Below, piece by piece: positions 1 to 64,000 of a DNA stretch of 64,000 nt. Position 1 is the stretch's first letter. Each line of letters starts with the position of its first letter. A program made the position numbers and the translations under genes. The stretch comes from Bifidobacterium sp. 7101 (GTDB lineage: Bacteria; Actinomycetota; Actinomycetes; Actinomycetales; Bifidobacteriaceae), in the NCBI RefSeq assembly GCF_000499285.1, contig NZ_AWUN01000002.1:372001-436000 (forward strand). Direction: 5' to 3'. The notes under the pieces were generated by a model that ran no database searches, had not been told where the DNA came from, and worked only from the letters and a program-made list of their open reading frames with translations.

Positions 1-274
1 GCTGGAGGAACTTCCGCCACGCGGGGACGGGAGGCGCTCCAGCCAGTTCGTTGGGGCCGAATTCCTCCAACCGTCGAGCCGCTTCGGCCTCGGCCAGACC
101 CTGGTCGGGATCCACGTTCAAGGCAAGGGCAACCTGATCGACATCTGCTGTAGAAGGGTCCTTAAGGACAGGGTCATCCACCCCGCTCTTCTGCCCGGAG
201 TCCTGCCCTGCAGCCGGGATCACGCCGGTATCTGTTGATTGTTCATGCTTGGAGTCGCTGGTCAACCCAGTCAT
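1..274 (-). CDS. P-type cation-transporting ATPase, N-terminal fragment
   Basis: An ATG at 272-274 is preceded by an AGGAGA ribosome site, and the frame stays open to the window edge, so about 91 N-terminal residues are visible. The first 40 or so residues are polar and low in complexity. They are followed by the cation-ATPase N-terminal domain, with the typical run LNVDPDQGL, then EAARRLEEFGPNEL and a PAW.KFLQ segment leading into the first membrane helix. This pattern is known from PacL/PMA-type ATPases that move Ca2+ or other cations at the expense of ATP. The phosphorylation motif and ion-binding helices lie outside the window, so the transported ion cannot be judged. Confidence 0.8.
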   Translation of the reverse strand, partial: MTGLTSDSKHEQSTDTGVIPAAGQDSGQKSGVDDPVLKDPSTADVDQVALALNVDPDQGLAEAEAARRLEEFGPNELAGAPPVPAWRKFLQ

Positions 275-1358
275 GCCACTCTCCTGCTTATGCCACGGAG
301 TAGTCAACGCTTCGGGGGCCTGTTGAAAGAAATCAGAGTCGGCCAAGCCAAAACGCTGCGTGGATGTTTACCAAGTTGAATTCACAATATACATAAATAC
401 AACCGAAGTCGTCAAGGTCTTTGCTCAAAGACAAAGCAACAGCAATTCCTTTACCGATACACATGAACCGAACTGAACTCGGCTTTAAATACCTCAATCC
501 CTTATTCGCGTCATCTGTTCTCGTTCACTGTCAAGTCTATTAGTTGCATGTGCAGCAGATTGAAAAACCAAGGCAGCTTCGTGAAAACTAGCTAACTACG
601 CAAAATAACTGACCTGCAATAAAACAGTAAAGTCAGTTTTTCATACAACGAATCCAGTAGGTTCTTCATCCTAAACAACAGCACAGTCCGTCACTATTAG
701 CTCAATTCTTGGCTCCGCCCTACCGGCGGTAAACGGATAGACGATCCGGCCTCGATCGTAGCCACTCCTCTTTCAGTTTGCGTGCATTCAGTCCCTCGTC
801 CTGATCTTTGACCAAACCTAGAGCAAGCATATCCTGATGGACAAGGGCGGCTCTCGGTTGCTGGCAATATTAACGATGTCGTTCCCCGGTATCTATTTTG
901 TCGAATGACAAAGCCTAATCTCTTCCGAATAAGAACACATAGTCAGCCAAAGAACCCAATACACAATAAGGTTTGATCTCTCTGTAGCCAACTCGCGTAA
1001 ACATAGTTCGTTTCCCTCTGACTATCAATTGACGGGAGTAATCGCGATCTTACAGATACAGCAACAGGAAAAGAGCTGGTTATACCCCTCAATAAGCGGC
1101 TAATTCGATCTTCGCGTCCATGCTCCCAACTCCCGCACTAAATTCCCGGTCCAGCGCCACCATGATGTCATACCTTCTGACGCTGCTGATGAATATAAGC
1201 CAAGACTGGCCTACAGTCTCGGCTTATATTCTTCCCGTGCCCTTTCAACCTTATCGGTGCTCTAGTTAGCCGCCCATATCTCGCGGATGATTAGAAACAC
1301 CCGACTCAGAAGACCAAGAGCCCATAAGCGCTCACACCTACAGCTCTTTTATTTATGC
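275..1358. other. Long AT-richer intergenic region
   Basis: About 1.08 kb separates the ATPase start from the end of the GH13 gene. By eye its GC is clearly below that of the flanking core genes. No convincing gene is present. One 49-codon open stretch on the minus strand (720-869, ending in TAG) reads like protein, with LGLVKDQDEGLNARKLKEEW, and may be a gene remnant. A strong hairpin lies at 1191-1231. The promoter of the ATPase gene should lie just right of 274, but no clear boxes were identified. Confidence 0.5.
1191..1231. terminator. Strong hairpin downstream of the GH13 gene
   Basis: An inverted repeat has two 18-base arms with one mismatch and a 5-base loop (GCCTA). It lies about 130 bases beyond the stop of the GH13 gene, so it may end the leftward operon. 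No clear T tract follows on either strand, so a terminator is only one reading; an RNA-stabilising or processing hairpin is another. Confidence 0.45.
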
Positions 1359-3029
1359 TTACTCCACAAACCACACGCAGGAATTTTCTCGTAATTCCTC
1401 TTTTTGAAGCTTCTCATCGATATCGTCACTACATAGAACGATCGTCCCATCTATATTGAGACCAACTTTGCCTGGGCCGAAGTTCAGAAGACAATGCAAC
1501 CCTGTCGAAAGTCTAATATGCAGGATTCTTGGATCACCGTCTTTGAGGATTTCCATAGTGGTAGTACCTTCTGCAACCACCCATTGACGTCGGAGAGCTA
1601 AAGCCTTTCGATACAATTCCAGCGCTGAATCCTGCCTACCATCTTCTCTCTGAACCGCATAGGTCGAGAACCAACTTGGTTGGGGAAGCCAGGGTCGAGC
1701 ATACTTGGCTGAGCTGAATCCGTAAGCGTTTGTCTCCGAAACTGTCCAAGGGAGTGGAACCCTGCACCCATCGCGGCCCCTGACCTTATGATTTGAACGC
1801 TCCCAGCTTGGATCCTGAATGTCTTCTTCCTTGATGTCCAAATCCTCTGGCAGGCCTAATTCGTCACCTTGATAGATGTAAGCAGTTCCCGGCAATGCAA
1901 GAATGAGCATTCCAGCTGCACGGGCTCGAGCCTGACCCACTGATTGATTGATGACCGGTCGAGTACCGGCAGAAGTTACCCATTCGACCACATCGGCGCC
2001 CTTGGGCAAAGCGAGACGCGATGCCACGCGAGGTACATCGTGATTGCCCAATACCCAGCTTGGAGAGCCGCCGACCCTACGGAAACCATTCCATGTTCGT
2101 TCAATAGCATCCTGGTACTCCTGTCTATCCCAGTCACACTTAGAAAGAGAGAAATCGAACACTGATCCGAGCTCGTCAGATCTTGCATAGTCATATACCC
2201 GATCCGTGATCGGAGTCCAAGATTCCCCCACAGCCATACGGGGTGGGTTATATTCGTTGAAGACCTTACGCCATTCTCGGTAGATATCATGCACCTCGTC
2301 ACGATCAAACAAAGGATCATCTCCCTTGTCCGACAAGGGCTCCTGATCAGCAGGATCAGGCCTATCACGCAAGGGTTCAGCTAAATCCTTGGCCAGGCCA
2401 TGCGACACATCAATACGGAATCCGTCAACCCCATGATCGCTCCAGAAAGCCAGCGTCTTCAGAAAGTCCTTCCTGACTTCTTCGTTGTCCCAGTTGAAAT
2501 CAGGCTGTTCTTTGGTGAAAAGATGCAGATAGTACCAGCCATCGCCGCACGGCTCCCAAGCGCTGCCGCCAACTCCTGAAAGCCAGTTAGAGGGGGGCTG
2601 ACTTCCATCGGGGCCTTTCCCCTTCCTAAAGACAAACCTCTGACGCATAGGCGAATCAGGTCCATCCTTCAAAGCTTGCTGAAACCAGGGATGCTGATTG
2701 GAGCAATGGTTGGGAACGATATCCACAATCACCTTTATTCCCGAATCATGGGCATCGTGCACCAAAGCATCAAAATCATCCATGGTCCCTAGACGCGGAT
2801 CAACGTTACGATAATCTGCCACATCATAGCCTCCGTCCACTAGAGGTGAAGGATAGAAAGGAGTCAGCCATATAGCATCAACACCTAACTTGGTTAGATA
2901 GGGCAGTCCGGACCTCACTCCTCGCAAATCCCCTATTCCATCTCCGCTAGCATCGCGGAAAGACCGGGGGTAAATCTGGTAGACAGTGGCATTCTTCCAC
3001 CAGTCTGGGTCCAGCATATCGTTGATCAT
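1359..3029 (-). CDS. GH13 alpha-glucosidase (oligo-1,6-glucosidase type)
   Basis: This 556-residue cytoplasmic glycoside hydrolase should release glucose from the non-reducing end of short alpha-glucosides, isomalto-oligosaccharides or sucrose isomers. The order of GH13 motifs is intact: QIYPRSF near 18-24, DIVPNH at 103-108, GFRID with nucleophile D207, acid/base E269 in AVGES, and D331 in GNHD. There is no signal peptide, so the substrate must be imported. The start ATG at 3029 has AAAGGAGTG eight bases upstream and lies only three bases after the upstream permease stop, which makes it the last gene of the ABC transporter operon. The exact linkage specificity cannot be read from the motifs. 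The GFRIDVSHGLAKDL form resembles other bifidobacterial alpha-glucosidases. Confidence 0.9.
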   Translation of the reverse strand: MINDMLDPDWWKNATVYQIYPRSFRDASGDGIGDLRGVRSGLPYLTKLGVDAIWLTPFYPSPLVDGGYDVADYRNVDPRLGTMDDFDALVHDAHDSGIKVIVDIVPNHCSNQHPWFQQALKDGPDSPMRQRFVFRKGKGPDGSQPPSNWLSGVGGSAWEPCGDGWYYLHLFTKEQPDFNWDNEEVRKDFLKTLAFWSDHGVDGFRIDVSHGLAKDLAEPLRDRPDPADQEPLSDKGDDPLFDRDEVHDIYREWRKVFNEYNPPRMAVGESWTPITDRVYDYARSDELGSVFDFSLSKCDWDRQEYQDAIERTWNGFRRVGGSPSWVLGNHDVPRVASRLALPKGADVVEWVTSAGTRPVINQSVGQARARAAGMLILALPGTAYIYQGDELGLPEDLDIKEEDIQDPSWERSNHKVRGRDGCRVPLPWTVSETNAYGFSSAKYARPWLPQPSWFSTYAVQREDGRQDSALELYRKALALRRQWVVAEGTTTMEILKDGDPRILHIRLSTGLHCLLNFGPGKVGLNIDGTIVLCSDDIDEKLQKEELRENSCVWFVE

Positions 3030-3032
3030 CCA

Positions 3033-3857
3033 TCACTCCTTTACTGAGCCTTCGAGCATCGCCCGTATAAAATATTTTTGTAGAAATATGAAGAGGATCA
3101 TGGTTGGCGCCATGATGAGCAGAGAGCCTGCGTTGAGCAGAACGACATCTGTCGAATACTGTCCAACGAAACTTTGCAGAGCCCCAGCCATTGTCCGCTT
3201 GGTCGGATCATCGATAAGTACTACAGCCAGCAGGAACTGATTCCATGTTGACAGAAAAGTTAGTATTCCCAGCGAAGATATGGCAGGAATCACCAGCGGC
3301 AGTTGGATGCTACGGAATATACGTAACTGTCCGGCCCCGTCTAGGCTGGCAGCTTCGATTAGATCACGGGGCATCTGGGCGAAGTAGGTTCGCATCCAGA
3401 TGACTCCAAACGGCATATTCAATCCGATCATCGGCAGGATCATAGCCAGCCGCGTATTGAGCAATCCCATTGATTGGATTTCATAATACAGAGGAGTTAC
3501 CAGAACCTCGAACGGCAGCGTCAGCCCTACAAAGAGAAGGGCGTATGCAATCCAACCACCTGCAACATGCAAAGAACCTAGTGCATACCCGCCCATAGCA
3601 CTGCAGATGAGAGTTACCGGAACCACAGCCACGACCAGGATCACACTGGAAATCAGCAGAGGAGTGATGTTGGCTACTTTCCAAGCAGCAGCAAAATTCT
3701 CCCAATGCGGATGGGCGGTGAATTGAATCCCATATGGCATGGAACCTTGAGGCTGTAGTGCAGCTGAAAGCATGCTGATAAAAGGCAAGACACAAAAAAT
3801 AACAGTGAGCGCCAGCGTCAGATTTCCTAGAACACGGACAGATAAGGACTGCTTCAT
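3033..3857 (-). CDS. Sugar ABC transporter permease, MalG type
   Basis: This 274-residue inner-membrane permease is the second channel subunit of a CUT1-type carbohydrate importer. About six hydrophobic segments are visible. The cytoplasmic EAA loop reads EAASLDGAGQLRIFRSIQLP, the docking site for the ATPase. The start at 3857 was chosen because it has GGAGGAGG upstream and overlaps the preceding permease stop by ATGA; a longer reading frame extends 96 codons further upstream but is only a shadow of the neighbour. The gene ends three bases before the GH13 start. No ATPase gene is present in the operon, so a shared MsiK-like ATPase is expected elsewhere in the genome. Confidence 0.9.
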   Translation of the reverse strand: MKQSLSVRVLGNLTLALTVIFCVLPFISMLSAALQPQGSMPYGIQFTAHPHWENFAAAWKVANITPLLISSVILVVAVVPVTLICSAMGGYALGSLHVAGGWIAYALLFVGLTLPFEVLVTPLYYEIQSMGLLNTRLAMILPMIGLNMPFGVIWMRTYFAQMPRDLIEAASLDGAGQLRIFRSIQLPLVIPAISSLGILTFLSTWNQFLLAVVLIDDPTKRTMAGALQSFVGQYSTDVVLLNAGSLLIMAPTMILFIFLQKYFIRAMLEGSVKE

Positions 3858-4822
3858 GCTGCCTCCTCCGACTTGCCCTGAACCAGCCGCTGCAAGGGTC
3901 CAACTACAAGCAGGACCAAAATCATGAGCACCACAGCCAGAGCGGAAGCCAAACCGACTTTGTTCTGTGTAAAGGCCAGTCGGTAGACCATAACGCCGGG
4001 AACCATCGTCGAATAGCCCGGACCGCCTTGAGTAGCCATAAAGACGACATCGAAACTTGCCAGCGCCGCGACCATGGTCATGGTCAAGCAGACAGCTATC
4101 TGACCACGCAGGCCAGGCAGGGTAATATGCCATAACTGACTCCACCAGCCGGCACCGTCAATGCTTGCTGCCTCATAAAGAGATTTGCTGATACTGCCGA
4201 TACCCGCTGAGAGCAGAACGATACAGAATCCCAGCTGCAACCAAAACCCAATAACTCCAACGGCGTTCAGTGCTGTACGCTGATTTCCTAGCCATGCCGT
4301 GGCATGAGAGCCAAGACCCATCGCTTTAAGCATCTGATTAACGATGCCATCCTGAGCCAGCATCCAAGTCCAAGCCACACCTGCCGCGGCTCCAGGTATT
4401 ACCCTGGGAAGGAACATGCAGACCTGTGCCACAGAGCTGAAGGTTTTGCTGCGAACATCTCGAATGAGCGATGCCAAAATGATACCTAGGGCAACCGGAA
4501 TCAGCGCAAAGGGAATGATCAAGTAAAACGAATGAGCAATACTGCCTCTCAGGACCGGATCGGTAAAAACACGGATGAAATTATCGAATCCAACCCATGT
4601 GCTGGCATCAACCCCATTCCAACTGTAAAAGGAGTACCAAGCAGTCTGAATGATGGGCCAAAAGACGAAAACTATATAGAAAGCGAGCCCAGGCAACAGG
4701 AAAAGCCAGCCGATGAGTGTAAGACCAGCTTTATGGCGCCTATGCCCATTTCGCTTGGCGGTGCGAACGGCATTCGAGCAATGTCGCTCCGCACCCGCCT
4801 CAGCTTTGAAAGAGGTACTCAC
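3854..4822 (-). CDS. Sugar ABC transporter permease, MalF type
   Basis: This 322-residue CUT1 permease subunit pairs with the MalG-type subunit that follows. The N-terminus is basic and cytoplasmic (RHCSNAVRTAKRNGHRRHK), followed by a first membrane helix (LIGWLFLLPGLAFYIVFVFW). The EAA loop reads YEAASIDGAGWWSQLWHITLP. Translation probably begins with GTG at 4822, which overlaps the TGA of the binding-protein gene by four bases, so the two are translationally coupled. The gene overlaps the next permease by ATGA at 3854-3857. Substrate specificity lies with the binding protein; the adjacent glucosidase suggests alpha-glucosides. Confidence 0.9.
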   Translation of the reverse strand: MSTSFKAEAGAERHCSNAVRTAKRNGHRRHKAGLTLIGWLFLLPGLAFYIVFVFWPIIQTAWYSFYSWNGVDASTWVGFDNFIRVFTDPVLRGSIAHSFYLIIPFALIPVALGIILASLIRDVRSKTFSSVAQVCMFLPRVIPGAAAGVAWTWMLAQDGIVNQMLKAMGLGSHATAWLGNQRTALNAVGVIGFWLQLGFCIVLLSAGIGSISKSLYEAASIDGAGWWSQLWHITLPGLRGQIAVCLTMTMVAALASFDVVFMATQGGPGYSTMVPGVMVYRLAFTQNKVGLASALAVVLMILVLLVVGPLQRLVQGKSEEAA

Positions 4823-6156
4823 TGCATGACCTCTTGCTTATACTCATTTTGAACGTTTTGCGTAAACTGGCTGGGTGAAATACTGCCGTCCACCAGAAGC
4901 TGGAAATTAGGCACCAGAGCACTGGCCTGAAGGCCGGCAGTGGCATTATTAATGAAATCAGTAGAGTTCCCAGATTCAAACACATTCAAGTAAGAATCGA
5001 ACATGCTCTTCTGCAGATCATTTTTGGCCTTGGGCACGGTCTGTCCCTTGACCGTCTTGGGGAAGTAACCGCTGACATCAGCAATTATCTGACGGGCCTC
5101 ATCGCTCTGTGTGTAATTAAGGAAGCAAGCCGCTGCATCTTTCTGGGCCGAGTTTGTCGGGATACCAAAGAAACTTCCTCCATTGGCTGCAATATTAGGC
5201 TTTTGATCCGCCGAATTGGAAGGGAATGGAACGAATTTGACATCAGCTCCCAAGGAGTCGTTCATCTGATCCAGGTTCCAATTCCCGCTGGGGAAGAACA
5301 CACCCTGGCCATTGGCAAATCTATTCAGCGCTGAAGAACCGTCAACGGCATTGACATCAGAAGGCAGATACCCGTTCTTGCTCCAGCTCTGAATCCGCTC
5401 GGCAGCCTTTTTTGCTCCCTTGGTATCGAAAGTGGATCCGTCCCGCTGCAAAATCCAGTCGGTTACTGTTTTCAAAGAGTCATTGTTTACCATCATAGCC
5501 TGGAAGATGAAAGAAAGACCCCCATCTTTTCCATTAATCATCACGGGAATCTCACCGGCATCTTTAACTTTGGCCATGTCTGATTCCAAATCATCCATAG
5601 TCGTTGGCACCTTCTCGATACCAGCTTTTTTCAACAACTTGGTATTTACATACATGCCAGCGACCGAATAGGAGTTGGGAAGCGCATAGAGATTGCCCTT
5701 ACCTACCTTGCCTGCTCCGTCAGCGCGGTACAGCTGGGTCTGCGACTGCGGAACCTTCCATCCGTATGCCTCAACGTAAGGTTCAAGAGAGATGACGTGC
5801 TTTCCCTTGACGGCAGAGTTGACATCAGTGACACGAGCAATATCTGGAGCATCCTTAGACGCAATAAGACGAGGACCGTTTTGGGATGTTACATTGTCCG
5901 GATCGTAATGCGCTTTAATTTTGATCTTCGGATATTTCTTTGTAAACCCTTTAATCAGCGCATCGTCTACAGTCTTTAGACCTGCACCATCCCAGAGTGT
6001 CAGACTGTAGCTCTTATCACCCAGATCGGTGCTGACAGAATCCGGTTCGTTGCTTCCCGCCTGCTTGTCTGAACCCCCAGGTCCACAGGCTACGAGCGAA
6101 ACCGCTAATCCGACGGACAGCAGCATCGCTGCCCCATGTTTAAAGAACGACTGCAT
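4819..6156 (-). CDS. Sugar ABC transporter substrate-binding lipoprotein
   Basis: This 445-residue extracellular solute-binding protein (family 1) captures the oligosaccharide for the two permeases encoded downstream. The start at 6156 has an ideal AGGAGG site; in-frame codons further upstream have none. A lipoprotein signal (MQSFFKHGAAMLLSVGLAVS) ends in the lipobox LVAC, which should be cleaved before Cys and lipidated. The mature part is rich in lysine and aspartate, with GNWNLDQMNDSLG and NGGSFFGIPTNS segments typical of this fold. It is the first gene of the operon. Its promoter carries a TATAAT box that overlaps an operator-like repeat (6198-6215), so repression by the divergent LacI protein is likely. 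Confidence 0.9.
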   Translation of the reverse strand: MQSFFKHGAAMLLSVGLAVSLVACGPGGSDKQAGSNEPDSVSTDLGDKSYSLTLWDGAGLKTVDDALIKGFTKKYPKIKIKAHYDPDNVTSQNGPRLIASKDAPDIARVTDVNSAVKGKHVISLEPYVEAYGWKVPQSQTQLYRADGAGKVGKGNLYALPNSYSVAGMYVNTKLLKKAGIEKVPTTMDDLESDMAKVKDAGEIPVMINGKDGGLSFIFQAMMVNNDSLKTVTDWILQRDGSTFDTKGAKKAAERIQSWSKNGYLPSDVNAVDGSSALNRFANGQGVFFPSGNWNLDQMNDSLGADVKFVPFPSNSADQKPNIAANGGSFFGIPTNSAQKDAAACFLNYTQSDEARQIIADVSGYFPKTVKGQTVPKAKNDLQKSMFDSYLNVFESGNSTDFINNATAGLQASALVPNFQLLVDGSISPSQFTQNVQNEYKQEVMQ

Positions 6157-6197
6157 CTTTCCTCCTGCCGTACAGATGTTCACTTCGTCGATGAACT

Positions 6198-6215
6198 TGC
6201 ACAACCGATATTATA
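6198..6215. promoter_or_regulatory. LacI-type operator over the binding-protein promoter
   Basis: On the minus strand the site reads TATAATATCGGTTGTGCA. It matches the other sites at 6266-6283, 6403-6420 and 9057-9076, with a central TCG and TGTAAnATCG-like left arm. It covers the -10 hexamer of the binding-protein gene, so a bound repressor would block transcription. Confidence 0.65.
6210..6215 (-). promoter_or_regulatory. -10 box of the sugar ABC operon
   Basis: A perfect TATAAT on the minus strand lies about 55 bases upstream of the binding-protein start. No good -35 hexamer is seen at the standard spacing; GTCATA is the nearest candidate. The box lies inside the operator at 6198-6215. 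Confidence 0.5.
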
Positions 6216-6265
6216 TTTGATATTGCTATATTTATGACATTATTTTTTCTAAATTACTCTCCATT

Positions 6266-6283
6266 TGTAATATCGGTTGCACA
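6266..6283. promoter_or_regulatory. LacI-type operator in the divergent intergenic region
   Basis: The sequence TGTAATATCGGTTGCACA is inverted relative to the site at 6198-6215, about 68 bases centre to centre. The spacing of several sites in one divergent promoter region would permit looping between repressor dimers. Confidence 0.6.
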
Positions 6284-6359
6284 CAGTATATAAACGTAAC
6301 CCCGCTCCTGTCAAATTGTTCCCACCTTTTCCTATGCTGAACAAGCCTCTTCACCTTCT

Positions 6360-6381
6360 TTGCCGAATCAAAGTTCGGCAA
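6360..6381. repeat. Perfect 8-bp inverted repeat upstream of lacI
   Basis: Arms TTGCCGAA and TTCGGCAA flank a six-base spacer. It could be an additional protein-binding site or a small RNA hairpin in the regulator's leader. No T tract follows. Confidence 0.4.
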
Positions 6382-6402
6382 TGACAACGCCTTAATTCAT
6401 GC

Positions 6403-6420
6403 TGTAAAATCGGTTGTGTT
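6403..6420. promoter_or_regulatory. LacI-type operator just upstream of lacI
   Basis: The sequence TGTAAAATCGGTTGTGTT lies 28 bases before the lacI start. Its left half is identical to the perfect palindrome in front of sucrose phosphorylase. The position suggests autoregulation. Confidence 0.6.
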
Positions 6421-6448
6421 CTAAAGTAACCACAACAGAGGCATATAC

Positions 6449-7480
6449 ATGCGAGAACCGACCATTTACGACGTCGCAAAAAAGGCGGGCGTCTCCCCGT
6501 CAACAGTCTCTCGCGCACTACACGGTAAAGATAGAGTTTCAGCCGACACAAGGAGTAAGGTTTTCCAAGCCAGTGAGCAGCTTGGCTTCACGGCATCCAA
6601 GGAAGCCTCGAGACTGAGAAGCGGGAAAACCGGGCGAATTGCCCTGATTGTTGGCAACCGAATGTCAGGATGGTACAGCTCAGAATTAGCTGAAGGGGTT
6701 TATTCCGCCCTGAGCAACGAAGGCTATGATTTGCTCTTCTATCGAGTTGCGGACCGAAAGCAACGCGCTGATTTCTTCTCTTCGATGCCGATCAAACGCA
6801 ATACGGATGCTGTCATCATTTCTTCCTTCGCTCTAACTGAGAATGAAGGACAGTCTCTACGTGATGTGGGAGTACCCATCGTAGGCGTCAACACTATGCA
6901 CCTCAACGACCGTTATAGCATGGCATCCATAGGCGTAGATGAAATCTCCGCATTGAAGAACCTGATTCATCGCCTCTGCGTCATGGGGCACACGCGTATC
7001 GCTTTCATCCAGACGACTCCGATAAACAAGGATTTCGTTTGGGATGCCGACCAGCGGATTGAAGGATACCGTCAGGGAATACGAGCTGCTGGCATTACCC
7101 ATCGAAAAGATTACGAGATTCCCGTTCCCCATAGTTCTGAAGCAGGCAGCATTGCAGTCAGCGCCATACTTGCCTTAGATCCTCAGCCAACAGCCATATG
7201 CTGCATCAGCGACGAAGTAGCAATTAGCCTGGTACATGAATTACGGCGTTACGGAGTACGTGTTCCGGATGATATTTCTGTCGTAGGCTTTGACGACCGT
7301 GAAATGGCGGCTCCGCTCGGCATTTCGACGATCAGGCACCGTCCCGACGAATATGGCAAAACGGCCGGACTGATGGCAGTACGACTGGCTCGCGGGGAGA
7401 CATTAGACCAGTCAAGAATAGTTGCGCCTGCTTCTCTCATTCTACGAGACACCATCGGCCCAGCACGTCACATTAATTAA
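6449..7480 (+). CDS. LacI-family transcriptional regulator
   Basis: This 343-residue regulator probably represses the divergent sugar ABC/GH13 operon and the convergent sucrose phosphorylase gene until a sugar binds. The N-terminal helix-turn-helix reads TIYDVAKKAGVSPSTVSRAL (5-24), with a hinge-helix region near 50-60. The sugar-binding domain follows, with late signatures VPDDISVVGFDD and ISTIRHRPDEYG. The start ATG has GAGG eight bases upstream. Four related operator-like sites lie in the two flanking control regions. It is a close relative of the regulator at 53249-54295, sharing for example the pattern of FF..(M/L)PI(K/R)RN.D, which fits the duplicated layout of the two sugar islands. 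Confidence 0.92.
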   Translation: MREPTIYDVAKKAGVSPSTVSRALHGKDRVSADTRSKVFQASEQLGFTASKEASRLRSGKTGRIALIVGNRMSGWYSSELAEGVYSALSNEGYDLLFYRVADRKQRADFFSSMPIKRNTDAVIISSFALTENEGQSLRDVGVPIVGVNTMHLNDRYSMASIGVDEISALKNLIHRLCVMGHTRIAFIQTTPINKDFVWDADQRIEGYRQGIRAAGITHRKDYEIPVPHSSEAGSIAVSAILALDPQPTAICCISDEVAISLVHELRRYGVRVPDDISVVGFDDREMAAPLGISTIRHRPDEYGKTAGLMAVRLARGETLDQSRIVAPASLILRDTIGPARHIN

Positions 7481-7501
7481 CAGGTAGGACCTCCAGGCTC
7501 G

Positions 7502-9016
7502 TCATATGATCGTAGGCGGATCCTCTAGGAGGTCAGAGCTGTGATGATGCCCTGTTCCGCTCTCCCAATCCAGCTCGGCGACACCACTGGCATCTTCGGG
7601 TATGGCTGCTTTTATAGGATTAAAAATGAGTTGAATTCTGCTCGTTTCACCTTTCCACCTCAGAAAAAGAGGGCCTTTATCAATCAATTCGTAGGAAAAT
7701 TCTCCATCAAAGGCATCTAATCGATTACGCAACTTACACAGGGCATTGAGAGCCCTGACCACGGGGCGCCGAAGAGCCTGATCGATTTCAACTACTGAAT
7801 ATGCATGCCGATTAATATCTCTCCCATTGCCAGTCCGCTTGAGAAGCTCCATATCATTCTCCCCTGCCAGAGCACCGACGTAGTAAACCTGAGGAACCCC
7901 TGGCAGGAAGAATTGGACAGCCCGAGCCGCTAGATAAAGATGATCATCACAACCTAAAGCTGAGTAGTAAGTTGAATTGATCTGATAAAGATCCAGATTG
8001 CTGGCAGCCGCGCCAGTAGCCGCCTGAGACTGACCCGCAGTTTTCTGATGAATAGTGCGCACTAAGGCATCCACTGCCGCATCGTTAACTAGACCCTTTA
8101 AACTTCTGTCCGTCTGATCGGAACCGATATCTATAACCCCAATGCCGTCGTGCGTATCCAGAACATTGATGGAGTTGCCGGGCCGCACACTTATCCAATG
8201 CGCTAGTGCCTGCAAATCTCCGCTATAGAGCGAATGGAGAAGAAGAGCAGGCAATGCAAAATCATAGACTCGGTCGACTTTAGAAGCTATCTCTATCTGT
8301 TTTTTGTAATAGGAATGGACCTCTATCAGAGTTTCAAGACCGCGCTTTTCCGCCTCTTGTTTGATAGATTCAATCAGACGGAATGTTTTGGGGATCATGA
8401 AACAGCTAGTTCCGGCTTGTTTGGCGCCATAACCAACAGCATCCAGTCGGATATATCGCACTCGACTTTCTGCAAGTCTGTCAAGAATCGACAGGATGTA
8501 GCTCCATCCCTGCTTGCTGTCAGTGTCAATGTCTACCTGCTGAGGTGTAAAGGTCGTCCAAACCAGTCTCGTCTTCTCTGCCCAAGAGTATTGGGAAAAG
8601 GGCAGGCCAGGACGAGGACGATATATCCCTGATAGATCTTCTTCAGATGCACCATCAGGGAAGACTGATGACATAGTCAGGAACATATCATGAAAAGGGC
8701 TGTCTTCACCGCGGCGCATAACATCCTGGAATTGCTCTGATTTCCAAGACATGTGGTTGACAATGGCATCCACCATGATTCCATGAGTACGGCTAAGCTC
8801 CCTGACATCATCCCAAGAGCCGAGACGTGGGTCTACCTTTGTATGGTCAATCGGATCAAAGCCAGCATCTGCCCCGTCATAAGGAGTAAAAAATGGCAGA
8901 ATATGAACGCCACAATAAACTCCAGCAAACCTGGTCCGCAACATTTCGGTCAGTGATGCCAAAGTTCCATCGCCAAAGCGATCCACATAGGCAATAAGTT
9001 GAACCGTGTTTTCCAT
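7502..9016 (-). CDS. sucP: Sucrose phosphorylase (GH13_18)
   Basis: The enzyme reversibly converts sucrose and phosphate to glucose 1-phosphate and fructose in the cytoplasm, saving one ATP. The start at 9016 has CGGAGGAAT upstream and gives 504 residues, the same length as the B. adolescentis enzyme. Catalytic residues also fall at the same numbers: nucleophile D192 in YIRLDAVGYG, acid/base E232 in LIEVHSYYKK, and D290 in VLDTHDGIG. Sequence similarity to the bifidobacterial family is high throughout (GVHILPFFTP, SQAATGAAASNLDLY, PGVPQVYYVGALAG). It faces the LacI gene tail to tail with a 21-base gap. A perfect 20-bp palindrome 40 bases upstream suggests LacI control. No sucrose permease is adjacent, so the substrate may arrive through the neighbouring ABC system. 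Confidence 0.95.
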   Translation of the reverse strand: MENTVQLIAYVDRFGDGTLASLTEMLRTRFAGVYCGVHILPFFTPYDGADAGFDPIDHTKVDPRLGSWDDVRELSRTHGIMVDAIVNHMSWKSEQFQDVMRRGEDSPFHDMFLTMSSVFPDGASEEDLSGIYRPRPGLPFSQYSWAEKTRLVWTTFTPQQVDIDTDSKQGWSYILSILDRLAESRVRYIRLDAVGYGAKQAGTSCFMIPKTFRLIESIKQEAEKRGLETLIEVHSYYKKQIEIASKVDRVYDFALPALLLHSLYSGDLQALAHWISVRPGNSINVLDTHDGIGVIDIGSDQTDRSLKGLVNDAAVDALVRTIHQKTAGQSQAATGAAASNLDLYQINSTYYSALGCDDHLYLAARAVQFFLPGVPQVYYVGALAGENDMELLKRTGNGRDINRHAYSVVEIDQALRRPVVRALNALCKLRNRLDAFDGEFSYELIDKGPLFLRWKGETSRIQLIFNPIKAAIPEDASGVAELDWESGTGHHHSSDLLEDPPTII

Positions 9017-9056
9017 TATTCCTCCGAGTACAGTCAGCAACCACGCTTGATCATCA

Positions 9057-9076
9057 TTGTAAAATCGATTTTACAA
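9057..9076. promoter_or_regulatory. Perfect 20-bp palindromic operator of sucP
   Basis: TTGTAAAATCGATTTTACAA is a perfect palindrome with the central CG typical of LacI-family operators. It lies 40 bases upstream of the sucP start and includes a possible -10 sequence (TACAAT on the minus strand). It shares its half-site TGTAAAATCG with 6403-6420. Confidence 0.8.
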
Positions 9077-9259
9077 GTATCTAACAAGGCGACGACAGAG
9101 CATCGAGCTAACGACTCTGGCTAGACAGACAAGAAGCAAGATTAATTGATTAGGTTCTAACCAGAGCCTGAAGTCATCAATCAAGTTCGAACAGTCGAAA
9201 AGTTCAGCCGATCATTAACACAGTTTTAGAATCATGAATATATTGAAATTGGAAAGATC

Positions 9260-10155
9260 TAATATATGATCCTTCCAAGCTAGGCCATCGCCTGCCACAA
9301 ACCGATTCCGCTAGCCTGCACAGAATCATGCGGGACACCTCCAGCCGCACTTCTTCTGTCCATCTTCTCATCAAATCCCAGGATTCATCCCGAATATGCC
9401 GATCCTTGCCCAGCGAGTCGAGCCACAACTCTTACCAAACAATCCGCCATCCCCATCATCATGACCAATATTGAGCATTCCTTGTACACATCCGTATTCA
9501 AGGGGGCTCAGGAAATCCACAAAGACAAAGATATGCAGCTGATCGGCACCAATGCCTATTCTGATTCAGAGCGACAGACCAGTCTGCTCAAGTTCTTTCG
9601 CTCTCTTGGTGTCTATATCGTAATAGACTGCTCCTCCGACCTGGAGTGTGCGGCCTCGGTCAAGTTACTCATAGTGCTGGTGGATCATGTCGAGCTCAGC
9701 AGCACAACCGAAACTGCCGCGCCCTGGAGGACACCTCGTTGTAGGGCAAATGTCGACCAGATATTTGCGGGGAGCCGGCTGTCAACACACTGCCTTCGCT
9801 TCTCTCCCACTCCTTCGGAAACCAGTCCATATGTGACCGCTGCATAGTATTCTGCAGACAGCGTGAGATCAGCCAACTTCCACCAGCAACGACGCTCTCC
9901 GTGCGGGAATTGTCAATCCCATTCAGGAGTCGCGTACCCGACGACATCAAAGCCGAAAGCACCGAAGACGCACGCGCGGACGGCTATCCCCAGATCCCCT
10001 TATCAGTCATCACTGCGCCCGATGTCGATATGGAGCGCGATGCTGCCACTCTTTTGATGGGCGAGTTCAGCAACTCCCGGCATGTGCACGGCTCCGTGTT
10101 GATTGAGCCGACCCTGGTAGAGCGGGATTCAAGCAGGTCAGCGTACTCGCACTGA
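9260..10155 (+). pseudogene. Decayed LacI-family regulator
   Basis: Fragments of a LacI-type sugar-binding domain appear in order but in different frames. IIMTNIEHSLYTSVFKGAQEI and DSERQTSLLKFFRSLGV lie at about 9455-9610, and DCSSDLECAASV follows with a short loss after LGV. SNDALRAGIVNPIQES then appears near 9890, RVPDDIK follows in another frame, and the end reads PLSVITAPDVDMERDAATLL and EPTLVERDSSR near 10135. Upstream of 9461 only weak traces of a helix-turn-helix remain. Several indels and a substitution-rich middle make expression of a functional repressor implausible. It may once have controlled the neighbouring sucP or a lost sugar locus. The left boundary is approximate. Confidence 0.75.
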
Positions 10156-10240
10156 GAAAACAATCAGAATGCTATAACCATGCTTCATCTTGACCACCCG
10201 GCAATACCTGCTCTTACGGTAATGCCATTCACGGCTTCTT

Positions 10241-11812
10241 TTACAAAGACATCTCGGCTGAGGCATCACTGGCCACATATCGCTGGTACTTGCTCCGGGG
10301 CTTATCGGGAAGAGTCATGGAGAGCGCGTCTTCTTCGAGCAGTGGCTCGATATACCGCCTGCGGACATAGTACTTGCCCAGCCCAAGCGCATGCGCGATA
10401 TCCTCAAGTGAACGGGGTTCCTTACAAAAACCGAGAATCCTGTCGCATATTCCATTGCCCGTCTTTGCTGCTCCCGAGGCATCGGAACCACCAAGCGCAT
10501 GGACTTGGACGCGTTTCGCCGAATCAGATTCTGCGGCCCCAGTCCAATGAACGTTTGCTTCCGCCGCACCAGCACGCTCCGGCACAGAGTAGAAGCGCAC
10601 AGTGAAGGAAGCCTGCCGATCCTGAAACTCTACAGGCTTATATCCACACTGTTTGGCCTCCTCGCGGATAGCCGGAATCCCTGAGTGCCGATTCTCGGCA
10701 ATACCCTCAATCTCCAGCAGACTGACCAGGGTAGGGTTCCTGGTCTGACTGTTGGCAAAGCCCAAGTCGTTGATGCTCTGACCGCCATATACACCACCAG
10801 GATTCCAGCATTCAAGACGATCGGCAAAGAGCGTCAATCTGACCGGCGTTCCGTTGCAGTATGGGCCATAGTCACGATGCATCAATGCGTTGGTCAGGAT
10901 TTCCCTGACTGCGGTTTCGGGATACTCAGGAATATCAGTGCGCACCCCATCCCTAATCACCGTCCTGGTTCTGCTGTTGCGCCGCACAAAGGCCATGGCA
11001 TCCTCAAGCATGCGGTCAATGGTCCCTTCAAAGCGCTGATTGTCAAGGAACCGCTCTCCCCCAAGACCAGTTCCGGCCTTGGTTCCCGGCACAACCACGG
11101 CGGTAATGCAGAGGTTCGGATACACCTGCTGCGGGTATTCGCCAAGGGTCATCAAACCTGCAAGAGTAGGAGATCCACGACGGCAGACACCCGATAGCTC
11201 CAGGATCTCGTCCTCATTCCTTCTGGCTAGGAGCGGGCGTTCCCGCTGTGCTCGACTAATGAAATCATGACGTTTTTCTGGGTTCAACATATCGGAATCG
11301 GCCTGAGGGTCTACCGATACATCGTCGCGCCGACCGTCCTTGAAAGTCTCGATCTCATACAGCTGCGTAGGCGTCATGCGGGCATCGGCATCCCCGATCC
11401 GGGTGTAGCTGCCTGCGCTGATGCCTGCTGTCTTACGGTAGACAGGCCTCTCGCCCATGGGTTTGCCATTGATGTAAGCCGACACCACGGTCTTGCCGTC
11501 AATCAGGCTTTCGCTATAGACCGGTCTGACCTCGGGATACATCTCTTTGCCCTGTGCCGTTACCGCCTTTTCCAGCTCCTGCGCGTCATGGACGCCGACA
11601 ACCTCGAATCCAAGGCTTTCATCCAGCCCGAATACGATGATGCCACCCTCGTTTTGGTTGGAAAACGACGACAGCGAGTCATACACCTTCGGAGTCCCCT
11701 GGCTGGCGGCTTTGACTTCTATCGATTGGCCTTCGCAACCCTTGCGCTGAATCGAACGCACAACCTCCTCCAGCGACAGATCGCTTTGTTCAGCGTCATC
11801 TGATTGTTGCAT
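10241..11812 (-). CDS. AlbA_2/Schlafen-type putative transcriptional regulator with ATP-binding-like domain
   Basis: This 523-residue protein has three parts. Residues about 25-150 resemble an AlbA_2 (Schlafen AAA_4) domain, with SIEVKAA and NQNEGGIIVFGLDE. Residues about 295-400 carry PETAVREILTNALMHRDY, the pattern of the GHKL-like ATP-binding domain seen in RecG-like putative regulators. The C-terminus looks like a winged helix (RSLEDIAHALGLGKYYVRRRYIEPLLEE split across 470-500). Members are widespread, often listed as ATP-binding or helicase-related proteins, but the biochemical role is mostly unknown; DNA-binding regulation or defence are both possible. The start has AGGGG upstream. A set of TTTAGTAA/TTACTAAA inverted repeats sits 48-86 bases upstream and may be its own operator. 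Confidence 0.75.
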   Translation of the reverse strand: MQQSDDAEQSDLSLEEVVRSIQRKGCEGQSIEVKAASQGTPKVYDSLSSFSNQNEGGIIVFGLDESLGFEVVGVHDAQELEKAVTAQGKEMYPEVRPVYSESLIDGKTVVSAYINGKPMGERPVYRKTAGISAGSYTRIGDADARMTPTQLYEIETFKDGRRDDVSVDPQADSDMLNPEKRHDFISRAQRERPLLARRNEDEILELSGVCRRGSPTLAGLMTLGEYPQQVYPNLCITAVVVPGTKAGTGLGGERFLDNQRFEGTIDRMLEDAMAFVRRNSRTRTVIRDGVRTDIPEYPETAVREILTNALMHRDYGPYCNGTPVRLTLFADRLECWNPGGVYGGQSINDLGFANSQTRNPTLVSLLEIEGIAENRHSGIPAIREEAKQCGYKPVEFQDRQASFTVRFYSVPERAGAAEANVHWTGAAESDSAKRVQVHALGGSDASGAAKTGNGICDRILGFCKEPRSLEDIAHALGLGKYYVRRRYIEPLLEEDALSMTLPDKPRSKYQRYVASDASAEMSL

Positions 11813-11859
11813 ACAGGCCCCTACAAATTGATAATCTCTGTGATCTTTATCATACAGAT

Positions 11860-11898
11860 TTACTAAAGAAAGGCAAACTTTAGTAATTGATTACTAAA
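11860..11898. promoter_or_regulatory. Overlapping palindromes upstream of the AlbA_2 gene
   Basis: Two inverted repeats share an arm: TTACTAAAG (11860-11868) with CTTTAGTAA (11878-11886), then TTTAGTAA (11879-11886) with TTACTAAA (11891-11898). A further partial copy (ATCACTAAAA) follows. The three regularly alternating half-sites suggest cooperative binding of a dimeric regulator, most simply the adjacent gene product. Confidence 0.6.
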
Positions 11899-12025
11899 AT
11901 AATCACTAAAAATTGATGTTTTTATAATTATCAACCCATGATTAACACTATTTCCAGATCTTTATCACTGTGCAATTCCTGACCGGACACCGAGTTTGCT
12001 GTGACCAGCATCAACTCCGTTGAAT

Positions 12026-13534
12026 TCACTGCACTGGCAAAGATACAGTGACCACTGCGCCACCGCCATCGGTTGCATTCCCCAGGGTCAGGCGGCCTCC
12101 TGTGCTCTCGACGGTCGACCGCGCTGCAGCCAGGCCGATGCCATGGTGGCCACCGGAGCCGTGCCGACTGCTATCGGCCCGATAAAGCCATTCCGTGGCA
12201 TGTACCAGAGCCCGGCTGCTGAATCCTGGACCCTGGTCACGCACGGTCACCACCAAATCGCGCCCGCCCGCCTGGCCATCCTCCAGCCTCCAGGTCAGCG
12301 TCACCAGACCATGGTCCGGCGAGTAGTCAGCCGCGTTGGCGACGATATTCATGATCGCCCTGGCAAGGTCAGCGGCATTACCTGAAACCTGTTCAGCATC
12401 GGAACCCAGGCGGTCATCCCTCTCGAGTCGCAGACCCCGAGCATTGAGGTACCCCTGGGCCTGGTTGTAGACCATATCTCTCAAGGCAACTGTCGTAACC
12501 CCGGATCGCTCTGAAGCGGTGCCCATGGAACCCTGGCTGATGGCCTGGGCATAGTCGGCCATCTCGCGGATGGCGTCCTCGATGGAGTCCAGGTAGGACT
12601 GCTGCTCCTGGCTGAGCCCGGTCTCCCCCAGCAGGTCGGCGTTGCCTCGCATGATGGTCAGCGGCGTCTTCAAGTCGTGAGCCAGAGCCGCCACCTGCCG
12701 ACGCTGGGACTCCTGGGCCGTCCAGGTCTTCTCCAGCGATTCCCTCAACGTGACACGCATCCTGTCGAAGGACCCCAGCACACGGTTGATCTCCAGGACA
12801 TTGCTGCTGGGCAGTGAGGCATCCAGGTCCTGCCGCCCTATATCGTCAGCCACCTGGTTGAAGACCTTGAGCTTGGACGATATGACATGGGCCGCCCGCA
12901 ACCCGACCGACAAGAGGCTGAGCAGCAAAGCGATCCCGTAAGACGCGAGCAGCAGGTTCTGGGGATTGGGATAGCGGTCCCGGGTCTGCCTCGATGCCCA
13001 CTGCGGCTGAATCCGATAGACCAGGACGCATGGCCTCCCATCGGCTGTGGCATAGACGACATAGGTCGCATCCGGCTTTGCACGAGTGGCAAGGGGCCGT
13101 CCCGTCTTCTTTTCCCGCTCTTCCGATGGCTTAGACGCCCTATGCTCCCGATGGTCGGCTGCCAGCTGGTCGGCCTCGCTGGCCATGCCGCCCTTCATAT
13201 CGCCCCCCACGGGATGCCCTTGACTGTCATAGGTTCGGTACCAGTAGGCGGCGGGAATCAGGGATTCGTCAACAGTGGTCGTACGGCCAATGGAGCGCCC
13301 CACCTTCTCCAGATGCTGCTCGCCATAGTTGGCCCAGAAGAAGTCGCCCCTGGCCCCCAGGTTTATCCAGACCATATATATGCCGGCGAACAGCAGAGCC
13401 AGAATCAGCAGCACGTAGAGAAAGTATCTGATGATCAGCAGAACGATGGGCATTCCCTTGCGATTTGGCCGGCCCTTGCCGTTGACGCTCTGCTCCTTGG
13501 GCGACTCTGGCACACCGTCGATCAAGCCACCCAT
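12026..13534 (-). CDS. Sensor histidine kinase
   Basis: This 502-residue membrane kinase should autophosphorylate on histidine and pass phosphate to the response regulator encoded just upstream. A basic N-terminus precedes a membrane helix at about 29-55. An extracellular domain of roughly 135 residues follows, then a second helix near 193-215 and a HAMP-like linker. The H box reads ALAHDLKTPLTI, with H286 as the phosphorylation site. N-box DLARAIMNIVANAADYSPD and G-box VRDQGPGFS close the ATP-binding domain. The gene overlaps the response-regulator gene by 13 bases. With the LanFEG-like transporter upstream it resembles LanK-type sensors of antimicrobial peptides, but the ligand is unknown. 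Confidence 0.9.
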   Translation of the reverse strand: MGGLIDGVPESPKEQSVNGKGRPNRKGMPIVLLIIRYFLYVLLILALLFAGIYMVWINLGARGDFFWANYGEQHLEKVGRSIGRTTTVDESLIPAAYWYRTYDSQGHPVGGDMKGGMASEADQLAADHREHRASKPSEEREKKTGRPLATRAKPDATYVVYATADGRPCVLVYRIQPQWASRQTRDRYPNPQNLLLASYGIALLLSLLSVGLRAAHVISSKLKVFNQVADDIGRQDLDASLPSSNVLEINRVLGSFDRMRVTLRESLEKTWTAQESQRRQVAALAHDLKTPLTIMRGNADLLGETGLSQEQQSYLDSIEDAIREMADYAQAISQGSMGTASERSGVTTVALRDMVYNQAQGYLNARGLRLERDDRLGSDAEQVSGNAADLARAIMNIVANAADYSPDHGLVTLTWRLEDGQAGGRDLVVTVRDQGPGFSSRALVHATEWLYRADSSRHGSGGHHGIGLAAARSTVESTGGRLTLGNATDGGGAVVTVSLPVQ

Positions 13535-14253
13535 TGGTACCCCACCGACCAGATGGTCCTGATGGGGTCCACCCCCAGGGCTTTGAGCTTGCGCCGGGCA
13601 TTGCTCAGATGCACCCTGACCGCAGCCGTGGCATCGCTGTCCGTATCATTGGCGGCCGGATCATCCTCTGAGGCCAGGCAGGCCTCCCATATCTGCATGG
13701 GCGCGTAGGCCCGACCGGGATGTTCTGCCAGCAGGGCGCATATGCGGTATTCCGCATCCGTCAGATTGGCGTTGTGCCCGTCCACCCTGATCTGACGCGC
13801 CTGAAGGTCCATGTCCAAGGGTCCAAAATGCAAGAGCGGGCGCCCGCGCCGACTGCCCTGGGAAAGCCTCGCCCTGACCTTGGCTCGGAGCTCGGCAATG
13901 CCGAAGGGCTTGCGTATATAGTCGTCGGCACCCAGGCCGTAGGCCAGGACCGCACTGTCCTCATCGGTCTTGGCCGTCAGGAAGATGATCGGGCAGGACA
14001 CCCGTTCCCTGATGGCAGCCAGGAGGGCAAAGCCGTCCATGTGGGGCATCATGACATCGCAGAGAATCAGGTCCACCGAGGACAGGTCCATGCTTACAAC
14101 TTTCCGCGACTCGTTGACCACGGTCACGGCATAGCCGTCCTTGGACAGGGCGGCCATCAGCAGGGTGGTAATCCTTGGTTCGTCGTCCACCACCAGGATG
14201 GAGGCCCGATGCCGATCGTCCCCGGGGGAACCTTCGGCGTGCACATCAGCCAC
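13522..14253 (-). CDS. OmpR-family response regulator
   Basis: This 243-residue DNA-binding response regulator is the partner of the overlapping kinase. The receiver domain has the acidic pair D23-D24, the phosphoacceptor D66 in LILCDVMMP and the conserved K115 in YIRKPF. The winged-helix effector domain (about 135-243) ends with RRKLKALGVDPIRTIWSVGYQ, a canonical OmpR-type recognition region. An insertion of acidic residues (EDDPAANDTDSDA) sits inside the effector domain loop and is unusual. Four imperfect 16-base repeats lie 56-119 bases upstream of the start and are candidate binding sites. Likely targets are this operon and the transporter genes at 14403-16778. Confidence 0.92.
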   Translation of the reverse strand: MADVHAEGSPGDDRHRASILVVDDEPRITTLLMAALSKDGYAVTVVNESRKVVSMDLSSVDLILCDVMMPHMDGFALLAAIRERVSCPIIFLTAKTDEDSAVLAYGLGADDYIRKPFGIAELRAKVRARLSQGSRRGRPLLHFGPLDMDLQARQIRVDGHNANLTDAEYRICALLAEHPGRAYAPMQIWEACLASEDDPAANDTDSDATAAVRVHLSNARRKLKALGVDPIRTIWSVGYQWVA

Positions 14254-14308
14254 GATTGGCTCCTTTTCTGCGCTTAGCGACCCGGCCCAGCAGCGTTTGA
14301 GAATGAAC

Positions 14309-14372
14309 CTTTGCAGGCCAGGATTCTTGCAAGCTTGATTTCCTGCAGGACGATTTTCTTGCAGGACAGATT
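14309..14372. repeat. Four imperfect 16-bp tandem repeats upstream of the response regulator
   Basis: Units begin at 14309, 14324, 14340 and 14356, and share TTCYTGCARG with a trailing GATT. Units three and four differ at only a few bases. They lie between the lanG-like stop and the regulator start. Direct repeats in this position are typical of OmpR-family binding regions, so autoregulation is likely. Confidence 0.6.
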
Positions 14373-14402
14373 CCTTACGAACCGGATGCCCTGTGATCCA
14401 GT

Positions 14403-15227
14403 CTAATCGCTGACCTTGCGCCGATCCTCGAACCTGCCGATCCAGAGCAGGAGGGCCAGGCCCAAGGTCAGGGTGAGGGCCAGACAGGGAACCAGATTAT
14501 CCACAGCCGTCACGCCGATTGAGGCACGCAGGCCCTCCCCTCCCGGCATGGTCAAGGCCAGGGCCTGCTCGATCCCCAGGGAGCCGAACCTGGTAGGCCA
14601 GGTGAAGGGGATCCACTGGCTGATCCCGGGCGTGCTCTCGACACCGGATAAAGTACTGCCGTATAGGCCATTGAAGAGGCCGCCAAGGGAACTGATGGAT
14701 ATCCCCGTGCCGAGGACCCCGATGGCGATGGTCGCATTCCGGCCGAAGCGTAGGGCAAGGGCGATGGAGAAAAGGTAGAGGCAGAGGGAACCACCGGCCA
14801 TGCCCAAAGTAGCGAGCGCAACGGCCGAGATTGGTGCGCCCGATCCGCCGGCCAGAGCCATGGGCAGGCAGTATGCCAGAGCCGCCAGGGCCAGTGCCAG
14901 CAGACCCAGAAGCCAGAGCACCATGACCTTGGCTGCCAGACCCAGACGGCGGCTGGGAATCCCCAGAAGGTTGGCCATGTCGCCGGCCTCACGCTCGGTT
15001 TCGATGTTTATGGCAACGACAATGGCGGCCATCAGGGGCATGAAGGCGCCCAGGACCTGAAAGAAGGCATCGGTCTCCAGCCCGGGATCATAGGGGGCTG
15101 CAGCGAAGTAGGCACCGCAGACGAGTCCTGCCGCTAGCCCGCAGACGACATGGATGGCGATAAGCACAGATCCGTGCAAACGCACGATTTCCGAGGCTAC
15201 GACACGGCCAACTGTCATCCCAGTCAT
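14403..15227 (-). CDS. ABC-2 type permease, lantibiotic-immunity LanG-like
   Basis: This 274-residue membrane protein has about six hydrophobic segments and no soluble domain. The pattern fits ABC-2 permeases of the LanE/LanG kind: a charged N-terminus, ETEREAGDMANLLGIPSRRLGLAAKV after the second helix, and a C-terminal LLLWIGRFEDRRKVSD tail. Such proteins pair with LanE and the ATPase LanF to expel lantibiotics from the membrane. Its start follows the stop of the preceding permease gene by one base, with GGAG about ten bases upstream. Assignment to LanG rather than another ABC-2 drug permease rests mainly on the gene order F-E-G followed by a two-component system. Confidence 0.75.
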   Translation of the reverse strand: MTGMTVGRVVASEIVRLHGSVLIAIHVVCGLAAGLVCGAYFAAAPYDPGLETDAFFQVLGAFMPLMAAIVVAINIETEREAGDMANLLGIPSRRLGLAAKVMVLWLLGLLALALAALAYCLPMALAGGSGAPISAVALATLGMAGGSLCLYLFSIALALRFGRNATIAIGVLGTGISISSLGGLFNGLYGSTLSGVESTPGISQWIPFTWPTRFGSLGIEQALALTMPGGEGLRASIGVTAVDNLVPCLALTLTLGLALLLWIGRFEDRRKVSD

Positions 15228-15228
15228 G

Positions 15229-16086
15229 TCAGCTGGTCTCCTTTCGCGAGAACCAGATTCCCGTCAGGACGGACAGGAGCAGGAACCAGACCAGGCAGAC
15301 CACCAAGGCCGTCAGACTCTGTCCGCCGAAGACAGACAGTGCAGCCTTGATCGGACTGTTGTCTTCGGTCTCCAGCGGCACGCCATCAGGCATGACCTTC
15401 ATGAAAGGCACCGGCAGGTTGATCATGGCAGCGGGCGGCAGGAAGGGCCAGAGCCGTTGGTTCCCCCAGAAGGTGATCGAGGCCAGCAGGTCCGCCATGT
15501 AAGGCAGGCCGAACCCGATCAGAACGCCGAACCGGGCGGTCAGCGCCAGTCCAGTCGGTATCATCCAGGAGCAGGCCAGGACCAGCATCAGGGCGCTGAC
15601 TACGAAGTCGACTAGGGAGGGACCCTCGACCCCGGAAATGGCGACTATGAGTGCCGACAGACCCAGAGCCAGCAGGGTGGCGAGGCCGACCAGCAGCAGG
15701 CAGTAGACGATCTTGGCCCACCAGATCAGAGCGGGCGCGGCGGGCAGGGCCAGAGTGGTCCTCCACCGTTGCTTGCCGTCGATGTTGGCCACGGCGACGC
15801 TTATCAGGGCGGTCATGGCCGGAAGGAGCAGGACATACCAGTAGTTGACCCAGGAGGGCAACCAGGCGTGCAGTCCGAATGCGAAGCAAGCCACGATGAC
15901 AATGAGCACCAGGGGGAAAGCCAGGGCCATCCGTCTGGGTGCTGCCGACCGGCCCTTCATGATCTCCGCTGCCAGGATCCTGCCAAAGGGGATGCCGTTG
16001 CCCCTAGTCCCGAGCCTTGCCTCGGCCCGGTTGTCTGAAGCAGTCGTATTCTGCTGGATGAGTTCGCTGGCATTCCTCTCGTTCAT
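15229..16086 (-). CDS. ABC-2 type permease, lantibiotic-immunity LanE-like
   Basis: This 285-residue permease has an N-terminal cytoplasmic segment (about 1-45) and roughly six membrane helices. The segment SVAVANIDGKQRWRTTLALP after helix two is the typical LanE/MutE position of a conserved cytoplasmic loop. It overlaps the ATPase gene by ATGA, with GGAGGTCACG ideally placed before its start, so translation is coupled. It presumably forms the membrane channel with the LanG-like protein. Other ABC-2 exporters for bacitracin-type peptides have the same build, so the exact peptide is uncertain. Confidence 0.75.
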   Translation of the reverse strand: MNERNASELIQQNTTASDNRAEARLGTRGNGIPFGRILAAEIMKGRSAAPRRMALAFPLVLIVIVACFAFGLHAWLPSWVNYWYVLLLPAMTALISVAVANIDGKQRWRTTLALPAAPALIWWAKIVYCLLLVGLATLLALGLSALIVAISGVEGPSLVDFVVSALMLVLACSWMIPTGLALTARFGVLIGFGLPYMADLLASITFWGNQRLWPFLPPAAMINLPVPFMKVMPDGVPLETEDNSPIKAALSVFGGQSLTALVVCLVWFLLLSVLTGIWFSRKETS

Positions 16087-16778
16087 CGTGACCTCCTGAG
16101 CACGTCCATGAACAGCCCCTCCAGGTCCTCTCCGGCGTGCAGCTCATTCTCGTAGGCCAGGCGACCGTCGGCGATGATGCCGATGTGATCCGCCAGGATT
16201 GACACCTCGGAGAGGATATGGCTGGAGACGATCACGCTCATCCCCTGCTGCGGGAAGCTGCGGATCATCCCCCTCAGCTCCTCGATGCCCAGCGGATCCA
16301 GCCCGTTCGTGGGCTCGTCCAGGATCAGCAGACGGGGTTCGGTCAGGATGGCGTTGGCTATCCCCAGACGCTGCTTCATACCCAGGGAGAACTGTCCGGC
16401 CTTCTTGGAGCCTGTATCGCTCAGTCCGGCAATGGAGAGCGCCTGGTCGATCCGCTCATCGGGGAGGCCGAAGAGGGTTGTGCGCACCTTGAGGTTCTGA
16501 CGGGCCGTCAGATTGGGGTAGACGGGCGGCTGCTCGATCAGGGCGCCGATGTCGTAGAGGTCCCGGCGCGACCAGGGATGTCCATCCAGAATCATGGATC
16601 CGCCAGTGGGGTGCAGCATTCCTGTGACCATCTTCAGGGTGGTGGATTTGCCGGCCCCGTTTGGGCCCAGGAGCCCGTAGACTCCGCCCTCGGGGACATG
16701 CAGGGACACCTGGTCGACGGCCCGCTGTCCGTGGCCGAAAACCTTGGTCAGCCCCTCGGTCCGCAATATGTAACGCAT
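16083..16778 (-). CDS. ABC transporter ATPase, lantibiotic-immunity LanF-like
   Basis: This 231-residue ATPase energises the two ABC-2 permeases that follow. Walker A is GPNGAGKST (38-46), the signature is SLGMKQR (130-136), and Walker B is LLILDEP (149-155). In the Q-loop position it has a glutamate (LIEQPPVYP, E81), the E-loop variant known from LanF proteins and related lantibiotic exporters. That supports a role in antimicrobial-peptide immunity rather than a generic drug exporter. The start has AGGAG seven bases upstream. It is the first gene of the operon, divergent from the siderophore-binding gene across a 428-base gap. Confidence 0.85.
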   Translation of the reverse strand: MRYILRTEGLTKVFGHGQRAVDQVSLHVPEGGVYGLLGPNGAGKSTTLKMVTGMLHPTGGSMILDGHPWSRRDLYDIGALIEQPPVYPNLTARQNLKVRTTLFGLPDERIDQALSIAGLSDTGSKKAGQFSLGMKQRLGIANAILTEPRLLILDEPTNGLDPLGIEELRGMIRSFPQQGMSVIVSSHILSEVSILADHIGIIADGRLAYENELHAGEDLEGLFMDVLRRSR

Positions 16779-17206
16779 GGTCAGCTCCTATTCGTTTCAG
16801 TGTGGCAGGAGCCAGACTAAAGACCGAAAATAAAGAAAGATAAAGGGAGGAACTGGGCCCTCCTGCTGCCAAGGAAGACATCGTGAAAGGCTAAGGCCTG
16901 AGAGACCTGGAACAGTCAAAATTCTGCATTTGCCGAACCTTAATATCCGACAGGATCCGTAGAGCAAGCCGGCACAGCAAGAGACCAGCAGAGCAAGGGC
17001 TTTACTAGATAGTTTCGCCGAAGGTCATGAGAGACCAATCAGACCCAACCCTCGATTTCTCCTTGTCTTCTCCTTGTTTTCGTAGTGTGCCGTCTAACAC
17101 ATGCAACCGAGGAAATCAACTCTTTTCTTCCCGTCGCGCCGATGCTAAATCTGGTACCTGGCTCTGGTGCACCATGCCAATTCGACAGCACGATCAAAGG
17201 AACCAC
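16779..17206. other. Divergent intergenic region
   Basis: This 428-base gap separates the lanF-like gene and the siderophore-binding gene. It should hold both promoters. An A-rich stretch (16819-16846) lies close to the lanF start. I looked for a DtxR/IdeR-type iron box and found no convincing match. An open frame continues upstream of the binding-protein start, but it has no signal peptide or ribosome site. Confidence 0.5.
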
Positions 17207-18277
17207 ATGCACATTCGACCATTCCTTTCCCTCACTCGATTCAAGCGCATTATCGCAGTCATCCTGGTGCTGGCAAGCGCCCTCTTCTTCCTTGGCGCTT
17301 GCGGATCGGGCTCGCAGGCAGACCAGTCCAGCCAGTCAAAGGCTTCGGACGGGCAAGGGTCCTTCCCGGTCAAGATCGATCACGTCTACGGCACCACCTC
17401 CATACCCTCCAAGCCCAAGCGCATCGCCACCGTCGGATGGGCCTCCCCTGACAACCTCCTGGCTCTGGGAGTCGTGCCGGTCAGCATCCAGAAGAATGCC
17501 TTCGGCAAGACCGTCGATGGCGGATACCTGACCTGGACCAAGGATGCCCTGGATACCATGCATGTGGATAAGTCAGACATGCCCAAGCTGCATGACGAAT
17601 CGGACGGCATCGATGTCGAGGCCATCGCCGCGTCCAAGCCCGATCTAATCATCGGCCTGCTCTCCGGCATGACCAAGAAGCAGTATGACACCTTGAGCAA
17701 GATTGCGCCGACCATCGCCTATCAGGAGGTTGCCTGGGGCGACCCCTGGCGCAAGGTCATCACGTCGACAGCCAAGGCCATCGGAGAACCCGAAAAGGGC
17801 AAGCAGCTGATATCCGACCTGGAGGAGCGCATCTCAAAGGCCGGAGAGACCCAACCGGCCATCAAGGGCAAGACCGCGGCAGTGATGTACTTCGATGCTT
17901 CCAAGCTCTCTAAGTTCAGCGTCTACACCACCTCCGACGCCCGACCTCAGTTCCTGAACGACCTCGGTATGGAAACACCGGAGTCCATCAAGGAGGACTC
18001 CAAGGGCACCAAGAACTTCTACAAGGAGATCTCCTCCGAGCATGCCGACAGGTACAAGGATGTCGACATCATCGTTACCTACGGCACCCCGGACCTGCTT
18101 GAAGCGATGCGCAAGGACCCTCTCCTCTCCAAGATTCCCGCAGTTGAGCGCGGATCCGTCGTGGTCATCGACAGTGACGGCGAGATGGCCAATGCCCTTG
18201 ACCCCTCGGCCCTGTCCATCCAGAAGACGACCGACACCTACGCCCAACTTCTGGGCGAGGCTGCCGCCAAGGTCTGA
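17207..18277 (+). CDS. Iron-siderophore ABC transporter substrate-binding lipoprotein
   Basis: This 356-residue lipoprotein belongs to the FecB/FhuD-like periplasmic-binding family (helical backbone type) and should capture ferric siderophores outside the membrane. The start ATG at 17207 has AAAGGA seven bases upstream and leads directly into a signal peptide (RFKRIIAVILVLASALFFLG) with lipobox LGAC. Typical motifs are PSKPKRIATVGWASPDNLLAL, EAIAASKPDLIIG and KIAPTIAY. The gene heads a five-gene uptake cluster with two permeases, an ATPase and a siderophore reductase. The siderophore type cannot be inferred. Confidence 0.9.
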   Translation: MHIRPFLSLTRFKRIIAVILVLASALFFLGACGSGSQADQSSQSKASDGQGSFPVKIDHVYGTTSIPSKPKRIATVGWASPDNLLALGVVPVSIQKNAFGKTVDGGYLTWTKDALDTMHVDKSDMPKLHDESDGIDVEAIAASKPDLIIGLLSGMTKKQYDTLSKIAPTIAYQEVAWGDPWRKVITSTAKAIGEPEKGKQLISDLEERISKAGETQPAIKGKTAAVMYFDASKLSKFSVYTTSDARPQFLNDLGMETPESIKEDSKGTKNFYKEISSEHADRYKDVDIIVTYGTPDLLEAMRKDPLLSKIPAVERGSVVVIDSDGEMANALDPSALSIQKTTDTYAQLLGEAAAKV

Positions 18278-18322
18278 TCAGGCCGCAGGTGAGGGGATGA
18301 AAGAGGGGGAGGTGGCGCATAC

Positions 18323-19372
18323 ATGCGGTCGGGAGTGACTCCGCGCCCAGGCACCCGGCGGGCAGCCACGCATCGCAACGGAAACGGACCCATGGTCCTG
18401 TCCGGGCTGATTCTGGCGGTCTGCCTGATCATGGTCTGCGCCCTGTCCCTGGTTTTCGGCTCCCGCTCCGTCAGCTCTTCCGACATCCTCCACGCCCTGT
18501 CCGCCACCTCGGATGACATCGCGGTCTCGGCCATCCGCCTGAGAATTCCCCGCACCGTCCTCGGCCTCCTGGTCGGTGCCGGGCTCGGGGTGGCTGGGAC
18601 CCTGATGCAGGGCATATCACGCAATCCACTGGCGGACCCGTCGATTCTGGGTTTCAATACGGGGGCGGCCCTGGCGATCGTCTGCTCCATAGCCTTCTTC
18701 TCCCTATCGACCCCGGCCCAGTATGTCTGGGTGGGACTGCTGGGCAGTGCGACGACCGCACTGGTCGTCTGGGCCATAGGCTCCCTGGGGCCATCCGGTC
18801 CATCTCCGCTACGGCTGACCCTGGCCGGTGTCGTGATCAGTTCGGTACTGGGGTCTCTTACCTCCGCCATCCTTCTGCCGCGCGTCAATGTCATCAGCTC
18901 TTATCGCTTCTGGCAGGTGGGCGGAATCTCCGGCGCCCGGTTCGACCTCATGATGCCGGTCCTGCCTCTTCTTGCTCTCGGACTGATACTCGCCTTCTGC
19001 CTGACGCCCGGAATCAACGCCTTGGCCCTGGGGGACCAGATGGCTGAGGGACTGGGCATGCATGTCGGACGTGTCCGCAGCCTGGCCTGGCTTGCGGCAA
19101 TACTCCTCTGCGCCTCCTGTACGGCACTGGCGGGTCCGATTGGCTTCGTCGGATTGGTGGTCCCCCATGTGGCACGACTGCTCATAGGACCCGACTACAG
19201 GCGAATCATGGCCCTGAGCATCCTCATCGGCCCCCTCCTGGTGGTTGGCGCCGACGTGGTGGGCAGGATAATCACCCGTCCATCCGATGTGGAGGTCGGC
19301 ATCGTCACGGCACTGATTGGGGCTCCCATATTCGTAATTCTGGCCGGGCGCAGAAGAGCCGCGGAGGTATAG
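18323..19372 (+). CDS. Iron-siderophore ABC transporter permease (FecCD family)
   Basis: This 349-residue polytopic membrane protein should form half of the siderophore channel. It has about nine or ten hydrophobic segments. FecCD signatures are clear: RIPRTVLGLLVGAGLGVAGT, QGISRNPLADPSILGFNTGA, and later ALAGPIGFVGLVVPHVAR. The last motif lies next to the ATPase-coupling loop. GGGAGG is found upstream of the ATG. The gene follows the binding-protein stop by 45 bases and is nearly joined to the next permease. Confidence 0.92.
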   Translation: MRSGVTPRPGTRRAATHRNGNGPMVLSGLILAVCLIMVCALSLVFGSRSVSSSDILHALSATSDDIAVSAIRLRIPRTVLGLLVGAGLGVAGTLMQGISRNPLADPSILGFNTGAALAIVCSIAFFSLSTPAQYVWVGLLGSATTALVVWAIGSLGPSGPSPLRLTLAGVVISSVLGSLTSAILLPRVNVISSYRFWQVGGISGARFDLMMPVLPLLALGLILAFCLTPGINALALGDQMAEGLGMHVGRVRSLAWLAAILLCASCTALAGPIGFVGLVVPHVARLLIGPDYRRIMALSILIGPLLVVGADVVGRIITRPSDVEVGIVTALIGAPIFVILAGRRRAAEV

Positions 19373-19374
19373 GC

Positions 19375-20433
19375 ATGGATGCTTGTCTCCTGCATGATTC
19401 GGGTAAACCCGATGCCATGACCGACCTGCAACGGATACGACGGGCCCATGCCATTCGTTCGCTGATAGTCACCATCCTGCTTGTGATACTCCTGATCGCT
19501 CTCGCATTGGCCGATCTGGCCCTGGGACACCGCGTCTACTCCATGAGCGACCTGCTTGGAGCGGTTTGGGGGCAGTCAGACGAAGGAACCAGGTTCGTCA
19601 TTCTCCAACTGCGCATGCCCCGGACACTGATTGGTTGTGTCGCCGGTATCGCGTTCGGCATGGCCGGGATCGGCTTCCAACACCTCCTGCGCAACATGAT
19701 GGCCAGCCCGGACATCATCGGCATCACCGCCGGAGCCAACACGGCCGCCATCTTCGGCATTGTCGTATTCGGCCTGTCGGGTATGCCCCTGGCCAGTCTG
19801 GCAGTCATGGGTGGTCTCCTGACAGCCCTCCTGGTCATGGCCCTCGCCTGGCGCGGTTCGTTCGACCCGACCCGGCTGATACTGATCGGAATCGGAGTGG
19901 CCGCAGGGTTCAATGCTCTGGGTTCCTGGCTGATGGTTCGCAGCAACCAATGGGACATCCAGGCAGCAACCCGATGGTTGACGGGCAGCCTGGCCGATGC
20001 CCAGTGGTCCGATCTACCCATACTGGCAACAACAACCCTGGTCGGCGCCATGCTCTTGTTGGCACTCGACAGGAATGTCAGCACCCTGCAGCTGGGACCG
20101 GAGATGGCCGCCGGACTGGGAGTCAGGGTAAGCCGTGTCCAGTTCGAGGTGATTATCGTGGGTGTGCTGCTCCTGGCTGTCGCAACGGCGACCACCGGTC
20201 CCATCTCCTTTGTTTCGTTCCTCTCTGGCCCCATCGCCGCAGTCCTGGTTGGTCGGGGAGCATCAGCCCTTATCCAGTCGGGTCTGGTGGGAGGTTGCCT
20301 GGTTCTTGGGTCGGACATCGTCGCCCAGCATCTGCCCTCGACCCAGGTGCCGGTCGGCATCGTCACCAGCATTGTGGGCGGACCCGTCCTCATCGCGATC
20401 ATGGTCCTCATGACCCGCAGACAGGAGCTCTGA
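19375..20433 (+). CDS. Iron-siderophore ABC transporter permease (FecCD family), second subunit
   Basis: This 352-residue FecCD permease forms a heterodimer with the preceding gene product. It shows RMPRTLIGCVAGIAFGMAGI, HLLRNMMASPDIIGITAGAN and TGPISFVSFLSGPIA. In the usual coupling motif, FVGLxxPH is replaced by FVSFLSGPIA, so the proline-histidine pair is changed. This is a known variation in second subunits such as FepG-like proteins. A GGAGG site precedes the ATG, only two bases after the previous stop. Confidence 0.92.
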   Translation: MDACLLHDSGKPDAMTDLQRIRRAHAIRSLIVTILLVILLIALALADLALGHRVYSMSDLLGAVWGQSDEGTRFVILQLRMPRTLIGCVAGIAFGMAGIGFQHLLRNMMASPDIIGITAGANTAAIFGIVVFGLSGMPLASLAVMGGLLTALLVMALAWRGSFDPTRLILIGIGVAAGFNALGSWLMVRSNQWDIQAATRWLTGSLADAQWSDLPILATTTLVGAMLLLALDRNVSTLQLGPEMAAGLGVRVSRVQFEVIIVGVLLLAVATATTGPISFVSFLSGPIAAVLVGRGASALIQSGLVGGCLVLGSDIVAQHLPSTQVPVGIVTSIVGGPVLIAIMVLMTRRQEL

Positions 20434-20438
20434 ACATC

Positions 20439-21302
20439 ATGGCATCACCCCCAGCAGGCGACTCCTGGAGCAGCTCACATAGGCTGACCGCCTCGCACCT
20501 TCGCCTCACCTATAGGGGGCGTACGGTCATCGAGGACCTGAGTCTGGATATACCCCCACACACGATGGGGTCCATCATCGGACCCAACGGGTGCGGAAAA
20601 TCAACCTTCCTCAAGGCCATGGCCAGGATACTGAAACCAGCCTCGGGGACCGTCATGCTGGACGGAGAGCCCATCACCAGCATGCCCACCCGCAAGGTTG
20701 CAACGATTCTGGGGCTGCTGCCGCAGAACCCGTCAGCACCCGCAGGCATCACCATCGCCGATCTGGTCGCTCGCGGCCGATACCCCCACCACCACTTCAT
20801 CGAACGGTGGACGACCAAGGATGAAAAGGCGGTGGAACGGGCCCTTGCCCTGACCGGACTGACCGACATGGCGGGGTGTCCAATCGACCGCTTGTCCGGA
20901 GGCCAACGCCAGCGCGCCTGGATCGCCTTGACCCTGGCCCAGCAGACCGACATACTCCTGCTTGACGAGCCGACCACTTACCTGGACATCGCCTACCAGC
21001 TTGAGGTACTTGACCTGCTGAGCACCTTGAACAGGCAGGAGGGCGTCACGGTGGTCATGGTTCTCCACGACCTGAACATGGCCGCCAGATATTCGGATTG
21101 GATTCTGGCCATCAAGGATGGCAGGAGGGCCGCTTTGGGCGCTCCCGACGAGGTCATGACCGAGAATCTGGTCAGAGAGGTATTCGACATCGCATCCACC
21201 GTGGTGACCGATGGGACCACCGGCGCCCCTTTAATGACCCCGGCGCCCCTCCATAGTCTCGAAGCCCACTCTGGCGGGGCTTGTGATGTACACGTACACT
21301 GA
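20439..21302 (+). CDS. Iron-siderophore ABC transporter ATPase (FecE family)
   Basis: This 287-residue ATPase drives siderophore import. Walker A is GPNGCGKST, the signature LSGGQRQRAWIA, and Walker B ILLLDEPTTYLDI, with the D-loop as in FecE/FepC. The start at 20439 follows the permease stop by five bases and has AGGAG upstream. An overlapping frame opens far to the left but reads nonsense across the permease gene. The C-terminal 25 residues (TGAPLMTPAPLHSLEAHSGG and following) form a typical FepC-like tail. It ends 188 bases before the reductase gene. Confidence 0.93.
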   Translation: MASPPAGDSWSSSHRLTASHLRLTYRGRTVIEDLSLDIPPHTMGSIIGPNGCGKSTFLKAMARILKPASGTVMLDGEPITSMPTRKVATILGLLPQNPSAPAGITIADLVARGRYPHHHFIERWTTKDEKAVERALALTGLTDMAGCPIDRLSGGQRQRAWIALTLAQQTDILLLDEPTTYLDIAYQLEVLDLLSTLNRQEGVTVVMVLHDLNMAARYSDWILAIKDGRRAALGAPDEVMTENLVREVFDIASTVVTDGTTGAPLMTPAPLHSLEAHSGGACDVHVH

Positions 21303-21490
21303 GATGACCCGGCAGGACGGCACCAAACAACCCAATGATGTAAAACCTCTCGTTCCGCTCCCCACATCGCTTACCCCGACGTCCCAAACCACAAAGCCTT
21401 AGACCACAAAGTCTCAAACCGCTACAACCTGAACGACGAGAACCTGAAACAAAGGCCAACCCATAAACCTCAACCGAAAGAGAGCCAGCC
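21303..21490. other. Spacer with short degenerate repeats before the reductase gene
   Basis: This 188-base leader contains two adjacent, partly repeated 15-mers (ACCACAAAGCCTTAG and ACCACAAAGTCTCAA, about 21388-21417), followed by further A/C-rich near-repeats. No hairpin or clear promoter was seen. The reductase may be transcribed from the uptake operon or from a promoter here. Confidence 0.35.
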
Positions 21491-22471
21491 ATGGAACAAC
21501 AAGCCACCAATCATCCTGTACCCTTGATCCCCTTCCGTGTCTCCGTAGCCAGAGCGGAAACGCTCTCGCCCCACTTCAAGCGGATCGTCTTCCAGGGACC
21601 GGATCTGAGGATTTTTGCAGACGCTGGCTACGATGAGCGAATCAAAATCCTCCTGCCCCTCCCCGACGGATCCGTGCCGCCCCCTTCTTTCTTCGAGGCG
21701 ACCCCTGAGGATCCGCTCGCTTGGTACCAACAGTGGAGGACCCTGCCCGCAGAGAGCCGCAATCCCCTGCGCACCTATACGGTTCGCAAGGTCAGGCCCG
21801 AGAGCGAGCAAATAGATGTGGACTTCGTCATCCACGATCATGCCGGACCTGCAGGAGCCTTCGCAGAAGCTGCCAGACCTGGCGACCAGGCCATCATCAT
21901 CGGTCCCAACGCACAGGCCGGAGGACCAATCGCAGGAATGGACTTTCACCCAGGTCAATCCAAACATCTTCTCCTAGTTGGCGATGAGACGGCAGTGCCA
22001 GCCATCGCCGCCATAATGGACAGCCTGATCCGAGACCACTGGCAGGGCGACGGGGTGGCAGTGATTGAGGTCCCGACCGAAGCGGATCGTCTTCCGCTGC
22101 CCGAGCACGCAGGAATCCGCGTAATCTGGACGACCTGCGACGAATCCGGACATGGACATGCCCTTATCGAAGCCATGCGCAATCTCCTGGAGGACCTGCC
22201 AATCCATTCGTCTATGTCGGCTACGGCCACAGCCGCTGAATCTTCCAAGGAATTCACAGAGATCGATATCGACAAAGAACTGCTCTGGGAGACTGCCGAT
22301 GCCGCCCAGGCCGATGCCTCCATTCATGCCGACGACCTGTATGCCTGGATTGCCGGCGAGGCAGCCACTGTCCGCGAGCTAAGACGCATGCTGGTCAGAG
22401 ACCGGGGAATGGACCGGCGCAGCGTCTCTTTCATGGGATATTGGCGCCAGGGCCGTAGCGAGACGTCCTGA
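21491..22471 (+). CDS. Siderophore-interacting protein (FAD-dependent ferric-siderophore reductase)
   Basis: This 326-residue cytoplasmic flavoenzyme of the ViuB/SIP family uses NAD(P)H to reduce ferric siderophores and free Fe2+. The N-terminal FAD domain has the hallmark RTYTVRKVRPE near residue 97 and GDQAIIIGPNAQAG. The C-terminal nucleotide-binding part begins at HLLLVGDETAVPAIAAIMDS and ends with SFMGYWRQGR. An acidic insertion rich in Ala, Glu and Asp (ESSKEFTEIDIDKELLWETA) separates the last strands and is longer than usual. The location after a siderophore ABC importer supports the role. Confidence 0.9.
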   Translation: MEQQATNHPVPLIPFRVSVARAETLSPHFKRIVFQGPDLRIFADAGYDERIKILLPLPDGSVPPPSFFEATPEDPLAWYQQWRTLPAESRNPLRTYTVRKVRPESEQIDVDFVIHDHAGPAGAFAEAARPGDQAIIIGPNAQAGGPIAGMDFHPGQSKHLLLVGDETAVPAIAAIMDSLIRDHWQGDGVAVIEVPTEADRLPLPEHAGIRVIWTTCDESGHGHALIEAMRNLLEDLPIHSSMSATATAAESSKEFTEIDIDKELLWETADAAQADASIHADDLYAWIAGEAATVRELRRMLVRDRGMDRRSVSFMGYWRQGRSETS

Positions 22472-22472
22472 C

Positions 22473-22494
22473 CGCCCGACCCAGTGAGCGGGCG
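22473..22494 (+). terminator. Possible terminator hairpin after the reductase gene
   Basis: GC-rich arms CGCCCG and CGGGCG surround a ten-base loop immediately after the stop codon. There is no T tract. A second, looser pairing (GCAGGAC with GTCCTGC) lies at 22621-22660 in the same convergent gap. Confidence 0.35.
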
Positions 22495-22709
22495 ACCTGC
22501 CATGTGCGAACAACCCCCCATCTTTCTTGACCTACGAGTCAGAGAGTAATCACACGAATCCCTCTGACTATGTGAGTCTCAGGTCATGGGTTGCCGAGTC
22601 GAACCTCGCCACAGCATCTTGCAGGACCGCAGAACCGATGGAGAGAAACTACAGTCCTGCTTGCTACACGGCGGATTATCCGGAAAGGAACACGGCCCAG
22701 CCTGATGAG

Positions 22710-23300
22710 TCAGCCCCCGTAAGATGAACCGCAGTACTCCCGGAAGAAATTGACGATCAATTGGTGACCATACTGGCTGCCGATGCTCTCGGGGTGGAAC
22801 TGAACGCCCTCCATGAGCGACCGGTCTCGCCTCAGACCCATAACATACCCGTCCAGAAGCGAGCGCGCGCTGATCTCCAGATCGGCGACTTGATCGACCG
22901 AGTACTCATCGGCAACCAAGGAATGGTATCTGGTCACGTCGAAGGTATCGGGCAGGCCCTTGAAGCAGCCCTTCCCGTCGTTTCTTATCCCACTCACCTT
23001 GCCATGCTGACGACTGGAGGCCCTGACCACCCGAGCTCCGGCATGCACCGCGATGGCCTGCATGCCCAGGCAGATGCCGAATACCGGCTTCCGCCCTGCC
23101 ACCCGGTCCAAGAGCTCCAGGTAGCCGCAGTCCTCCGGGCGCCCCGGCCCAGGGCCCAGGATGACCGCGTCGAAGACCAGCGGGTCCACCCGCGCAAAGT
23201 GGTTCACCCGGACGATGGTCGTATCGGCGCCCAGCAGATCCACGTAGTTCTTGACCACATAGACGAAACTGTCGAAGGCATCAACCAGCAAGACTTTCAT
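22710..23300 (-). CDS. Anthranilate / aminodeoxychorismate synthase, glutamine amidotransferase subunit
   Basis: This 196-residue class I glutamine amidotransferase supplies ammonia to the chorismate-using subunit encoded just upstream. The nucleophile is C77 in FGICLGMQ. The catalytic pair is H168 and E170 in GVQFHPES, and the oxyanion region reads GPGPGRPED. TrpG and PabA share these motifs, and one protein can serve both enzymes in some bacteria. The start overlaps the end of the large-subunit gene by 20 bases, so the two are coupled. Neither trp nor folate genes are adjacent. Confidence 0.88.
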   Translation of the reverse strand: MKVLLVDAFDSFVYVVKNYVDLLGADTTIVRVNHFARVDPLVFDAVILGPGPGRPEDCGYLELLDRVAGRKPVFGICLGMQAIAVHAGARVVRASSRQHGKVSGIRNDGKGCFKGLPDTFDVTRYHSLVADEYSVDQVADLEISARSLLDGYVMGLRRDRSLMEGVQFHPESIGSQYGHQLIVNFFREYCGSSYGG

Positions 23301-24906
23301 GGGCCAGCTCCTTTCCGGTGATGGCCAGGTAGGCCGAACTCATCTTCTTCATGGTTTCCTGCCACTCGCTCTCCGGCTGGGAGTCCTCGACAATCCCGGC
23401 CGAGGCACGCAGGTGATAGCTACCGGAGTGGTAGGAGGCTGTCCGTATGCACAATGCGGTCAGGACCAGACCGTCGAATCCGAGGAAACCCACCGCTCCG
23501 GCATACACTCCGCGCGAGCTGACCTCGGTCTCCTCAATGATTTCCACGGCACGCACCTTGGGGGTACCCGTCATAGTGCCGGCGGGGAAGGCGGCCGAGA
23601 AGACATCGTACTTGTCCAAGCCAGGCCGAATCCGTCCGACCACATCCGAGACCATGTGAATGACGTGGGAGTAGACCTCTGTAGTCATCAGCCGGTCCAC
23701 CTCCAAGGATTCAGGTGTGCAGCACCTGGCTACGTCGTTGCGACCCAGGTCCACCAGCATCAGGTGCTCGGCCCGCTCCTTGGGGTCGCCGGTCAGCTGC
23801 CTGATGGCCGCCTGGCGGACCTTCTCCTCTCCGGGATTGCCGACCGTTCCGGCGATGGGTCGCAGGGTTATGTCACCATCCGGGGTCAACCCGATGAAGA
23901 GCTCAGGGCTGGCTCCGATGACATGCACCCCTTGGGGAGTCACGAAATAGTACATGTAGGGGGACGGATCCTGCAGACGCAGTCGCTGGTAGACCTGGAA
24001 GGGCGGAATGCAGGAATCCACCTGGATCTCATGCCCGAGCTGGAGCTGATAGACATCGCCCTGGGCTATGTGCTCCTTACCCTTGGCAAACCACCGATAG
24101 AAACGGTCCCGGTCGATCGTGTCATGGGCCTCGTATGGATAGTCTGGCCCGATGCCATCTTGGACAGCATCCGATTCAGGAGATTGCCCCGGCGATGCGT
24201 CGGATTGGAGCAGTCCCAGCACCTCTTCCAAGGGCGCGAATCCATGCCCATGCCCGCCGCTCTCGATTGCCGCGTTCTGGACCTGTGGACCAGATTGTGC
24301 AGAAGATTCGCGCTCGCGCAGATTTTTCCCGCCTTCTGAAATGCCGCATTTTGCAGTATCCTCTTCGACATGAATCAAGGTGACGCAATGGTCACCGGCC
24401 TTCAGATCCAAGGTGATGATTCCCCGATAAAGCGTTAGCGAGATGACCGGCAAGGCCGCGTCCCTCGGTATGCGCTCCTCCAGATCCTCGATCATGAAGA
24501 TGGTGTCATACCCGAAGTAGCCGAACCAGCCCATACCGAATGGGCCTTCATGGCCGCCACTGATGGCGAAGGAGGATTCCAGCCTCCTCAGCACTGCAAA
24601 GACCTCCTGAATGTCGGGGACCGGATGATGGACAACCCCCTGCTCAATCCGGCCGAAGGGCTCGAGAATTCCTGTCAGCTGAGCACTGCCCAAAGGATCG
24701 ATGGTCATGACATGGTCCGTCACGCTCAGGGTCAGCATCGGCTCGAACCCGATCGCCGAGCGATTCCGGTCCTTATCAGGGCCACTCAGAGACTCCAGGA
24801 GGAAGAGCTGATCCTCCCGGTATCTGGTGCGCAGCCGCCTGTAGATGGCCAGGGCATCGAGGTCACTGGAGAACCGGCGGGATTCCATGGTTACGTTGAT
24901 GGTCAT
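23281..24906 (-). CDS. Chorismate-utilising synthase component I (TrpE/PabB family)
   Basis: This 541-residue protein is the large subunit for aminating chorismate to anthranilate or aminodeoxychorismate. The start at 24906 has AGGAAG upstream; an in-frame extension to 25041 lacks one. The C-terminal chorismate-binding domain is complete: ASPELFIGLT, RPIAGTVGNPGEE, LMLVDLGRNDVAR, FPAGTMTGTPKVRAVEII and RASAGIVEDSQPE. The alanine in PIAGT is typical of anthranilate synthases; aminodeoxychorismate synthases usually have lysine there, as in E. coli PabB. TMTGTPK departs from the TrpE form. The product is therefore uncertain. A 50-residue polar stretch after about residue 190 is longer than usual. 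Confidence 0.82.
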   Translation of the reverse strand: MTINVTMESRRFSSDLDALAIYRRLRTRYREDQLFLLESLSGPDKDRNRSAIGFEPMLTLSVTDHVMTIDPLGSAQLTGILEPFGRIEQGVVHHPVPDIQEVFAVLRRLESSFAISGGHEGPFGMGWFGYFGYDTIFMIEDLEERIPRDAALPVISLTLYRGIITLDLKAGDHCVTLIHVEEDTAKCGISEGGKNLRERESSAQSGPQVQNAAIESGGHGHGFAPLEEVLGLLQSDASPGQSPESDAVQDGIGPDYPYEAHDTIDRDRFYRWFAKGKEHIAQGDVYQLQLGHEIQVDSCIPPFQVYQRLRLQDPSPYMYYFVTPQGVHVIGASPELFIGLTPDGDITLRPIAGTVGNPGEEKVRQAAIRQLTGDPKERAEHLMLVDLGRNDVARCCTPESLEVDRLMTTEVYSHVIHMVSDVVGRIRPGLDKYDVFSAAFPAGTMTGTPKVRAVEIIEETEVSSRGVYAGAVGFLGFDGLVLTALCIRTASYHSGSYHLRASAGIVEDSQPESEWQETMKKMSSAYLAITGKELAHESLAG

Positions 24907-25308
24907 TAGGGCACTTCCTAAGTCAGATACTGCGGTTTGGAAACGGCGGTGGAACCTTACTAGATGCCGATTCACCAGGCCATGGATATGGGTTTCCCAT
25001 GGCAGCATGTCCGCAGATAATAAAAGAGCAACCTCAAACACCGAGGCAGATATAGGAATCAGAAGAAGAACCGGCTAGAACATCAACGCCATCGGGCATC
25101 GACATAGAAAAAGACACCCTTGGGCAACTGAGGCTGCGGTGATGTCGTTTTCTCCATGGCCACGATGCTAGAGCACCAGGATGCAACCGCCCAACCGGCA
25201 TCCATAATTCGGACATCTCTAGACCGAAAATTGTTCATCCACCAACGGCACTGCGGAAGATATGCCCATCATGCCCAGCTGAATTCTGTCCAGATCCTTA
25301 TGGACAAA
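24907..25308. other. Intergenic region upstream of the trpE/pabB-like gene
   Basis: This 400-base region should hold the promoter of the synthase pair. A 7-bp perfect inverted repeat (GCCATGG/CCATGGC, 24979-25003) lies about 75 bases upstream of the start. A short minus-strand frame at 25034-25216 contains three tryptophans (LW, SWPW). No tandem Trp codons followed by a terminator/antiterminator pair could be built, so an attenuator is not claimed. Confidence 0.4.
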
Positions 25309-25341
25309 AACCGGGCCCAGGAATATATCCCAGACCCGGTT
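25309..25341 (-). terminator. Intrinsic terminator of the nucleoside operon
   Basis: Read on the minus strand, AACCGGG pairs with CCCGGTT around a weakly paired 19-base middle, and a TTTTT tract follows directly. It lies 24 bases after the MFS stop codon. Confidence 0.8.
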
Positions 25342-25364
25342 CTCTCAATTAGTAGCTCGGAAGA

Positions 25365-26813
25365 TCAGTCCTCGTCCTCAGCCACGCGGGAGTGGCTGTA
25401 GATCATCTTCATGGAGCAGATGAAGAGCACCAGGCCCAGCAGGATGATGACGCCACCGATCATGAAGACATTGGCGTAGGTCGAAGCCAGGCCCTGCGCG
25501 GTGCCGGCCAGGCTGCCCGAACCCATGGATCCGTTGGCCATGAGCTGCCCGAAGAGGGCGACGCCGACAGAGCCGGTGATGGCCTGCAGGAGGTCGTTGA
25601 AGCCGAGCACACGGCCGGACTCCTCAGGAGCCACGGTCAGGGTCGCGGTGTCAACGATGGGCTGGTAGAAGAAGGAGGTGCCGAAGTAGTAGATGCAGGG
25701 CGCCACAGCCAGGGCCCAGATCTTGCCGGCGGGGATCAGGAAGGCAATGGCGATCAGGCCGCCGCCCATGCAGGCCAGAGCCAGGATGACCGAAGCCTTG
25801 CGCCCGATCTTCTGGATGATCGGCCCGGCCGCGAATCCCATGATGCCGGCCAGGATGATGGACCAGACCAGCAGGTTGGAGACCTTGGAGGAGTCGATGC
25901 CGTAGACGTTCAGACCAATGGCGTTGACGCCCGCGTTCAGGGTGTAGCTGAAGAAGTAGCCGACGAAGATGACGGTCATGGTCATGGCGAAGGCCGGGTT
26001 GGTCAGCATCTTCGGAGTGATGAAGGGGTTGCTGGCCTTGTTGACATAGACCAGGAAGGCCACCAGGGTCACGATGCAGGCAATGCCCCAGCCCCAGTTG
26101 ATGTCGGTGAAGAACATGGTCACCGAAGCGGCGAACAGTCCGATCAGGGTGAAGCCGATTCCGTCGATCTTGACGCCAGCGGCATGCTGGTCGGGCAGGT
26201 TCTTGGCCAGGACGGGAATGAAGAAGACGGCCAGGATGCCCACGCCGAAGAGCCAACGCCAGTCAAGCAGGGTCATGTAGCCGGCCAGGAAGACACCCAG
26301 AGCAGCGGCGAAGCGGAAGACCGCGACGAAGACACCGTACCAAAGCACGCGCTTCTTCTTCTCCACATACTTGGAGACCAGAACCAGGAAGATGGATCCG
26401 GAAACCTGCCAGCCGGCCGACTGCACCACACGGGCGGCGATGACGATCCAGATGCTGAAGGTGCCGAAGCACCCCAGAATCGACCCCAGAACGAAGACGA
26501 TCGTGCCCAGGATCATCATCTTCTTCAGGGAGACGAAATCGCCCAGGGAGCCGTAGATGACGCAGACGATTCCCAGGATGATGCCGGGCAGTGAGGTGAT
26601 CAGCGGAGCCAGATTGGCCTGGTTGAGCTGCTTGCCGATGTTCACGTAGATCATGCCGAAGGCCTGCTGCTGGAGCACGCCCAGGGTGAAGATGATCAGG
26701 ACCACCGGGATGGCCACGCGGGCCATCTTGTTCATTTTCGCGAACTCGGGAGTCCCCTCCTCGGGAACGGGTATGCCGTTCTTCTGCTCCTCGGAGACAG
26801 TTGACTCACTCAT
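25365..26813 (-). CDS. MFS transporter, probably nucleoside or related solute
   Basis: This 482-residue permease has about 14 membrane segments, in the build of the DHA2-like MFS branch. Motif A appears as GSLGDFVSLKKMMILG, and a second copy as GPIIQKIGRKASVILAL. The start at 26813 has AAGGAAAA directly upstream; earlier in-frame codons belong to the antisense of the hydrolase end. The gene follows the nucleoside hydrolase by 40 bases and is the last gene before a terminator, so it is probably co-transcribed. Context suggests uptake or export of nucleosides or bases, but the family alone does not show the substrate. Confidence 0.8.
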   Translation of the reverse strand: MSESTVSEEQKNGIPVPEEGTPEFAKMNKMARVAIPVVLIIFTLGVLQQQAFGMIYVNIGKQLNQANLAPLITSLPGIILGIVCVIYGSLGDFVSLKKMMILGTIVFVLGSILGCFGTFSIWIVIAARVVQSAGWQVSGSIFLVLVSKYVEKKKRVLWYGVFVAVFRFAAALGVFLAGYMTLLDWRWLFGVGILAVFFIPVLAKNLPDQHAAGVKIDGIGFTLIGLFAASVTMFFTDINWGWGIACIVTLVAFLVYVNKASNPFITPKMLTNPAFAMTMTVIFVGYFFSYTLNAGVNAIGLNVYGIDSSKVSNLLVWSIILAGIMGFAAGPIIQKIGRKASVILALACMGGGLIAIAFLIPAGKIWALAVAPCIYYFGTSFFYQPIVDTATLTVAPEESGRVLGFNDLLQAITGSVGVALFGQLMANGSMGSGSLAGTAQGLASTYANVFMIGGVIILLGLVLFICSMKMIYSHSRVAEDED

Positions 26814-26853
26814 TTTTTCCTTAGTTTCCTTTCGGTTCTTCTCAATGCGGAAG

Positions 26854-27777
26854 CTACTGGCGCTGGACCCGGCCGACCCTGTCGACAAAGGCGGAGCGGA
26901 ATCCATCCACATCCACGTCCACGCAGACGCTGGTGTTGGTCTTGTCACTCAGGATGCCGTCGTAATCGACCACTGTGGCACCCAGGGTGAGTGGGCTGGA
27001 GATCTCGACATCCACAAAGGCCTGGCGCATGGTGAACAGGTCGGGCTGGAGCAGGACCATGGCGGCCGAAGGGTCATACATCTTGATCCCCTCCTCAATG
27101 TGCCCGCCATCGTAGGACCGGAAGAGGGATGCGACCATGCCGCCCACTTCGCCGGTTGCGTCCAGATCGTCCAGGTCGCCGGCGACCAGATGGGCCTTGC
27201 GACCGATGTCCAGGCCGACCATGGTCACAGGCAGTCCGCTGCGGAAGACCATCTTGGCAGCCTCAGGATCGACGGAGATGTTGAACTCGCCGTAGACACC
27301 GATGTTGCCGCGCCCGGTGGAGCCTCCCATCATGACGATCCGGTCGATGTGGTCCTTGACCTCCGGGAAGGTGGCCAGCAGCAGGGCGATGTTGGTCAGA
27401 GGGCCCAGGGTCAGGATGGTGACTGGCTCATCGCTCTCCAGCAACACCCGCCGCTCCTCCAGGACCGCATTGTTCTCGGTCAGCAGGCTGGCGTCCGGCT
27501 CAGGAAAGACGAATGACCCCATCCCTGACTTGCCGTGGGCTTCGGTGGCGAACCTGTTGTCACGCATGAGCGGAGCCGCCGCGCCACGGGCCACGGGGAT
27601 GCGCCTGCCCAGGAAGGTCAGCAGCTTCAGGGCATTGTTGGTGGTGTGGCCGATGCCCACATTGCCGGACACCGAGGCTATCAACCTGATGTCGAAGCTG
27701 GGCTCGTCGACCAGCATCGTAATGGCCGCAGCATCATCGATGCCAGGGTCCGTGTCGATGATCAGTGGTCTGGTCAT
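26854..27777 (-). CDS. Ribonucleoside hydrolase (IunH family)
   Basis: This 307-residue enzyme hydrolyses the N-glycosidic bond of ribonucleosides to free base and ribose in the cytoplasm. The Ca2+-binding N-terminus is intact: IIDTDPGIDDAAAI, with D8, D10, D14 and D15. Later motifs include ILTLGPLTNIA, IVMMGGSTGRGNIGVYGEFN, DPEAAKMVF and PVTMVGLD. The start has AAAGGAGTG upstream. It lies 34 bases after the ECF ATPase gene. Released ribose could be phosphorylated by the ribokinase domain of the divergent fusion gene. Base preference (pyrimidine versus purine) cannot be settled by eye. Confidence 0.92.
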   Translation of the reverse strand: MTRPLIIDTDPGIDDAAAITMLVDEPSFDIRLIASVSGNVGIGHTTNNALKLLTFLGRRIPVARGAAAPLMRDNRFATEAHGKSGMGSFVFPEPDASLLTENNAVLEERRVLLESDEPVTILTLGPLTNIALLLATFPEVKDHIDRIVMMGGSTGRGNIGVYGEFNISVDPEAAKMVFRSGLPVTMVGLDIGRKAHLVAGDLDDLDATGEVGGMVASLFRSYDGGHIEEGIKMYDPSAAMVLLQPDLFTMRQAFVDVEISSPLTLGATVVDYDGILSDKTNTSVCVDVDVDGFRSAFVDRVGRVQRQ

Positions 27778-27811
27778 TGCTTCACTCCTTTTGCTCTTGT
27801 CGTATCCAAAC

Positions 27812-28630
27812 TCAAATTCCTGCCCCCGCTTTGGCCCGCCGGACTGCATCAACAAAGCCGGAAACGGTGAAAACCGGGCCCTCCAAACCGACCTGCCGGG
27901 CCACCCGGGTGATGGGCGGAGGCGTCACATAGGCCTGCTTGAGCACATCCTCCCGGGCGAAGACCTCCTCGCGGCTGCCATCCAGTAGGACCCGGCCATG
28001 CTGCATGAGCACGACTCTGGGGAAGTTGCGGGTGACGAACTTCATGTCGTGGGAAATCGTGATGCAGAGCTTGCCTTGATCCCGCAGACGGGCGATGATG
28101 GCAGCCAGCCGATCATTGCCGGCCTTGTCCTGCCCGCATGTGGGCTCGTCGAAAACCACGGCACCCGTATCCATCATCAGGACGGAGCCGATGGCGCAGA
28201 ACTTCTTCTCGGTGGGGCTCAGGTCGAAAGGATGATCGTCCAGCCGGTCCGCCAGGCCCACCAACCCGGCCACCTGCTCCATACGTCGCCCTATCAGATC
28301 CTGATCGAACCCAAGCTGCCGGGGACCGAATTCGAATTCCTTGCGCACACTGTCCAGAAAGAGCTGATCGTCGGGATTCTGAAAAACGTACCCCACCTTC
28401 CCAGCCCACTGGGCCGTGTCCGCCGTCGCCAGATCGACACCGTCAATCAGGATCCGACCACTGGTCGGTCTCAGGATGCCGTTCAGATGCTTGGCCAGGG
28501 TAGTCTTGCCAGCGCCATTCTGACCGATCAGCGCCACGGGCCGGTCACCCTCGAGAGTCAGATCCACTCCGTCCAGGGCACGATGACCATGCGGATAGAT
28601 GTACTCCAGATGCTCCAGGTCAATCCTCAT
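27812..28630 (-). CDS. ECF transporter ATPase with atypical signature motif
   Basis: This 272-residue ATPase is one of a pair that energises an energy-coupling-factor transporter. Walker A is GQNGAGKTT (36-44) and the Q-loop VFQNPDDQLF. The ABC signature is replaced by LSPTEKK (137-143) instead of LSGGQ, and Walker B by VVFDEPTCGQD. An altered signature in one ATPase of a heterodimer normally leaves one of the two ATP sites impaired. The ATG at 28630 has GGGAG eight bases upstream; a GTG three bases earlier is possible. Its start overlaps the previous stop. The C-terminal helical domain typical of EcfA proteins appears present. Confidence 0.88.
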   Translation of the reverse strand: MRIDLEHLEYIYPHGHRALDGVDLTLEGDRPVALIGQNGAGKTTLAKHLNGILRPTSGRILIDGVDLATADTAQWAGKVGYVFQNPDDQLFLDSVRKEFEFGPRQLGFDQDLIGRRMEQVAGLVGLADRLDDHPFDLSPTEKKFCAIGSVLMMDTGAVVFDEPTCGQDKAGNDRLAAIIARLRDQGKLCITISHDMKFVTRNFPRVVLMQHGRVLLDGSREEVFAREDVLKQAYVTPPPITRVARQVGLEGPVFTVSGFVDAVRRAKAGAGI

Positions 28631-29475
28631 CACAGCGTCTCCCGAATCATGCGCACCGCCTGGTCCTCGCGCACGGGCAGATCCGACAGATCAAAGCCTG
28701 CGTCCTTCAGACCCCTGCCGAGCTTGACATAATCCGGTATGTCAATCCCCCATTTCTCGACCTCAGGATCGGTGAAGACCTCCTCGGGTGCACCCAGGGC
28801 ACGAACCCGACCAGCGCCCAGGACCATGACCTGATCGGCGCATCGGGCGACCCGCTCCATATCGTGATCGACCATGACTACGGTGATCCCCTTCTGGTTG
28901 AGCCGCTTGACGATGTCGAAGATCTCCTCGCTGCCAAGCGGATCCAGCTGGGCCGTGCATTCGTCCAGAACCAGGATGTCCGGCTCCATGATCAAGGTCG
29001 AGCCAAGGGCAACCCGCTGCACCTGTCCACCGGAAAGCTCCAGGGGATTCTTGTCGAGCAGATCCTCGATATGCATAAGAGCCGCCACCCGGGCCACCTT
29101 GGCATGCATGGTTTCACGTGAAACCCCATGATTGCCCAGCCCGAAGGCCAGTTCCTCGGCCACGGTCCCGGCCGTATAGGAAAGCTGATTGAAGGGATTC
29201 TGAAAGACCAGGCCCACGTGTCTGGACAGATCGGCAATAGTCGAACTGGCTACGTCCCTGCCTTCGATGCTGACACTTCCCTTGGATTTGCCTACGAAAT
29301 AGTGCGGAATCAGACCGACCAGGGCGTTACAAAGGGTCGACTTGCCCGACCCATTGGCCCCGACAATGCAGAAGAAGCTGCCCTGCTCCACGCTGAAGCT
29401 CACCCGCTTCAAGGTGGTCCGATCGGCATCACGGTATCTGAAAGAGAAGTCCTCTACCCGTATGACCTCGGTCAT
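28630..29475 (-). CDS. ECF transporter ATPase (EcfA)
   Basis: This 281-residue ATPase pairs with the following gene product in the ECF module. Walker A is GANGSGKST (39-47), Q-loop VFQNPFNQLSYTAGTV, canonical signature ELSGGQVQRVALG and Walker B ILVLDECTAQLDP, with cysteine in place of the usual proline. The H-loop is VMVDHDMERV. Translation starts at 29475, overlapping the EcfT stop by ATGA with GGGGAGG upstream. An upstream in-frame ATG lies inside the EcfT gene. The complex imports a small molecule bound by the S component, here probably a nucleoside or its base. Confidence 0.9.
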   Translation of the reverse strand: MTEVIRVEDFSFRYRDADRTTLKRVSFSVEQGSFFCIVGANGSGKSTLCNALVGLIPHYFVGKSKGSVSIEGRDVASSTIADLSRHVGLVFQNPFNQLSYTAGTVAEELAFGLGNHGVSRETMHAKVARVAALMHIEDLLDKNPLELSGGQVQRVALGSTLIMEPDILVLDECTAQLDPLGSEEIFDIVKRLNQKGITVVMVDHDMERVARCADQVMVLGAGRVRALGAPEEVFTDPEVEKWGIDIPDYVKLGRGLKDAGFDLSDLPVREDQAVRMIRETL

Positions 29476-30290
29476 GCCCGGCCTCCCCACTGGATGGCCA
29501 AGGTGATCAGACCTGCGCGCGAGAGGCAGCAGAGCACCAGGGCCAGCACCAGAAAAACTGTGAACAGGATGGTCATCACGGTGTCACTGCGCCGCCAGAC
29601 CACCTCAAGGTAGCTGGTCTGCCGCACCCCTCGGATGCCGAATCCGCGGGTCTCCAGGGTCATTCCGCGCTCCTGTGAATCCGTCAGGGAGGAAAGCACC
29701 ACCGGTCCAAGCAGGGGCAGGAAAGCCCGCGCCCGGGAAATCAAGCCGCCGCCAGTCTCCAAGCCACGTGCATGCTGGGACTGTTCGATGACCGCAATCC
29801 TGCGCTGCATCTGCGGGACCACATTCAGACTGGCCAGGATCAGGTAGCCAATCTTCGACGGAACGCCAATCTGTGTCAGAGCCGCAACCAGGCGACCCAT
29901 GTAGGTGGTTTTATTGGTCAGGTAGAAGGACCCCAGGAAGACCAGAAGGGTTACTACGATTTTGGCCGCATAGAGGCTGCCTTCAAGGCCCAGTTGGGCG
30001 AATCCCAGGTCGAGAATAACCTTGGTATTCCTCGGGCTGTAGCACCCCTGAATGAACAGCAGCATGAGCGTAACGGGGATGCCGAACCCGAGCATCACGC
30101 CGGAGAAGGGCCGGAGCACCCGTCCCAGAACCGCTGCAATGAAGAGCACGACGATGATTCCCAGGCCAAGGGTAAAGTCCGGCCAGACCAAGGTCGCCAG
30201 GCCCAAGGAGCACACACCGGCGATCTTGGCCATGGGATGCATACGGGCCAGCAGGGAATCAGGAATGCCGTTCGACGCAGGACCAGGCAT
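29472..30290 (-). CDS. ECF transporter transmembrane component (EcfT)
   Basis: This 272-residue scaffold subunit links the S component to the two ATPases. It has about five hydrophobic segments. Two coupling motifs are visible: QSQHARGLETGGG, and SQERGMTLETRGFGI, the Ala/Gly-Arg-Gly elements that dock into ATPase grooves. The start at 30290 coincides with the last base of the S-component gene. The gene order S-T-A-A marks a dedicated group I type ECF system rather than a shared module. Confidence 0.9.
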   Translation of the reverse strand: MPGPASNGIPDSLLARMHPMAKIAGVCSLGLATLVWPDFTLGLGIIVVLFIAAVLGRVLRPFSGVMLGFGIPVTLMLLFIQGCYSPRNTKVILDLGFAQLGLEGSLYAAKIVVTLLVFLGSFYLTNKTTYMGRLVAALTQIGVPSKIGYLILASLNVVPQMQRRIAVIEQSQHARGLETGGGLISRARAFLPLLGPVVLSSLTDSQERGMTLETRGFGIRGVRQTSYLEVVWRRSDTVMTILFTVFLVLALVLCCLSRAGLITLAIQWGGRA

Positions 30291-31087
30291 CAGCGTTCAG
30301 ACCTTTGGGTACGACCACGGTCCAAGTCCGCCGGGTCGCCTGTCGATGTGCCACCATCAGATTCTGCTGCGCTGTCAATCTCCCCCCGCCGTACTGAACT
30401 CTCCCGACTGGGCACTCCAGCAACTTCGCGCTCTTCCTTGTCTTCATCCTCATCCAGGTCATCCAAATCGTCCAGATCATCCTGGTCCTTGCTGCCGTCC
30501 AGGGCGTACTGGCTCAGGAAGCGCTTGGGGATTCGACGCACTATCACATAAGCGATCAGAACGGTGATCCCCTTATCGATCAAATTCTCCAGCATGGATG
30601 AGGAGAGCACAGAGATGACGATGTTCTTCACAGCCACCACCAGTGCAGCTGTGAGGACCGAGGTGCCGTTGACTCCGGTGGCGCCCCCGTAGACGAACAC
30701 GGTGATCAGAGAGGCGGTGACCGTGTTGACCAGGGCACAGGCCAGCCAGACCAGGACGACTCCCCATATCCGTTTGAAGAGCCCGGCCTTGACCATGTAG
30801 CCGATCACCAGACCGCACAGAACGCTGGAGAGCGCATAGGGCAGATAGACCGGGTTGGCCACCAAGGCGAGGAAAACGTTGGTCAGCAGTCCGCATAAGG
30901 CAGCCACCCAGGGACCAGACAGGCAGGCGATGACCGTGGTGCCGATCATATCCAGGAAGAGCGGCAGTTTGAGGGCGGAGCTCAGGGTACCACCGATGAG
31001 GTTGATGCCCACCGCGATGGGTATCAGCACCAAGGATTTTGTCGAGAACTGCGCTGTGATCCCTCTCCACAACGATCGCGCGCTCAT
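30290..31087 (-). CDS. ECF transporter S component, substrate-specific subunit
   Basis: This 265-residue protein has about six membrane segments in residues 15-190, as expected for an ECF S component. Motifs such as LPLFLDMIGTTVIACLSGPW and GLLTNVFLALVANPVYLPYA resemble S components of unassigned or nucleoside-like specificity. The last 70 residues form a cytoplasmic, strongly charged tail with DQDDLDDLDDLDEDEDKEE, unusual for this family and without an obvious role. It is the first gene of a six-gene operon with a nucleoside hydrolase, so a ribonucleoside is the best guess for substrate. The start has a moderate ribosome site. Confidence 0.82.
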   Translation of the reverse strand: MSARSLWRGITAQFSTKSLVLIPIAVGINLIGGTLSSALKLPLFLDMIGTTVIACLSGPWVAALCGLLTNVFLALVANPVYLPYALSSVLCGLVIGYMVKAGLFKRIWGVVLVWLACALVNTVTASLITVFVYGGATGVNGTSVLTAALVVAVKNIVISVLSSSMLENLIDKGITVLIAYVIVRRIPKRFLSQYALDGSKDQDDLDDLDDLDEDEDKEEREVAGVPSRESSVRRGEIDSAAESDGGTSTGDPADLDRGRTQRSER

Positions 31088-31338
31088 AATCCGTACCGCC
31101 TTTGGTCCTTGAATGTCGATTTCTGCAGATGGCCGTCGCTCACAGCCAGATCCGCATCACCGCTTTGAGAAACCACTTTAGTAAACAACTTTCATTGACA
31201 GAGACTATCAACAGCCGCATGGGGTGTCAAATGCGAAACCTCCGACGACCATCTCTCAGGTAAGCTTGATTCGCTAGATCCAACAGGTCGACAGAGCCGT
31301 TCGCCGGAGCGTCAGAGATGAGGAGGACAGGAAACCCC
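31088..31338. promoter_or_regulatory. Divergent control region of the ECF operon and the LacI-ribokinase gene
   Basis: This 251-base region should contain both promoters. An AT-rich segment, ACCACTTTAGTAAACAACTT (31172-31191), is the best candidate operator; its core TTTAGTAAA is symmetric around one base. No palindrome with the central CG usual for LacI operators was found. Confidence 0.4.
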
Positions 31339-33210
31339 ATGAACATCAAGGACATTGCTCAGCTTGCTGGCGTATCCACATCGACGGTCTCCAAAATTGT
31401 GAATCACAAGGATGCCAGCATCACAGCCGCCACGCGCGACAAGGTCCTTGAACTGGTCAGGAAGTACCACTACACGCCCTATGGATCCTCAAAGCCCAAC
31501 ACCACCACATGGAGAATCGGGGTCCTGCTGAGCTCATCCATCTCCATGGACTCCACCTTGGACGGGATCATCCAGCAGGCTCAAAAGTCGGGGTACGGCA
31601 CCCTGGTCTTCAACAGCTACGGCAATCACGACCAGGAGGAGCGCAACATTCTGGCCGCCTTGGAGCATCGGGTGGATGGCTTGGTCTGGGAGCCAATCGA
31701 CCACGCAAGCCTGGCCTTGAAAAGCAGGATCAAGGCAGGAGGGATTCCCGAACTGACCATTGGACCCCTGGGAGACGACCGGACCGCGCTCATGCCCTAC
31801 GAGGAGGCTGCCTACAGTCTTACTGAAGAGCTGATTAAGCGCAACCACACCAGCATCGCCTGTCTGCTCTCGCCGGGCAGACGGACCCGGAGCTTCCTGC
31901 ATGGTTATCGTCGTTGCTTGTTCGACCACAACCTGCAATACCACACCGACATGGTCCTGGAAACCATCGGCGAAGACCTGACCCAAGTCCTGGAAAACCG
32001 GCAGGTCACGGGAGTCGTGGCATCCCACTACCACCATGCCTTGGAATTCCTCCAATTCGCCGAATCCATGCATTACCGCCTGCCCCAAGACCTTTCCCTG
32101 GTCTCCCTGATGAACGACACCAACGTGCACCTGCGCTACCCTGGCAGCCCGGAGATATCGTCCTACGTCATGCGTAACGCCGACTTCGGCGCCTACCTGT
32201 GCCGACGGATCATCCACGCCATTGAGCATGAATCCCATCCGAGCGAGACCTTCGATCATGTCTTCGCCCTGGACGGCGAGAAGACCGTCGGCCAGCCCCC
32301 GGATCAGCAATGTAAGAAGATCGTAGTGGTCGGCAGCATCAACGTGGACACCTACCTGACCGCCCCCAGCCTGCCCAAGGCGGGCATGACCACCACGACC
32401 AGAAACTTCGCCTCCACACCGGGGGGCAAGGCCACCAACCAGGCCGTAGGCGTGGCCAGGCTACAGCATCAGGTTTCCCTGATTGGCAATGTCGGCAGCG
32501 ATCCGGCCGCTGACTACATCTACAAAACCATGAGGCAAGCCCATGTGGATGCCACTGGTGTGCACAGAGTCAGCGGGGCGGATACGGGCAAAGCCTACAT
32601 CTTCGTCGACAGCAAGGGCGAGTCGATGATCTCCCTTGTGGCGGGCGCCAACGAATTTCTGACCCCGGACGACATCAGCGAGCGCGATCAGATCTTCCGG
32701 AACACCGGCTACTGCCTGATCCAGACAGAGATCCCCATGGACACCGTCATTGAGGCCTGCAGAACAGCCAAGCGCCACCAGGCCACCACCATCGTCAAAC
32801 CGTCATCCTGTGACCACCTGCCTGAAGACCTACTGGCTTCAATCGACATCCTGATCCCGAATCTGAACGAGCTGAACACCCTGATACCAGGACCAGGATC
32901 CGTGGTTGATAAGGCGAAACGGTTCATCGACGGCGGGGTGGGCAAGGTCATCATCACCCTGGGCGAGCGCGGCTGCACCCTGGTCACTGCCCGCGGGCAC
33001 AAGGACTTCCCAGCCCACGAAACCCGAACGATCGACGACACCGGCGCCAGCGATGCTTTCATCAGCGCCCTGGCCTCCTATCTGTGCAGCGGATCCCCCT
33101 TGGACAAAGCCGCTCATATTGCCAATCTGGCCGCCGGCTTCAGCGTCGCCCACGAAGGCGTCATCCCCTCCCTGATCAACCGCCGCCAGCTGGAGGGCCT
33201 GATCGACTGA
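31339..33210 (+). CDS. LacI-type regulator fused to a ribokinase-like PfkB kinase
   Basis: This 623-residue fusion joins a complete LacI-family repressor to a sugar kinase. The helix-turn-helix is NIKDIAQLAGVSTSTVSKIV at the N-terminus, and the sensor domain runs to about 315. From about 327 the PfkB domain begins with KKIVVVGSINVDTYL, then TPGGKATNQAVGVARL, and ends with DDTGASDAF (566-574) holding catalytic D572. Both halves look intact, so the protein may phosphorylate ribose and regulate transcription. The start at 31339 is favoured over an ATG 21 bases earlier because AGGAGGACAGGA lies between them. It is divergent from the ECF-nucleoside hydrolase operon, its likely target. Confidence 0.92.
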   Translation: MNIKDIAQLAGVSTSTVSKIVNHKDASITAATRDKVLELVRKYHYTPYGSSKPNTTTWRIGVLLSSSISMDSTLDGIIQQAQKSGYGTLVFNSYGNHDQEERNILAALEHRVDGLVWEPIDHASLALKSRIKAGGIPELTIGPLGDDRTALMPYEEAAYSLTEELIKRNHTSIACLLSPGRRTRSFLHGYRRCLFDHNLQYHTDMVLETIGEDLTQVLENRQVTGVVASHYHHALEFLQFAESMHYRLPQDLSLVSLMNDTNVHLRYPGSPEISSYVMRNADFGAYLCRRIIHAIEHESHPSETFDHVFALDGEKTVGQPPDQQCKKIVVVGSINVDTYLTAPSLPKAGMTTTTRNFASTPGGKATNQAVGVARLQHQVSLIGNVGSDPAADYIYKTMRQAHVDATGVHRVSGADTGKAYIFVDSKGESMISLVAGANEFLTPDDISERDQIFRNTGYCLIQTEIPMDTVIEACRTAKRHQATTIVKPSSCDHLPEDLLASIDILIPNLNELNTLIPGPGSVVDKAKRFIDGGVGKVIITLGERGCTLVTARGHKDFPAHETRTIDDTGASDAFISALASYLCSGSPLDKAAHIANLAAGFSVAHEGVIPSLINRRQLEGLID

Positions 33211-33575
33211 GCGGTCCAGGCACATGCATACGGCCGGAAGGTTGTGATCGTCCACGGCCTTTTGGAGCCCATCCCCACTCTGATCACTACGAATTCCACA
33301 GCAGCTGTCCCATTCGCCGGCATGGTCCGACTTCATGTTTGCCTCAACGCTGGATTCCGACAGGGCCACATGCGTTCCTCACTATGGGCCTTTATAATTT
33401 TATAAGGCACAGAATCAGGAATGGGGGCCATTGATAGCCGCAACAGTTCCGACTTCGGCGCCAACCGCAATACTGCAGATGGTCGCACAGGAATATGTCA
33501 TTCCGGGAGTTGCAGCAGGTGCGATAAAGGACTGATCTCAAAGGTGAATCAACCAGTTGAAAGGGTACCGAATCA
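33211..33575. other. Intergenic region before the GH31 gene
   Basis: This 365-base gap holds the promoter of the GH31 gene. Near 33387-33407 an AT-rich imperfect inverted repeat (CCTTTATAA/TTATAAGG) occurs. A weak GGCCG/CGGCC pairing followed by TTTT (about 33232-33266) could end the upstream gene. No LacI-type operator like those at 6198-9076 was seen. Confidence 0.4.
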
Positions 33576-35645
33576 ATGCAGCATTCAACATTTACTACCG
33601 ACGGCCAAGCCCTGAAGTGGACAGGCAACGGTGAATACCTTCGCATCGAGCCCTGGGGATCAGATTCCATACGCGTCCGATCCTCGCTCATGCACGAACC
33701 CGAAGATCCGGACTGGGCGCTTTTACACGATCACCACGAGCCTGCCGATGCAGTGCACATAAGCATCGATGACCAGCAGGGACAGGCCACCATAATCAAC
33801 GGGTCTCTCATTGTCAAGGCGCAGGCCTCGGGCGGCATTGACACAGGTAACGGCTATACCGACAAGTGCCTGCTCAGCTTTTGGCGCACCGACGGTACGC
33901 CGCTCTTCAGCGAGATGAACGATGGCGGCTCCCTGAATTTAAGAGCGCGTTCTTTCGCTCCCATCGTGGGAGGCGACCACCAGGTCAAGGTGACATTCGT
34001 GCCTCCGGAAAACGAACGTCTGTATGGCATGGGTGAATATCAACAGAACATCATGAATCTGAAAGGCTGCACGCTCGAACTGGCCCATAGGAACTCGCAA
34101 ATCTCCATACCCTTCGTCGTCTCCAGCTGCGGATACGGATTCCTATGGAACAATCCGGCTGTTGGATCCGTCAGTTTCGGGAAGAATAAGACCCAATGGT
34201 CGGCGGACAGCACTCGGCAGATTGATTATTGGATTACAGCCGGTGCCGATTATCGCTCAATTATGGCCCACTACGCAGATGCTACCGGTCATGCCCCTCA
34301 AATGCCTGAATGGGGTCTTGGATTTTGGCAGAGTAAGCTTCGCTATTGGAACCAGGATCAACTGCTGGAGGTTGCCAGAGAGTTCAAAAAGCGCAACATC
34401 CCTCTGGACCTCATTGTCATCGACTTCTTCCATTGGCCTCACATGGGTGATTTCAGATTCGAAGACGAATTCTGGCCAGATCCCGTCAGCATGAGCAACG
34501 AATTGCACAAGATGGGAATCCGACTCATGGTGTCAGTCTGGCCGCAGATAGCACTGACTTCTGAAAACTATCCAGAGATGAAAGCCAAGAATCTGCTGGT
34601 ACGAGCAGACCACGGCGAAGACATCGGCATGATGTTCGAGGAACCCAGCCAATTCTTTGATGCCACCAACCCTCGAGCCCGCCAATATGTATGGGAGAAA
34701 TGCCGTGAGCACTACGCCGATGTCGGCGTCGATGCCTTCTGGCTGGATGAGGCCGAACCAGAGTATGGCACTTACGATTTCGGCAATTACCGCTATTGGG
34801 CTGGTCCTGCTCAGCAAACAGCCAATCTGTATCCGCGGGAATACAACAAGGGATTCTACGAGGGACAGCTGGCATACGGACGCCAGGGGCAAATCGTCAA
34901 CCTCACCAGATGCGCATGGGCCGGATCCCAACAATACGGGGCTCTTGTATGGTCGGGCGATGTGGCATCCACCTTCGAGGCGTTCAGAGCACAAATCACC
35001 TGTGCTATCCATATGGGAATGGCCGGCATTCCTTGGTTCACCACCGACCTTGGCGGCTTCCACGGTGGCGATATCGACGATCCCACATTCCGTGAACTGC
35101 TGTTGCGGTGGGCGCAATTCTCCTGCTTCTCGCCCGTCATGCGCAACCATGGTGCGCGTAGCCAGCATCACCCCGACGGAAGCACCGAGACCGCTGTCAC
35201 TACAGCGCGAGGCGAACGGCGGTTACCGTCCGGGGCGAGCAATGAACCGTGGAGCTATGGAAAGTCCGTCGAAGACATCTATATCAAGTTCATCAAGATC
35301 CGAGAGCATCTTCGCCCTTATCTGCGTGAGCTATTCGCTCAAGCGCATGAGGATGGGCAGCCGCTCATCAGGGGGCTGTTCTACGAATTCCCCCATGACG
35401 ACGCTGCCTCCGACATCGCCGACGAGTATATGCTCGGACCTGATTTGCTGGTAGCTCCAGTGACAGAGGAAGGAGCCAGATCTCGACAGGTCTACCTGCC
35501 TGGGGACGCGACTACGCAGTGGCAGGATCTTCGCGACGGGGAGATGCACGACGGGGGTAAGACGATCACCGCAAAAGCCCCGCTGGATACCCTGCCGGTA
35601 TTCGCCAGGGACGGCAGAAACCACGAGCTGCTGGGCATACTCTGA
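33576..35645 (+). CDS. GH31 alpha-xylosidase/alpha-glucosidase
   Basis: This 689-residue cytoplasmic enzyme of glycoside hydrolase family 31 should cleave alpha-linked xylose or glucose from short glycosides. An N-terminal beta domain precedes the catalytic barrel, which includes LPxW-like MPEWGLGFWQSK at 243-254. The nucleophile is D391 in FWLDEAEPEYG, and the acid/base is D462 in LVWSGDVAST. The DE.EPE form after the nucleophile resembles bacterial alpha-xylosidases more than the larger GH31 at 47088-49703. There is no signal peptide. AAAGGG lies upstream of the start. No transporter or regulator is adjacent, and it ends at a strong terminator. Confidence 0.88.
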   Translation: MQHSTFTTDGQALKWTGNGEYLRIEPWGSDSIRVRSSLMHEPEDPDWALLHDHHEPADAVHISIDDQQGQATIINGSLIVKAQASGGIDTGNGYTDKCLLSFWRTDGTPLFSEMNDGGSLNLRARSFAPIVGGDHQVKVTFVPPENERLYGMGEYQQNIMNLKGCTLELAHRNSQISIPFVVSSCGYGFLWNNPAVGSVSFGKNKTQWSADSTRQIDYWITAGADYRSIMAHYADATGHAPQMPEWGLGFWQSKLRYWNQDQLLEVAREFKKRNIPLDLIVIDFFHWPHMGDFRFEDEFWPDPVSMSNELHKMGIRLMVSVWPQIALTSENYPEMKAKNLLVRADHGEDIGMMFEEPSQFFDATNPRARQYVWEKCREHYADVGVDAFWLDEAEPEYGTYDFGNYRYWAGPAQQTANLYPREYNKGFYEGQLAYGRQGQIVNLTRCAWAGSQQYGALVWSGDVASTFEAFRAQITCAIHMGMAGIPWFTTDLGGFHGGDIDDPTFRELLLRWAQFSCFSPVMRNHGARSQHHPDGSTETAVTTARGERRLPSGASNEPWSYGKSVEDIYIKFIKIREHLRPYLRELFAQAHEDGQPLIRGLFYEFPHDDAASDIADEYMLGPDLLVAPVTEEGARSRQVYLPGDATTQWQDLRDGEMHDGGKTITAKAPLDTLPVFARDGRNHELLGIL

Positions 35646-35662
35646 TATATCCGTCATTCGCA

Positions 35663-35691
35663 TCGGGTCAGGACCGCTCGTCCTGACCCGA
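35663..35691 (+). terminator. Terminator of the GH31 gene
   Basis: A perfect 12-bp GC-rich stem (TCGGGTCAGGAC/GTCCTGACCCGA) with a five-base loop lies 17 bases after the stop and is followed by CTTCTT. The T tract is short. Confidence 0.75.
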
Positions 35692-35886
35692 CTTCTTAGT
35701 CAATCAAGACATGACCCATCCCATTCCCAGTTTCGTTGAACCTCCAAGCAGAGCGATGTAGGCTTCTGAAAATTCAAACTACGAAGTTGGTTGCTCTTTT
35801 TATCTCACTCCATCTTCGAGTGCACCACAGCCTAGAGTAGATGTAAGGAAGCATCGCAACATAAGGGCACCAAAGGAGCGGCCAGC

Positions 35887-36282
35887 ATGAGACCAATGTC
35901 GGACTATGCCAAGGACCTGCAGCACTCGGGCATGGTCGCCCGCGATCTGGACGAGACCATCGACTTCTACACCGACAAACTCGGGTTCGAGCTGGTCGGC
36001 ATCTACCCCAACGGAGAGAATCGCTGCGCCTTTCTGCGTCTGGGACATCTGACCATCGAAACCTGGGAGGGCGAGCCTGCGCCCATGCGCACCGGGGCCA
36101 TCAACCACTGGGCATTGGACGCGCCGGACATCGATGCTGCTTACGAGCATGCCCTGGAGATGGGGTTGAACATCAGAGAGGACTCCATCCAGTCCATTCC
36201 CACCTTCTGGCAGCACGGAATCCGCTACTTCAACGTCATTGGTCCCAACCAGGAGACCATCGAGTTCTGCCAGATTCTCTGA
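35887..36282 (+). CDS. VOC-superfamily (glyoxalase-like) protein
   Basis: This 131-residue single-domain protein has the vicinal-oxygen-chelate fold pattern: HSGMVARDLDETIDFYTDKL at the start, a second half with NHWALDAPDIDAAYEHALEMG, and the end ETIEFCQIL. Likely metal ligands are H13, E57 and E127, as in glyoxalase I-like proteins. The family includes lactoylglutathione lyases, dioxygenases and resistance proteins, so the reaction is not assigned. AAAGGAG lies eight bases before the ATG. The gene stands alone between the GH31 terminator and the dehydrogenase pair. Confidence 0.8.
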   Translation: MRPMSDYAKDLQHSGMVARDLDETIDFYTDKLGFELVGIYPNGENRCAFLRLGHLTIETWEGEPAPMRTGAINHWALDAPDIDAAYEHALEMGLNIREDSIQSIPTFWQHGIRYFNVIGPNQETIEFCQIL

Positions 36283-36329
36283 ATGCCATCCGCCAGGCTG
36301 CGAGAAGACAGGACGAGACGTGCGAATTG

Positions 36330-36353
36330 CGTATGCAGCGACTGCATAATACG
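36330..36353. terminator. Hairpin after the VOC gene
   Basis: Arms TATGCAG and CTGCATA enclose a three-base loop (CGA), and outer bases CG and CG can extend the pairing past a bulge. It lies 48 bases after the VOC stop. Without a T tract its role as terminator is tentative. Confidence 0.35.
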
Positions 36354-36561
36354 TTGCTCGGGCAAAGCCGCTCCATACGCGCCAATCCCATGTGAGTAAT
36401 GAGACATATTTATCTGCAACCGTCAAGGAACTGAATTCACTCGAATTGTCTTGGAAAATCGCCGTTTTTGACACAAAACCCCTCTCTATTCGACCCGTGT
36501 CTCTCCACTAAAATGAGCATTGCGTCCAATGCGGGGCGCCCGAAAATGAAAGAAGTTTCTC

Positions 36562-37455
36562 ATGACGAACATTGAGAATGTCACGGTGGCCGGCGGCGGG
36601 GTGCTGGGCAGCCAGATCGCCTTCCAATCAGCATTCAAGGGCAAGAAAGTCACTGTCTACGACATCAACGATGAGGCCATTGCAGCGGCGGAGCAGCGGA
36701 TCAAGAACCGTCGCGACCTCTACAAGCGGGACATCAACGCCACCGACGAGCAGTTCGATGCTGGTCTGAATAACCTGAGCTACAGCGCAGACCTGGCTGA
36801 AGCCGTCAAGAACGCCGATCTGGTCATCGAAGCCGTCCCCGAGAAGCCCTCCATCAAACACAACTTCTACCAGAGCCTGGCCAAGGTAGCTCCCGAGAAG
36901 ACCATCTTCGCCAGCAACTCCTCCACATACGTGCCCAGCGCCTATGCTGCAGACACCGGTCGTCCGGCCAAGTTCCTCTGCCTCCACTTCGCCAATCACG
37001 TATGGCGCATGAATACCGCCGAGGTTATGGGTTCCGACCAGACCGACCCCGACATCTTCAACGAGATTGTGGACTATGCCAAGGAAATCGGCATGGTCCC
37101 CATCCCTCTCCATAAAGAGCAGCCCGGATACATCCTGAACAGCCTGCTGGTTCCCTTCCTGGAGGATGCCGGCTACCTCTGGGGCAACGATATAGCAGAC
37201 CCTGAAACCATCGACAAGACTTGGATGATCGGCACTGGCTCGCCAGTTGGCCCCTTCGGCGCCTATGACGCGGTCGGCCTGCGGACCATCTACAACATCA
37301 TCGAGGAGCAGAAAGGCGACGACCCCGGCTTCAAGCCCTTCCTGGAGAAGGTCCGGAAGATGCTCGACGAGGGGAAGACCGGCAGTGATGCAGGCCACGG
37401 ATTCTACGACTATCCGAACCCGCGTTACAAGGATAAGGACTTCCTCAAGGCCTGA
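36562..37455 (+). CDS. 3-hydroxyacyl-CoA dehydrogenase-like NAD-dependent oxidoreductase, copy 1
   Basis: This 297-residue cytoplasmic dehydrogenase oxidises a 3-hydroxyacyl-CoA or a related hydroxy acid with NAD. The Rossmann motif is VTVAGGGVLGSQIA (7-20), and the acidic residue for NAD is D34 in VYDIN. The motifs DLVIEAVPE and ASNSSTYVPS follow. The catalytic histidine is likely H142 in CLHFANHVW, paired with E154. The C-terminal helical domain ends with GHGFYDYPNP. Bifidobacteria lack a fatty-acid beta-oxidation pathway, so the substrate may not be an acyl-CoA; gulonate-type dehydrogenases share this fold. It is followed 100 bases later by a close paralogue. Confidence 0.85.
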   Translation: MTNIENVTVAGGGVLGSQIAFQSAFKGKKVTVYDINDEAIAAAEQRIKNRRDLYKRDINATDEQFDAGLNNLSYSADLAEAVKNADLVIEAVPEKPSIKHNFYQSLAKVAPEKTIFASNSSTYVPSAYAADTGRPAKFLCLHFANHVWRMNTAEVMGSDQTDPDIFNEIVDYAKEIGMVPIPLHKEQPGYILNSLLVPFLEDAGYLWGNDIADPETIDKTWMIGTGSPVGPFGAYDAVGLRTIYNIIEEQKGDDPGFKPFLEKVRKMLDEGKTGSDAGHGFYDYPNPRYKDKDFLKA

Positions 37456-37555
37456 TCGTCTGTCTACCACATCTGTGGGCCAGGCCCGTCCAAGACCTGG
37501 CTCTACTATGGAAGAGCGTATCCAAGGATGGATACCACGAATGAAAGAGGTTTCT

Positions 37556-38449
37556 ATGACGAACATTCATAATGTCACGGTTGCCGGCGGTGGGGTGCTT
37601 GGTAGCCAGATCGCCTATCAGTCAGCCTTCAAAGGCAAGAAAGTAACGATCTACGACATCAACGACCAAGCTGTTGCGGCTGCAGAGGAGCGCGTCAAGA
37701 ACCTGCGCGATTCCTACAAGCACGACATCAACGCAACTGATGAGCAGTTCGATGCCGGACTGAACAACATGTCCTTTACCGCCGACATGGCCGAGGCTGT
37801 CAAGAACGCTGACCTGGTCATCGAAGCCGTTCCCGAGAAGCCCTCCATCAAACATGACTTCTACCAGAGCCTGGCCAAGCTGGCGCCCGAGGACACCATC
37901 TTCACCAGCAACTCCTCCACCTACGTGCCCAGCACCTTCGCACCCGACACGGGCAGGCCGGACAAGTTCCTGAACATGCACTTCGCCAACCAGGTCTGGC
38001 TGAACAATACCGCAGAGATCATGGGCTCCGAGCAGACCGACCCCAAGGTCTTCAACGAGATCGTGGACTATGCCAAGGAAATCGGCATGGTTCCCATCGT
38101 CCTGAAGAAGGAGCAGCCAGGATACGTCCTGAACACCCTTCTCATCCCCCTGCTCAACGCCGCTGCCCACCTCTGGGGCCACGACATTGCAGACCCGGAG
38201 ACCGTGGATAAGACCTGGATGATCGGCACTGGCGCCCCCATGGGACCCTTCGCTATCTTTGACGTTGTGGGGCTGCGGACCGCCTTCAACATCACCAAGG
38301 AGCAGCAGGGCGACAACCCTGACTTCAAGCCCTTCATGGATAAGATCCAGAAGATGATGGACGAGGGCAAGACCGGCAAGGACTCCGGACAAGGCTTCTA
38401 CACCTATCCGAACCCCGCCTTTGCTGATCCTAACTTCCTGAAGGCCTGA
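37556..38449 (+). CDS. 3-hydroxyacyl-CoA dehydrogenase-like NAD-dependent oxidoreductase, copy 2
   Basis: This protein has the same 297-residue length as copy 1 and matches it along its whole length, from TNIHNVTVAGGGVLGSQIA to the end NFLKA, including the catalytic region MHFANQVWLNNTAE and the tail GQGFYTYPNP. The leader is also duplicated: AATGAAAGA(A/G)GTTTCT precedes both starts. The start at 37556 is fixed by that leader; a longer frame opens inside copy 1. Differences cluster around the active-site loop (HVWRMN versus QVWLNN) and in the C-terminal half, which may mean different substrates. A strong terminator follows. Confidence 0.87.
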   Translation: MTNIHNVTVAGGGVLGSQIAYQSAFKGKKVTIYDINDQAVAAAEERVKNLRDSYKHDINATDEQFDAGLNNMSFTADMAEAVKNADLVIEAVPEKPSIKHDFYQSLAKLAPEDTIFTSNSSTYVPSTFAPDTGRPDKFLNMHFANQVWLNNTAEIMGSEQTDPKVFNEIVDYAKEIGMVPIVLKKEQPGYVLNTLLIPLLNAAAHLWGHDIADPETVDKTWMIGTGAPMGPFAIFDVVGLRTAFNITKEQQGDNPDFKPFMDKIQKMMDEGKTGKDSGQGFYTYPNPAFADPNFLKA

Positions 38450-38535
38450 CAAGGTACGGCAGGAATACAGCTATCTAGACGGTCGGCCAGAGAAAAGGCG
38501 ATTGGTCACTGAACTGTAGTCCGACGAAAATTGAA

Positions 38536-38575
38536 TGACCCCAGCGAACTCCTTTCACGGAATCCGCTGGGGTCA
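38536..38575. terminator. Shared terminator between the dehydrogenase pair and GH1
   Basis: A perfect 11-bp stem (TGACCCCAGCG/CGCTGGGGTCA) with an 18-base loop lies between convergent genes. Short AT-rich flanks are present on both sides, so it could work in both directions. Confidence 0.7.
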
Positions 38576-38630
38576 CTTATTAGAAATCTCCGGACCGCCA
38601 TACAACATGTCGCACGGTCAGATCCTGGTT

Positions 38631-39875
38631 TCAGATGACAGTGTTGGTCACGATGTCGCGGTAAACCCCGGCACTCTTCTTGGGAGTGCGATCGAAGGTA
38701 CCATGCTCACGGTCCACTGAGCAAAGGCCAAAGTGGACGTCAAAGGCACTGATCCACTCATAGTTGTCCAGAAGTGACCAGTGGAAGTAGCCGAGGACCG
38801 GAACACCCTCACGGACGAGTTCAACCAGGGGCGGTATGGACGCTTTGAGGAAGCGGCACCGCAGCTCATCATCCTGCGTGGAGACACCATGCTCAGTGAC
38901 AACAACAGGCAAGCCCGTCAGATGATGGATGTAATTGACGGCATTGACCAGCGACTCCGGGTGGAGGGCAGTACCGGTCTCGTTAACCTCCTCGCCCGGC
39001 TGAGCCGGGATAGGGCCATCGTCGCCGAATATCTCACGCTCATAGTTCTGGACGCCGACGAAATCATCTCCCTGGACGGCCTCGACCCAGGGACCATAGC
39101 AGGACCGACGCTTGGCCAAGGCCAACTTCTTACCCTCCTCAGTCCTATAGCTTTCGTCAATTACAGCCAGGGAGAGGCCCACTGGCAATTCGGGACGGAC
39201 CGAGCGTACAGCCTGCACGGCAGCACGATGGGCGCGTATGAAGCCGAACTCCAACTGGGTCACCTCTTCAGGAATGACCACATTGCCTGAACGGTACCGT
39301 TTCACACCGGCCTTCTTAGTGGCCGCGTTAATGCATGCGCGCTGAAGATCCACCGCCTCCTTGGGCAAGCTCCCGTTGTCCAGGATCCTGGGCAAATCAG
39401 GCTCATTGAATGTGACGGCCAAGGCCACCCGGTCTCCAATCCGATCCAGGACACGAACGCACTCATCAGCGAACATGTCAGGAGCGTCATGATTGAGCCA
39501 TCCTCCCTTGGCCGCGAACCAGCTAGGAATCGTGAAGTGGCAGAGGGTGATTGCGGGAGCAATCCCACGCTCCAGGCACCCGTCCACCATACGATCATAA
39601 TGATCCAGGGCATCCTGGTCGACATTGCCCTCCTCGGGCTCAATCCGCGCCCACTCGACTGAGAAGCGGTAGGAGTTGAGTCCCATCCCCTTAATCAGAT
39701 CCAGGTCGTCGGCCCATCGTTCCCAACTCTTGCAGGCCTCCCCAGCTGGCTCCTTGAATACCGAGGGAGAAACGCTCTCCAGGAAGGTGGTATCGGCAGC
39801 GGTGTCACCTCCGTCCACCTGATGGCCGGCCGTAGAGGCCCCCCACAGAAAATGATCAGGCAGGATTGCTGTCAT
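38631..39875 (-). CDS. GH1 beta-glucosidase
   Basis: This 414-residue GH1 hydrolase, shorter than the usual 440-470, should remove beta-linked glucose (or another beta-glycosyl group) inside the cell. The barrel start FLWGASTAGHQVDG is canonical. The acid/base is E158 in TFNEP. The nucleophile region reads VVVTEHG, with E328 present but histidine in place of the nearly invariant asparagine of TENG. LCHFTIPSWF also differs from the usual LHHFDLP. AAAAGGAG precedes the ATG. The gene follows the GH78 rhamnosidase by five bases, so the pair may act in sequence on rhamnosyl-glucosides such as flavonoid rutinosides. Confidence 0.88.
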   Translation of the reverse strand: MTAILPDHFLWGASTAGHQVDGGDTAADTTFLESVSPSVFKEPAGEACKSWERWADDLDLIKGMGLNSYRFSVEWARIEPEEGNVDQDALDHYDRMVDGCLERGIAPAITLCHFTIPSWFAAKGGWLNHDAPDMFADECVRVLDRIGDRVALAVTFNEPDLPRILDNGSLPKEAVDLQRACINAATKKAGVKRYRSGNVVIPEEVTQLEFGFIRAHRAAVQAVRSVRPELPVGLSLAVIDESYRTEEGKKLALAKRRSCYGPWVEAVQGDDFVGVQNYEREIFGDDGPIPAQPGEEVNETGTALHPESLVNAVNYIHHLTGLPVVVTEHGVSTQDDELRCRFLKASIPPLVELVREGVPVLGYFHWSLLDNYEWISAFDVHFGLCSVDREHGTFDRTPKKSAGVYRDIVTNTVI

Positions 39876-39880
39876 GGTAA

Positions 39881-42727
39881 TTACTCCTTTTTGTTTGTGT
39901 GCAAATCTTGTTTTTCCAAATCAGCCAGAAAGTCCCTGCAGACTTGGTTTATCTCGTCTGCTCCTGGAACGTACCCCTGCTGGGAGGCGACGTCGGGCAA
40001 CCAGTCAAGGTCCGCATCCAGCCAAGGTTTAGCAGCTTTGGTAAAGGCCACATCCGCCTGATCACCTGTATAAACCGGCGATCCGGATACCGTCAGAGCT
40101 TTGGTCAACTGGTCCATGGATGCGGTCGAATCAATCAAGTCGCGGATGGTTCGTATCGGACCCGATGGCTCGCAGACCTGGTCCAATGGAATGTCCCAGG
40201 CATACCGACCATGCCGGTAAGTTTGCTTCCTCACTCCAGGCAGGGCTACACAGGCCTGGATGCCAACAGGAACCTCCAGCTCCAGATGGAATGTTCGGCC
40301 CCGAATCGCCCAATTCAATCGAATAAGCCCGTAGGGTGTCTCCTGACTGATATCGACATGATCGATAGCGAGGTCGACGACTGGAGATACGCAGACCCTC
40401 CTCCAACCCGGTTCTTGCATCTGCAGACCGGCCAGGCCCTCCAACATCCAGTCGACGATGGCACCCAGAGCGTAATGGTTGAACGAAGTCATCCCCCCAG
40501 GGTTGATTGAACCGTCAGGCAGCATGGAATCCCACCGCTCCCAAATGGTGGTGGCTCCCATAGCGACCGGATAGAGCCAGCTGGGGCATCGGTCCTGCAG
40601 AAGGAGACGCACAGCCAGATGTGGATGCCCACTCTTAACCAGGGCCGGACATACCAGGGGCGTGCCGAGGAAGCCGGTGGAGATACGGAAACCGCTCACC
40701 CGAACGATGTCAGCCAGACGATCACCTGCACCCTGACGCTGATCTGGAGTCTCCAGGAGGTCCCAAACCAGGGCCATGGCGTAGACCGAGGCGCAGTCAG
40801 AGATAATTGCACCGTTGGCAGTCACGTATTCTTCGCAGAAGGCACGAGCCACCTCGTCGGCCAACCGACTGTAGTGATCAGCTCGGTCCTCTTCTCCCAG
40901 GGCCTGGTGCGCCCGAGCCACCAGACGGGCCGAATGCGCAAAGTAGGCAGTGGCCACTACATCCGGGTCGGCTTTGGAACCCCCGGGATTGTCCGGCGGC
41001 GCATCCGGATCCAACCAGTCACCAAACTGGAAGCCCCCACGCCAGAGACGGGAGGCCCCACAATGGACTTCAACACCGTCTACGAACCGGTCCATCATAG
41101 GCAGGAAGCGAAACAATACCGCCTTGTTCCCTGTAGCCCGATAGATCGCCCAAGGGACAAGTACAGCCGCATCCCCCCAGCCACAAGTCAGTTTGGGTCC
41201 ATCCAAAACGTCTGGCACTACTACAGGGATACCCCCATCGGGAGCCTGGCTGTCAGCCATATCCTCCAACCAGGATGACAGAAATCCTCCTGCCTGGAAG
41301 AGTGCGAGCGCCGTCGGAGCGAACATAGCGATATCGCCAGTCCAGCCCAGACGCTCATCACGCTGGGGGCAATCAGTCGGAAGCGCAATGAAGTTGTCCA
41401 TAGTGGACCAGCGGGCGTTCTGGAAAAGCCGATCCAGCTCGGCTCGTGATGACTTGAAAGTTGCCAGAGGCTTCATCTCGGCTGAGACCAGGCAGGCTTC
41501 CAGATCCCGAGCTTGGAAATCCTCCACACCCTCCACCTCAACATAACGAAAACCATGCTGAGTGAAGAGGGGCTCCAGATCTTCCTCGCCTCCGGAGAGG
41601 ATGAAGCGATCAGTGGCCTTCGCATTGCGAAGAGGACGAGTGCCTAATTCGCCTTTTTCGAGAACTTCGGCATGACGGAGGACCACTTCCTGCCCAGGCT
41701 GCCCGTGCCTGATGTGCATGCGGACCCAGCCAGACACGTTCTGGCCGAAATCCACAATTTTCCCTCCGGACGGGGTTGTGATGATCTCCAGGCCAGGTAA
41801 GCGATCCAGAATCCGCGCGGGCGGCGCCTCCTGTGGTCTGATCCGTGCTGTCGGCATCGGCAAGGCCCGAACCGGGTAGGCCTGTCCCCCCTGATTGAGC
41901 AGTGGAATGCGCATATCCCGGGTTTGCCCGTCATAGAGGTCATTCGCCAGAATAGGCGAAGACCTCCATGTCCAATCCTGGTCAGTAGCAAGCCTGTGCT
42001 CCCCATCCTGGTCCCGCCAGAATAGATTGGCCAGGAGCCAAAGATTCTTCCCATAGACTTCGGTTCGGCAGGTCCAGGTGAGTTGACCGCGATACCACCC
42101 GTTGCCCAAGATGACTGCCAGCTCGTGTCGGCCCGGAGTAAGCACCTGTGTCAAATCGTAGGTCAGAGCATTCATCCGTTTTCTGTAATCAGTCCAACCG
42201 GGCGTCAACTCATCGGAACCAATACGGCATCCATCCAGGTAGGGTATGAAAATCCCTCCCGCTGTCAAATCCAGACGACCCAGATCACACCCCTGGCCCA
42301 CGGTAAAAGACCGCACCATGATAGGTGCTGGATCTTCCCGCCCAACACCCGGATCAGGCTCAATCGGTGAACCCGACCAGTCCTCATTTCTGAGCAGTCC
42401 GGTCTCCACCAGAGTCGGGTCGGACCAAGGGGACCAAATACCGTCTTCTCCTGCAACCCGAACCCGGGCACGGGCGCACTGACGCGACTTCAAAGGGGTA
42501 CCCGGCCAAGGCAGGCAAATCTGATCCGCTCCTTCAAAGTCGTGAATCCGAGGTGGCTGCCCGCCCTGGGCGATCTCAACCTGGGCTCGATGCTGCTCCC
42601 AGCCGCGAGGAGCCGAAAGAATCCTCCACGAAAGAGAGGGTCTCTGATCCTCATATCCTATGACCCGATCAGCCACAGGGTGCTGCCCGAAACCAACCTT
42701 GCCAACTGTCACTGCTGTCATGGTCAT
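39881..42727 (-). CDS. GH78 alpha-L-rhamnosidase
   Basis: This 948-residue hydrolase of family GH78 releases terminal L-rhamnose from plant glycosides. Domains follow the family order: an N-terminal fibronectin-like domain, a beta-sandwich with GNGWYRGQLTW, a concanavalin-like domain with VDFGQNVSGWVRMH (325-338), and the alpha/alpha barrel. The barrel holds PTDCPQRDERLGWTGD (450-465) and CGWGDAAVLVPW. No signal peptide is present, so whole glycosides must be imported, probably by the MFS permease encoded 15 bases upstream. The start ATG is preceded by GGAAGGGGAAGAG. The tail of about 60 residues after the barrel (SMDQLTKALTVSGSP onward) is an unusual addition. No rhamnose catabolic genes are nearby. 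Confidence 0.92.
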   Translation of the reverse strand: MTMTAVTVGKVGFGQHPVADRVIGYEDQRPSLSWRILSAPRGWEQHRAQVEIAQGGQPPRIHDFEGADQICLPWPGTPLKSRQCARARVRVAGEDGIWSPWSDPTLVETGLLRNEDWSGSPIEPDPGVGREDPAPIMVRSFTVGQGCDLGRLDLTAGGIFIPYLDGCRIGSDELTPGWTDYRKRMNALTYDLTQVLTPGRHELAVILGNGWYRGQLTWTCRTEVYGKNLWLLANLFWRDQDGEHRLATDQDWTWRSSPILANDLYDGQTRDMRIPLLNQGGQAYPVRALPMPTARIRPQEAPPARILDRLPGLEIITTPSGGKIVDFGQNVSGWVRMHIRHGQPGQEVVLRHAEVLEKGELGTRPLRNAKATDRFILSGGEEDLEPLFTQHGFRYVEVEGVEDFQARDLEACLVSAEMKPLATFKSSRAELDRLFQNARWSTMDNFIALPTDCPQRDERLGWTGDIAMFAPTALALFQAGGFLSSWLEDMADSQAPDGGIPVVVPDVLDGPKLTCGWGDAAVLVPWAIYRATGNKAVLFRFLPMMDRFVDGVEVHCGASRLWRGGFQFGDWLDPDAPPDNPGGSKADPDVVATAYFAHSARLVARAHQALGEEDRADHYSRLADEVARAFCEEYVTANGAIISDCASVYAMALVWDLLETPDQRQGAGDRLADIVRVSGFRISTGFLGTPLVCPALVKSGHPHLAVRLLLQDRCPSWLYPVAMGATTIWERWDSMLPDGSINPGGMTSFNHYALGAIVDWMLEGLAGLQMQEPGWRRVCVSPVVDLAIDHVDISQETPYGLIRLNWAIRGRTFHLELEVPVGIQACVALPGVRKQTYRHGRYAWDIPLDQVCEPSGPIRTIRDLIDSTASMDQLTKALTVSGSPVYTGDQADVAFTKAAKPWLDADLDWLPDVASQQGYVPGADEINQVCRDFLADLEKQDLHTNKKE

Positions 42728-42742
42728 GCACTCTTCCCCTTC

Positions 42743-44011
42743 CTACTTGACTCCCCTGATAAGAGGCATTATGACTACGCTGCAGAGACTGAGCACTGCA
42801 CCAATGAACCAAAGCAGCGGGTAATTGTTCCCACCGGCGCTGTTGATGACGATAGGGGCGACTGCTGGCACCAGAACATTGGCCCCGTTCAAAGCCAGCC
42901 CGAAGACGCCCATATCCTTGCCGGCATCCTTGCTCTCAGGCAGGACGGCAGCGCAAAGGGCCAGATCCACAGTCAGATACATGGCCTGCCCTACGCTGAA
43001 GAACTCCCAAGCAATCAGGAACTGGGTGAAGTTATGGGATGTCCCGCCCAAGCAGAGGGCACCAGCCATTATGATGGCAGCCAGAATGACAAAGGGCTTC
43101 TTCCGACCAAGGCGATCGGTCAGAAATCCGGAACATGAGAAGAAAATAACCGATATCGGGGCCGAGCACAGCGTAAGCAGGCCGGCCTTGCTCCCCACTT
43201 GGTTGAGGGGGATATGCAGACCGGAGATCAGGTAGTAGACGAAGTAGGTCTGCATTGAAGCCATGGCCAGACCGACAAGGAAACGCGCCAACCAGGTCCA
43301 TCCGAAGTTGGGATGCTTGCGGGGGTTGACGAAGAAACCACCAAAGAGTTTTTTCAGGCTGAGCGAGGGTACCTGGCTGCGGTCCTTGACCGGGTCACGA
43401 TATAGGAGGAGCAGGGGGATTGAGGTGAGCAGGCCCAGCAATATGGGCACTGTCATAAGCAGAAGACCATTGCCCACCAAGGCACCCGTGAGGTAGGTGC
43501 CTGCCGAAAAGGAAAGGGCCCCAAAGAGTCCCATCAGCCCCATGACTGTTCCTCGCCTATTCTCAGGCACTCCCTCCACGGCAATGACCGAGTAAGCATT
43601 GAACCCGGCCTGCATGAAAACAACAGCAATCACGTAGGCAACCCCCATGATCCAGACATTGGTGGACAGGCCTACGACTGCAGCTGCCGCGAGGCAGACC
43701 AGGAGGCAACCTACAATCCAAGGACGGCGGCGACCGAATCTGCTTGTCGTCCTGTCTGAGAGACCTCCGACCAAGGGAATAAAGAAGAGCATGAGCAGGG
43801 AACCTACCGAAGTGATACGGCTGTAGACCGTATCTTTCTGGTCCGGCATGACTGAAGCTACTCGTAGAGAGAGCGCCGTGCCCAGACTCATGCACATGAT
43901 GTAGAGACCAACTGCGGCAATCAGGACCAGAGCAATAGTCTTACGCGGGTTGGGATACTCAGAAGGCAGATACCCCGGATCATGATCCGGCCGACTGGCT
44001 GATTCACTCAT
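42743..44011 (-). CDS. MFS/GPH-type sugar transporter
   Basis: This 422-residue permease has about 12 membrane segments. The cytoplasmic loop GGLSDRTTSRFGRRRPWI is typical of glycoside-pentoside-hexuronide and plant-type sucrose carriers, and FSCSGFLTDRLGRKKPFVIL is the second-half repeat. AAAGGAGG is well placed before the ATG. It is the first gene of an operon with GH78 and GH1, so it probably imports rhamnosyl-glucosides or their relatives by proton or sodium symport. A divergent IclR-type regulator lies 274 bases away. Confidence 0.85.
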   Translation of the reverse strand: MSESASRPDHDPGYLPSEYPNPRKTIALVLIAAVGLYIMCMSLGTALSLRVASVMPDQKDTVYSRITSVGSLLMLFFIPLVGGLSDRTTSRFGRRRPWIVGCLLVCLAAAAVVGLSTNVWIMGVAYVIAVVFMQAGFNAYSVIAVEGVPENRRGTVMGLMGLFGALSFSAGTYLTGALVGNGLLLMTVPILLGLLTSIPLLLLYRDPVKDRSQVPSLSLKKLFGGFFVNPRKHPNFGWTWLARFLVGLAMASMQTYFVYYLISGLHIPLNQVGSKAGLLTLCSAPISVIFFSCSGFLTDRLGRKKPFVILAAIIMAGALCLGGTSHNFTQFLIAWEFFSVGQAMYLTVDLALCAAVLPESKDAGKDMGVFGLALNGANVLVPAVAPIVINSAGGNNYPLLWFIGAVLSLCSVVIMPLIRGVK

Positions 44012-44285
44012 GTCAAGTCCTCCTTTGGACCGTACAATTCATTTACTTCTTCCCCGGGTGCATGCCCTCCGGAATATGCATCCAGATCCAGTCACCGCTG
44101 CTACTCCGCATCGTTGCTTCCTGGCCGCCAGCTCCCTAGATCAGATCCAACCCGGGTACACATCCGTTTTTATTCGTCCTGTCAAGGGAGCATGAAGTCG
44201 ATTCCCACCCAGTGGAAAAGGCATAGTTTGACCCAATTGGCCTACTTATGGTTGCCTGTAAAGAATATGGGAGCAGATTAGAGCT
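44012..44285. promoter_or_regulatory. Divergent promoter region of the rhamnoside locus
   Basis: This 274-base gap separates the MFS and iclR starts and must hold both promoters. No clear IclR palindrome was found. A GGTGCATGCC near-palindrome sits at about 44056-44065. Confidence 0.4.
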
Positions 44286-45092
44286 ATGGCAGCAACTCAC
44301 GATTCCAGCAGAGCTACACGCAGTGGCGTGCTTGACCGTGCCTTCGCCATATTGAGTTGTTTCACCTCCGACCAGCCCTCGCTGACGCTGACCCAGATCA
44401 TGCATCGGACTGGACTGCCTGCCAGCACTACCAGCAGATTATTAAAGGAGCTCACCTCTCATCAGGCTCTGAGCAGGGACCGGTCAGGCTCCTATTCCAT
44501 CGGCCCCTTGCTAATGGAGATCGCCCAATACGCCCAGCCTATGCTCTACATACGCGAGGCAGCCTCTCCGGTTCTAGACAAGCTGTCAAGAATGACCGAG
44601 GAGCACATCCAGCTGGGGGCCCTGGACGGCCAGGAGATGGTGGTCCTGGACAGGCGAGAGGGAAGACATCGGATTCCGGTCTACTATCATATCGGTGACC
44701 GCCTGCCCGTGGTCCCCACCGCCGTGGGCAGGGTCCTCCTGGCCTATGCCGATCCTGGTACAATCGACGAGATCCTGGATGAGGAACAATTCACTTGGCC
44801 CACATGGCAGACACCACGGCCTTCATCCAAAACGGTCCGCCGCGACCTGGAGAAAATACGTCAGCATCAAGTGGCTCTTCTGAGAACGCCCAAGGCGTCG
44901 GTCCACTCAGTGGCCGCCCCCATCTTCGGCCATACCGGAGCTGTCATAGCGGCCATAAGCATCGTAGTGGGCTCCGACGAGCAACGTCTGGAGCAGTATG
45001 TACCTCTTATCAAGGCCGGGGCCAGGGCCATCACCAATCGGATCAGCGGGCCAAAGCCCTCGCGCATCCTCCCACCCTGGGATGGAGAATGA
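44286..45092 (+). CDS. IclR-family transcriptional regulator
   Basis: This 268-residue regulator probably controls the divergent MFS-GH78-GH1 operon. The N-terminal winged helix (about 13-75) includes VLDRAFAILSCF and PASTTSRLLKELTS as recognition helix. The C-terminal ligand-binding domain has the usual markers: LGALDGQEMVVLDR, LPVVPTAVGRVLLAYA, and HSVAAPIFGHTGAVIAAISI. GGGAG lies about 11 bases before the start. The effector may be rhamnose or a flavonoid glycoside product, but this is only inferred from context. Confidence 0.9.
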   Translation: MAATHDSSRATRSGVLDRAFAILSCFTSDQPSLTLTQIMHRTGLPASTTSRLLKELTSHQALSRDRSGSYSIGPLLMEIAQYAQPMLYIREAASPVLDKLSRMTEEHIQLGALDGQEMVVLDRREGRHRIPVYYHIGDRLPVVPTAVGRVLLAYADPGTIDEILDEEQFTWPTWQTPRPSSKTVRRDLEKIRQHQVALLRTPKASVHSVAAPIFGHTGAVIAAISIVVGSDEQRLEQYVPLIKAGARAITNRISGPKPSRILPPWDGE

Positions 45093-45208
45093 CCGATCCA
45101 GGCAACCGCCAGATATCATCACTCCGACCCAAGGTATAAAAGTCGATAAGTCAGCATCTCATCGTTTCTCCTTATCGTTCGGTGCTATACCTCACAACCG
45201 TTCTCGGA

Positions 45209-45226
45209 TTCACCGCAAAGGGTGAA
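45209..45226. terminator. Weak hairpin after iclR
   Basis: Arms TTCACC and GGTGAA enclose a six-base loop 117 bases after the IclR stop. A run of A follows, so a T tract exists only on the other strand. Confidence in a terminator role is low. Confidence 0.25.
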
Positions 45227-45355
45227 CTGAGAGAAAAATGGCCTTGTGGTAAAGTGTACATTTATGACGTTTTTGTAAAGTGCGCGAGAGGAGACCGCTG
45301 CGGCAGAAGATAGACCTCGGAGTAGTACAACGGCCCCATGGCCGGAGAAGGAATA

Positions 45356-46996
45356 ATGGTAGAAGACGAAACAAATTCGACCAAGCATGACGGTCTCAGC
45401 GAGAAACAAACCCAGAAACAACTGAAGAAGCAGCAGGCCGCCGCAAAACGCAAGGCCCGCAAGCAGAATCCCAGACCGCATAGGGGCTGGAGCGAGCGCC
45501 TGCATCTGACCGACATCAACGTGGTGGACAGGTCCACCCTCAAGCGGGCCATCGCCGGCACCGTGGTCGGCAATTTCATGGAATGGTACGACGTGGGGGT
45601 CTACGGCTACCTGGCGGTGACCATCGGCCGCGTCTTCCTGTCCGACGCTTCCGATGCCGTGCAACGACTCTTCTCCTTGGGTGTCTTCGCTGTCACCTTC
45701 GTCGCCCGGCCACTGGGCGGAGTGGTCCTGGGCCAGCTGGGCGACAAGATCGGCCGCCAGCGCATTCTGGCCTTCACCCTGCTGAGCATGTCTGCAGCCA
45801 CCCTGCTGATCGGCCTTCTGCCCAGCTATGCGGCCGTCGGTCCCCTGGCACCCATTCTGCTCATCCTGCTCAAGCTGATCCAAGGCTTCTCCACAGGCGG
45901 CGAGTACGCAGGTGCCTCGACCATGGTCACCGAATACTCACCAGACCGGCATCGCGGCTTCTTCGCCTCCCTGCTGGATGTGGGATCCTACCTGGGCTAC
46001 GCCTTCGGAGCAGCCTTGGTCTCCCTGCTTGAGTTCTCCATCTCCCCGGAGGCCATGCTGGCCTGGGGCTGGCGCATCCCCTTCATCATCGCCCTGCCGC
46101 TGGCAGCCATCGCGGTCTACTTCCGGGCCAAGGTCCAGGACACCCCCGCCTTCCGTCAGGCCCAGGACGCCAGTGATGAGAAGACCAAGAGCCAGCACAA
46201 GAGCCTGCTGGACCTGATCCGCGGCTACTGGCGGGAACTGCTCATGGCCTTCATTCTGGTGGCTGCAGCCAACACCCTGAGCTACACACTGACCGCCTAC
46301 ATGCCCACATACCTGTCGGGCACCCTGCACTACAACACGGCCCAGGCCAACCTGCTCTCCCTGCCGGTCCTGCTTATGGTGGCCTGCTGTATCCCCATCA
46401 CCGGAGCCCTTTCCGACCGCTTCGGCCGCAAGAAGGTCTTGTTCATGGGAGCGCTCACCGGGCTGTGCCTGTCCCTGCCGGCCTTCCGACTGCTGGAGCG
46501 CGAAACCACGGGCGCAGTCTTCGGCGGACTGGTTCTGCTGGCCATCCCGGTCATCTTCTTCGTGGCCAACCTGGCATCCACCCTGCCGGCCCTCTTCCCC
46601 ACTGCCTCCCGTTACGGCGGTATGGGACTGTCGTACAACCTGGCCGTAGCAGTCTTCGGCGGGACCGCGCCCGTCATTATGGAAGGATTGGTAACGGCGA
46701 CCGGTAAATCCCTGGCACCCGCCTACTGGATCATGTTCACCTCGACCTGCGGTCTTATTACCGTGCTCTTCCTTGCGGAGACCGCCCGGCGCCCCATGCC
46801 CGGCACCCTGCCCACCGTGCTCAACCGGCAGGAGGCACGCGACCTGGTGGCCACCCAGGACCGCAACCCCGACCTGGACGTGAAGACCATCATCAAGGAT
46901 GCCGAAGAGAGCGGTGTGCGCAAGACACCGAAAAAGCTGGCTACCGAAATTATGAAAAAACTGGGCGGCAACAAATCGACTAAAGGAACCAGATAG
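45356..46996 (+). CDS. MFS transporter, metabolite:H+ symporter (ProP-like)
   Basis: This 546-residue permease belongs to the MHS branch (ProP, KgtP, ShiA). The signature VVGNFMEWYDVGVYGYLA after a long basic cytoplasmic N-terminus (about 65 residues, rich in Lys and Gln) is characteristic. It is followed by GQLGDKIGRQRILAFTLL and GFSTGGEYAGASTMVTEYSP. The second half carries GALSDRFGRKKVLFMG. Proline/betaine and small carboxylates are family substrates. The start at 45356 has GAAGGA in front; an ATG 18 bases upstream has no good site. The gene is alone and ends at a strong bidirectional terminator. Confidence 0.88.
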   Translation: MVEDETNSTKHDGLSEKQTQKQLKKQQAAAKRKARKQNPRPHRGWSERLHLTDINVVDRSTLKRAIAGTVVGNFMEWYDVGVYGYLAVTIGRVFLSDASDAVQRLFSLGVFAVTFVARPLGGVVLGQLGDKIGRQRILAFTLLSMSAATLLIGLLPSYAAVGPLAPILLILLKLIQGFSTGGEYAGASTMVTEYSPDRHRGFFASLLDVGSYLGYAFGAALVSLLEFSISPEAMLAWGWRIPFIIALPLAAIAVYFRAKVQDTPAFRQAQDASDEKTKSQHKSLLDLIRGYWRELLMAFILVAAANTLSYTLTAYMPTYLSGTLHYNTAQANLLSLPVLLMVACCIPITGALSDRFGRKKVLFMGALTGLCLSLPAFRLLERETTGAVFGGLVLLAIPVIFFVANLASTLPALFPTASRYGGMGLSYNLAVAVFGGTAPVIMEGLVTATGKSLAPAYWIMFTSTCGLITVLFLAETARRPMPGTLPTVLNRQEARDLVATQDRNPDLDVKTIIKDAEESGVRKTPKKLATEIMKKLGGNKSTKGTR

Positions 46997-47030
46997 AAGG
47001 ACGCGAAAGCCTCTCTATCCAGATACAAAA

Positions 47031-47072
47031 TAGATTGTCGGCTCCGGAGACAACCCTGGAGCCGACAATCTA
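47031..47072. terminator. Bidirectional terminator between MFS and GH31 genes
   Basis: A perfect 15-bp stem (TAGATTGTCGGCTCC/GGAGCCGACAATCTA) with a 12-base loop lies between convergent genes. T- and A-rich flanks on each side support function in both directions. Confidence 0.8.
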
Positions 47073-47087
47073 TTAGCCTCAATAAGC

Positions 47088-49703
47088 TCAAGAACGCAAC
47101 AGTATCTCAGTCAAAGCTGATTGAACCGACCGTGGCACTGCTGATGAAGGCGTCCCCTGTTCGCCGCCCTGGAATCCAGCTTGCAAGGTATCCAAACCCG
47201 CAAGCGCATCCACTCCTTGCCTGGACACCATATCCGCCAGCCGATCTTTAACTTCAAAAGAGATTTGAGCTCTCTTTAAGACTTCGCCTGAGTCATTCAT
47301 CACCGGGTTGCCGGCCAGTTCAGCCCGGTCAGGTAGTATTTCAACCTTGGAGCCCACTGGTACCTTACCCAGGTCAAGCCAGATGGTCAGTGTGGATTCG
47401 TCATAATTTGTTGCGACTTTCCTTTCGCTCCCATCAATCCGCACCTTGCAATCCGTAGGTGCCCAACCGCGCAAAGCTACTTTCCAATGCCTTTGGGATG
47501 GTAGGGCTTCAACGCATCCATTAACAGCATCTATTGTGACTACGCCACCGGAAGACCAATCAAGGCGGATGCCAGTCCTTACAGCGCCTGCCTCCCGCTC
47601 AGCTTCGTCAAGATTAGGAGAAACAGGAAAGCGTCCAGCATCCTCGATCAAGGTGAAGCAACCATCTGCACCAGGGAAAACCATCAGGATCATCTGTTCG
47701 GGGTTGCCAGAAAGAGGATGACAATCTGCTGATAGTCCATTCCTGGTTTCCGCCATAAGATTGCAACACTCGACAGGATAGCCGTCAGTAGAGGAAGCGC
47801 TCTCTCCGACCGGGGCTTCATAAGCAGGCCCCAGAGGAATAATTCCTCCGGCTTTTGCCAAGACTGGTAACCTGTCGATTGTCCGCCACAGGCTCAACCT
47901 GCGACCTTGCGGATCTCCGGCTTGGTAATGACGGCCGTCCATGCAATCAAACCAGTCCCCAGAAGGCAGCCAGGTTAGGCTCTCCCCCATCCTGGTAATG
48001 GCGTCGGCAGGCTGCAAGATCGGAGCAACCAAGATCTGGCTGCCAAACCAATATTCGCCAGGGAACGCATAAGCATCCTCACATTCTGGATCTTCCCAGT
48101 AAAGAGGCTGGACCAAGGGGAGCCCTTCATATGCTGCCCGCCAGTTCATTGTATAGAGATAGGGTATTAGCGCCTGTCGTAAGCGCAAGGCATTCTCCAT
48201 AGCGCCTCGGTAGGGCTGAGGATATTCCCAGGGCTCCTTCCCCTCGAAAGGCGAAGCTGATGAGTGCAGACGGTTGATGGGGCTAAAGGTACCCAACTGA
48301 TACCATCTGGCCTCCAACTCGTCATCACGATACCCTTTCATGTGACCGCCAATATCATGACTCCACCAGCCAAAACCGATGTTGCTGGCAGTCGCAGTGA
48401 AGTAAGGCTGGAACTTCATCGAATTCCAAGTGACAATGGTGTCACCAGAAAATCCTATCGGGTACCGATGTGACCCGGGGCCGGCATACCTGGAAAGAAT
48501 CAGAGGCCAATGACCGGAACGTGCACTGTCCAAGTAGTGGAAGTGATTAAGCATCCACAAGGGGTCCAGCCCCGGCACCCGAGTCACACCCCCCTGCTGC
48601 CAGTCCAGCCACCAAAAATCAACTCCCTGGGACTCCAGCTGATGATGCATTTTCAGGTAAGCCCTGAGGAAGCGGATATTCGTGAGATCAAACATAATTG
48701 GATCTCCCTTGTCTGCATCCACCCCCAATGTCCGTGCCATATCAGCATATGGCTTCTCAAATGCTCTAATCCCATCTCTGGGATGAACATTGAGAGAAAC
48801 ACGCAAATCCCGCTTATGAAGAGAACGGAGGAAACCCTCAGGGTCCGGAATCAGCTGTCGGTTCCAGGTATACCCAGTCCATCCGGATCCGTACTTGGGA
48901 TCAACCGAATCCGTCAAATGCCAATCCATGTCCATAACTGCGACGGTGAATGGTAACCGAGATGCTCGAAAACGATCCATAAGACCTAGATACTCCGCTG
49001 AAGTATAGGGGTGGAAACGGCTCCACCAGTTTCCAAGAGCCCACCGGGGAAGAAGCGGGACAGGTCCGGTTAACCGGTAAAAATCCGCCAGAGCCTCTCG
49101 ATAACGATGCCCATAGGCAAACAGATAGATATCTATCTCCTTGTTTCCCCTGGGGATGATCCAATGACCATACGGGTCTTTTTCCTCCCCAACCTGGTCA
49201 GTGCGAACAATGAGGTTCGAAGATGAATCATCCAGAATGGCCCACCCATCACGGGAAATGACACCATCTCCTAACGCGATTGATCCATCAGCCTCGTCAA
49301 GAGTTCTCGCTGTCCCATGCAGATTATGCAGAGAATCATCACCGAAATGCCAGGTATTGAACTGATTGGAAACCCCTTTCACCATGGCACTGAGCCCCTC
49401 CTTGGCAAAGGGGTTGTAATCGTATTCCAGCCTTAGTGCTGGCGTATCAATGACAAGCTGTTCATCTCCTTTTATTACACGTGCATGAATTTGGTCCGGA
49501 TCGGTGAAGTCTCTGTTGATTACGGCTTGAGTGGCCTGGTCTTCAAAGACCCCGTTCGCAGACCACTCCAGCCTGATCAGGGAATCGCTCAGGATCCCTA
49601 TCCTCCAACGATCCCCACAGATGGTCCACCTTGCATTCATGGTTGGCCTAAGCCTGTTATTAAAGGCAGAGAAGCCTCGATATGAGTCATCTTTCCCCCG
49701 CAT
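47088..49703 (-). CDS. GH31 alpha-glucosidase, large form
   Basis: This 871-residue GH31 enzyme should hydrolyse alpha-glucosides or alpha-xylosides inside the cell. The catalytic barrel contains WALGNWWSRFHPYTSAEY (221-238), nucleophile D367 in FWWLDWQQGG and acid/base D421 in IGFSGDTIVTW, with GWWSHDIGGH downstream. C-terminal beta domains follow (about 620-870). It is distinct from the 689-residue GH31 at 33576-35645: the nucleophile context is LDWQQGG rather than LDEAEPE. The start has AAAGGAATT upstream. It lies 106 bases after the ABC permease gene and is probably the last member of that operon, acting on the imported oligosaccharide. Confidence 0.9.
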   Translation of the reverse strand: MRGKDDSYRGFSAFNNRLRPTMNARWTICGDRWRIGILSDSLIRLEWSANGVFEDQATQAVINRDFTDPDQIHARVIKGDEQLVIDTPALRLEYDYNPFAKEGLSAMVKGVSNQFNTWHFGDDSLHNLHGTARTLDEADGSIALGDGVISRDGWAILDDSSSNLIVRTDQVGEEKDPYGHWIIPRGNKEIDIYLFAYGHRYREALADFYRLTGPVPLLPRWALGNWWSRFHPYTSAEYLGLMDRFRASRLPFTVAVMDMDWHLTDSVDPKYGSGWTGYTWNRQLIPDPEGFLRSLHKRDLRVSLNVHPRDGIRAFEKPYADMARTLGVDADKGDPIMFDLTNIRFLRAYLKMHHQLESQGVDFWWLDWQQGGVTRVPGLDPLWMLNHFHYLDSARSGHWPLILSRYAGPGSHRYPIGFSGDTIVTWNSMKFQPYFTATASNIGFGWWSHDIGGHMKGYRDDELEARWYQLGTFSPINRLHSSASPFEGKEPWEYPQPYRGAMENALRLRQALIPYLYTMNWRAAYEGLPLVQPLYWEDPECEDAYAFPGEYWFGSQILVAPILQPADAITRMGESLTWLPSGDWFDCMDGRHYQAGDPQGRRLSLWRTIDRLPVLAKAGGIIPLGPAYEAPVGESASSTDGYPVECCNLMAETRNGLSADCHPLSGNPEQMILMVFPGADGCFTLIEDAGRFPVSPNLDEAEREAGAVRTGIRLDWSSGGVVTIDAVNGCVEALPSQRHWKVALRGWAPTDCKVRIDGSERKVATNYDESTLTIWLDLGKVPVGSKVEILPDRAELAGNPVMNDSGEVLKRAQISFEVKDRLADMVSRQGVDALAGLDTLQAGFQGGEQGTPSSAVPRSVQSALTEILLRS

Positions 49704-49809
49704 AGAATAATTCCTTTCTCTGTTTTGTCATATCCAGACCCGCATCAAGAAAGCCTCCATGGAAAGAACCAGAAAACTGTCCCATTTCGGAGATCATCTT
49801 GACCATTGC

Positions 49810-50631
49810 TTACTTGCCGCTCCCGCTGGCTACACCAGCTATGAATTGCTTCTGGAAAACCACATACACCACCAGCACCGGGATAATAGCGATAGAGGTT
49901 GCAGCGAACAAGCCACCGTAATCGGTCCCGTATCGCCCACTGAACATCTTCAAACCCACGGAGAGCAGCTGTTTCTTCTCATCGGTAATCATCAGGAATG
50001 GCCAGAGGTAATCCTCCCAATTCCACAGGAAGGTAAATATCGCCAAGGCGGATATGGAGTTCCTGCTCATGGGCAGAATAATGCGGTGGAAGATTACTGC
50101 ATCCCCGGCACCATCCAATTTGGCCGCTTCCACGATCTCATCCGGTATTCCTCCAATCGACTGGCGGAAAAGAAAGACGCCGAAAGCGTTGACGAGGCCT
50201 GGTGCCAGCAGAGCCTTGTAGGTATCCAGCCAACCAAACTTGGTCATCATCTCGTATTGAGGAATGATGGTGACTGCCCACGGTACCATCATGGTGCTAA
50301 GCACAATACCGAATATCAAATTGCGCCCTCTGAACCTCATCTTCGAAAACACATATCCCAAGGCTGCGCTTGTGTATATGATCACGACGGTTTTGAACGA
50401 TGATACGAACAAAGAATTCAGAAAGAGACGGAGAAAATCGAACTTCTCCTGTATGCCCCGGTAATTGCTCAGAGTTGTAGGTTTGGGGAAGATACCGCCT
50501 GACACTTTCACGATCTCGCTGTTAGGCGCAAATGACGAAATGAACATCCAGACAAAGGGAATGATTGTGATCATAGCAAGGATGAAAAGCATCCCAGTCA
50601 GGATCCAGGACCACATTTTCCTTGCTCTCAT
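49810..50631 (-). CDS. Sugar ABC transporter permease, MalG type
   Basis: This 273-residue CUT1 permease has about six hydrophobic segments and the EAA loop EIVEAAKLDGAGDAVIFHRI (161-180 region). It begins with a basic cytoplasmic MRARKMW. The start overlaps the end of the MalF-type gene by ATGA, and a good ribosome site lies upstream. It pairs with that subunit and the lipoprotein at 51581-52984. As in the first sugar island, no ATPase gene is included. Confidence 0.9.
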   Translation of the reverse strand: MRARKMWSWILTGMLFILAMITIIPFVWMFISSFAPNSEIVKVSGGIFPKPTTLSNYRGIQEKFDFLRLFLNSLFVSSFKTVVIIYTSAALGYVFSKMRFRGRNLIFGIVLSTMMVPWAVTIIPQYEMMTKFGWLDTYKALLAPGLVNAFGVFLFRQSIGGIPDEIVEAAKLDGAGDAVIFHRIILPMSRNSISALAIFTFLWNWEDYLWPFLMITDEKKQLLSVGLKMFSGRYGTDYGGLFAATSIAIIPVLVVYVVFQKQFIAGVASGSGK

Positions 50632-51551
50632 GATTCCTCCATATTCATATCACCCGAGGCCTTGAACATCAGAATCGTGAGTATTCCTGTCATGAGGAAG
50701 AGAAGAACACTCATAGCCGAAGCCGTGCCGAACTTGTATTTCTGGAAGGCCTCATCAAAGATGAGATAGCTGATTGTGTATGTCTGCGTTCCAGGTCCAC
50801 CGCCAGTCATGATCATGATCTGCACATAAGCCTGAAGATAACTGATCAGGGAAGTGATGACGATAAAGAGAGTCATCGGCTTAAGCAGCGGAAGCGTGAT
50901 CTTCCAGAAAGTCTGCCAGGCATTGGCTCCGTCGATAGCAGCGGCTTCGTAAACACTTCTCGGCAAACTCATCAGTGCTCCCAGATAGAGCACGACTGCG
51001 TACCCGAAATCCTTCCATATTGTCATGATGATCACAGCCGGCAAGGCCCAGTTAGGATCCTTGAGCCAGTTGATATCCAGCCCAAGAACCCGGTCGATCA
51101 TGCCGAACTGCGGGTCAAACATCCAAACCCATACAAAGGCCACCGCCACCATGGGAGTGATGGTCGGCATATAGAAGAGACCCCGTAGCGTATCCTTGGC
51201 CTTGACCAACTTCGAACTGAGCAAGAGCGCCAAGCCCAAACCGAGAACGATACGAAACACGACCGATACCAGGCAAAAGACGGCCGTGTTCCCTATGGAC
51301 TTCCAAAACAGACCGTCGGAAAGCACCAGACGGAAATTATCAAAACCGACCCATTTATAGGTCCCTATCAGTGGATTCCACTCATGCATGCTACCCGCGA
51401 ATGCCTTGAATATCGGGTAGATCATGAATACGCTGAAATATACGACCAGGGCTGCAAGAGATACGTTCCTCATCGTGAACACACGACCGAGGCCCTTACC
51501 AGTCTGGATGGTCTTGCTGCCTGTGTGGCCTGTTTTCGTCACTGCCTTCAT
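50628..51551 (-). CDS. Sugar ABC transporter permease, MalF type
   Basis: This 307-residue CUT1 permease subunit has an EAA loop reading YEAAAIDGANAWQTFWKITL and about six membrane helices. The N-terminal cytoplasmic extension is short (TKTGHTGSKTIQTGKG). The gene follows the binding-protein stop by 29 bases and overlaps the MalG-type gene by four. Its relation to the permease at 3854-4822 is moderate, so the two systems are likely to take different oligosaccharides. Confidence 0.9.
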   Translation of the reverse strand: MKAVTKTGHTGSKTIQTGKGLGRVFTMRNVSLAALVVYFSVFMIYPIFKAFAGSMHEWNPLIGTYKWVGFDNFRLVLSDGLFWKSIGNTAVFCLVSVVFRIVLGLGLALLLSSKLVKAKDTLRGLFYMPTITPMVAVAFVWVWMFDPQFGMIDRVLGLDINWLKDPNWALPAVIIMTIWKDFGYAVVLYLGALMSLPRSVYEAAAIDGANAWQTFWKITLPLLKPMTLFIVITSLISYLQAYVQIMIMTGGGPGTQTYTISYLIFDEAFQKYKFGTASAMSVLLFLMTGILTILMFKASGDMNMEES

Positions 51552-51580
51552 AGCTGTGCCTTCCGACGTCCATCCATGGT

Positions 51581-52984
51581 CTATCGCCTTGCCTCCTTAT
51601 AGAAGGCATAGGCAGGCTCAAGTGATTTGAATCCGGTGCCTTTGATGTCTTTCTCCATCAAAGCCTGGGTCGAGTCCAGGGCGCTATCAATCGATTTATG
51701 GTTCTGGAAAACGTCCTGGAAAGACTTCTTGGCGCTCGATTCCATAGTTGAAGGCGTGGGTCCGGGCCAAATCAAACGGTCGATCCTCGGCTTGATAGCA
51801 GCCATGATCGGCATGGAAAGAATCTCTGGATCATTCTGCAGGGATTTCTTAGCCGGGAACGAATTGAAGGCCTTTGCATCATCCTTGATGAACTTGTCAT
51901 TGGCGAGGATGTATTTGAGGAAGTCCTGTGCCGCCTCTTGCTGTTCTTTGGACTGGTTCTTGTTGACGCCAGGGGTTGATTCTCCGTTGTAACGATCGTA
52001 GGCAAAAGGCGTCTGCTCAGAGAAGGTCGGGGTTGCGAAGACACCGTAATCGATGTCCGGATACTTCAGCTTCAGTGTGCCGGCAAAGCCTCCCCACTGG
52101 TAGACCATGGCCGTCTGTCCGTTACCGAAACTCTGCCCCATATCTACACCGAACGCTGTTGAAGCCACTTTATATTTGTCATACAGGTCCTTGATGAACT
52201 GCATGTTCTCTTTGGTCGTTTCATTTTTATAGTTGGGTTTCGTCCCTGAGGAATCAAACATGAGCTCGCCTTTTTGATAATTGAGCCCTTGCCAAAGACC
52301 GGGATAGCCCGCGCTTGCTTCGTCCCCATTGAGGTTAAAACCAGATTGCACCATCTTGGAACCATCCCATTTGGTGAGCTTCTGGGCGACTGTAACCAAC
52401 TGATCCCAAGTCTTCGGAATGTCGGAATCCGTTAAATTGGCTTCTTTCCAAAGCTTCTTGTTGTAATAGATGTTCCCCGTATTGATGACCGTATCGATGT
52501 AATAAGCCTTGCCATTCTCAAGGTGGGCGGGGACCCCGATGTAATCGGCTTCAAGCTGGTCTGCTGGTATGTCAATCGGGGCCATATAGGGCTTCAAGAG
52601 AGCATCTTGTGAATTATGGACAGCAAATAGAGCAGGTCCATTCTTGCCTTTCAAGGCTAGTGGAACCTTCGTCCAGTAATCGGCCCAAGCAACATTCACA
52701 ATTTTAAAGGTGACATTGGGGTGAATCTTTTGATAATCACGGGTCATAGCACTGATAGGGTCCTGTTCCTTGTCGACCCAAGACCAGTACTCGAGCTGAA
52801 TAGGCTTGCCTTTATTCACAAGATGATTCGGGTCGTACTTGACATTCACTCCAAGAGTTTTCAATCCCTTGTCGGCTTTAGTGTCCGTCTGGCCCTCCCC
52901 TTGGCCTCCATCGGCACCACATGCTGATAAAGCTATTATGCTAACGGTCGCAACAAATGTAGCCAATACGCGTCTTATTCGCAT
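51581..52984 (-). CDS. Sugar ABC transporter substrate-binding lipoprotein
   Basis: This 467-residue family 1 solute-binding protein has a lipoprotein signal (MRIRRVLATFVATVSIIA) ending in LSAC. The mature protein carries a Gly/Glu/Asp/Lys linker (GADGGQGEGQTDTKADKG) and then the binding domain, with QLEYWSWVDKEQDPISAMTR near 63-82. GNGQTAMVYQWGGFAG marks the second lobe. AAGGAGG lies upstream of the ATG. It is the first gene of the second sugar island and is divergent from the LacI regulator at 53249. Confidence 0.9.
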   Translation of the reverse strand: MRIRRVLATFVATVSIIALSACGADGGQGEGQTDTKADKGLKTLGVNVKYDPNHLVNKGKPIQLEYWSWVDKEQDPISAMTRDYQKIHPNVTFKIVNVAWADYWTKVPLALKGKNGPALFAVHNSQDALLKPYMAPIDIPADQLEADYIGVPAHLENGKAYYIDTVINTGNIYYNKKLWKEANLTDSDIPKTWDQLVTVAQKLTKWDGSKMVQSGFNLNGDEASAGYPGLWQGLNYQKGELMFDSSGTKPNYKNETTKENMQFIKDLYDKYKVASTAFGVDMGQSFGNGQTAMVYQWGGFAGTLKLKYPDIDYGVFATPTFSEQTPFAYDRYNGESTPGVNKNQSKEQQEAAQDFLKYILANDKFIKDDAKAFNSFPAKKSLQNDPEILSMPIMAAIKPRIDRLIWPGPTPSTMESSAKKSFQDVFQNHKSIDSALDSTQALMEKDIKGTGFKSLEPAYAFYKEARR

Positions 52985-53248
52985 TGCTTTTCCTACCTCC
53001 TTGTAAGATACTCACTTGCGAAACCTATTGTATATCAAAGAAATAGGCTCTATGCTCAACAAGGCAGAATGCGATATCAATTAATGCGACCCTTAGCATT
53101 ATTTGGCTATTTTCCTCTATTAATTACTGCTCATTGCAGCCAATACACGGCGTGTCGGTCTAATCCATCTGCCAGCGAGGATAAAGTGGGCGATTGTTAT
53201 ACTTACAGAGTTGAGAGTTGGTTGCATTTCTCCGCATTGAGGTGGCAA
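52985..53248. promoter_or_regulatory. Divergent control region of the second sugar island
   Basis: This 264-base AT-rich gap lies between the binding-protein and lacI starts. A CCTATT/AATAGG inverted repeat (about 53023-53047) and two loosely similar stretches, TTGCGAAACC and GGTTGCATTT, were noted as operator candidates. None matches the TGTAAAATCG motif of the first island. Confidence 0.4.
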
Positions 53249-54295
53249 GTGTCCAAAGCCAGCGTTTACGACGTTGCTCGCGAAGCAGGGGTGTCGATTT
53301 CGACAGTATCGAGATCTTTCACCAGTCCGGAAAAGGTGTCTGCGAAAACACGGGCGAAGGTAATGAAGGCCGCTGAGGCCATGAATTTTACCGTTACGCA
53401 CACGGCAGCCAGCCTTAAAACAGGCCGGACATTCCGCGCGGCACTGCTGGTTGGGAATGAACGCCTGGATTGGTTTGGCTCCTTGGTGCGCGAAGGACTG
53501 GACTCTATCCTTCACCCGGCTGGTTACGACACCTCCATCTATCCCATCGGCGACTCGGAAGAGCAGGAGCGCTTCTTTGCCGAACTGCCTATCAGGAGAA
53601 ACGTCGATCTGGTTTTCGTCTCCTCCTTCGACATCACTTCCAAGGAAACCAACCGTCTAAGCAGTATCAATGTACCGATTATCGGCATCAACGTCGAATC
53701 GAGCCATGATCTGGACGCCTCTGTGAAGATCGATGATGCAAAGGGCATCCAGCTGGCGGTCAATCATCTACTTACGCTGGGGCATAGGAACATCGCATAT
53801 ATGCACATCTCGCCCAAGTCACCCCTGCATTTCAGCTCTTTGAACCGTTTGCAAGGATTCCTCGCGGCCTGCGAGCAGTGGCCGGAACCAGTGAAAACCG
53901 AATTGATAAAGCTGCAACCTGGACAAGACGTGTTCAGCTCCTTTATCTCTCAGATCCAAAGCATGGAAAACCGTCCAACTGCTCTCTGCTGCCAGGATGA
54001 TTCAGTCGCTATCCCGCTTCTTTTCAAGCTCAACCGTTTTAGGCTCACTGTCCCAGGCAACCTTTCCCTGATTGGCTTCGACGACAGCACCTACGCAGAT
54101 AAAATCGGGCTGACAACAATTCACCAGGATCCTTTCGACCTAGGTGCCAAGGCTGGTTCGCTTGCATTGGAATTTCTAAAGAAAACCCCACCGAAAAATC
54201 CATACATAACCTTGGATACCCAGATCATGATTCGCAACACGACCGCACCGATTGAAGATACCCACCCCTTGGGCAAGTGGGCCTGCAATTCATGA
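53249..54295 (+). CDS. LacI-family transcriptional regulator
   Basis: This 348-residue repressor is likely to control the divergent sugar ABC/GH31 operon. A GTG start at 53249, with GAGG six bases upstream, places the helix-turn-helix SVYDVAREAGVSISTVSRSF at residues 5-24, the normal position for the family. A longer frame opens at 53069 but adds unrelated residues. Sensor-domain features include AALLVGNERLDWFG, VPIIGINVESSHD and LSLIGFDDSTYADKIGLTTI. It resembles the LacI at 6449-7480 in length and in motifs such as the conserved FF.(E/S).PI(K/R)RN segment. Confidence 0.9.
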   Translation: MSKASVYDVAREAGVSISTVSRSFTSPEKVSAKTRAKVMKAAEAMNFTVTHTAASLKTGRTFRAALLVGNERLDWFGSLVREGLDSILHPAGYDTSIYPIGDSEEQERFFAELPIRRNVDLVFVSSFDITSKETNRLSSINVPIIGINVESSHDLDASVKIDDAKGIQLAVNHLLTLGHRNIAYMHISPKSPLHFSSLNRLQGFLAACEQWPEPVKTELIKLQPGQDVFSSFISQIQSMENRPTALCCQDDSVAIPLLFKLNRFRLTVPGNLSLIGFDDSTYADKIGLTTIHQDPFDLGAKAGSLALEFLKKTPPKNPYITLDTQIMIRNTTAPIEDTHPLGKWACNS

Positions 54296-54407
54296 TTTCA
54301 CAGCGTCGTAAGTGCAACGAACATATTTCATCAAAACACCAAAGGCATGAGGCTCGTAGGCAGGTCACCATACATTCATCAGACCGGATCATGCAACCAA
54401 AATCAGT

Positions 54408-54827
54408 TTAAAGCAATGCTGGGGCAGATACCGGGTGGTTCACCAAATCCCGCTCGATCCAGGCCATGACCAGCCTGGCCAGGGCATCAACCTCTGCATC
54501 GGTCAGAACCTGCCCGCGGGGAATATGGTGCCAGCGCTCGATGCACCCCCGACAGCAGGTGGCCGTGGCGTGCTGGGCCGTGAAGACCGGATGCCCACGG
54601 TAGGGGGTCTGCTTGCCGTCCTTGAACGGATGGGCAGGCCCCACACGCTTGGCCAGCATCTCATGGGCGTGGCGGTCGATGGTATCCCTGCCCTTGGCGC
54701 GGGCATAGGCGCGATCCTTGGCCGACAGGGAGAAGCTGGCCCGGAAGCGCGAATGTCCCAATCTGGCAAGAGTGTCCTGGATCCAGGTCTCATCCGCCCC
54801 GACCGACACTGATCCACTGCTGGTCAT
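54408..54827 (-). CDS. DUF4186 family protein
   Basis: This 139-residue protein has the conserved core of DUF4186: LARLGHSRFRASFSLSAKDR, GRDTIDRHAHEMLAKR, DGKQTPYRGHPVFTAQHATA and CCRGCIERWHHIPRG. The clustered cysteines and histidines suggest a metal site. The function of the family is unknown; it is common in actinobacteria and others as a stand-alone gene. The gene is divergent from the cyclopropane synthase, 188 bases away. Confidence 0.8.
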   Translation of the reverse strand: MTSSGSVSVGADETWIQDTLARLGHSRFRASFSLSAKDRAYARAKGRDTIDRHAHEMLAKRVGPAHPFKDGKQTPYRGHPVFTAQHATATCCRGCIERWHHIPRGQVLTDAEVDALARLVMAWIERDLVNHPVSAPALL

Positions 54828-55015
54828 ACCTACTCGCCTCCATGCTCAGCCTTACCAAAGAGTCTGTACCCAGGCAAGGTTTCCCATGCGGAATAATTCA
54901 CCGAACATGACACCAATGGGGACCAGTGTCAGGGGTAGGGTGAAGACAGTACTTGTATCCACTAACTACCAGACCCGCCATGTTCGGTCATGTCCGGGTC
55001 ACACAAGGGGGCTTC

Positions 55016-56305
55016 ATGGCCAAAAGCAAGATGACTGTAGCCGAGATGATCGGGCTCTTCCTCACCCCTGACGCGCCTGTGCAGGTGACCGCCTTCGACG
55101 GGTCGGTCTTCGGACAGGACCAAGCGCCACTGCATCTGGAAGTCAAGAATTCCCGTGCCATGTACTACATCACGGAAAATCCTAACGACCTGGGCCTGGC
55201 CCGCGCCTATCTGCAGGGCGATCTGGATTCTCCCGAGCTGCTGCCAGGCAACCCCTACCAGGTTCTCAAGGAACTGATGGGCCTCAAGCACTTCGTCAAG
55301 CACCCCAGCAAGATGGAGCTGGCCCGGGCGGCTGGAGCTGTCTTCTCGCACGGAGTGCGCGTGCCCGAGCCGCCGGCCATCGAGGGGCCTTCGCTGGCCA
55401 AACGACTGACCGAGGGCATCCGCCCCCACACCCGCCGGGGCGACGCGGCCACAGTCAGCTACCACTACGACCAGTCCAACGACTTCTACCGGCTCTTCCT
55501 AGGGTCCTCCATGACCTACACCTGCGCCGTCTTCGAGAAGGCCGACGGCAGCCTGGAGGATGCTCAGTGGCATAAGCTCAACATGGTCCTGGACAAGATG
55601 CACCTGAACAAGGGTGACCGTCTGCTGGACGTGGGCTGCGGCTGGGGCTCCATGGAGATCGCGGCCGCCCGCCGCGGCATCCACGTCATCGGCGTGACCT
55701 TGGCTGAGGAGCAGGTCGAGTGGGCCCAGAACTGGATTCGCCAGGAGGGCCTGCAGGATCTGGCCGAGGTCAGGCTGATGGACTACCGCGACGTACCCGA
55801 GTCCGGATTCGACGGAATCTGTTCCATCGGCATGATGGAGCACGTGGGCTACAAGCAGTACCCCTCCTACTTCAAGGAGATGATGGACAAGCTGCGTCCG
55901 GGCGGCATCCTGCTCAACCACCAAATCACCCGCACCAACTCCCACGACCACAAGCGGGCCGGCGGATTCATCGACCGCTACATCTTCCCCGACGGCGAGC
56001 TGGCCAGCCCGGCCGAGATCGAACTGGCCATCCAGGACACCGGCTTCGAGGTCATCACCCAGGAGAACCTGCGTCAGCACTATGCGCTGACCCTCAAGCA
56101 CTGGACCGAGAACCTCCAGGAGCATTGGGATCAGGCCAAGCCCATGGTGGGCGAGCCCAAGGCGCGGCTCTGGGGCCTGTACATGGCCGGCGCGCGGCTC
56201 AACTTCGAGCTCGACAACATTCAGATACACCAGTTCCAGTGCATCAAGCCCGATCCCGAGACCGGCACGGACACCTATCCGCTGCGGCCCTGGTGGGACC
56301 GGTAG
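55016..56305 (+). CDS. cfa: Cyclopropane-fatty-acyl-phospholipid synthase
   Basis: This 429-residue SAM-dependent methyltransferase adds a methylene group to unsaturated phospholipid acyl chains, changing membrane properties under acid or other stress. The N-terminal domain (about 1-150) precedes HYDQSNDFYRLFLGSSMTYT, then the SAM motif LLDVGCGWGSMEIAAARRG, GVTLAEEQVEWA, and the active-site region GICSIGMMEHVGYKQYPSYF. YIFPDGELASPAEIELAIQD follows near the end. The start at 55016 has AAGGGGG upstream; two earlier in-frame starts (TTG 54953, ATG 54980) lack such a site. The gene ends at a strong terminator. Confidence 0.93.
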   Translation: MAKSKMTVAEMIGLFLTPDAPVQVTAFDGSVFGQDQAPLHLEVKNSRAMYYITENPNDLGLARAYLQGDLDSPELLPGNPYQVLKELMGLKHFVKHPSKMELARAAGAVFSHGVRVPEPPAIEGPSLAKRLTEGIRPHTRRGDAATVSYHYDQSNDFYRLFLGSSMTYTCAVFEKADGSLEDAQWHKLNMVLDKMHLNKGDRLLDVGCGWGSMEIAAARRGIHVIGVTLAEEQVEWAQNWIRQEGLQDLAEVRLMDYRDVPESGFDGICSIGMMEHVGYKQYPSYFKEMMDKLRPGGILLNHQITRTNSHDHKRAGGFIDRYIFPDGELASPAEIELAIQDTGFEVITQENLRQHYALTLKHWTENLQEHWDQAKPMVGEPKARLWGLYMAGARLNFELDNIQIHQFQCIKPDPETGTDTYPLRPWWDR

Positions 56306-56317
56306 TATAAAGGCCTG

Positions 56318-56350
56318 AAAAGGGGCGAGGTTGAATCCTCGCCCCTTTTT
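56318..56350. terminator. Strong intrinsic terminator between cfa and the iron operon
   Basis: A perfect stem AAAAGGGGCGAGG/CCTCGCCCCTTTT with a six-base loop is followed by a T on the plus strand and by A/T-rich bases on the minus strand. It lies between convergent genes and can serve both. Confidence 0.9.
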
Positions 56351-56397
56351 GTTTCCACCGCCCGTGCAGCCCGCGACTTGTACAATCCGCCCAGAAC

Positions 56398-56943
56398 TCA
56401 GGATGACCTGTCCGCCGAAGCCTCCAGCCGTGCCAGGTCCAGGGCTTTGTTGAAGGCATCCGAAGTCCAGCTGGCTCCAGCCACCTTGTCCACCTTGAGA
56501 TCCTTGAGCGGGCGCCCCTGGACCACTCCAGGCACAGCCCGAGCGAAGCGTTCCATGTGACCGCGCGAGATGGGCGAATCCGAATGCCCCTGGACCTGGA
56601 CCCGGGTCACCTGACCTCCCGACAGGTCCAGATCCACATCGATGCTGTCAGCCCCGTCATGGCCGTACTTGCCTGTCAGGGCGTAAGTGCCATCGTGATA
56701 GTTGCCAGTGTCAGCCGGAGCGGTCGGTAGCCCATCACGGGAGACAGCCGTGGGCGTACCCTCGCCCGCAGAGCCGGCTCCCGACTCTGGAGCAGAGCTG
56801 GATTCGGCGCCCGATCCGGCGAACTCGTCATCCATGGGCTTGGCCTGTTGGCTTCCGCAACCGCCCAGGAGGGAGCCGACCGCCACCAGAGTGGCCAAGG
56901 TTGCCGAAGCTGTGGCCAGCCCACGAGACTTACTTTTGGCCAT
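56398..56943 (-). CDS. FMN-binding domain lipoprotein
   Basis: This 181-residue lipoprotein has a signal ending in LLGGC, a Ser/Gly/Glu-rich linker and an FMN-binding domain like that of NqrC/RnfG and PplA proteins. The attachment motif AGASWTSDAFNKALDLA places a threonine for covalent FMN. VTRVQVQGHSDSPISRG is the usual upstream strand. The start at 56943 has AGGAGG; upstream in-frame codons do not. As the last gene of the Ftr1/P19 operon it may pass electrons for reducing or oxidising iron at the cell surface, which is inferred. Confidence 0.85.
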   Translation of the reverse strand: MAKSKSRGLATASATLATLVAVGSLLGGCGSQQAKPMDDEFAGSGAESSSAPESGAGSAGEGTPTAVSRDGLPTAPADTGNYHDGTYALTGKYGHDGADSIDVDLDLSGGQVTRVQVQGHSDSPISRGHMERFARAVPGVVQGRPLKDLKVDKVAGASWTSDAFNKALDLARLEASADRSS

Positions 56944-56944
56944 C

Positions 56945-57814
56945 TCAGCGCCCTCCTTCTGATTCACCGGCCGATCCCGGCAGAGACCCACCTGTCTTGG
57001 CTATCTTAGTGGGGTCATGGAAGCCTACAGGAATATCCTGGTCCCCGGTGTCGCCAGAAGCCCCGCTGAAGGCCGGCCGGCCTCCGGCTGCCAGGTAGGC
57101 CCGCTTGGCCTCCTCATCATTCCACTGCTCGCCGGCCAGCACCCCGTGGTTGAGCATGATCTCCCGCTGGGCGCATGAGGCCACCAGGGCATCGTGGGTG
57201 ACCACAATCAGGGAGGTCCCCTGGTCATGCAATTGTCGGAAGAGGTCCAGCACAATCCGCTCATTGGCCTCGTCCAGGTTGCCAGTTGGTTCATCAGCCA
57301 GGATCAGCTTGGGTTCGTTGATCAGTGCCCGGGCCACACAGACCCGCTGCTGCTCACCGCCCGAAAGCTGGCTGGGCAGGTGGCGGGCCCGATCTGCCAG
57401 ACCCACCCGATCCAAGGCCTTCATGGCCTGGTCCTCATCCACCACCGAGTGGTAGTACTGGGCCACCATGACGTTCTCCAGAGCGGTCAGATGCGGGACC
57501 AAGTAGAACTTCTGGAAGACCAGGCCGATCACGTTCTTGCGCACGTCGGCCAGCTGGGACTGGCTCAGATCCTCCAGCGGCCGCCCCTGCAGACGGACCG
57601 AACCCCGGCTGGGGGTGTCCATGCAGCCCAGAATGTTCATCAACGTGGTCTTGCCCGAACCGGAGGACCCCACCACAGCCAGCCACTGACCCTGCGGGAC
57701 GCTCAGATTCAGGTCGTCCAGAGCATGCAGATCGCCATAGATCTTGGAAACATGGTCCAGATCCAGCAGCATGTCGCCGCCGGACTGGGACTCGCTCGCC
57801 TTTGCCTGCGTCAT
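56945..57814 (-). CDS. ABC transporter ATPase of the iron-uptake operon (MacB/LolD type)
   Basis: This 289-residue ATPase pairs with the two FtsX-like permeases. Walker A is GSSGSGKTT, signature QLSGGEQQRVCVARAL and Walker B LILADEPTGNLDE, the form typical of MacB/LolD ATPases. The start at 57814 has GGGAGGA at a proper spacing; an ATG six bases earlier overlaps the permease stop but is too close to that site. A C-terminal tail of about 45 residues (GGRPAFSGASGDTGDQDIPV onward) is longer than usual. Similar ATPases occur in P19-type iron clusters of other bacteria. Confidence 0.88.
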   Translation of the reverse strand: MTQAKASESQSGGDMLLDLDHVSKIYGDLHALDDLNLSVPQGQWLAVVGSSGSGKTTLMNILGCMDTPSRGSVRLQGRPLEDLSQSQLADVRKNVIGLVFQKFYLVPHLTALENVMVAQYYHSVVDEDQAMKALDRVGLADRARHLPSQLSGGEQQRVCVARALINEPKLILADEPTGNLDEANERIVLDLFRQLHDQGTSLIVVTHDALVASCAQREIMLNHGVLAGEQWNDEEAKRAYLAAGGRPAFSGASGDTGDQDIPVGFHDPTKIAKTGGSLPGSAGESEGGR

Positions 57815-57816
57815 TG

Positions 57817-59010
57817 TCATTCCTCCCTCAAAACCAGGGCCGGGTCGATACGCGAAGCCCGGAGGACCGGCCGGATGGATGCGATCATGGATATGGCCAC
57901 ACTCAGCAGGACCGTACCCAGAGCCAGCCACCAGTTGAAGCCCAGCGGTCGCTGGAAAACGGACAGACAGAGCAGCCGGGCGAAGCCATAGCCCAGGGCC
58001 GTACCAATCAGGCCTCCAGCCAATCCATAGCAGGCCGACTCCGCCAGAAACTCCATGGCTATTCCCCGCGAGGAAGCACCCAGGGCCTTGCGCAGGCCGA
58101 TCTCGCTGCGCCGCTGGGAGACGATGGAGGCCATGGTGGTCCCCACGCCCACGAAGGTCAGGACCAACACCACCACCGAAACCAGCCAGAAGAGCGACTG
58201 GAGCATGGCGATGGTATGGCTGTCACCCGCTGTGATCCTCGTGACCGGCCGTGCCTTGACACCCATGGAGGTCATGTCGTTGATGCTGGCAGCGATGGTC
58301 TTCAGCTCCGAGGTCATGGTGTTGACCGAGTATTCGATGACATCGGTGCCCCGCTTGGCTCCGGTCAGAAGCTCCAGGTCAGCCAGGTCTGCGTAGATGA
58401 TCCGATCCTCGGGACCACCGGTATCGACGATGCCCCCCACACGAAAGTCTCGCCCCTGACCGCCGGCCTTGCCCGTGCCGGTGACCTGGCTGGCCGGGTA
58501 GCCGATGGTTATCTGCTTGCCAGTGGTAAGCCCCAGTGAATCTGCCAGATCCCGCCCCACCATAACTGAACCCGACTGCGGCCAGGATCCCTCCACGCTC
58601 CAGTGGCGGTTGAGCTGACGCACCTGGTCTGGGTGGATGCCGGCCATCTCGCGGGCCCCGGCATTGACCTGCACCGTTTCATATCGATAGGTGGCGTACC
58701 GGGCCGGGGCCTTGGCGGTCACCATGTGGGTAGTGTGGTCCACCATGCCCTGTTCGATGCCGGACCCGGACCTATTGCCTCCCTGGATGGGCGAGACGAC
58801 CAGGTTGGCCCCGTAGGAACGCATCTCCTGGTTGATCTGTCTAGGGGCCTCGATGCAGACCGCTGCCAGGCAGAAGAGGGTAGCTGCGCCCACCAGGGAT
58901 GCCACCACGGCCATCAGTGCACGTCCCCGACGACGGAAGACGGCCCCGAAGAGCATGGTCAGGAACATGCGGGTATTGGTCATATGGCTCTTATGGCGAT
59001 CAGCGGCCAT
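57817..59010 (-). CDS. FtsX-like ABC permease, second copy in iron operon
   Basis: This 397-residue permease has one N-terminal helix (LMAVVASLVGAATLFCLAAVC), a large extracellular domain of about 210 residues, and three C-terminal helices in FtsX order. QRRSEIGLRKALGASSRGIAMEFLAES is the characteristic cytoplasmic loop. It overlaps the preceding permease gene by 11 bases, so expression is coupled. Its partner is the MacB-type ATPase immediately downstream. Such paired permeases accompany Ftr1/P19 proteins in several bacteria, but their exact role in iron uptake is not settled. Confidence 0.87.
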   Translation of the reverse strand: MAADRHKSHMTNTRMFLTMLFGAVFRRRGRALMAVVASLVGAATLFCLAAVCIEAPRQINQEMRSYGANLVVSPIQGGNRSGSGIEQGMVDHTTHMVTAKAPARYATYRYETVQVNAGAREMAGIHPDQVRQLNRHWSVEGSWPQSGSVMVGRDLADSLGLTTGKQITIGYPASQVTGTGKAGGQGRDFRVGGIVDTGGPEDRIIYADLADLELLTGAKRGTDVIEYSVNTMTSELKTIAASINDMTSMGVKARPVTRITAGDSHTIAMLQSLFWLVSVVVLVLTFVGVGTTMASIVSQRRSEIGLRKALGASSRGIAMEFLAESACYGLAGGLIGTALGYGFARLLCLSVFQRPLGFNWWLALGTVLLSVAISMIASIRPVLRASRIDPALVLREE

Positions 59011-60310
59011 GAAGCACCTCCGCCGGCCGAAGCCGCAGAATCGATCTGATGGACGAGATGGACGCCAGCAACACTGTAATGGCCAGCAGCACGAAGACCA
59101 GCACGAAGACCATGGGTCGCATGGTGATGCCCGAGCCGAAGACCACCCTGCCTACGATCTGAGCCACTCCAGAGCCCAACAGAGCACCGACCAGAGCCCC
59201 AGCCAGGGCGATCAGGGCCGTCTCAGCCAGCACCAATCGGGACACAGCCCCGTCGGTGGCGCCCAAGGCCTTGAGCAGAGCGAACTCCGAGGACCGCTCG
59301 CTTATGGAGGACGCCATCAGGTTGGCCACAGCTATGGCCGCCGCCAGCAGGCTGAGCACGGTCATCAGGATCATGACCGCCTGGGTCTTCTGCAGAACGT
59401 CGCCCTGCAGGGCTGCCACCTGTCTGACCTGCTTGGCCATGGACCCGGGGATGGCCTCCTCGATCTGGTAGGCGATGGAGGACGGATAGGCCGTGCAATA
59501 CCAGGTTTCCCACTCATCCTGGGAGAGGGCAGCGGGGTTTCGCGCGGCCTTGCGGGCCAGGTCGTTCTCGGGCGTGGTCAGGGCCTTGACTTCCACCTGG
59601 TCGATCTGATCGGTCAGGCCGGACATCTCCTGCAACGCCCTGGTGGGCAGGTAGAGGGAGGAGGCATCAGAATCACCGGAGTCGAAGATGCCCACAATGG
59701 TGACGGTCTGCTGTTTACCATCCAGACCCACCTTGACCTGGTCGCCAACCTGACGGCCGCCCAGTCGTGCAGCCAGCTCTTTGCCCATCATGGCCTCGGT
59801 CCTGCCGCCGGATCCAGCTTCGTCCTTGGGCCAGCGACCTTGAACCTTCCACCAGGGCCGAAGACCTTTGAGACCTGCGGTGCTGCTCTCGCCACTGTCG
59901 ACCCTGACGGTCCGGCCGAACCAGGTGCCCACCAGGGGGGCGCCGACCTGATCCACGGTGCCACGCAAATCCAGGCGGGGGGCAAAGTCGGTGATGTTGT
60001 AGGCCCAGAAGATGGTCTTGATCTTGGGCACCTGGGACTCCTTGAGGAAGGCGGTCGGCGTTGACCCGTCGGCTGAAGGGTCACCCTCCTGGTCGCCGTA
60101 AAGGTCGGAGACCACGGCATCCGCCTTGGCCTGGACGGTGATGTTGGATCCGTAGGTGGACAGTTCCGCGTTGAGCTTGTCGCCCACGTCGAAGACCACC
60201 CCCAGCATGGCCGTAGCCACGCAGGCAGACAGGCAGACTGTGACAGCGATGAGCATTCTTCGCCCGAACTGGCGGCTGAATGACCGCAGCATCATTCGCA
60301 TGAAGAACAT
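59000..60310 (-). CDS. FtsX-like ABC permease, first copy in iron operon
   Basis: This 436-residue permease has the same topology as the next gene: an N-terminal helix (MLIAVTVCLSACVATAMLGVV), an extracellular domain of about 250 residues and three C-terminal helices. SERSSEFALLKALGATDGAVSRLVLAE is the FtsX loop. The extracellular domain contains GSGGRTEAMMGKELAARLGG and WYCTAYPSSIAYQIEEAIPG segments. The start lies 21 bases after the DUF2318 gene stop. The two permeases differ enough to suggest a heterodimer. Confidence 0.87.
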   Translation of the reverse strand: MFFMRMMLRSFSRQFGRRMLIAVTVCLSACVATAMLGVVFDVGDKLNAELSTYGSNITVQAKADAVVSDLYGDQEGDPSADGSTPTAFLKESQVPKIKTIFWAYNITDFAPRLDLRGTVDQVGAPLVGTWFGRTVRVDSGESSTAGLKGLRPWWKVQGRWPKDEAGSGGRTEAMMGKELAARLGGRQVGDQVKVGLDGKQQTVTIVGIFDSGDSDASSLYLPTRALQEMSGLTDQIDQVEVKALTTPENDLARKAARNPAALSQDEWETWYCTAYPSSIAYQIEEAIPGSMAKQVRQVAALQGDVLQKTQAVMILMTVLSLLAAAIAVANLMASSISERSSEFALLKALGATDGAVSRLVLAETALIALAGALVGALLGSGVAQIVGRVVFGSGITMRPMVFVLVFVLLAITVLLASISSIRSILRLRPAEVLHGR

Positions 60311-60331
60311 ACCAACCGCTCCTTCCCTTTT

Positions 60332-61606
60332 TCAGCTCTTGAAGTGCGATGACAGAGCGTCCAGGTCGGCAGTACTGATCAGTATGGCGCCTCGGCCGGT
60401 CTTGTATGGCAGAGGGACGGGATTGCAGCCGCCCTTGAACCCGATGGTGGCCAAGTTAATGGCTACGTCGCACTTCTTGCAGATGATCTTGCCGTCCTTT
60501 TCGTAATAGCCCGCATCCCCGCAGTTCTCGCAGGCATCCAGCCCGACTCCGTAGGCCGCGCCATTCTTGCGGATGATGATAAAGCGCATCTCGGTGCCGT
60601 CCTTGGCCCGATAGCTGAATCGATGCAGATGGCCATCCTCCACCTGGGAGAAACGAATGGTAGCCGTATCGGAGGTCAAGGAATACCGCTCCGGAGGCGA
60701 GAGCACGGGGACCTTGTGGGCCTGGGCCGTTCCCACTGTCAGGGCCAGGGTGACGCCGATCATGGCAACCAGGCTCCAGACAGCCGATGCCAGGGCCCTT
60801 CTGCGGAAGGCCCGGTGGCTACGGTCATCGGCTGTGGAGGCTCCGGTCACCGGCATGCGCCAGCCTGCAACCAAGCAGGCCAAGACTGGGATGATGAAGA
60901 CCAGCACCTGGGCAAGGACCAGGGTCAGATCGGCGTTGTATCCCAGGGCCATGACCCGGAAGGCCCAGCCGTGCAGAAGAACCAGGCCGGTGGTCTGCAT
61001 CAGGGCCACCAGGGCTACGCCGTGCCGAATCAGCAGCAGGACCACCATGAGCAGGGCGGCCAGACGGAAGGCTATCCGGGGGCAGGAGGTATGCATGGTC
61101 CTCAGAATGGCAGCCACTATCACAGCGGCAGCCAGACCAAGCAGGAAGCCCAGGGCCCTCAGAAGCATGGCCGAGGTCATCACCGGCTCCCCCGGCTCCA
61201 CAAAGGCCGTAAGCTGCAGGATGACATCGGGCAGGGCACGGAAGGTGGTCAGGGCTATGGCCAGGGCCGCCAAACCGTTGGCCAGATCCATGGCCCAGGG
61301 GCGGCGATGCCAGTCCGAAACCAGCCGGTCGGCGGCCAGCACCACCACGATGGCCGCCAGATCGGTCAGAACGCAGGCTACCAGGGTCGGGTAGTTGACC
61401 ATGGTCCGGCGGTTGATGATCACGGTGGCGCGCAGGAGGGCAAAGACCAGCGCCCCCAGCACGCCGACCCCCAGGCCAATCAGCCGCCAGGAAGAAGAAC
61501 GGGGCCGATCGCGACCCTCGCCAACCCCCAAAAGCACACTGAAAACCATGACCAGGAGGGCCGGGGCCAACGTCCCCGGCAAGACCGTGACAAATTGCTC
61601 AAGCAT
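60332..61606 (-). CDS. DUF2318 membrane protein with cysteine cluster
   Basis: This 424-residue protein has about eight hydrophobic segments in its first 300 residues, then an extracytoplasmic C-terminal DUF2318 domain. That domain holds ACENCGDAGYYEKDGKIICK and KCDVAINLATIGFKGGCNPV, giving two CxxC pairs plus a further cysteine, a likely metal or iron-sulphur site. It belongs with Ftr1-type permeases and P19-like proteins, where it may handle electrons or iron. The start at 61606 has no clear ribosome site; coupling to the P19 gene 13 bases upstream is likely. Confidence 0.83.
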   Translation of the reverse strand: MLEQFVTVLPGTLAPALLVMVFSVLLGVGEGRDRPRSSSWRLIGLGVGVLGALVFALLRATVIINRRTMVNYPTLVACVLTDLAAIVVVLAADRLVSDWHRRPWAMDLANGLAALAIALTTFRALPDVILQLTAFVEPGEPVMTSAMLLRALGFLLGLAAAVIVAAILRTMHTSCPRIAFRLAALLMVVLLLIRHGVALVALMQTTGLVLLHGWAFRVMALGYNADLTLVLAQVLVFIIPVLACLVAGWRMPVTGASTADDRSHRAFRRRALASAVWSLVAMIGVTLALTVGTAQAHKVPVLSPPERYSLTSDTATIRFSQVEDGHLHRFSYRAKDGTEMRFIIIRKNGAAYGVGLDACENCGDAGYYEKDGKIICKKCDVAINLATIGFKGGCNPVPLPYKTGRGAILISTADLDALSSHFKS

Positions 61607-61619
61607 GGTGCATAGCAGC

Positions 61620-62243
61620 TTACCACTGGTGGGGCGTGTAGTCCCAGTCCCAGCTGACCACGATGGGCTCGGTCCAGAAGTGTCCCTTCACGCCGGTCTC
61701 CGGGTCGACGTGCAACATCCAGCCCTTCTTCTCAGGAGAGTCGATGGAATAGGTCAGCTTGTAGGAGCCGGCCTTCTCCATCTTGATGTTGGCTCCGTAA
61801 TGCGGGCCATCCGAGGCGTTCATCTGCATGAAGGTGCCGGACTGCTTGTCGTTGGGATCATCCTTGTTCTGGATGGTGTAGTTGACGGTCAGATCCGGAA
61901 CGAACTCACCCTTGGCATAGCCCAGGTTGTTGTTGGGCAGGGCGTGGATATCGGCCTCCAGGTGCAGGCTGGCATCCGCTGCCTTCAGCCCCATGGATGC
62001 GGGCTCCATATCAATGGGCTGGAAGAAGACCGTGCCGATGTTCAAGGGACCCTTCTGCTGATCGTCGGGCGGGATGGGGATCTCTTCAAACCCGGCTCCC
62101 TTACCTGCCGAGGATTGGGAGGCACCGGAAGCCTCAGGCGCTGGGGCCTCACGGGTGCCTGACCCGCTGGAGCCGCACCCCGCCAGGGCCAAAGTGCCCG
62201 AGAGCACCAGCGCGACCAAGGCGGTCAATTGTCTCTTCTTCAT
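61620..62243 (-). CDS. P19/Tpd-family periplasmic-type iron-binding lipoprotein
   Basis: This 207-residue lipoprotein (signal KKRQLTALVALVLSGTLALA, lipobox LAGC, C23) belongs to the P19/FtrA-Tpd family, which binds Cu2+/Fe ions and supports Ftr1 permeases. Conserved metal-site regions are visible: FQPIDMEPASMGLKAADASL with M79 and M84, HLEADIHALPNN with H94 and H100, and DGPHYGANI. The start overlaps the Ftr1 stop by ATGA. It should deliver iron, with oxidation-linked binding, to the adjacent permease. Confidence 0.9.
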   Translation of the reverse strand: MKKRQLTALVALVLSGTLALAGCGSSGSGTREAPAPEASGASQSSAGKGAGFEEIPIPPDDQQKGPLNIGTVFFQPIDMEPASMGLKAADASLHLEADIHALPNNNLGYAKGEFVPDLTVNYTIQNKDDPNDKQSGTFMQMNASDGPHYGANIKMEKAGSYKLTYSIDSPEKKGWMLHVDPETGVKGHFWTEPIVVSWDWDYTPHQW

Positions 62244-64000
62244 GATTGTCCTTCGCTCTTTGGTGTTTGCATGGATGCCGTGACCTGGGAGGGCACAGCC
62301 CCTTCGGCGACCTGATCGGCTTCCGCCTGATGGACGGCTGCCGACGGGGACCCGCCGGAGTCCTGATTCGACCGCGATCGCTCCTGCTTGTGCAGGCGGC
62401 GGGTCGACACAATTGCCAGCACGACCACGACCAGAGCCGCCAGAATCTGGGCGCCGATGGTCTGCGTGTAGGGATACAGCCCGATCCAGTCGCTGGTGGG
62501 CACACCGGGCAGATAGGTGGCCGGCACCAGGTCGCCCTCGATCAGGGCATGGACGCCACCTCCGGCGAAGATGACCACCATGACCGCCATGAGCAGGCTA
62601 GTGATGATGAAGAAGGGCCGGATGGGAATCTTGACCGAGGTGAAGCGGATGAGCACAAAAACAATGACCAGGACCACGGCGGCAGCCGCAAAACCGGCCC
62701 AGATCTCCCGTGAGCCACCAGGGGCCATGGCAAAGATGGCCTGGTAGAACATGACCGTCTCAGCACCCTCTCTGAAGACCGCCAGGAAGGAGAGCAGGGC
62801 CAGGGAGATCACACTGCCCTTGGAGATGGCCGCCACCGTCCGGCTTCGGATGTAGTGGTTCCAGGATTCCACAGAGGACTTGGACAGCATCCAGTTGCTG
62901 GTGTAGAGCAACATGAGCATAGCCACCAAGGCCACCACACCCTCCAGGATCTCCTGCTGGGGACCATTCCCGTTGAAGAGCAGGGTGAAGAGCAGGGCCA
63001 CCAGACCGCTGGCCACCAGACCCGCTGCAATGCCCCAGTAGATGTGCCGGACCTTGTCTTTATGGCCGGACTTGACCAGGTAGGCGATGATGGCCGCCAC
63101 CACCAGGATGGCCTCCAGTCCCTCCCTCAGCAGGACTACGAAGGCCTGGCCGAAGGCGGAGGTCAGGAAGGACGTCCACCCATTGACCTGGTCCGCGGCG
63201 CCTCCGTCCAGAATTGCTGCGTCCTCGACCAGCATGCTCTTCAGGTCGTTCACCAGGGTCTTGGCCGGCTTGCCCGCCACCATGGCCATCCGGGTCTCCT
63301 TGAACTGGTACTCGACCTGGGAGACCCTGTTGCCGCTGATGGCGTTCATGACGTTCTTCTCGAAGCCCAGCTTTTCGTAATACTGGTAATAGGCCTTGTT
63401 GACCAGGTCGGATCCCGCCTGGCCCTGTCCCTTGGATGCTTGCGCGAGTGCCTGATCCAGGATGGGCGTCATCTCGTGGGCCACCTGGGTCCAGGTCCGG
63501 TCGCCCTTGCCCTTGTTCCGATGCTTCTTGGCCGCGTCCAGCCTTTGACGGTCCGCCTTAATCTGCTCCTGCTGAGCCTTGGCGTAGGCACGGGGATTGG
63601 CCAGCCCTTGGGTGGCATCCAGCTGGGTGGCCGCAGCGGCCAGATCAGCCTTGAGTTTTTCGCTGCCTTGGGTCAGGGTCTGCCCGGCATCCGGGGCGTA
63701 GGCCTGATTCTGCAGGGCCTGGAACTGCCCGTCCAGTGCGTTGCGCCTGTCCTGCCCCAGGGTCGACTCCACGACCGAGACAAATCCGGAACCCACGTAG
63801 CCCACGTTGTAGGCTCCCATGAATTCCGATGCCGCCCCGGCGCGATCCCCCCTGGCATAGTCCTCACACCCTCGATCCAGCTGATGGGATACGGAACCAG
63901 CCACCTGGGTCCAGCTGTCATAATCCGTGGCTCCGCTCGCCGCCATAGCCGACTGCGGAGTCTGCAGGACCAGGAATATCAGGGCCAAGAGCAGGCATGA
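62240..64000 (-). CDS. FTR1-family iron permease, partial at window edge
   Basis: The frame is open to the right edge, so the start lies outside; 586 residues are visible. The first visible segment (SCLLLALIFLVLQTPQSAMA) is the hydrophobic core of a signal peptide. A helical, charged extracytoplasmic domain of about 260 residues follows, then about seven membrane helices. Two iron-binding motifs are present: LREGLEAILVVAA (REGLE) and FREGAETVMFYQ (REGAE). The enzyme-like family moves iron across the membrane together with P19 and accessory proteins. The C-terminus is a polar cytoplasmic tail of about 50 residues. It is the most upstream visible gene of the operon. Confidence 0.92.
   Translation of the reverse strand, partial: SCLLLALIFLVLQTPQSAMAASGATDYDSWTQVAGSVSHQLDRGCEDYARGDRAGAASEFMGAYNVGYVGSGFVSVVESTLGQDRRNALDGQFQALQNQAYAPDAGQTLTQGSEKLKADLAAAATQLDATQGLANPRAYAKAQQEQIKADRQRLDAAKKHRNKGKGDRTWTQVAHEMTPILDQALAQASKGQGQAGSDLVNKAYYQYYEKLGFEKNVMNAISGNRVSQVEYQFKETRMAMVAGKPAKTLVNDLKSMLVEDAAILDGGAADQVNGWTSFLTSAFGQAFVVLLREGLEAILVVAAIIAYLVKSGHKDKVRHIYWGIAAGLVASGLVALLFTLLFNGNGPQQEILEGVVALVAMLMLLYTSNWMLSKSSVESWNHYIRSRTVAAISKGSVISLALLSFLAVFREGAETVMFYQAIFAMAPGGSREIWAGFAAAAVVLVIVFVLIRFTSVKIPIRPFFIITSLLMAVMVVIFAGGGVHALIEGDLVPATYLPGVPTSDWIGLYPYTQTIGAQILAALVVVVLAIVSTRRLHKQERSRSNQDSGGSPSAAVHQAEADQVAEGAVPSQVTASMQTPKSEGQS

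Follow-up and report, generated by a model that had tools for sequence, protein, structure and literature searches.

The gene at positions 31339–33210 of the forward strand of the window, by which we mean the whole 64-kb stretch of Bifidobacterium DNA analysed here, translates as one stop-free frame of 623 amino acids. An alternative ATG lies at 31318; the alignments of relatives begin at 31339. The product comprises, in this order, a LacI-type helix-turn-helix (HTH), a PBP-type domain and a PfkB/ribokinase domain. The Pfam models LacI (PF00356, residues 2–47, E 3e-13, 49.6 bits against a cut-off of 27), Peripla_BP_3 (PF13377, residues 163–303, E 1e-12, 48.6 bits, cut-off 26.5) and PfkB (PF00294, residues 326–612, E 4e-51) each exceed their curated cut-offs within this uninterrupted frame, and PF00532 matches residues 71–179 of the PBP part. 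These matches, together with the alignment of relatives, confirm the proposal of a sequence-only reading that a LacI-type regulator is fused here to a ribokinase domain. The HTH is encoded at 31342–31479, the hinge region (about residues 48–58) at 31480–31512, the PBP-type domain (about residues 60–315) at 31516–32283 and the kinase domain at 32314–33174. In the latter, K487 (32797–32799) aligns with the position of N166 in Escherichia coli RbsK, and residues 569–572 (33043–33054) read GASD in place of the GXGD motif, with D572 at the position of the catalytic Asp. An AlphaFold model of the fusion (pLDDT 61, pTM 0.41) is too weak to judge domain contacts. As judged from its sequence, the protein is of LacI type by its HTH and PBP fold and of PfkB type by fold, and it lacks the canonical ligand residues, the usual hinge motif and an intact GXGD.

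An operon on the minus strand diverges from the fusion gene. It begins with the S component of an ECF transporter (30290–31087; CD3073-like, below the NCBIfam cut-off) and continues with a CbiQ-like T component recognized by Pfam (29472–30290), two probable ECF ATPases whose Walker A motifs were read by eye in the translations (28630–29490, GANGSGKST; 27812–28633, GQNGAGKTT), a RihC-like nucleoside hydrolase (26854–27780, possible start 27855; PF01156 E 8e-85; NF008036 378 bits, cut-off 382) and an MFS transporter assigned by Pfam (25365–26810, possible start 26948). Of 49 fusion loci, some of which are truncated by contig edges, 34 have a nucleoside hydrolase homologue in the vicinity and 31 a stand-alone PfkB kinase; an ECF S component accompanies 13 of them, and ABC transporters of BMP type and SBP1 type accompany 12 and 2, respectively. 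A separate ribokinase is absent from the window's own fetched stretch. By its gene content, the genomic context of the fusion is nucleoside salvage. The setting resembles that of RbsR2 and RbsR3, LacI-family regulators situated beside a rihC-type nucleoside hydrolase and transporters, and the accessible portion of the paper describing them assigns a ribokinase to these bifidobacterial nucleoside regulons (PMC4746261, Khoroshkin et al. 2016). As far as the main text of that paper was accessible, it contains no match for fused, fusion, kinase domain or asteroides.

Full-length relatives of the fusion occur in 16 of 27 Bifidobacterium genomes, the window's own included. Nine of the other genomes carry fusions with 92–96% identity to the window protein, the named relatives in this range being B. 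mellis, B. polysaccharolyticum, B. choladohabitans, B. mizhiense, B. asteroides (two records) and a Bifidobacterium sp.; by these identities the window genome is close to the B. asteroides clade. As the fusion recurs as an open frame across genomes of the genus, it is no sequencing artefact. The earlier remark that such fusions occur in bifidobacteria is borne out, and the distribution extends to another class of the phylum and to Lachnospiraceae. With the three to four best candidates per genome considered at strict E-values, so that the following tallies are lower bounds, the fusion is present in at least 2 of 396 genomes sampled from the phylum (own included). Within the class of the second phylum-wide match, which is probably Coriobacteriia, at least 8 of 296 genomes have it. 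The family of an 'uncultured Lachnospiraceae' genome yields at least 32 of 397 (that genome counted; in one match, L089 from G800, the kinase part alone matches), and the class of that same genome at least 4 of 391 (again counted; the match in L176 has three internal stops). A kinase tree of 76 rows, built by a quick method with SH-aLRT as the sole branch support, places 45 fused kinases and the split copy of L135 on one branch (SH-aLRT 100), a pattern that would fit one old fusion, later transferred between phyla. The conservation counts given below refer to 53 fusions, a set that excludes the split G800 locus L089 and the fusions of L138, L139 and L174–L176; removal of eight near-identical asteroides-clade fusions (L018–L025) yields a dereplicated set of 45, and the hinge set of 44 also lacks L017.

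Copies of the fusion divided into two separate frames lie at L135:7614–9583 and L125:3616–5554. The window's own genome contains, at L140:6093–8237, a LacI protein of 368 amino acids and a ribokinase of 341 amino acids, adjacent and on the same strand; a second fusion at this site, an open frame of 724 amino acids, was rejected because a stop lies between the halves.

A comparison of what lies upstream of 48 fusions showed an 18-bp palindrome, TAGGAAAATATTTTCCTA, that is common to many of them. The window contains a predicted operator copy, TGAGAAACCACTTTAGTA, at 31166–31183 (12.3 bits; none of 100 shuffles reached as high a score) and a second, TAGTAAACAACTTTCATT, offset by 13 bp at 31179–31196 (10.0 bits). 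The pattern TNNGAAANNNNTTTNNNA matches once in the 64-kb window, at the first copy, with 0.19 matches expected and one or more present in 15 of 100 shuffles. The best site of the fetched stretch falls upstream of the fusion in 38 of the 48 loci, the window among them, and sites of at least 12 bits lie upstream in 38 of 48 loci versus a total of 22 in the other 846,641 bases, figures obtained with a matrix that omits the own sites when scoring but is trained on the same upstream regions; the operator regions of the window, L106 and L107 are near-copies, and L135 is outside the 48. No site of 12 bits or more was found upstream in 10 of the 48 loci. Among the 34 loci whose main site reaches 12 bits or more, 24 have a second overlapping copy (at least 6 bits) at an offset of exactly 13 bp; one further locus has it at 37 bp, and nine have none. 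This shared motif is predicted to be the palindromic operator that LacI-family regulators have near their own gene. Since the transporters vary while the fusion and the operator persist, the operator appears to belong to the fusion. It emerged only from comparison across loci, an inverted-repeat search in the window alone being uninformative. No sigma-70 promoter or terminator was found in 31060–31360. In the window's own genome the operator pattern has two matches, one of them the window site, versus six for the reversed control, and no further target is claimed.

A LacI-family hinge helix bears the motif A-R-x-L, whose Leu lever acts at a central CpG of the operator. In the window protein the hinge is shortened and, in the alignments, devoid of the Ala-Arg-x-Leu of RbsR and PurR. 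Leu stands in the column of RbsR L54 in 3 of 44 fusions and is absent from the window protein, and a loose A-R-x-L motif is found within residues 47–60 in 4 of 53. The missing lever agrees with the centre of the operator, which is mostly not CG, unlike that of the RbsR2/RbsR3 motif. The search of open-licence PMC literature yielded no paper on a hinge Leu lever at a central CpG. The RbsR2/RbsR3 motif, as given in the accessible part of PMC4746261, is TGATAAAACGTTTTATCA with a central CG, whereas the fusion motif TAGGAAAATATTTTCCTA is often doubled at 13 bp. Reading of 31050–31400 by eye showed no exact RbsR2/RbsR3 consensus, the shared site there being TGAGAAACCACTTTAGTA. Two other bifidobacteria have RbsR2/RbsR3-like sites (TGATAAAACGTTTTAT-type) within their fusion stretches (L096 near 11802, L095 near 7174), which suggests cross-regulation in these two cases.

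The PBP domain departs from its relatives where a ligand would be held. Arg141, Asp215 and Gln235 of RbsB, which we take to be ligand positions, align with R195/D274/Q291 of RbsR, R202/D281/Q298 of CytR and R196/D275/Q292 of PurR. The window protein has F186, M258 and M278 in these columns, H230 being a further replacement of a canonical ligand residue. Among the 45 dereplicated fusions the three columns hold F or V in 40, R or K in 34 and I, M, V or L in 42, and the NPF(F/Y) loop of RbsB and RbsR is deleted or replaced. These replacements, which had escaped the sequence-only reading, make the kinase half the better candidate sensor. Its phrase that the regulator 'phosphorylates its inducer' usually implies an inducer bound by the LacI half, the very part whose canonical ligand residues are, by alignment, replaced.

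The fusions have conserved PBP residues of their own, W117 (36/45), E118 (33/45), Y/F154 (41/45) and H230 (33/45), situated in or beside the classical ligand columns, so that a new or other ligand is possible. The PBP domain might accordingly have been re-tooled so that a new pocket, aromatic in character, holds a nucleoside or a nucleobase, the kinase being a co-expressed passenger enzyme. The nucleoside hydrolase neighbours would suit such an arrangement, and CytR is a LacI relative that senses nucleosides. The residues common to CytR and PurR are nevertheless replaced, often with Arg or Lys in place of Asp, the distant members L085–L088, L090 and L091 lack most of the W/E/H residues, and a passenger enzyme would be expected to keep its GXGD. 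We regard a re-tooled pocket as unlikely.

In the kinase half, D572 aligns with D255 of E. coli RbsK, presumably the catalytic base. The RbsK residues N14, D16, G42, K43, N46 and E143, which we take to be those that contact ribose, all have their counterparts in the aligned window kinase, and the NXXE motif is present as N508 and E511. To this extent the earlier assertion that the kinase signatures are intact is upheld, but it fails at GXGD, which reads GASD with S571 as third residue, and at the N166 position, which is K487. The parts of the literature available to us name Asp255 together with the anion hole (PMC10339645), describe the Asp of GXGD as catalytic and its two glycines as recognizing the donor phosphates (PMC5931981) and report for the GAGD of ketohexokinase that the NH of Gly257 touches the beta-gamma bridge and helps to form the anion hole (PMC2651755).

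Across the 53 fusions D16, G42, K43, N46, E190 and G228 (RbsK numbering) and the first Gly of GXGD are invariant, while E143 and N187 are retained in 49 each and D255 in 51. As third residue of GXGD, 20 fusions have A, 16 have S, 12 have G and 5 have C. Gly at this position is thus found in 12 of 53 fusions versus 29 of 29 non-fused neighbourhood kinases (28 from fusion loci and one from the fusion-free locus L141; the split kinase of L135 belongs to the 30 stand-alone rows and is left out of the 29, and the L141 kinase is in both) and 22 of 22 panel kinases (30 fetched loci held 23 non-fused kinases, of which that of L166 was lost to a length filter; several of the panel are near-identical ribokinases of one clade). 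The tree requires a minimum of 11 changes between Gly and non-Gly here. Outside the 53, L174 reads GADD and L175 GAAD. At the N166 position all 53 fusions carry Lys and all 29 non-fused neighbours carry N or D; Lys also stands there in 2 of the 22 panel kinases, in a region of loose alignment. Further fusion-specific positions are N108S, P169A/S, G259S and A291V. D255N is found in 2 of 53 fusions (L086, L090) and E143V in 4 (L028–L031). Loss of the Gly shows no link to a nearby stand-alone kinase: in the 46 of 49 loci compared, the residue is not Gly in 20 of 29 with such a kinase and in 14 of 17 without. The window kinase misses the cut-off of the ribokinase equivalog TIGR02152 (251.1 bits vs 299.65), and so do two of three ribokinase-like stand-alone neighbours whose GXGD is normal (231 and 240 bits, with 366 for the remaining one), so that the low score is not diagnostic and provides no evidence of inactivity. 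PPi as the phosphate donor, an idea prompted by the part of PMC5931981 available, was rejected: the RXGRGD motif is absent from the window protein, and its Arg from the GXGD columns of the 53 fusions.

Within the asteroides clade (9 sequences), dN/dS is estimated at 0.065 over residues 1–60, at 0.095 over the PBP part and at 0.098 over the kinase part. The kinase domain is maintained by selection, though apparently not for an ordinary ribokinase active site. Decay of a kinase half that drifts without a role after a LacI gene was joined to a ribokinase is very improbable: GXGD, E143 and N187 are altered in some members and L135 has the halves as separate frames, but the single branch of fused kinases stays open across two phyla, the sugar residues are invariant and dN/dS is about 0.10. 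The fused kinase may or may not be active, the catalytic Asp, the sugar residues and purifying selection standing against a GXGD Gly lost in 41 of 53 members and an Asp lost in two. The sequence-only reading envisaged a bifunctional protein, both repressor and fully active ribokinase, which would phosphorylate its own inducer and so read flux. The retained Asp (51/53), the largely retained sugar and NXXE residues, the low dN/dS in the asteroides clade, the GAGD of 12 members and the lack of a separate ribokinase in the window's own stretch are all in keeping with it. The missing glycine, the invariant Lys, the persistence of D255N and E143V members and the stand-alone kinases near 31 of 49 loci weigh against it, and we consider such an enzyme improbable.

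An exchange of sensors would account for these features in another way, and we give it close to an even chance: the protein would be a local repressor that governs how nucleosides and ribose are taken up and degraded, and in which the kinase domain, slow or inactive, has turned into the ligand sensor. The proposal builds on the conserved fusion, the replaced PBP residues, the kept sugar residues of the kinase, the changed GXGD, the operator motif and the operon content. Repression would be exerted by an HTH dimer on the operator between the fusion gene and the divergent operon of ECF transporter, nucleoside hydrolase and MFS genes. The PBP domain, its usual sugar pocket lost, would mainly act as a frame for dimerization and transmission, and the fused kinase would sense by binding the presumed ligand, ribose released from nucleosides, together with ATP. 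Phosphoryl transfer may be slowed or abolished by the altered glycine of GXGD together with the Lys in the N166 column; any slow turnover left would reset the signal by phosphorylation. RbsK is a dimer, and pairing of the fused kinases may perhaps link an HTH dimer on one operator copy to a second on the other, at the offset of 13 bp.

The kept sugar residues, the Gly loss, the D255N and E143V members, purifying selection, the stand-alone kinases nearby, the nucleoside hydrolases and the operator speak for this swapped sensor. On the other side, D255 (51/53) and the first GXGD Gly (53/53) are not obviously needed by a pure binder, although the Asp may also hold the sugar. GAGD is found in 12 of 53 members, and a third residue other than Gly is mostly a small one (A, S, C), so that activity could survive; the window stretch has no separate ribokinase and Gly loss is not tied to a stand-alone kinase; the PBP part shows conserved residues of its own, so that it may bind another ligand, and 10 of 48 loci are without a strong operator site upstream.

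ROK repressors put a kinase fold to use in sensing or transcription, and NadR and BirA unite an enzyme and a DNA-binding repressor in one chain, with other folds and ligands. We know of no Gal3p-type sensor, ROK repressor or FLN protein in which a LacI protein is joined to a PfkB kinase. The fusion is like E. coli RbsR in its HTH/PBP plan and like RbsK in its PfkB domain with ribose residues, but RbsR and RbsK are two proteins with PBP ligand residues and GXGD intact, both of which are altered in the fusion. Gal3p and the plant FLN proteins, kinase folds serving sensing or transcription according to the portion of PMC3409070 available, provide a precedent for a kinase-like sensor. In agreement with the earlier statement that the coupling of the two activities is undescribed, no description of a LacI–ribokinase fusion or its coupling was found in open-licence PMC literature, which comprises few subscription papers and no bioRxiv preprints; nor does such a fusion appear in the accessible parts of PMC4746261, PMC6882875, PMC5931981, PMC10339645, PMC2651755, PMC5405513 and PMC3409070.

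More tentatively, and at somewhat less than an even chance, the fusions may constitute an ancient regulator family common to Actinomycetota and Lachnospiraceae. Its LacI scaffold would have given up the sugar pocket and acquired a ribokinase that serves as sensor and as dimer bridge on a double operator with 13-bp offset, a bacterial counterpart of Gal3p made of LacI and PfkB parts. If the proposed exchange of sensors is right, it would be a replacement of the sensor within the best-studied repressor family, an enzyme fold supplanting the usual pocket. The natural G/A/S/C variants at one catalytic glycine, together with the D255N and E143V members, would form a series for the question of how an enzyme becomes a sensor, and the same series bears on whether flux sensing by a kinase-repressor exists. 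The predicted operator would moreover apply to loci for nucleoside salvage in bifidobacteria, in Lachnospiraceae and in one more class.

Some features of the neighbourhoods deserve separate mention. Directly downstream of the fusion gene, the window carries a GH31 glycoside hydrolase gene (33576–35645); a GH31 cluster is found in 3 of 51 fetched loci and lies directly behind the fusion also in L107. A glyoxalase-family gene (35887–36282) adjoins two tandem, similar genes that resemble 3-hydroxyacyl-CoA dehydrogenases in their translations (36562–38449). In L092, L093, L098, L099, L100 and L102, an operon recurs about 3.7–6.6 kb from the fusion, encoding an ECF transporter, a PRA-isomerase-like protein, an IolC-like PfkB kinase, a nucleoside hydrolase and a HAD phosphatase, with an iron-type alcohol dehydrogenase in some copies; perhaps it represents an undescribed ribose or nucleoside route. 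The window's own genome contains four other PfkB genes.
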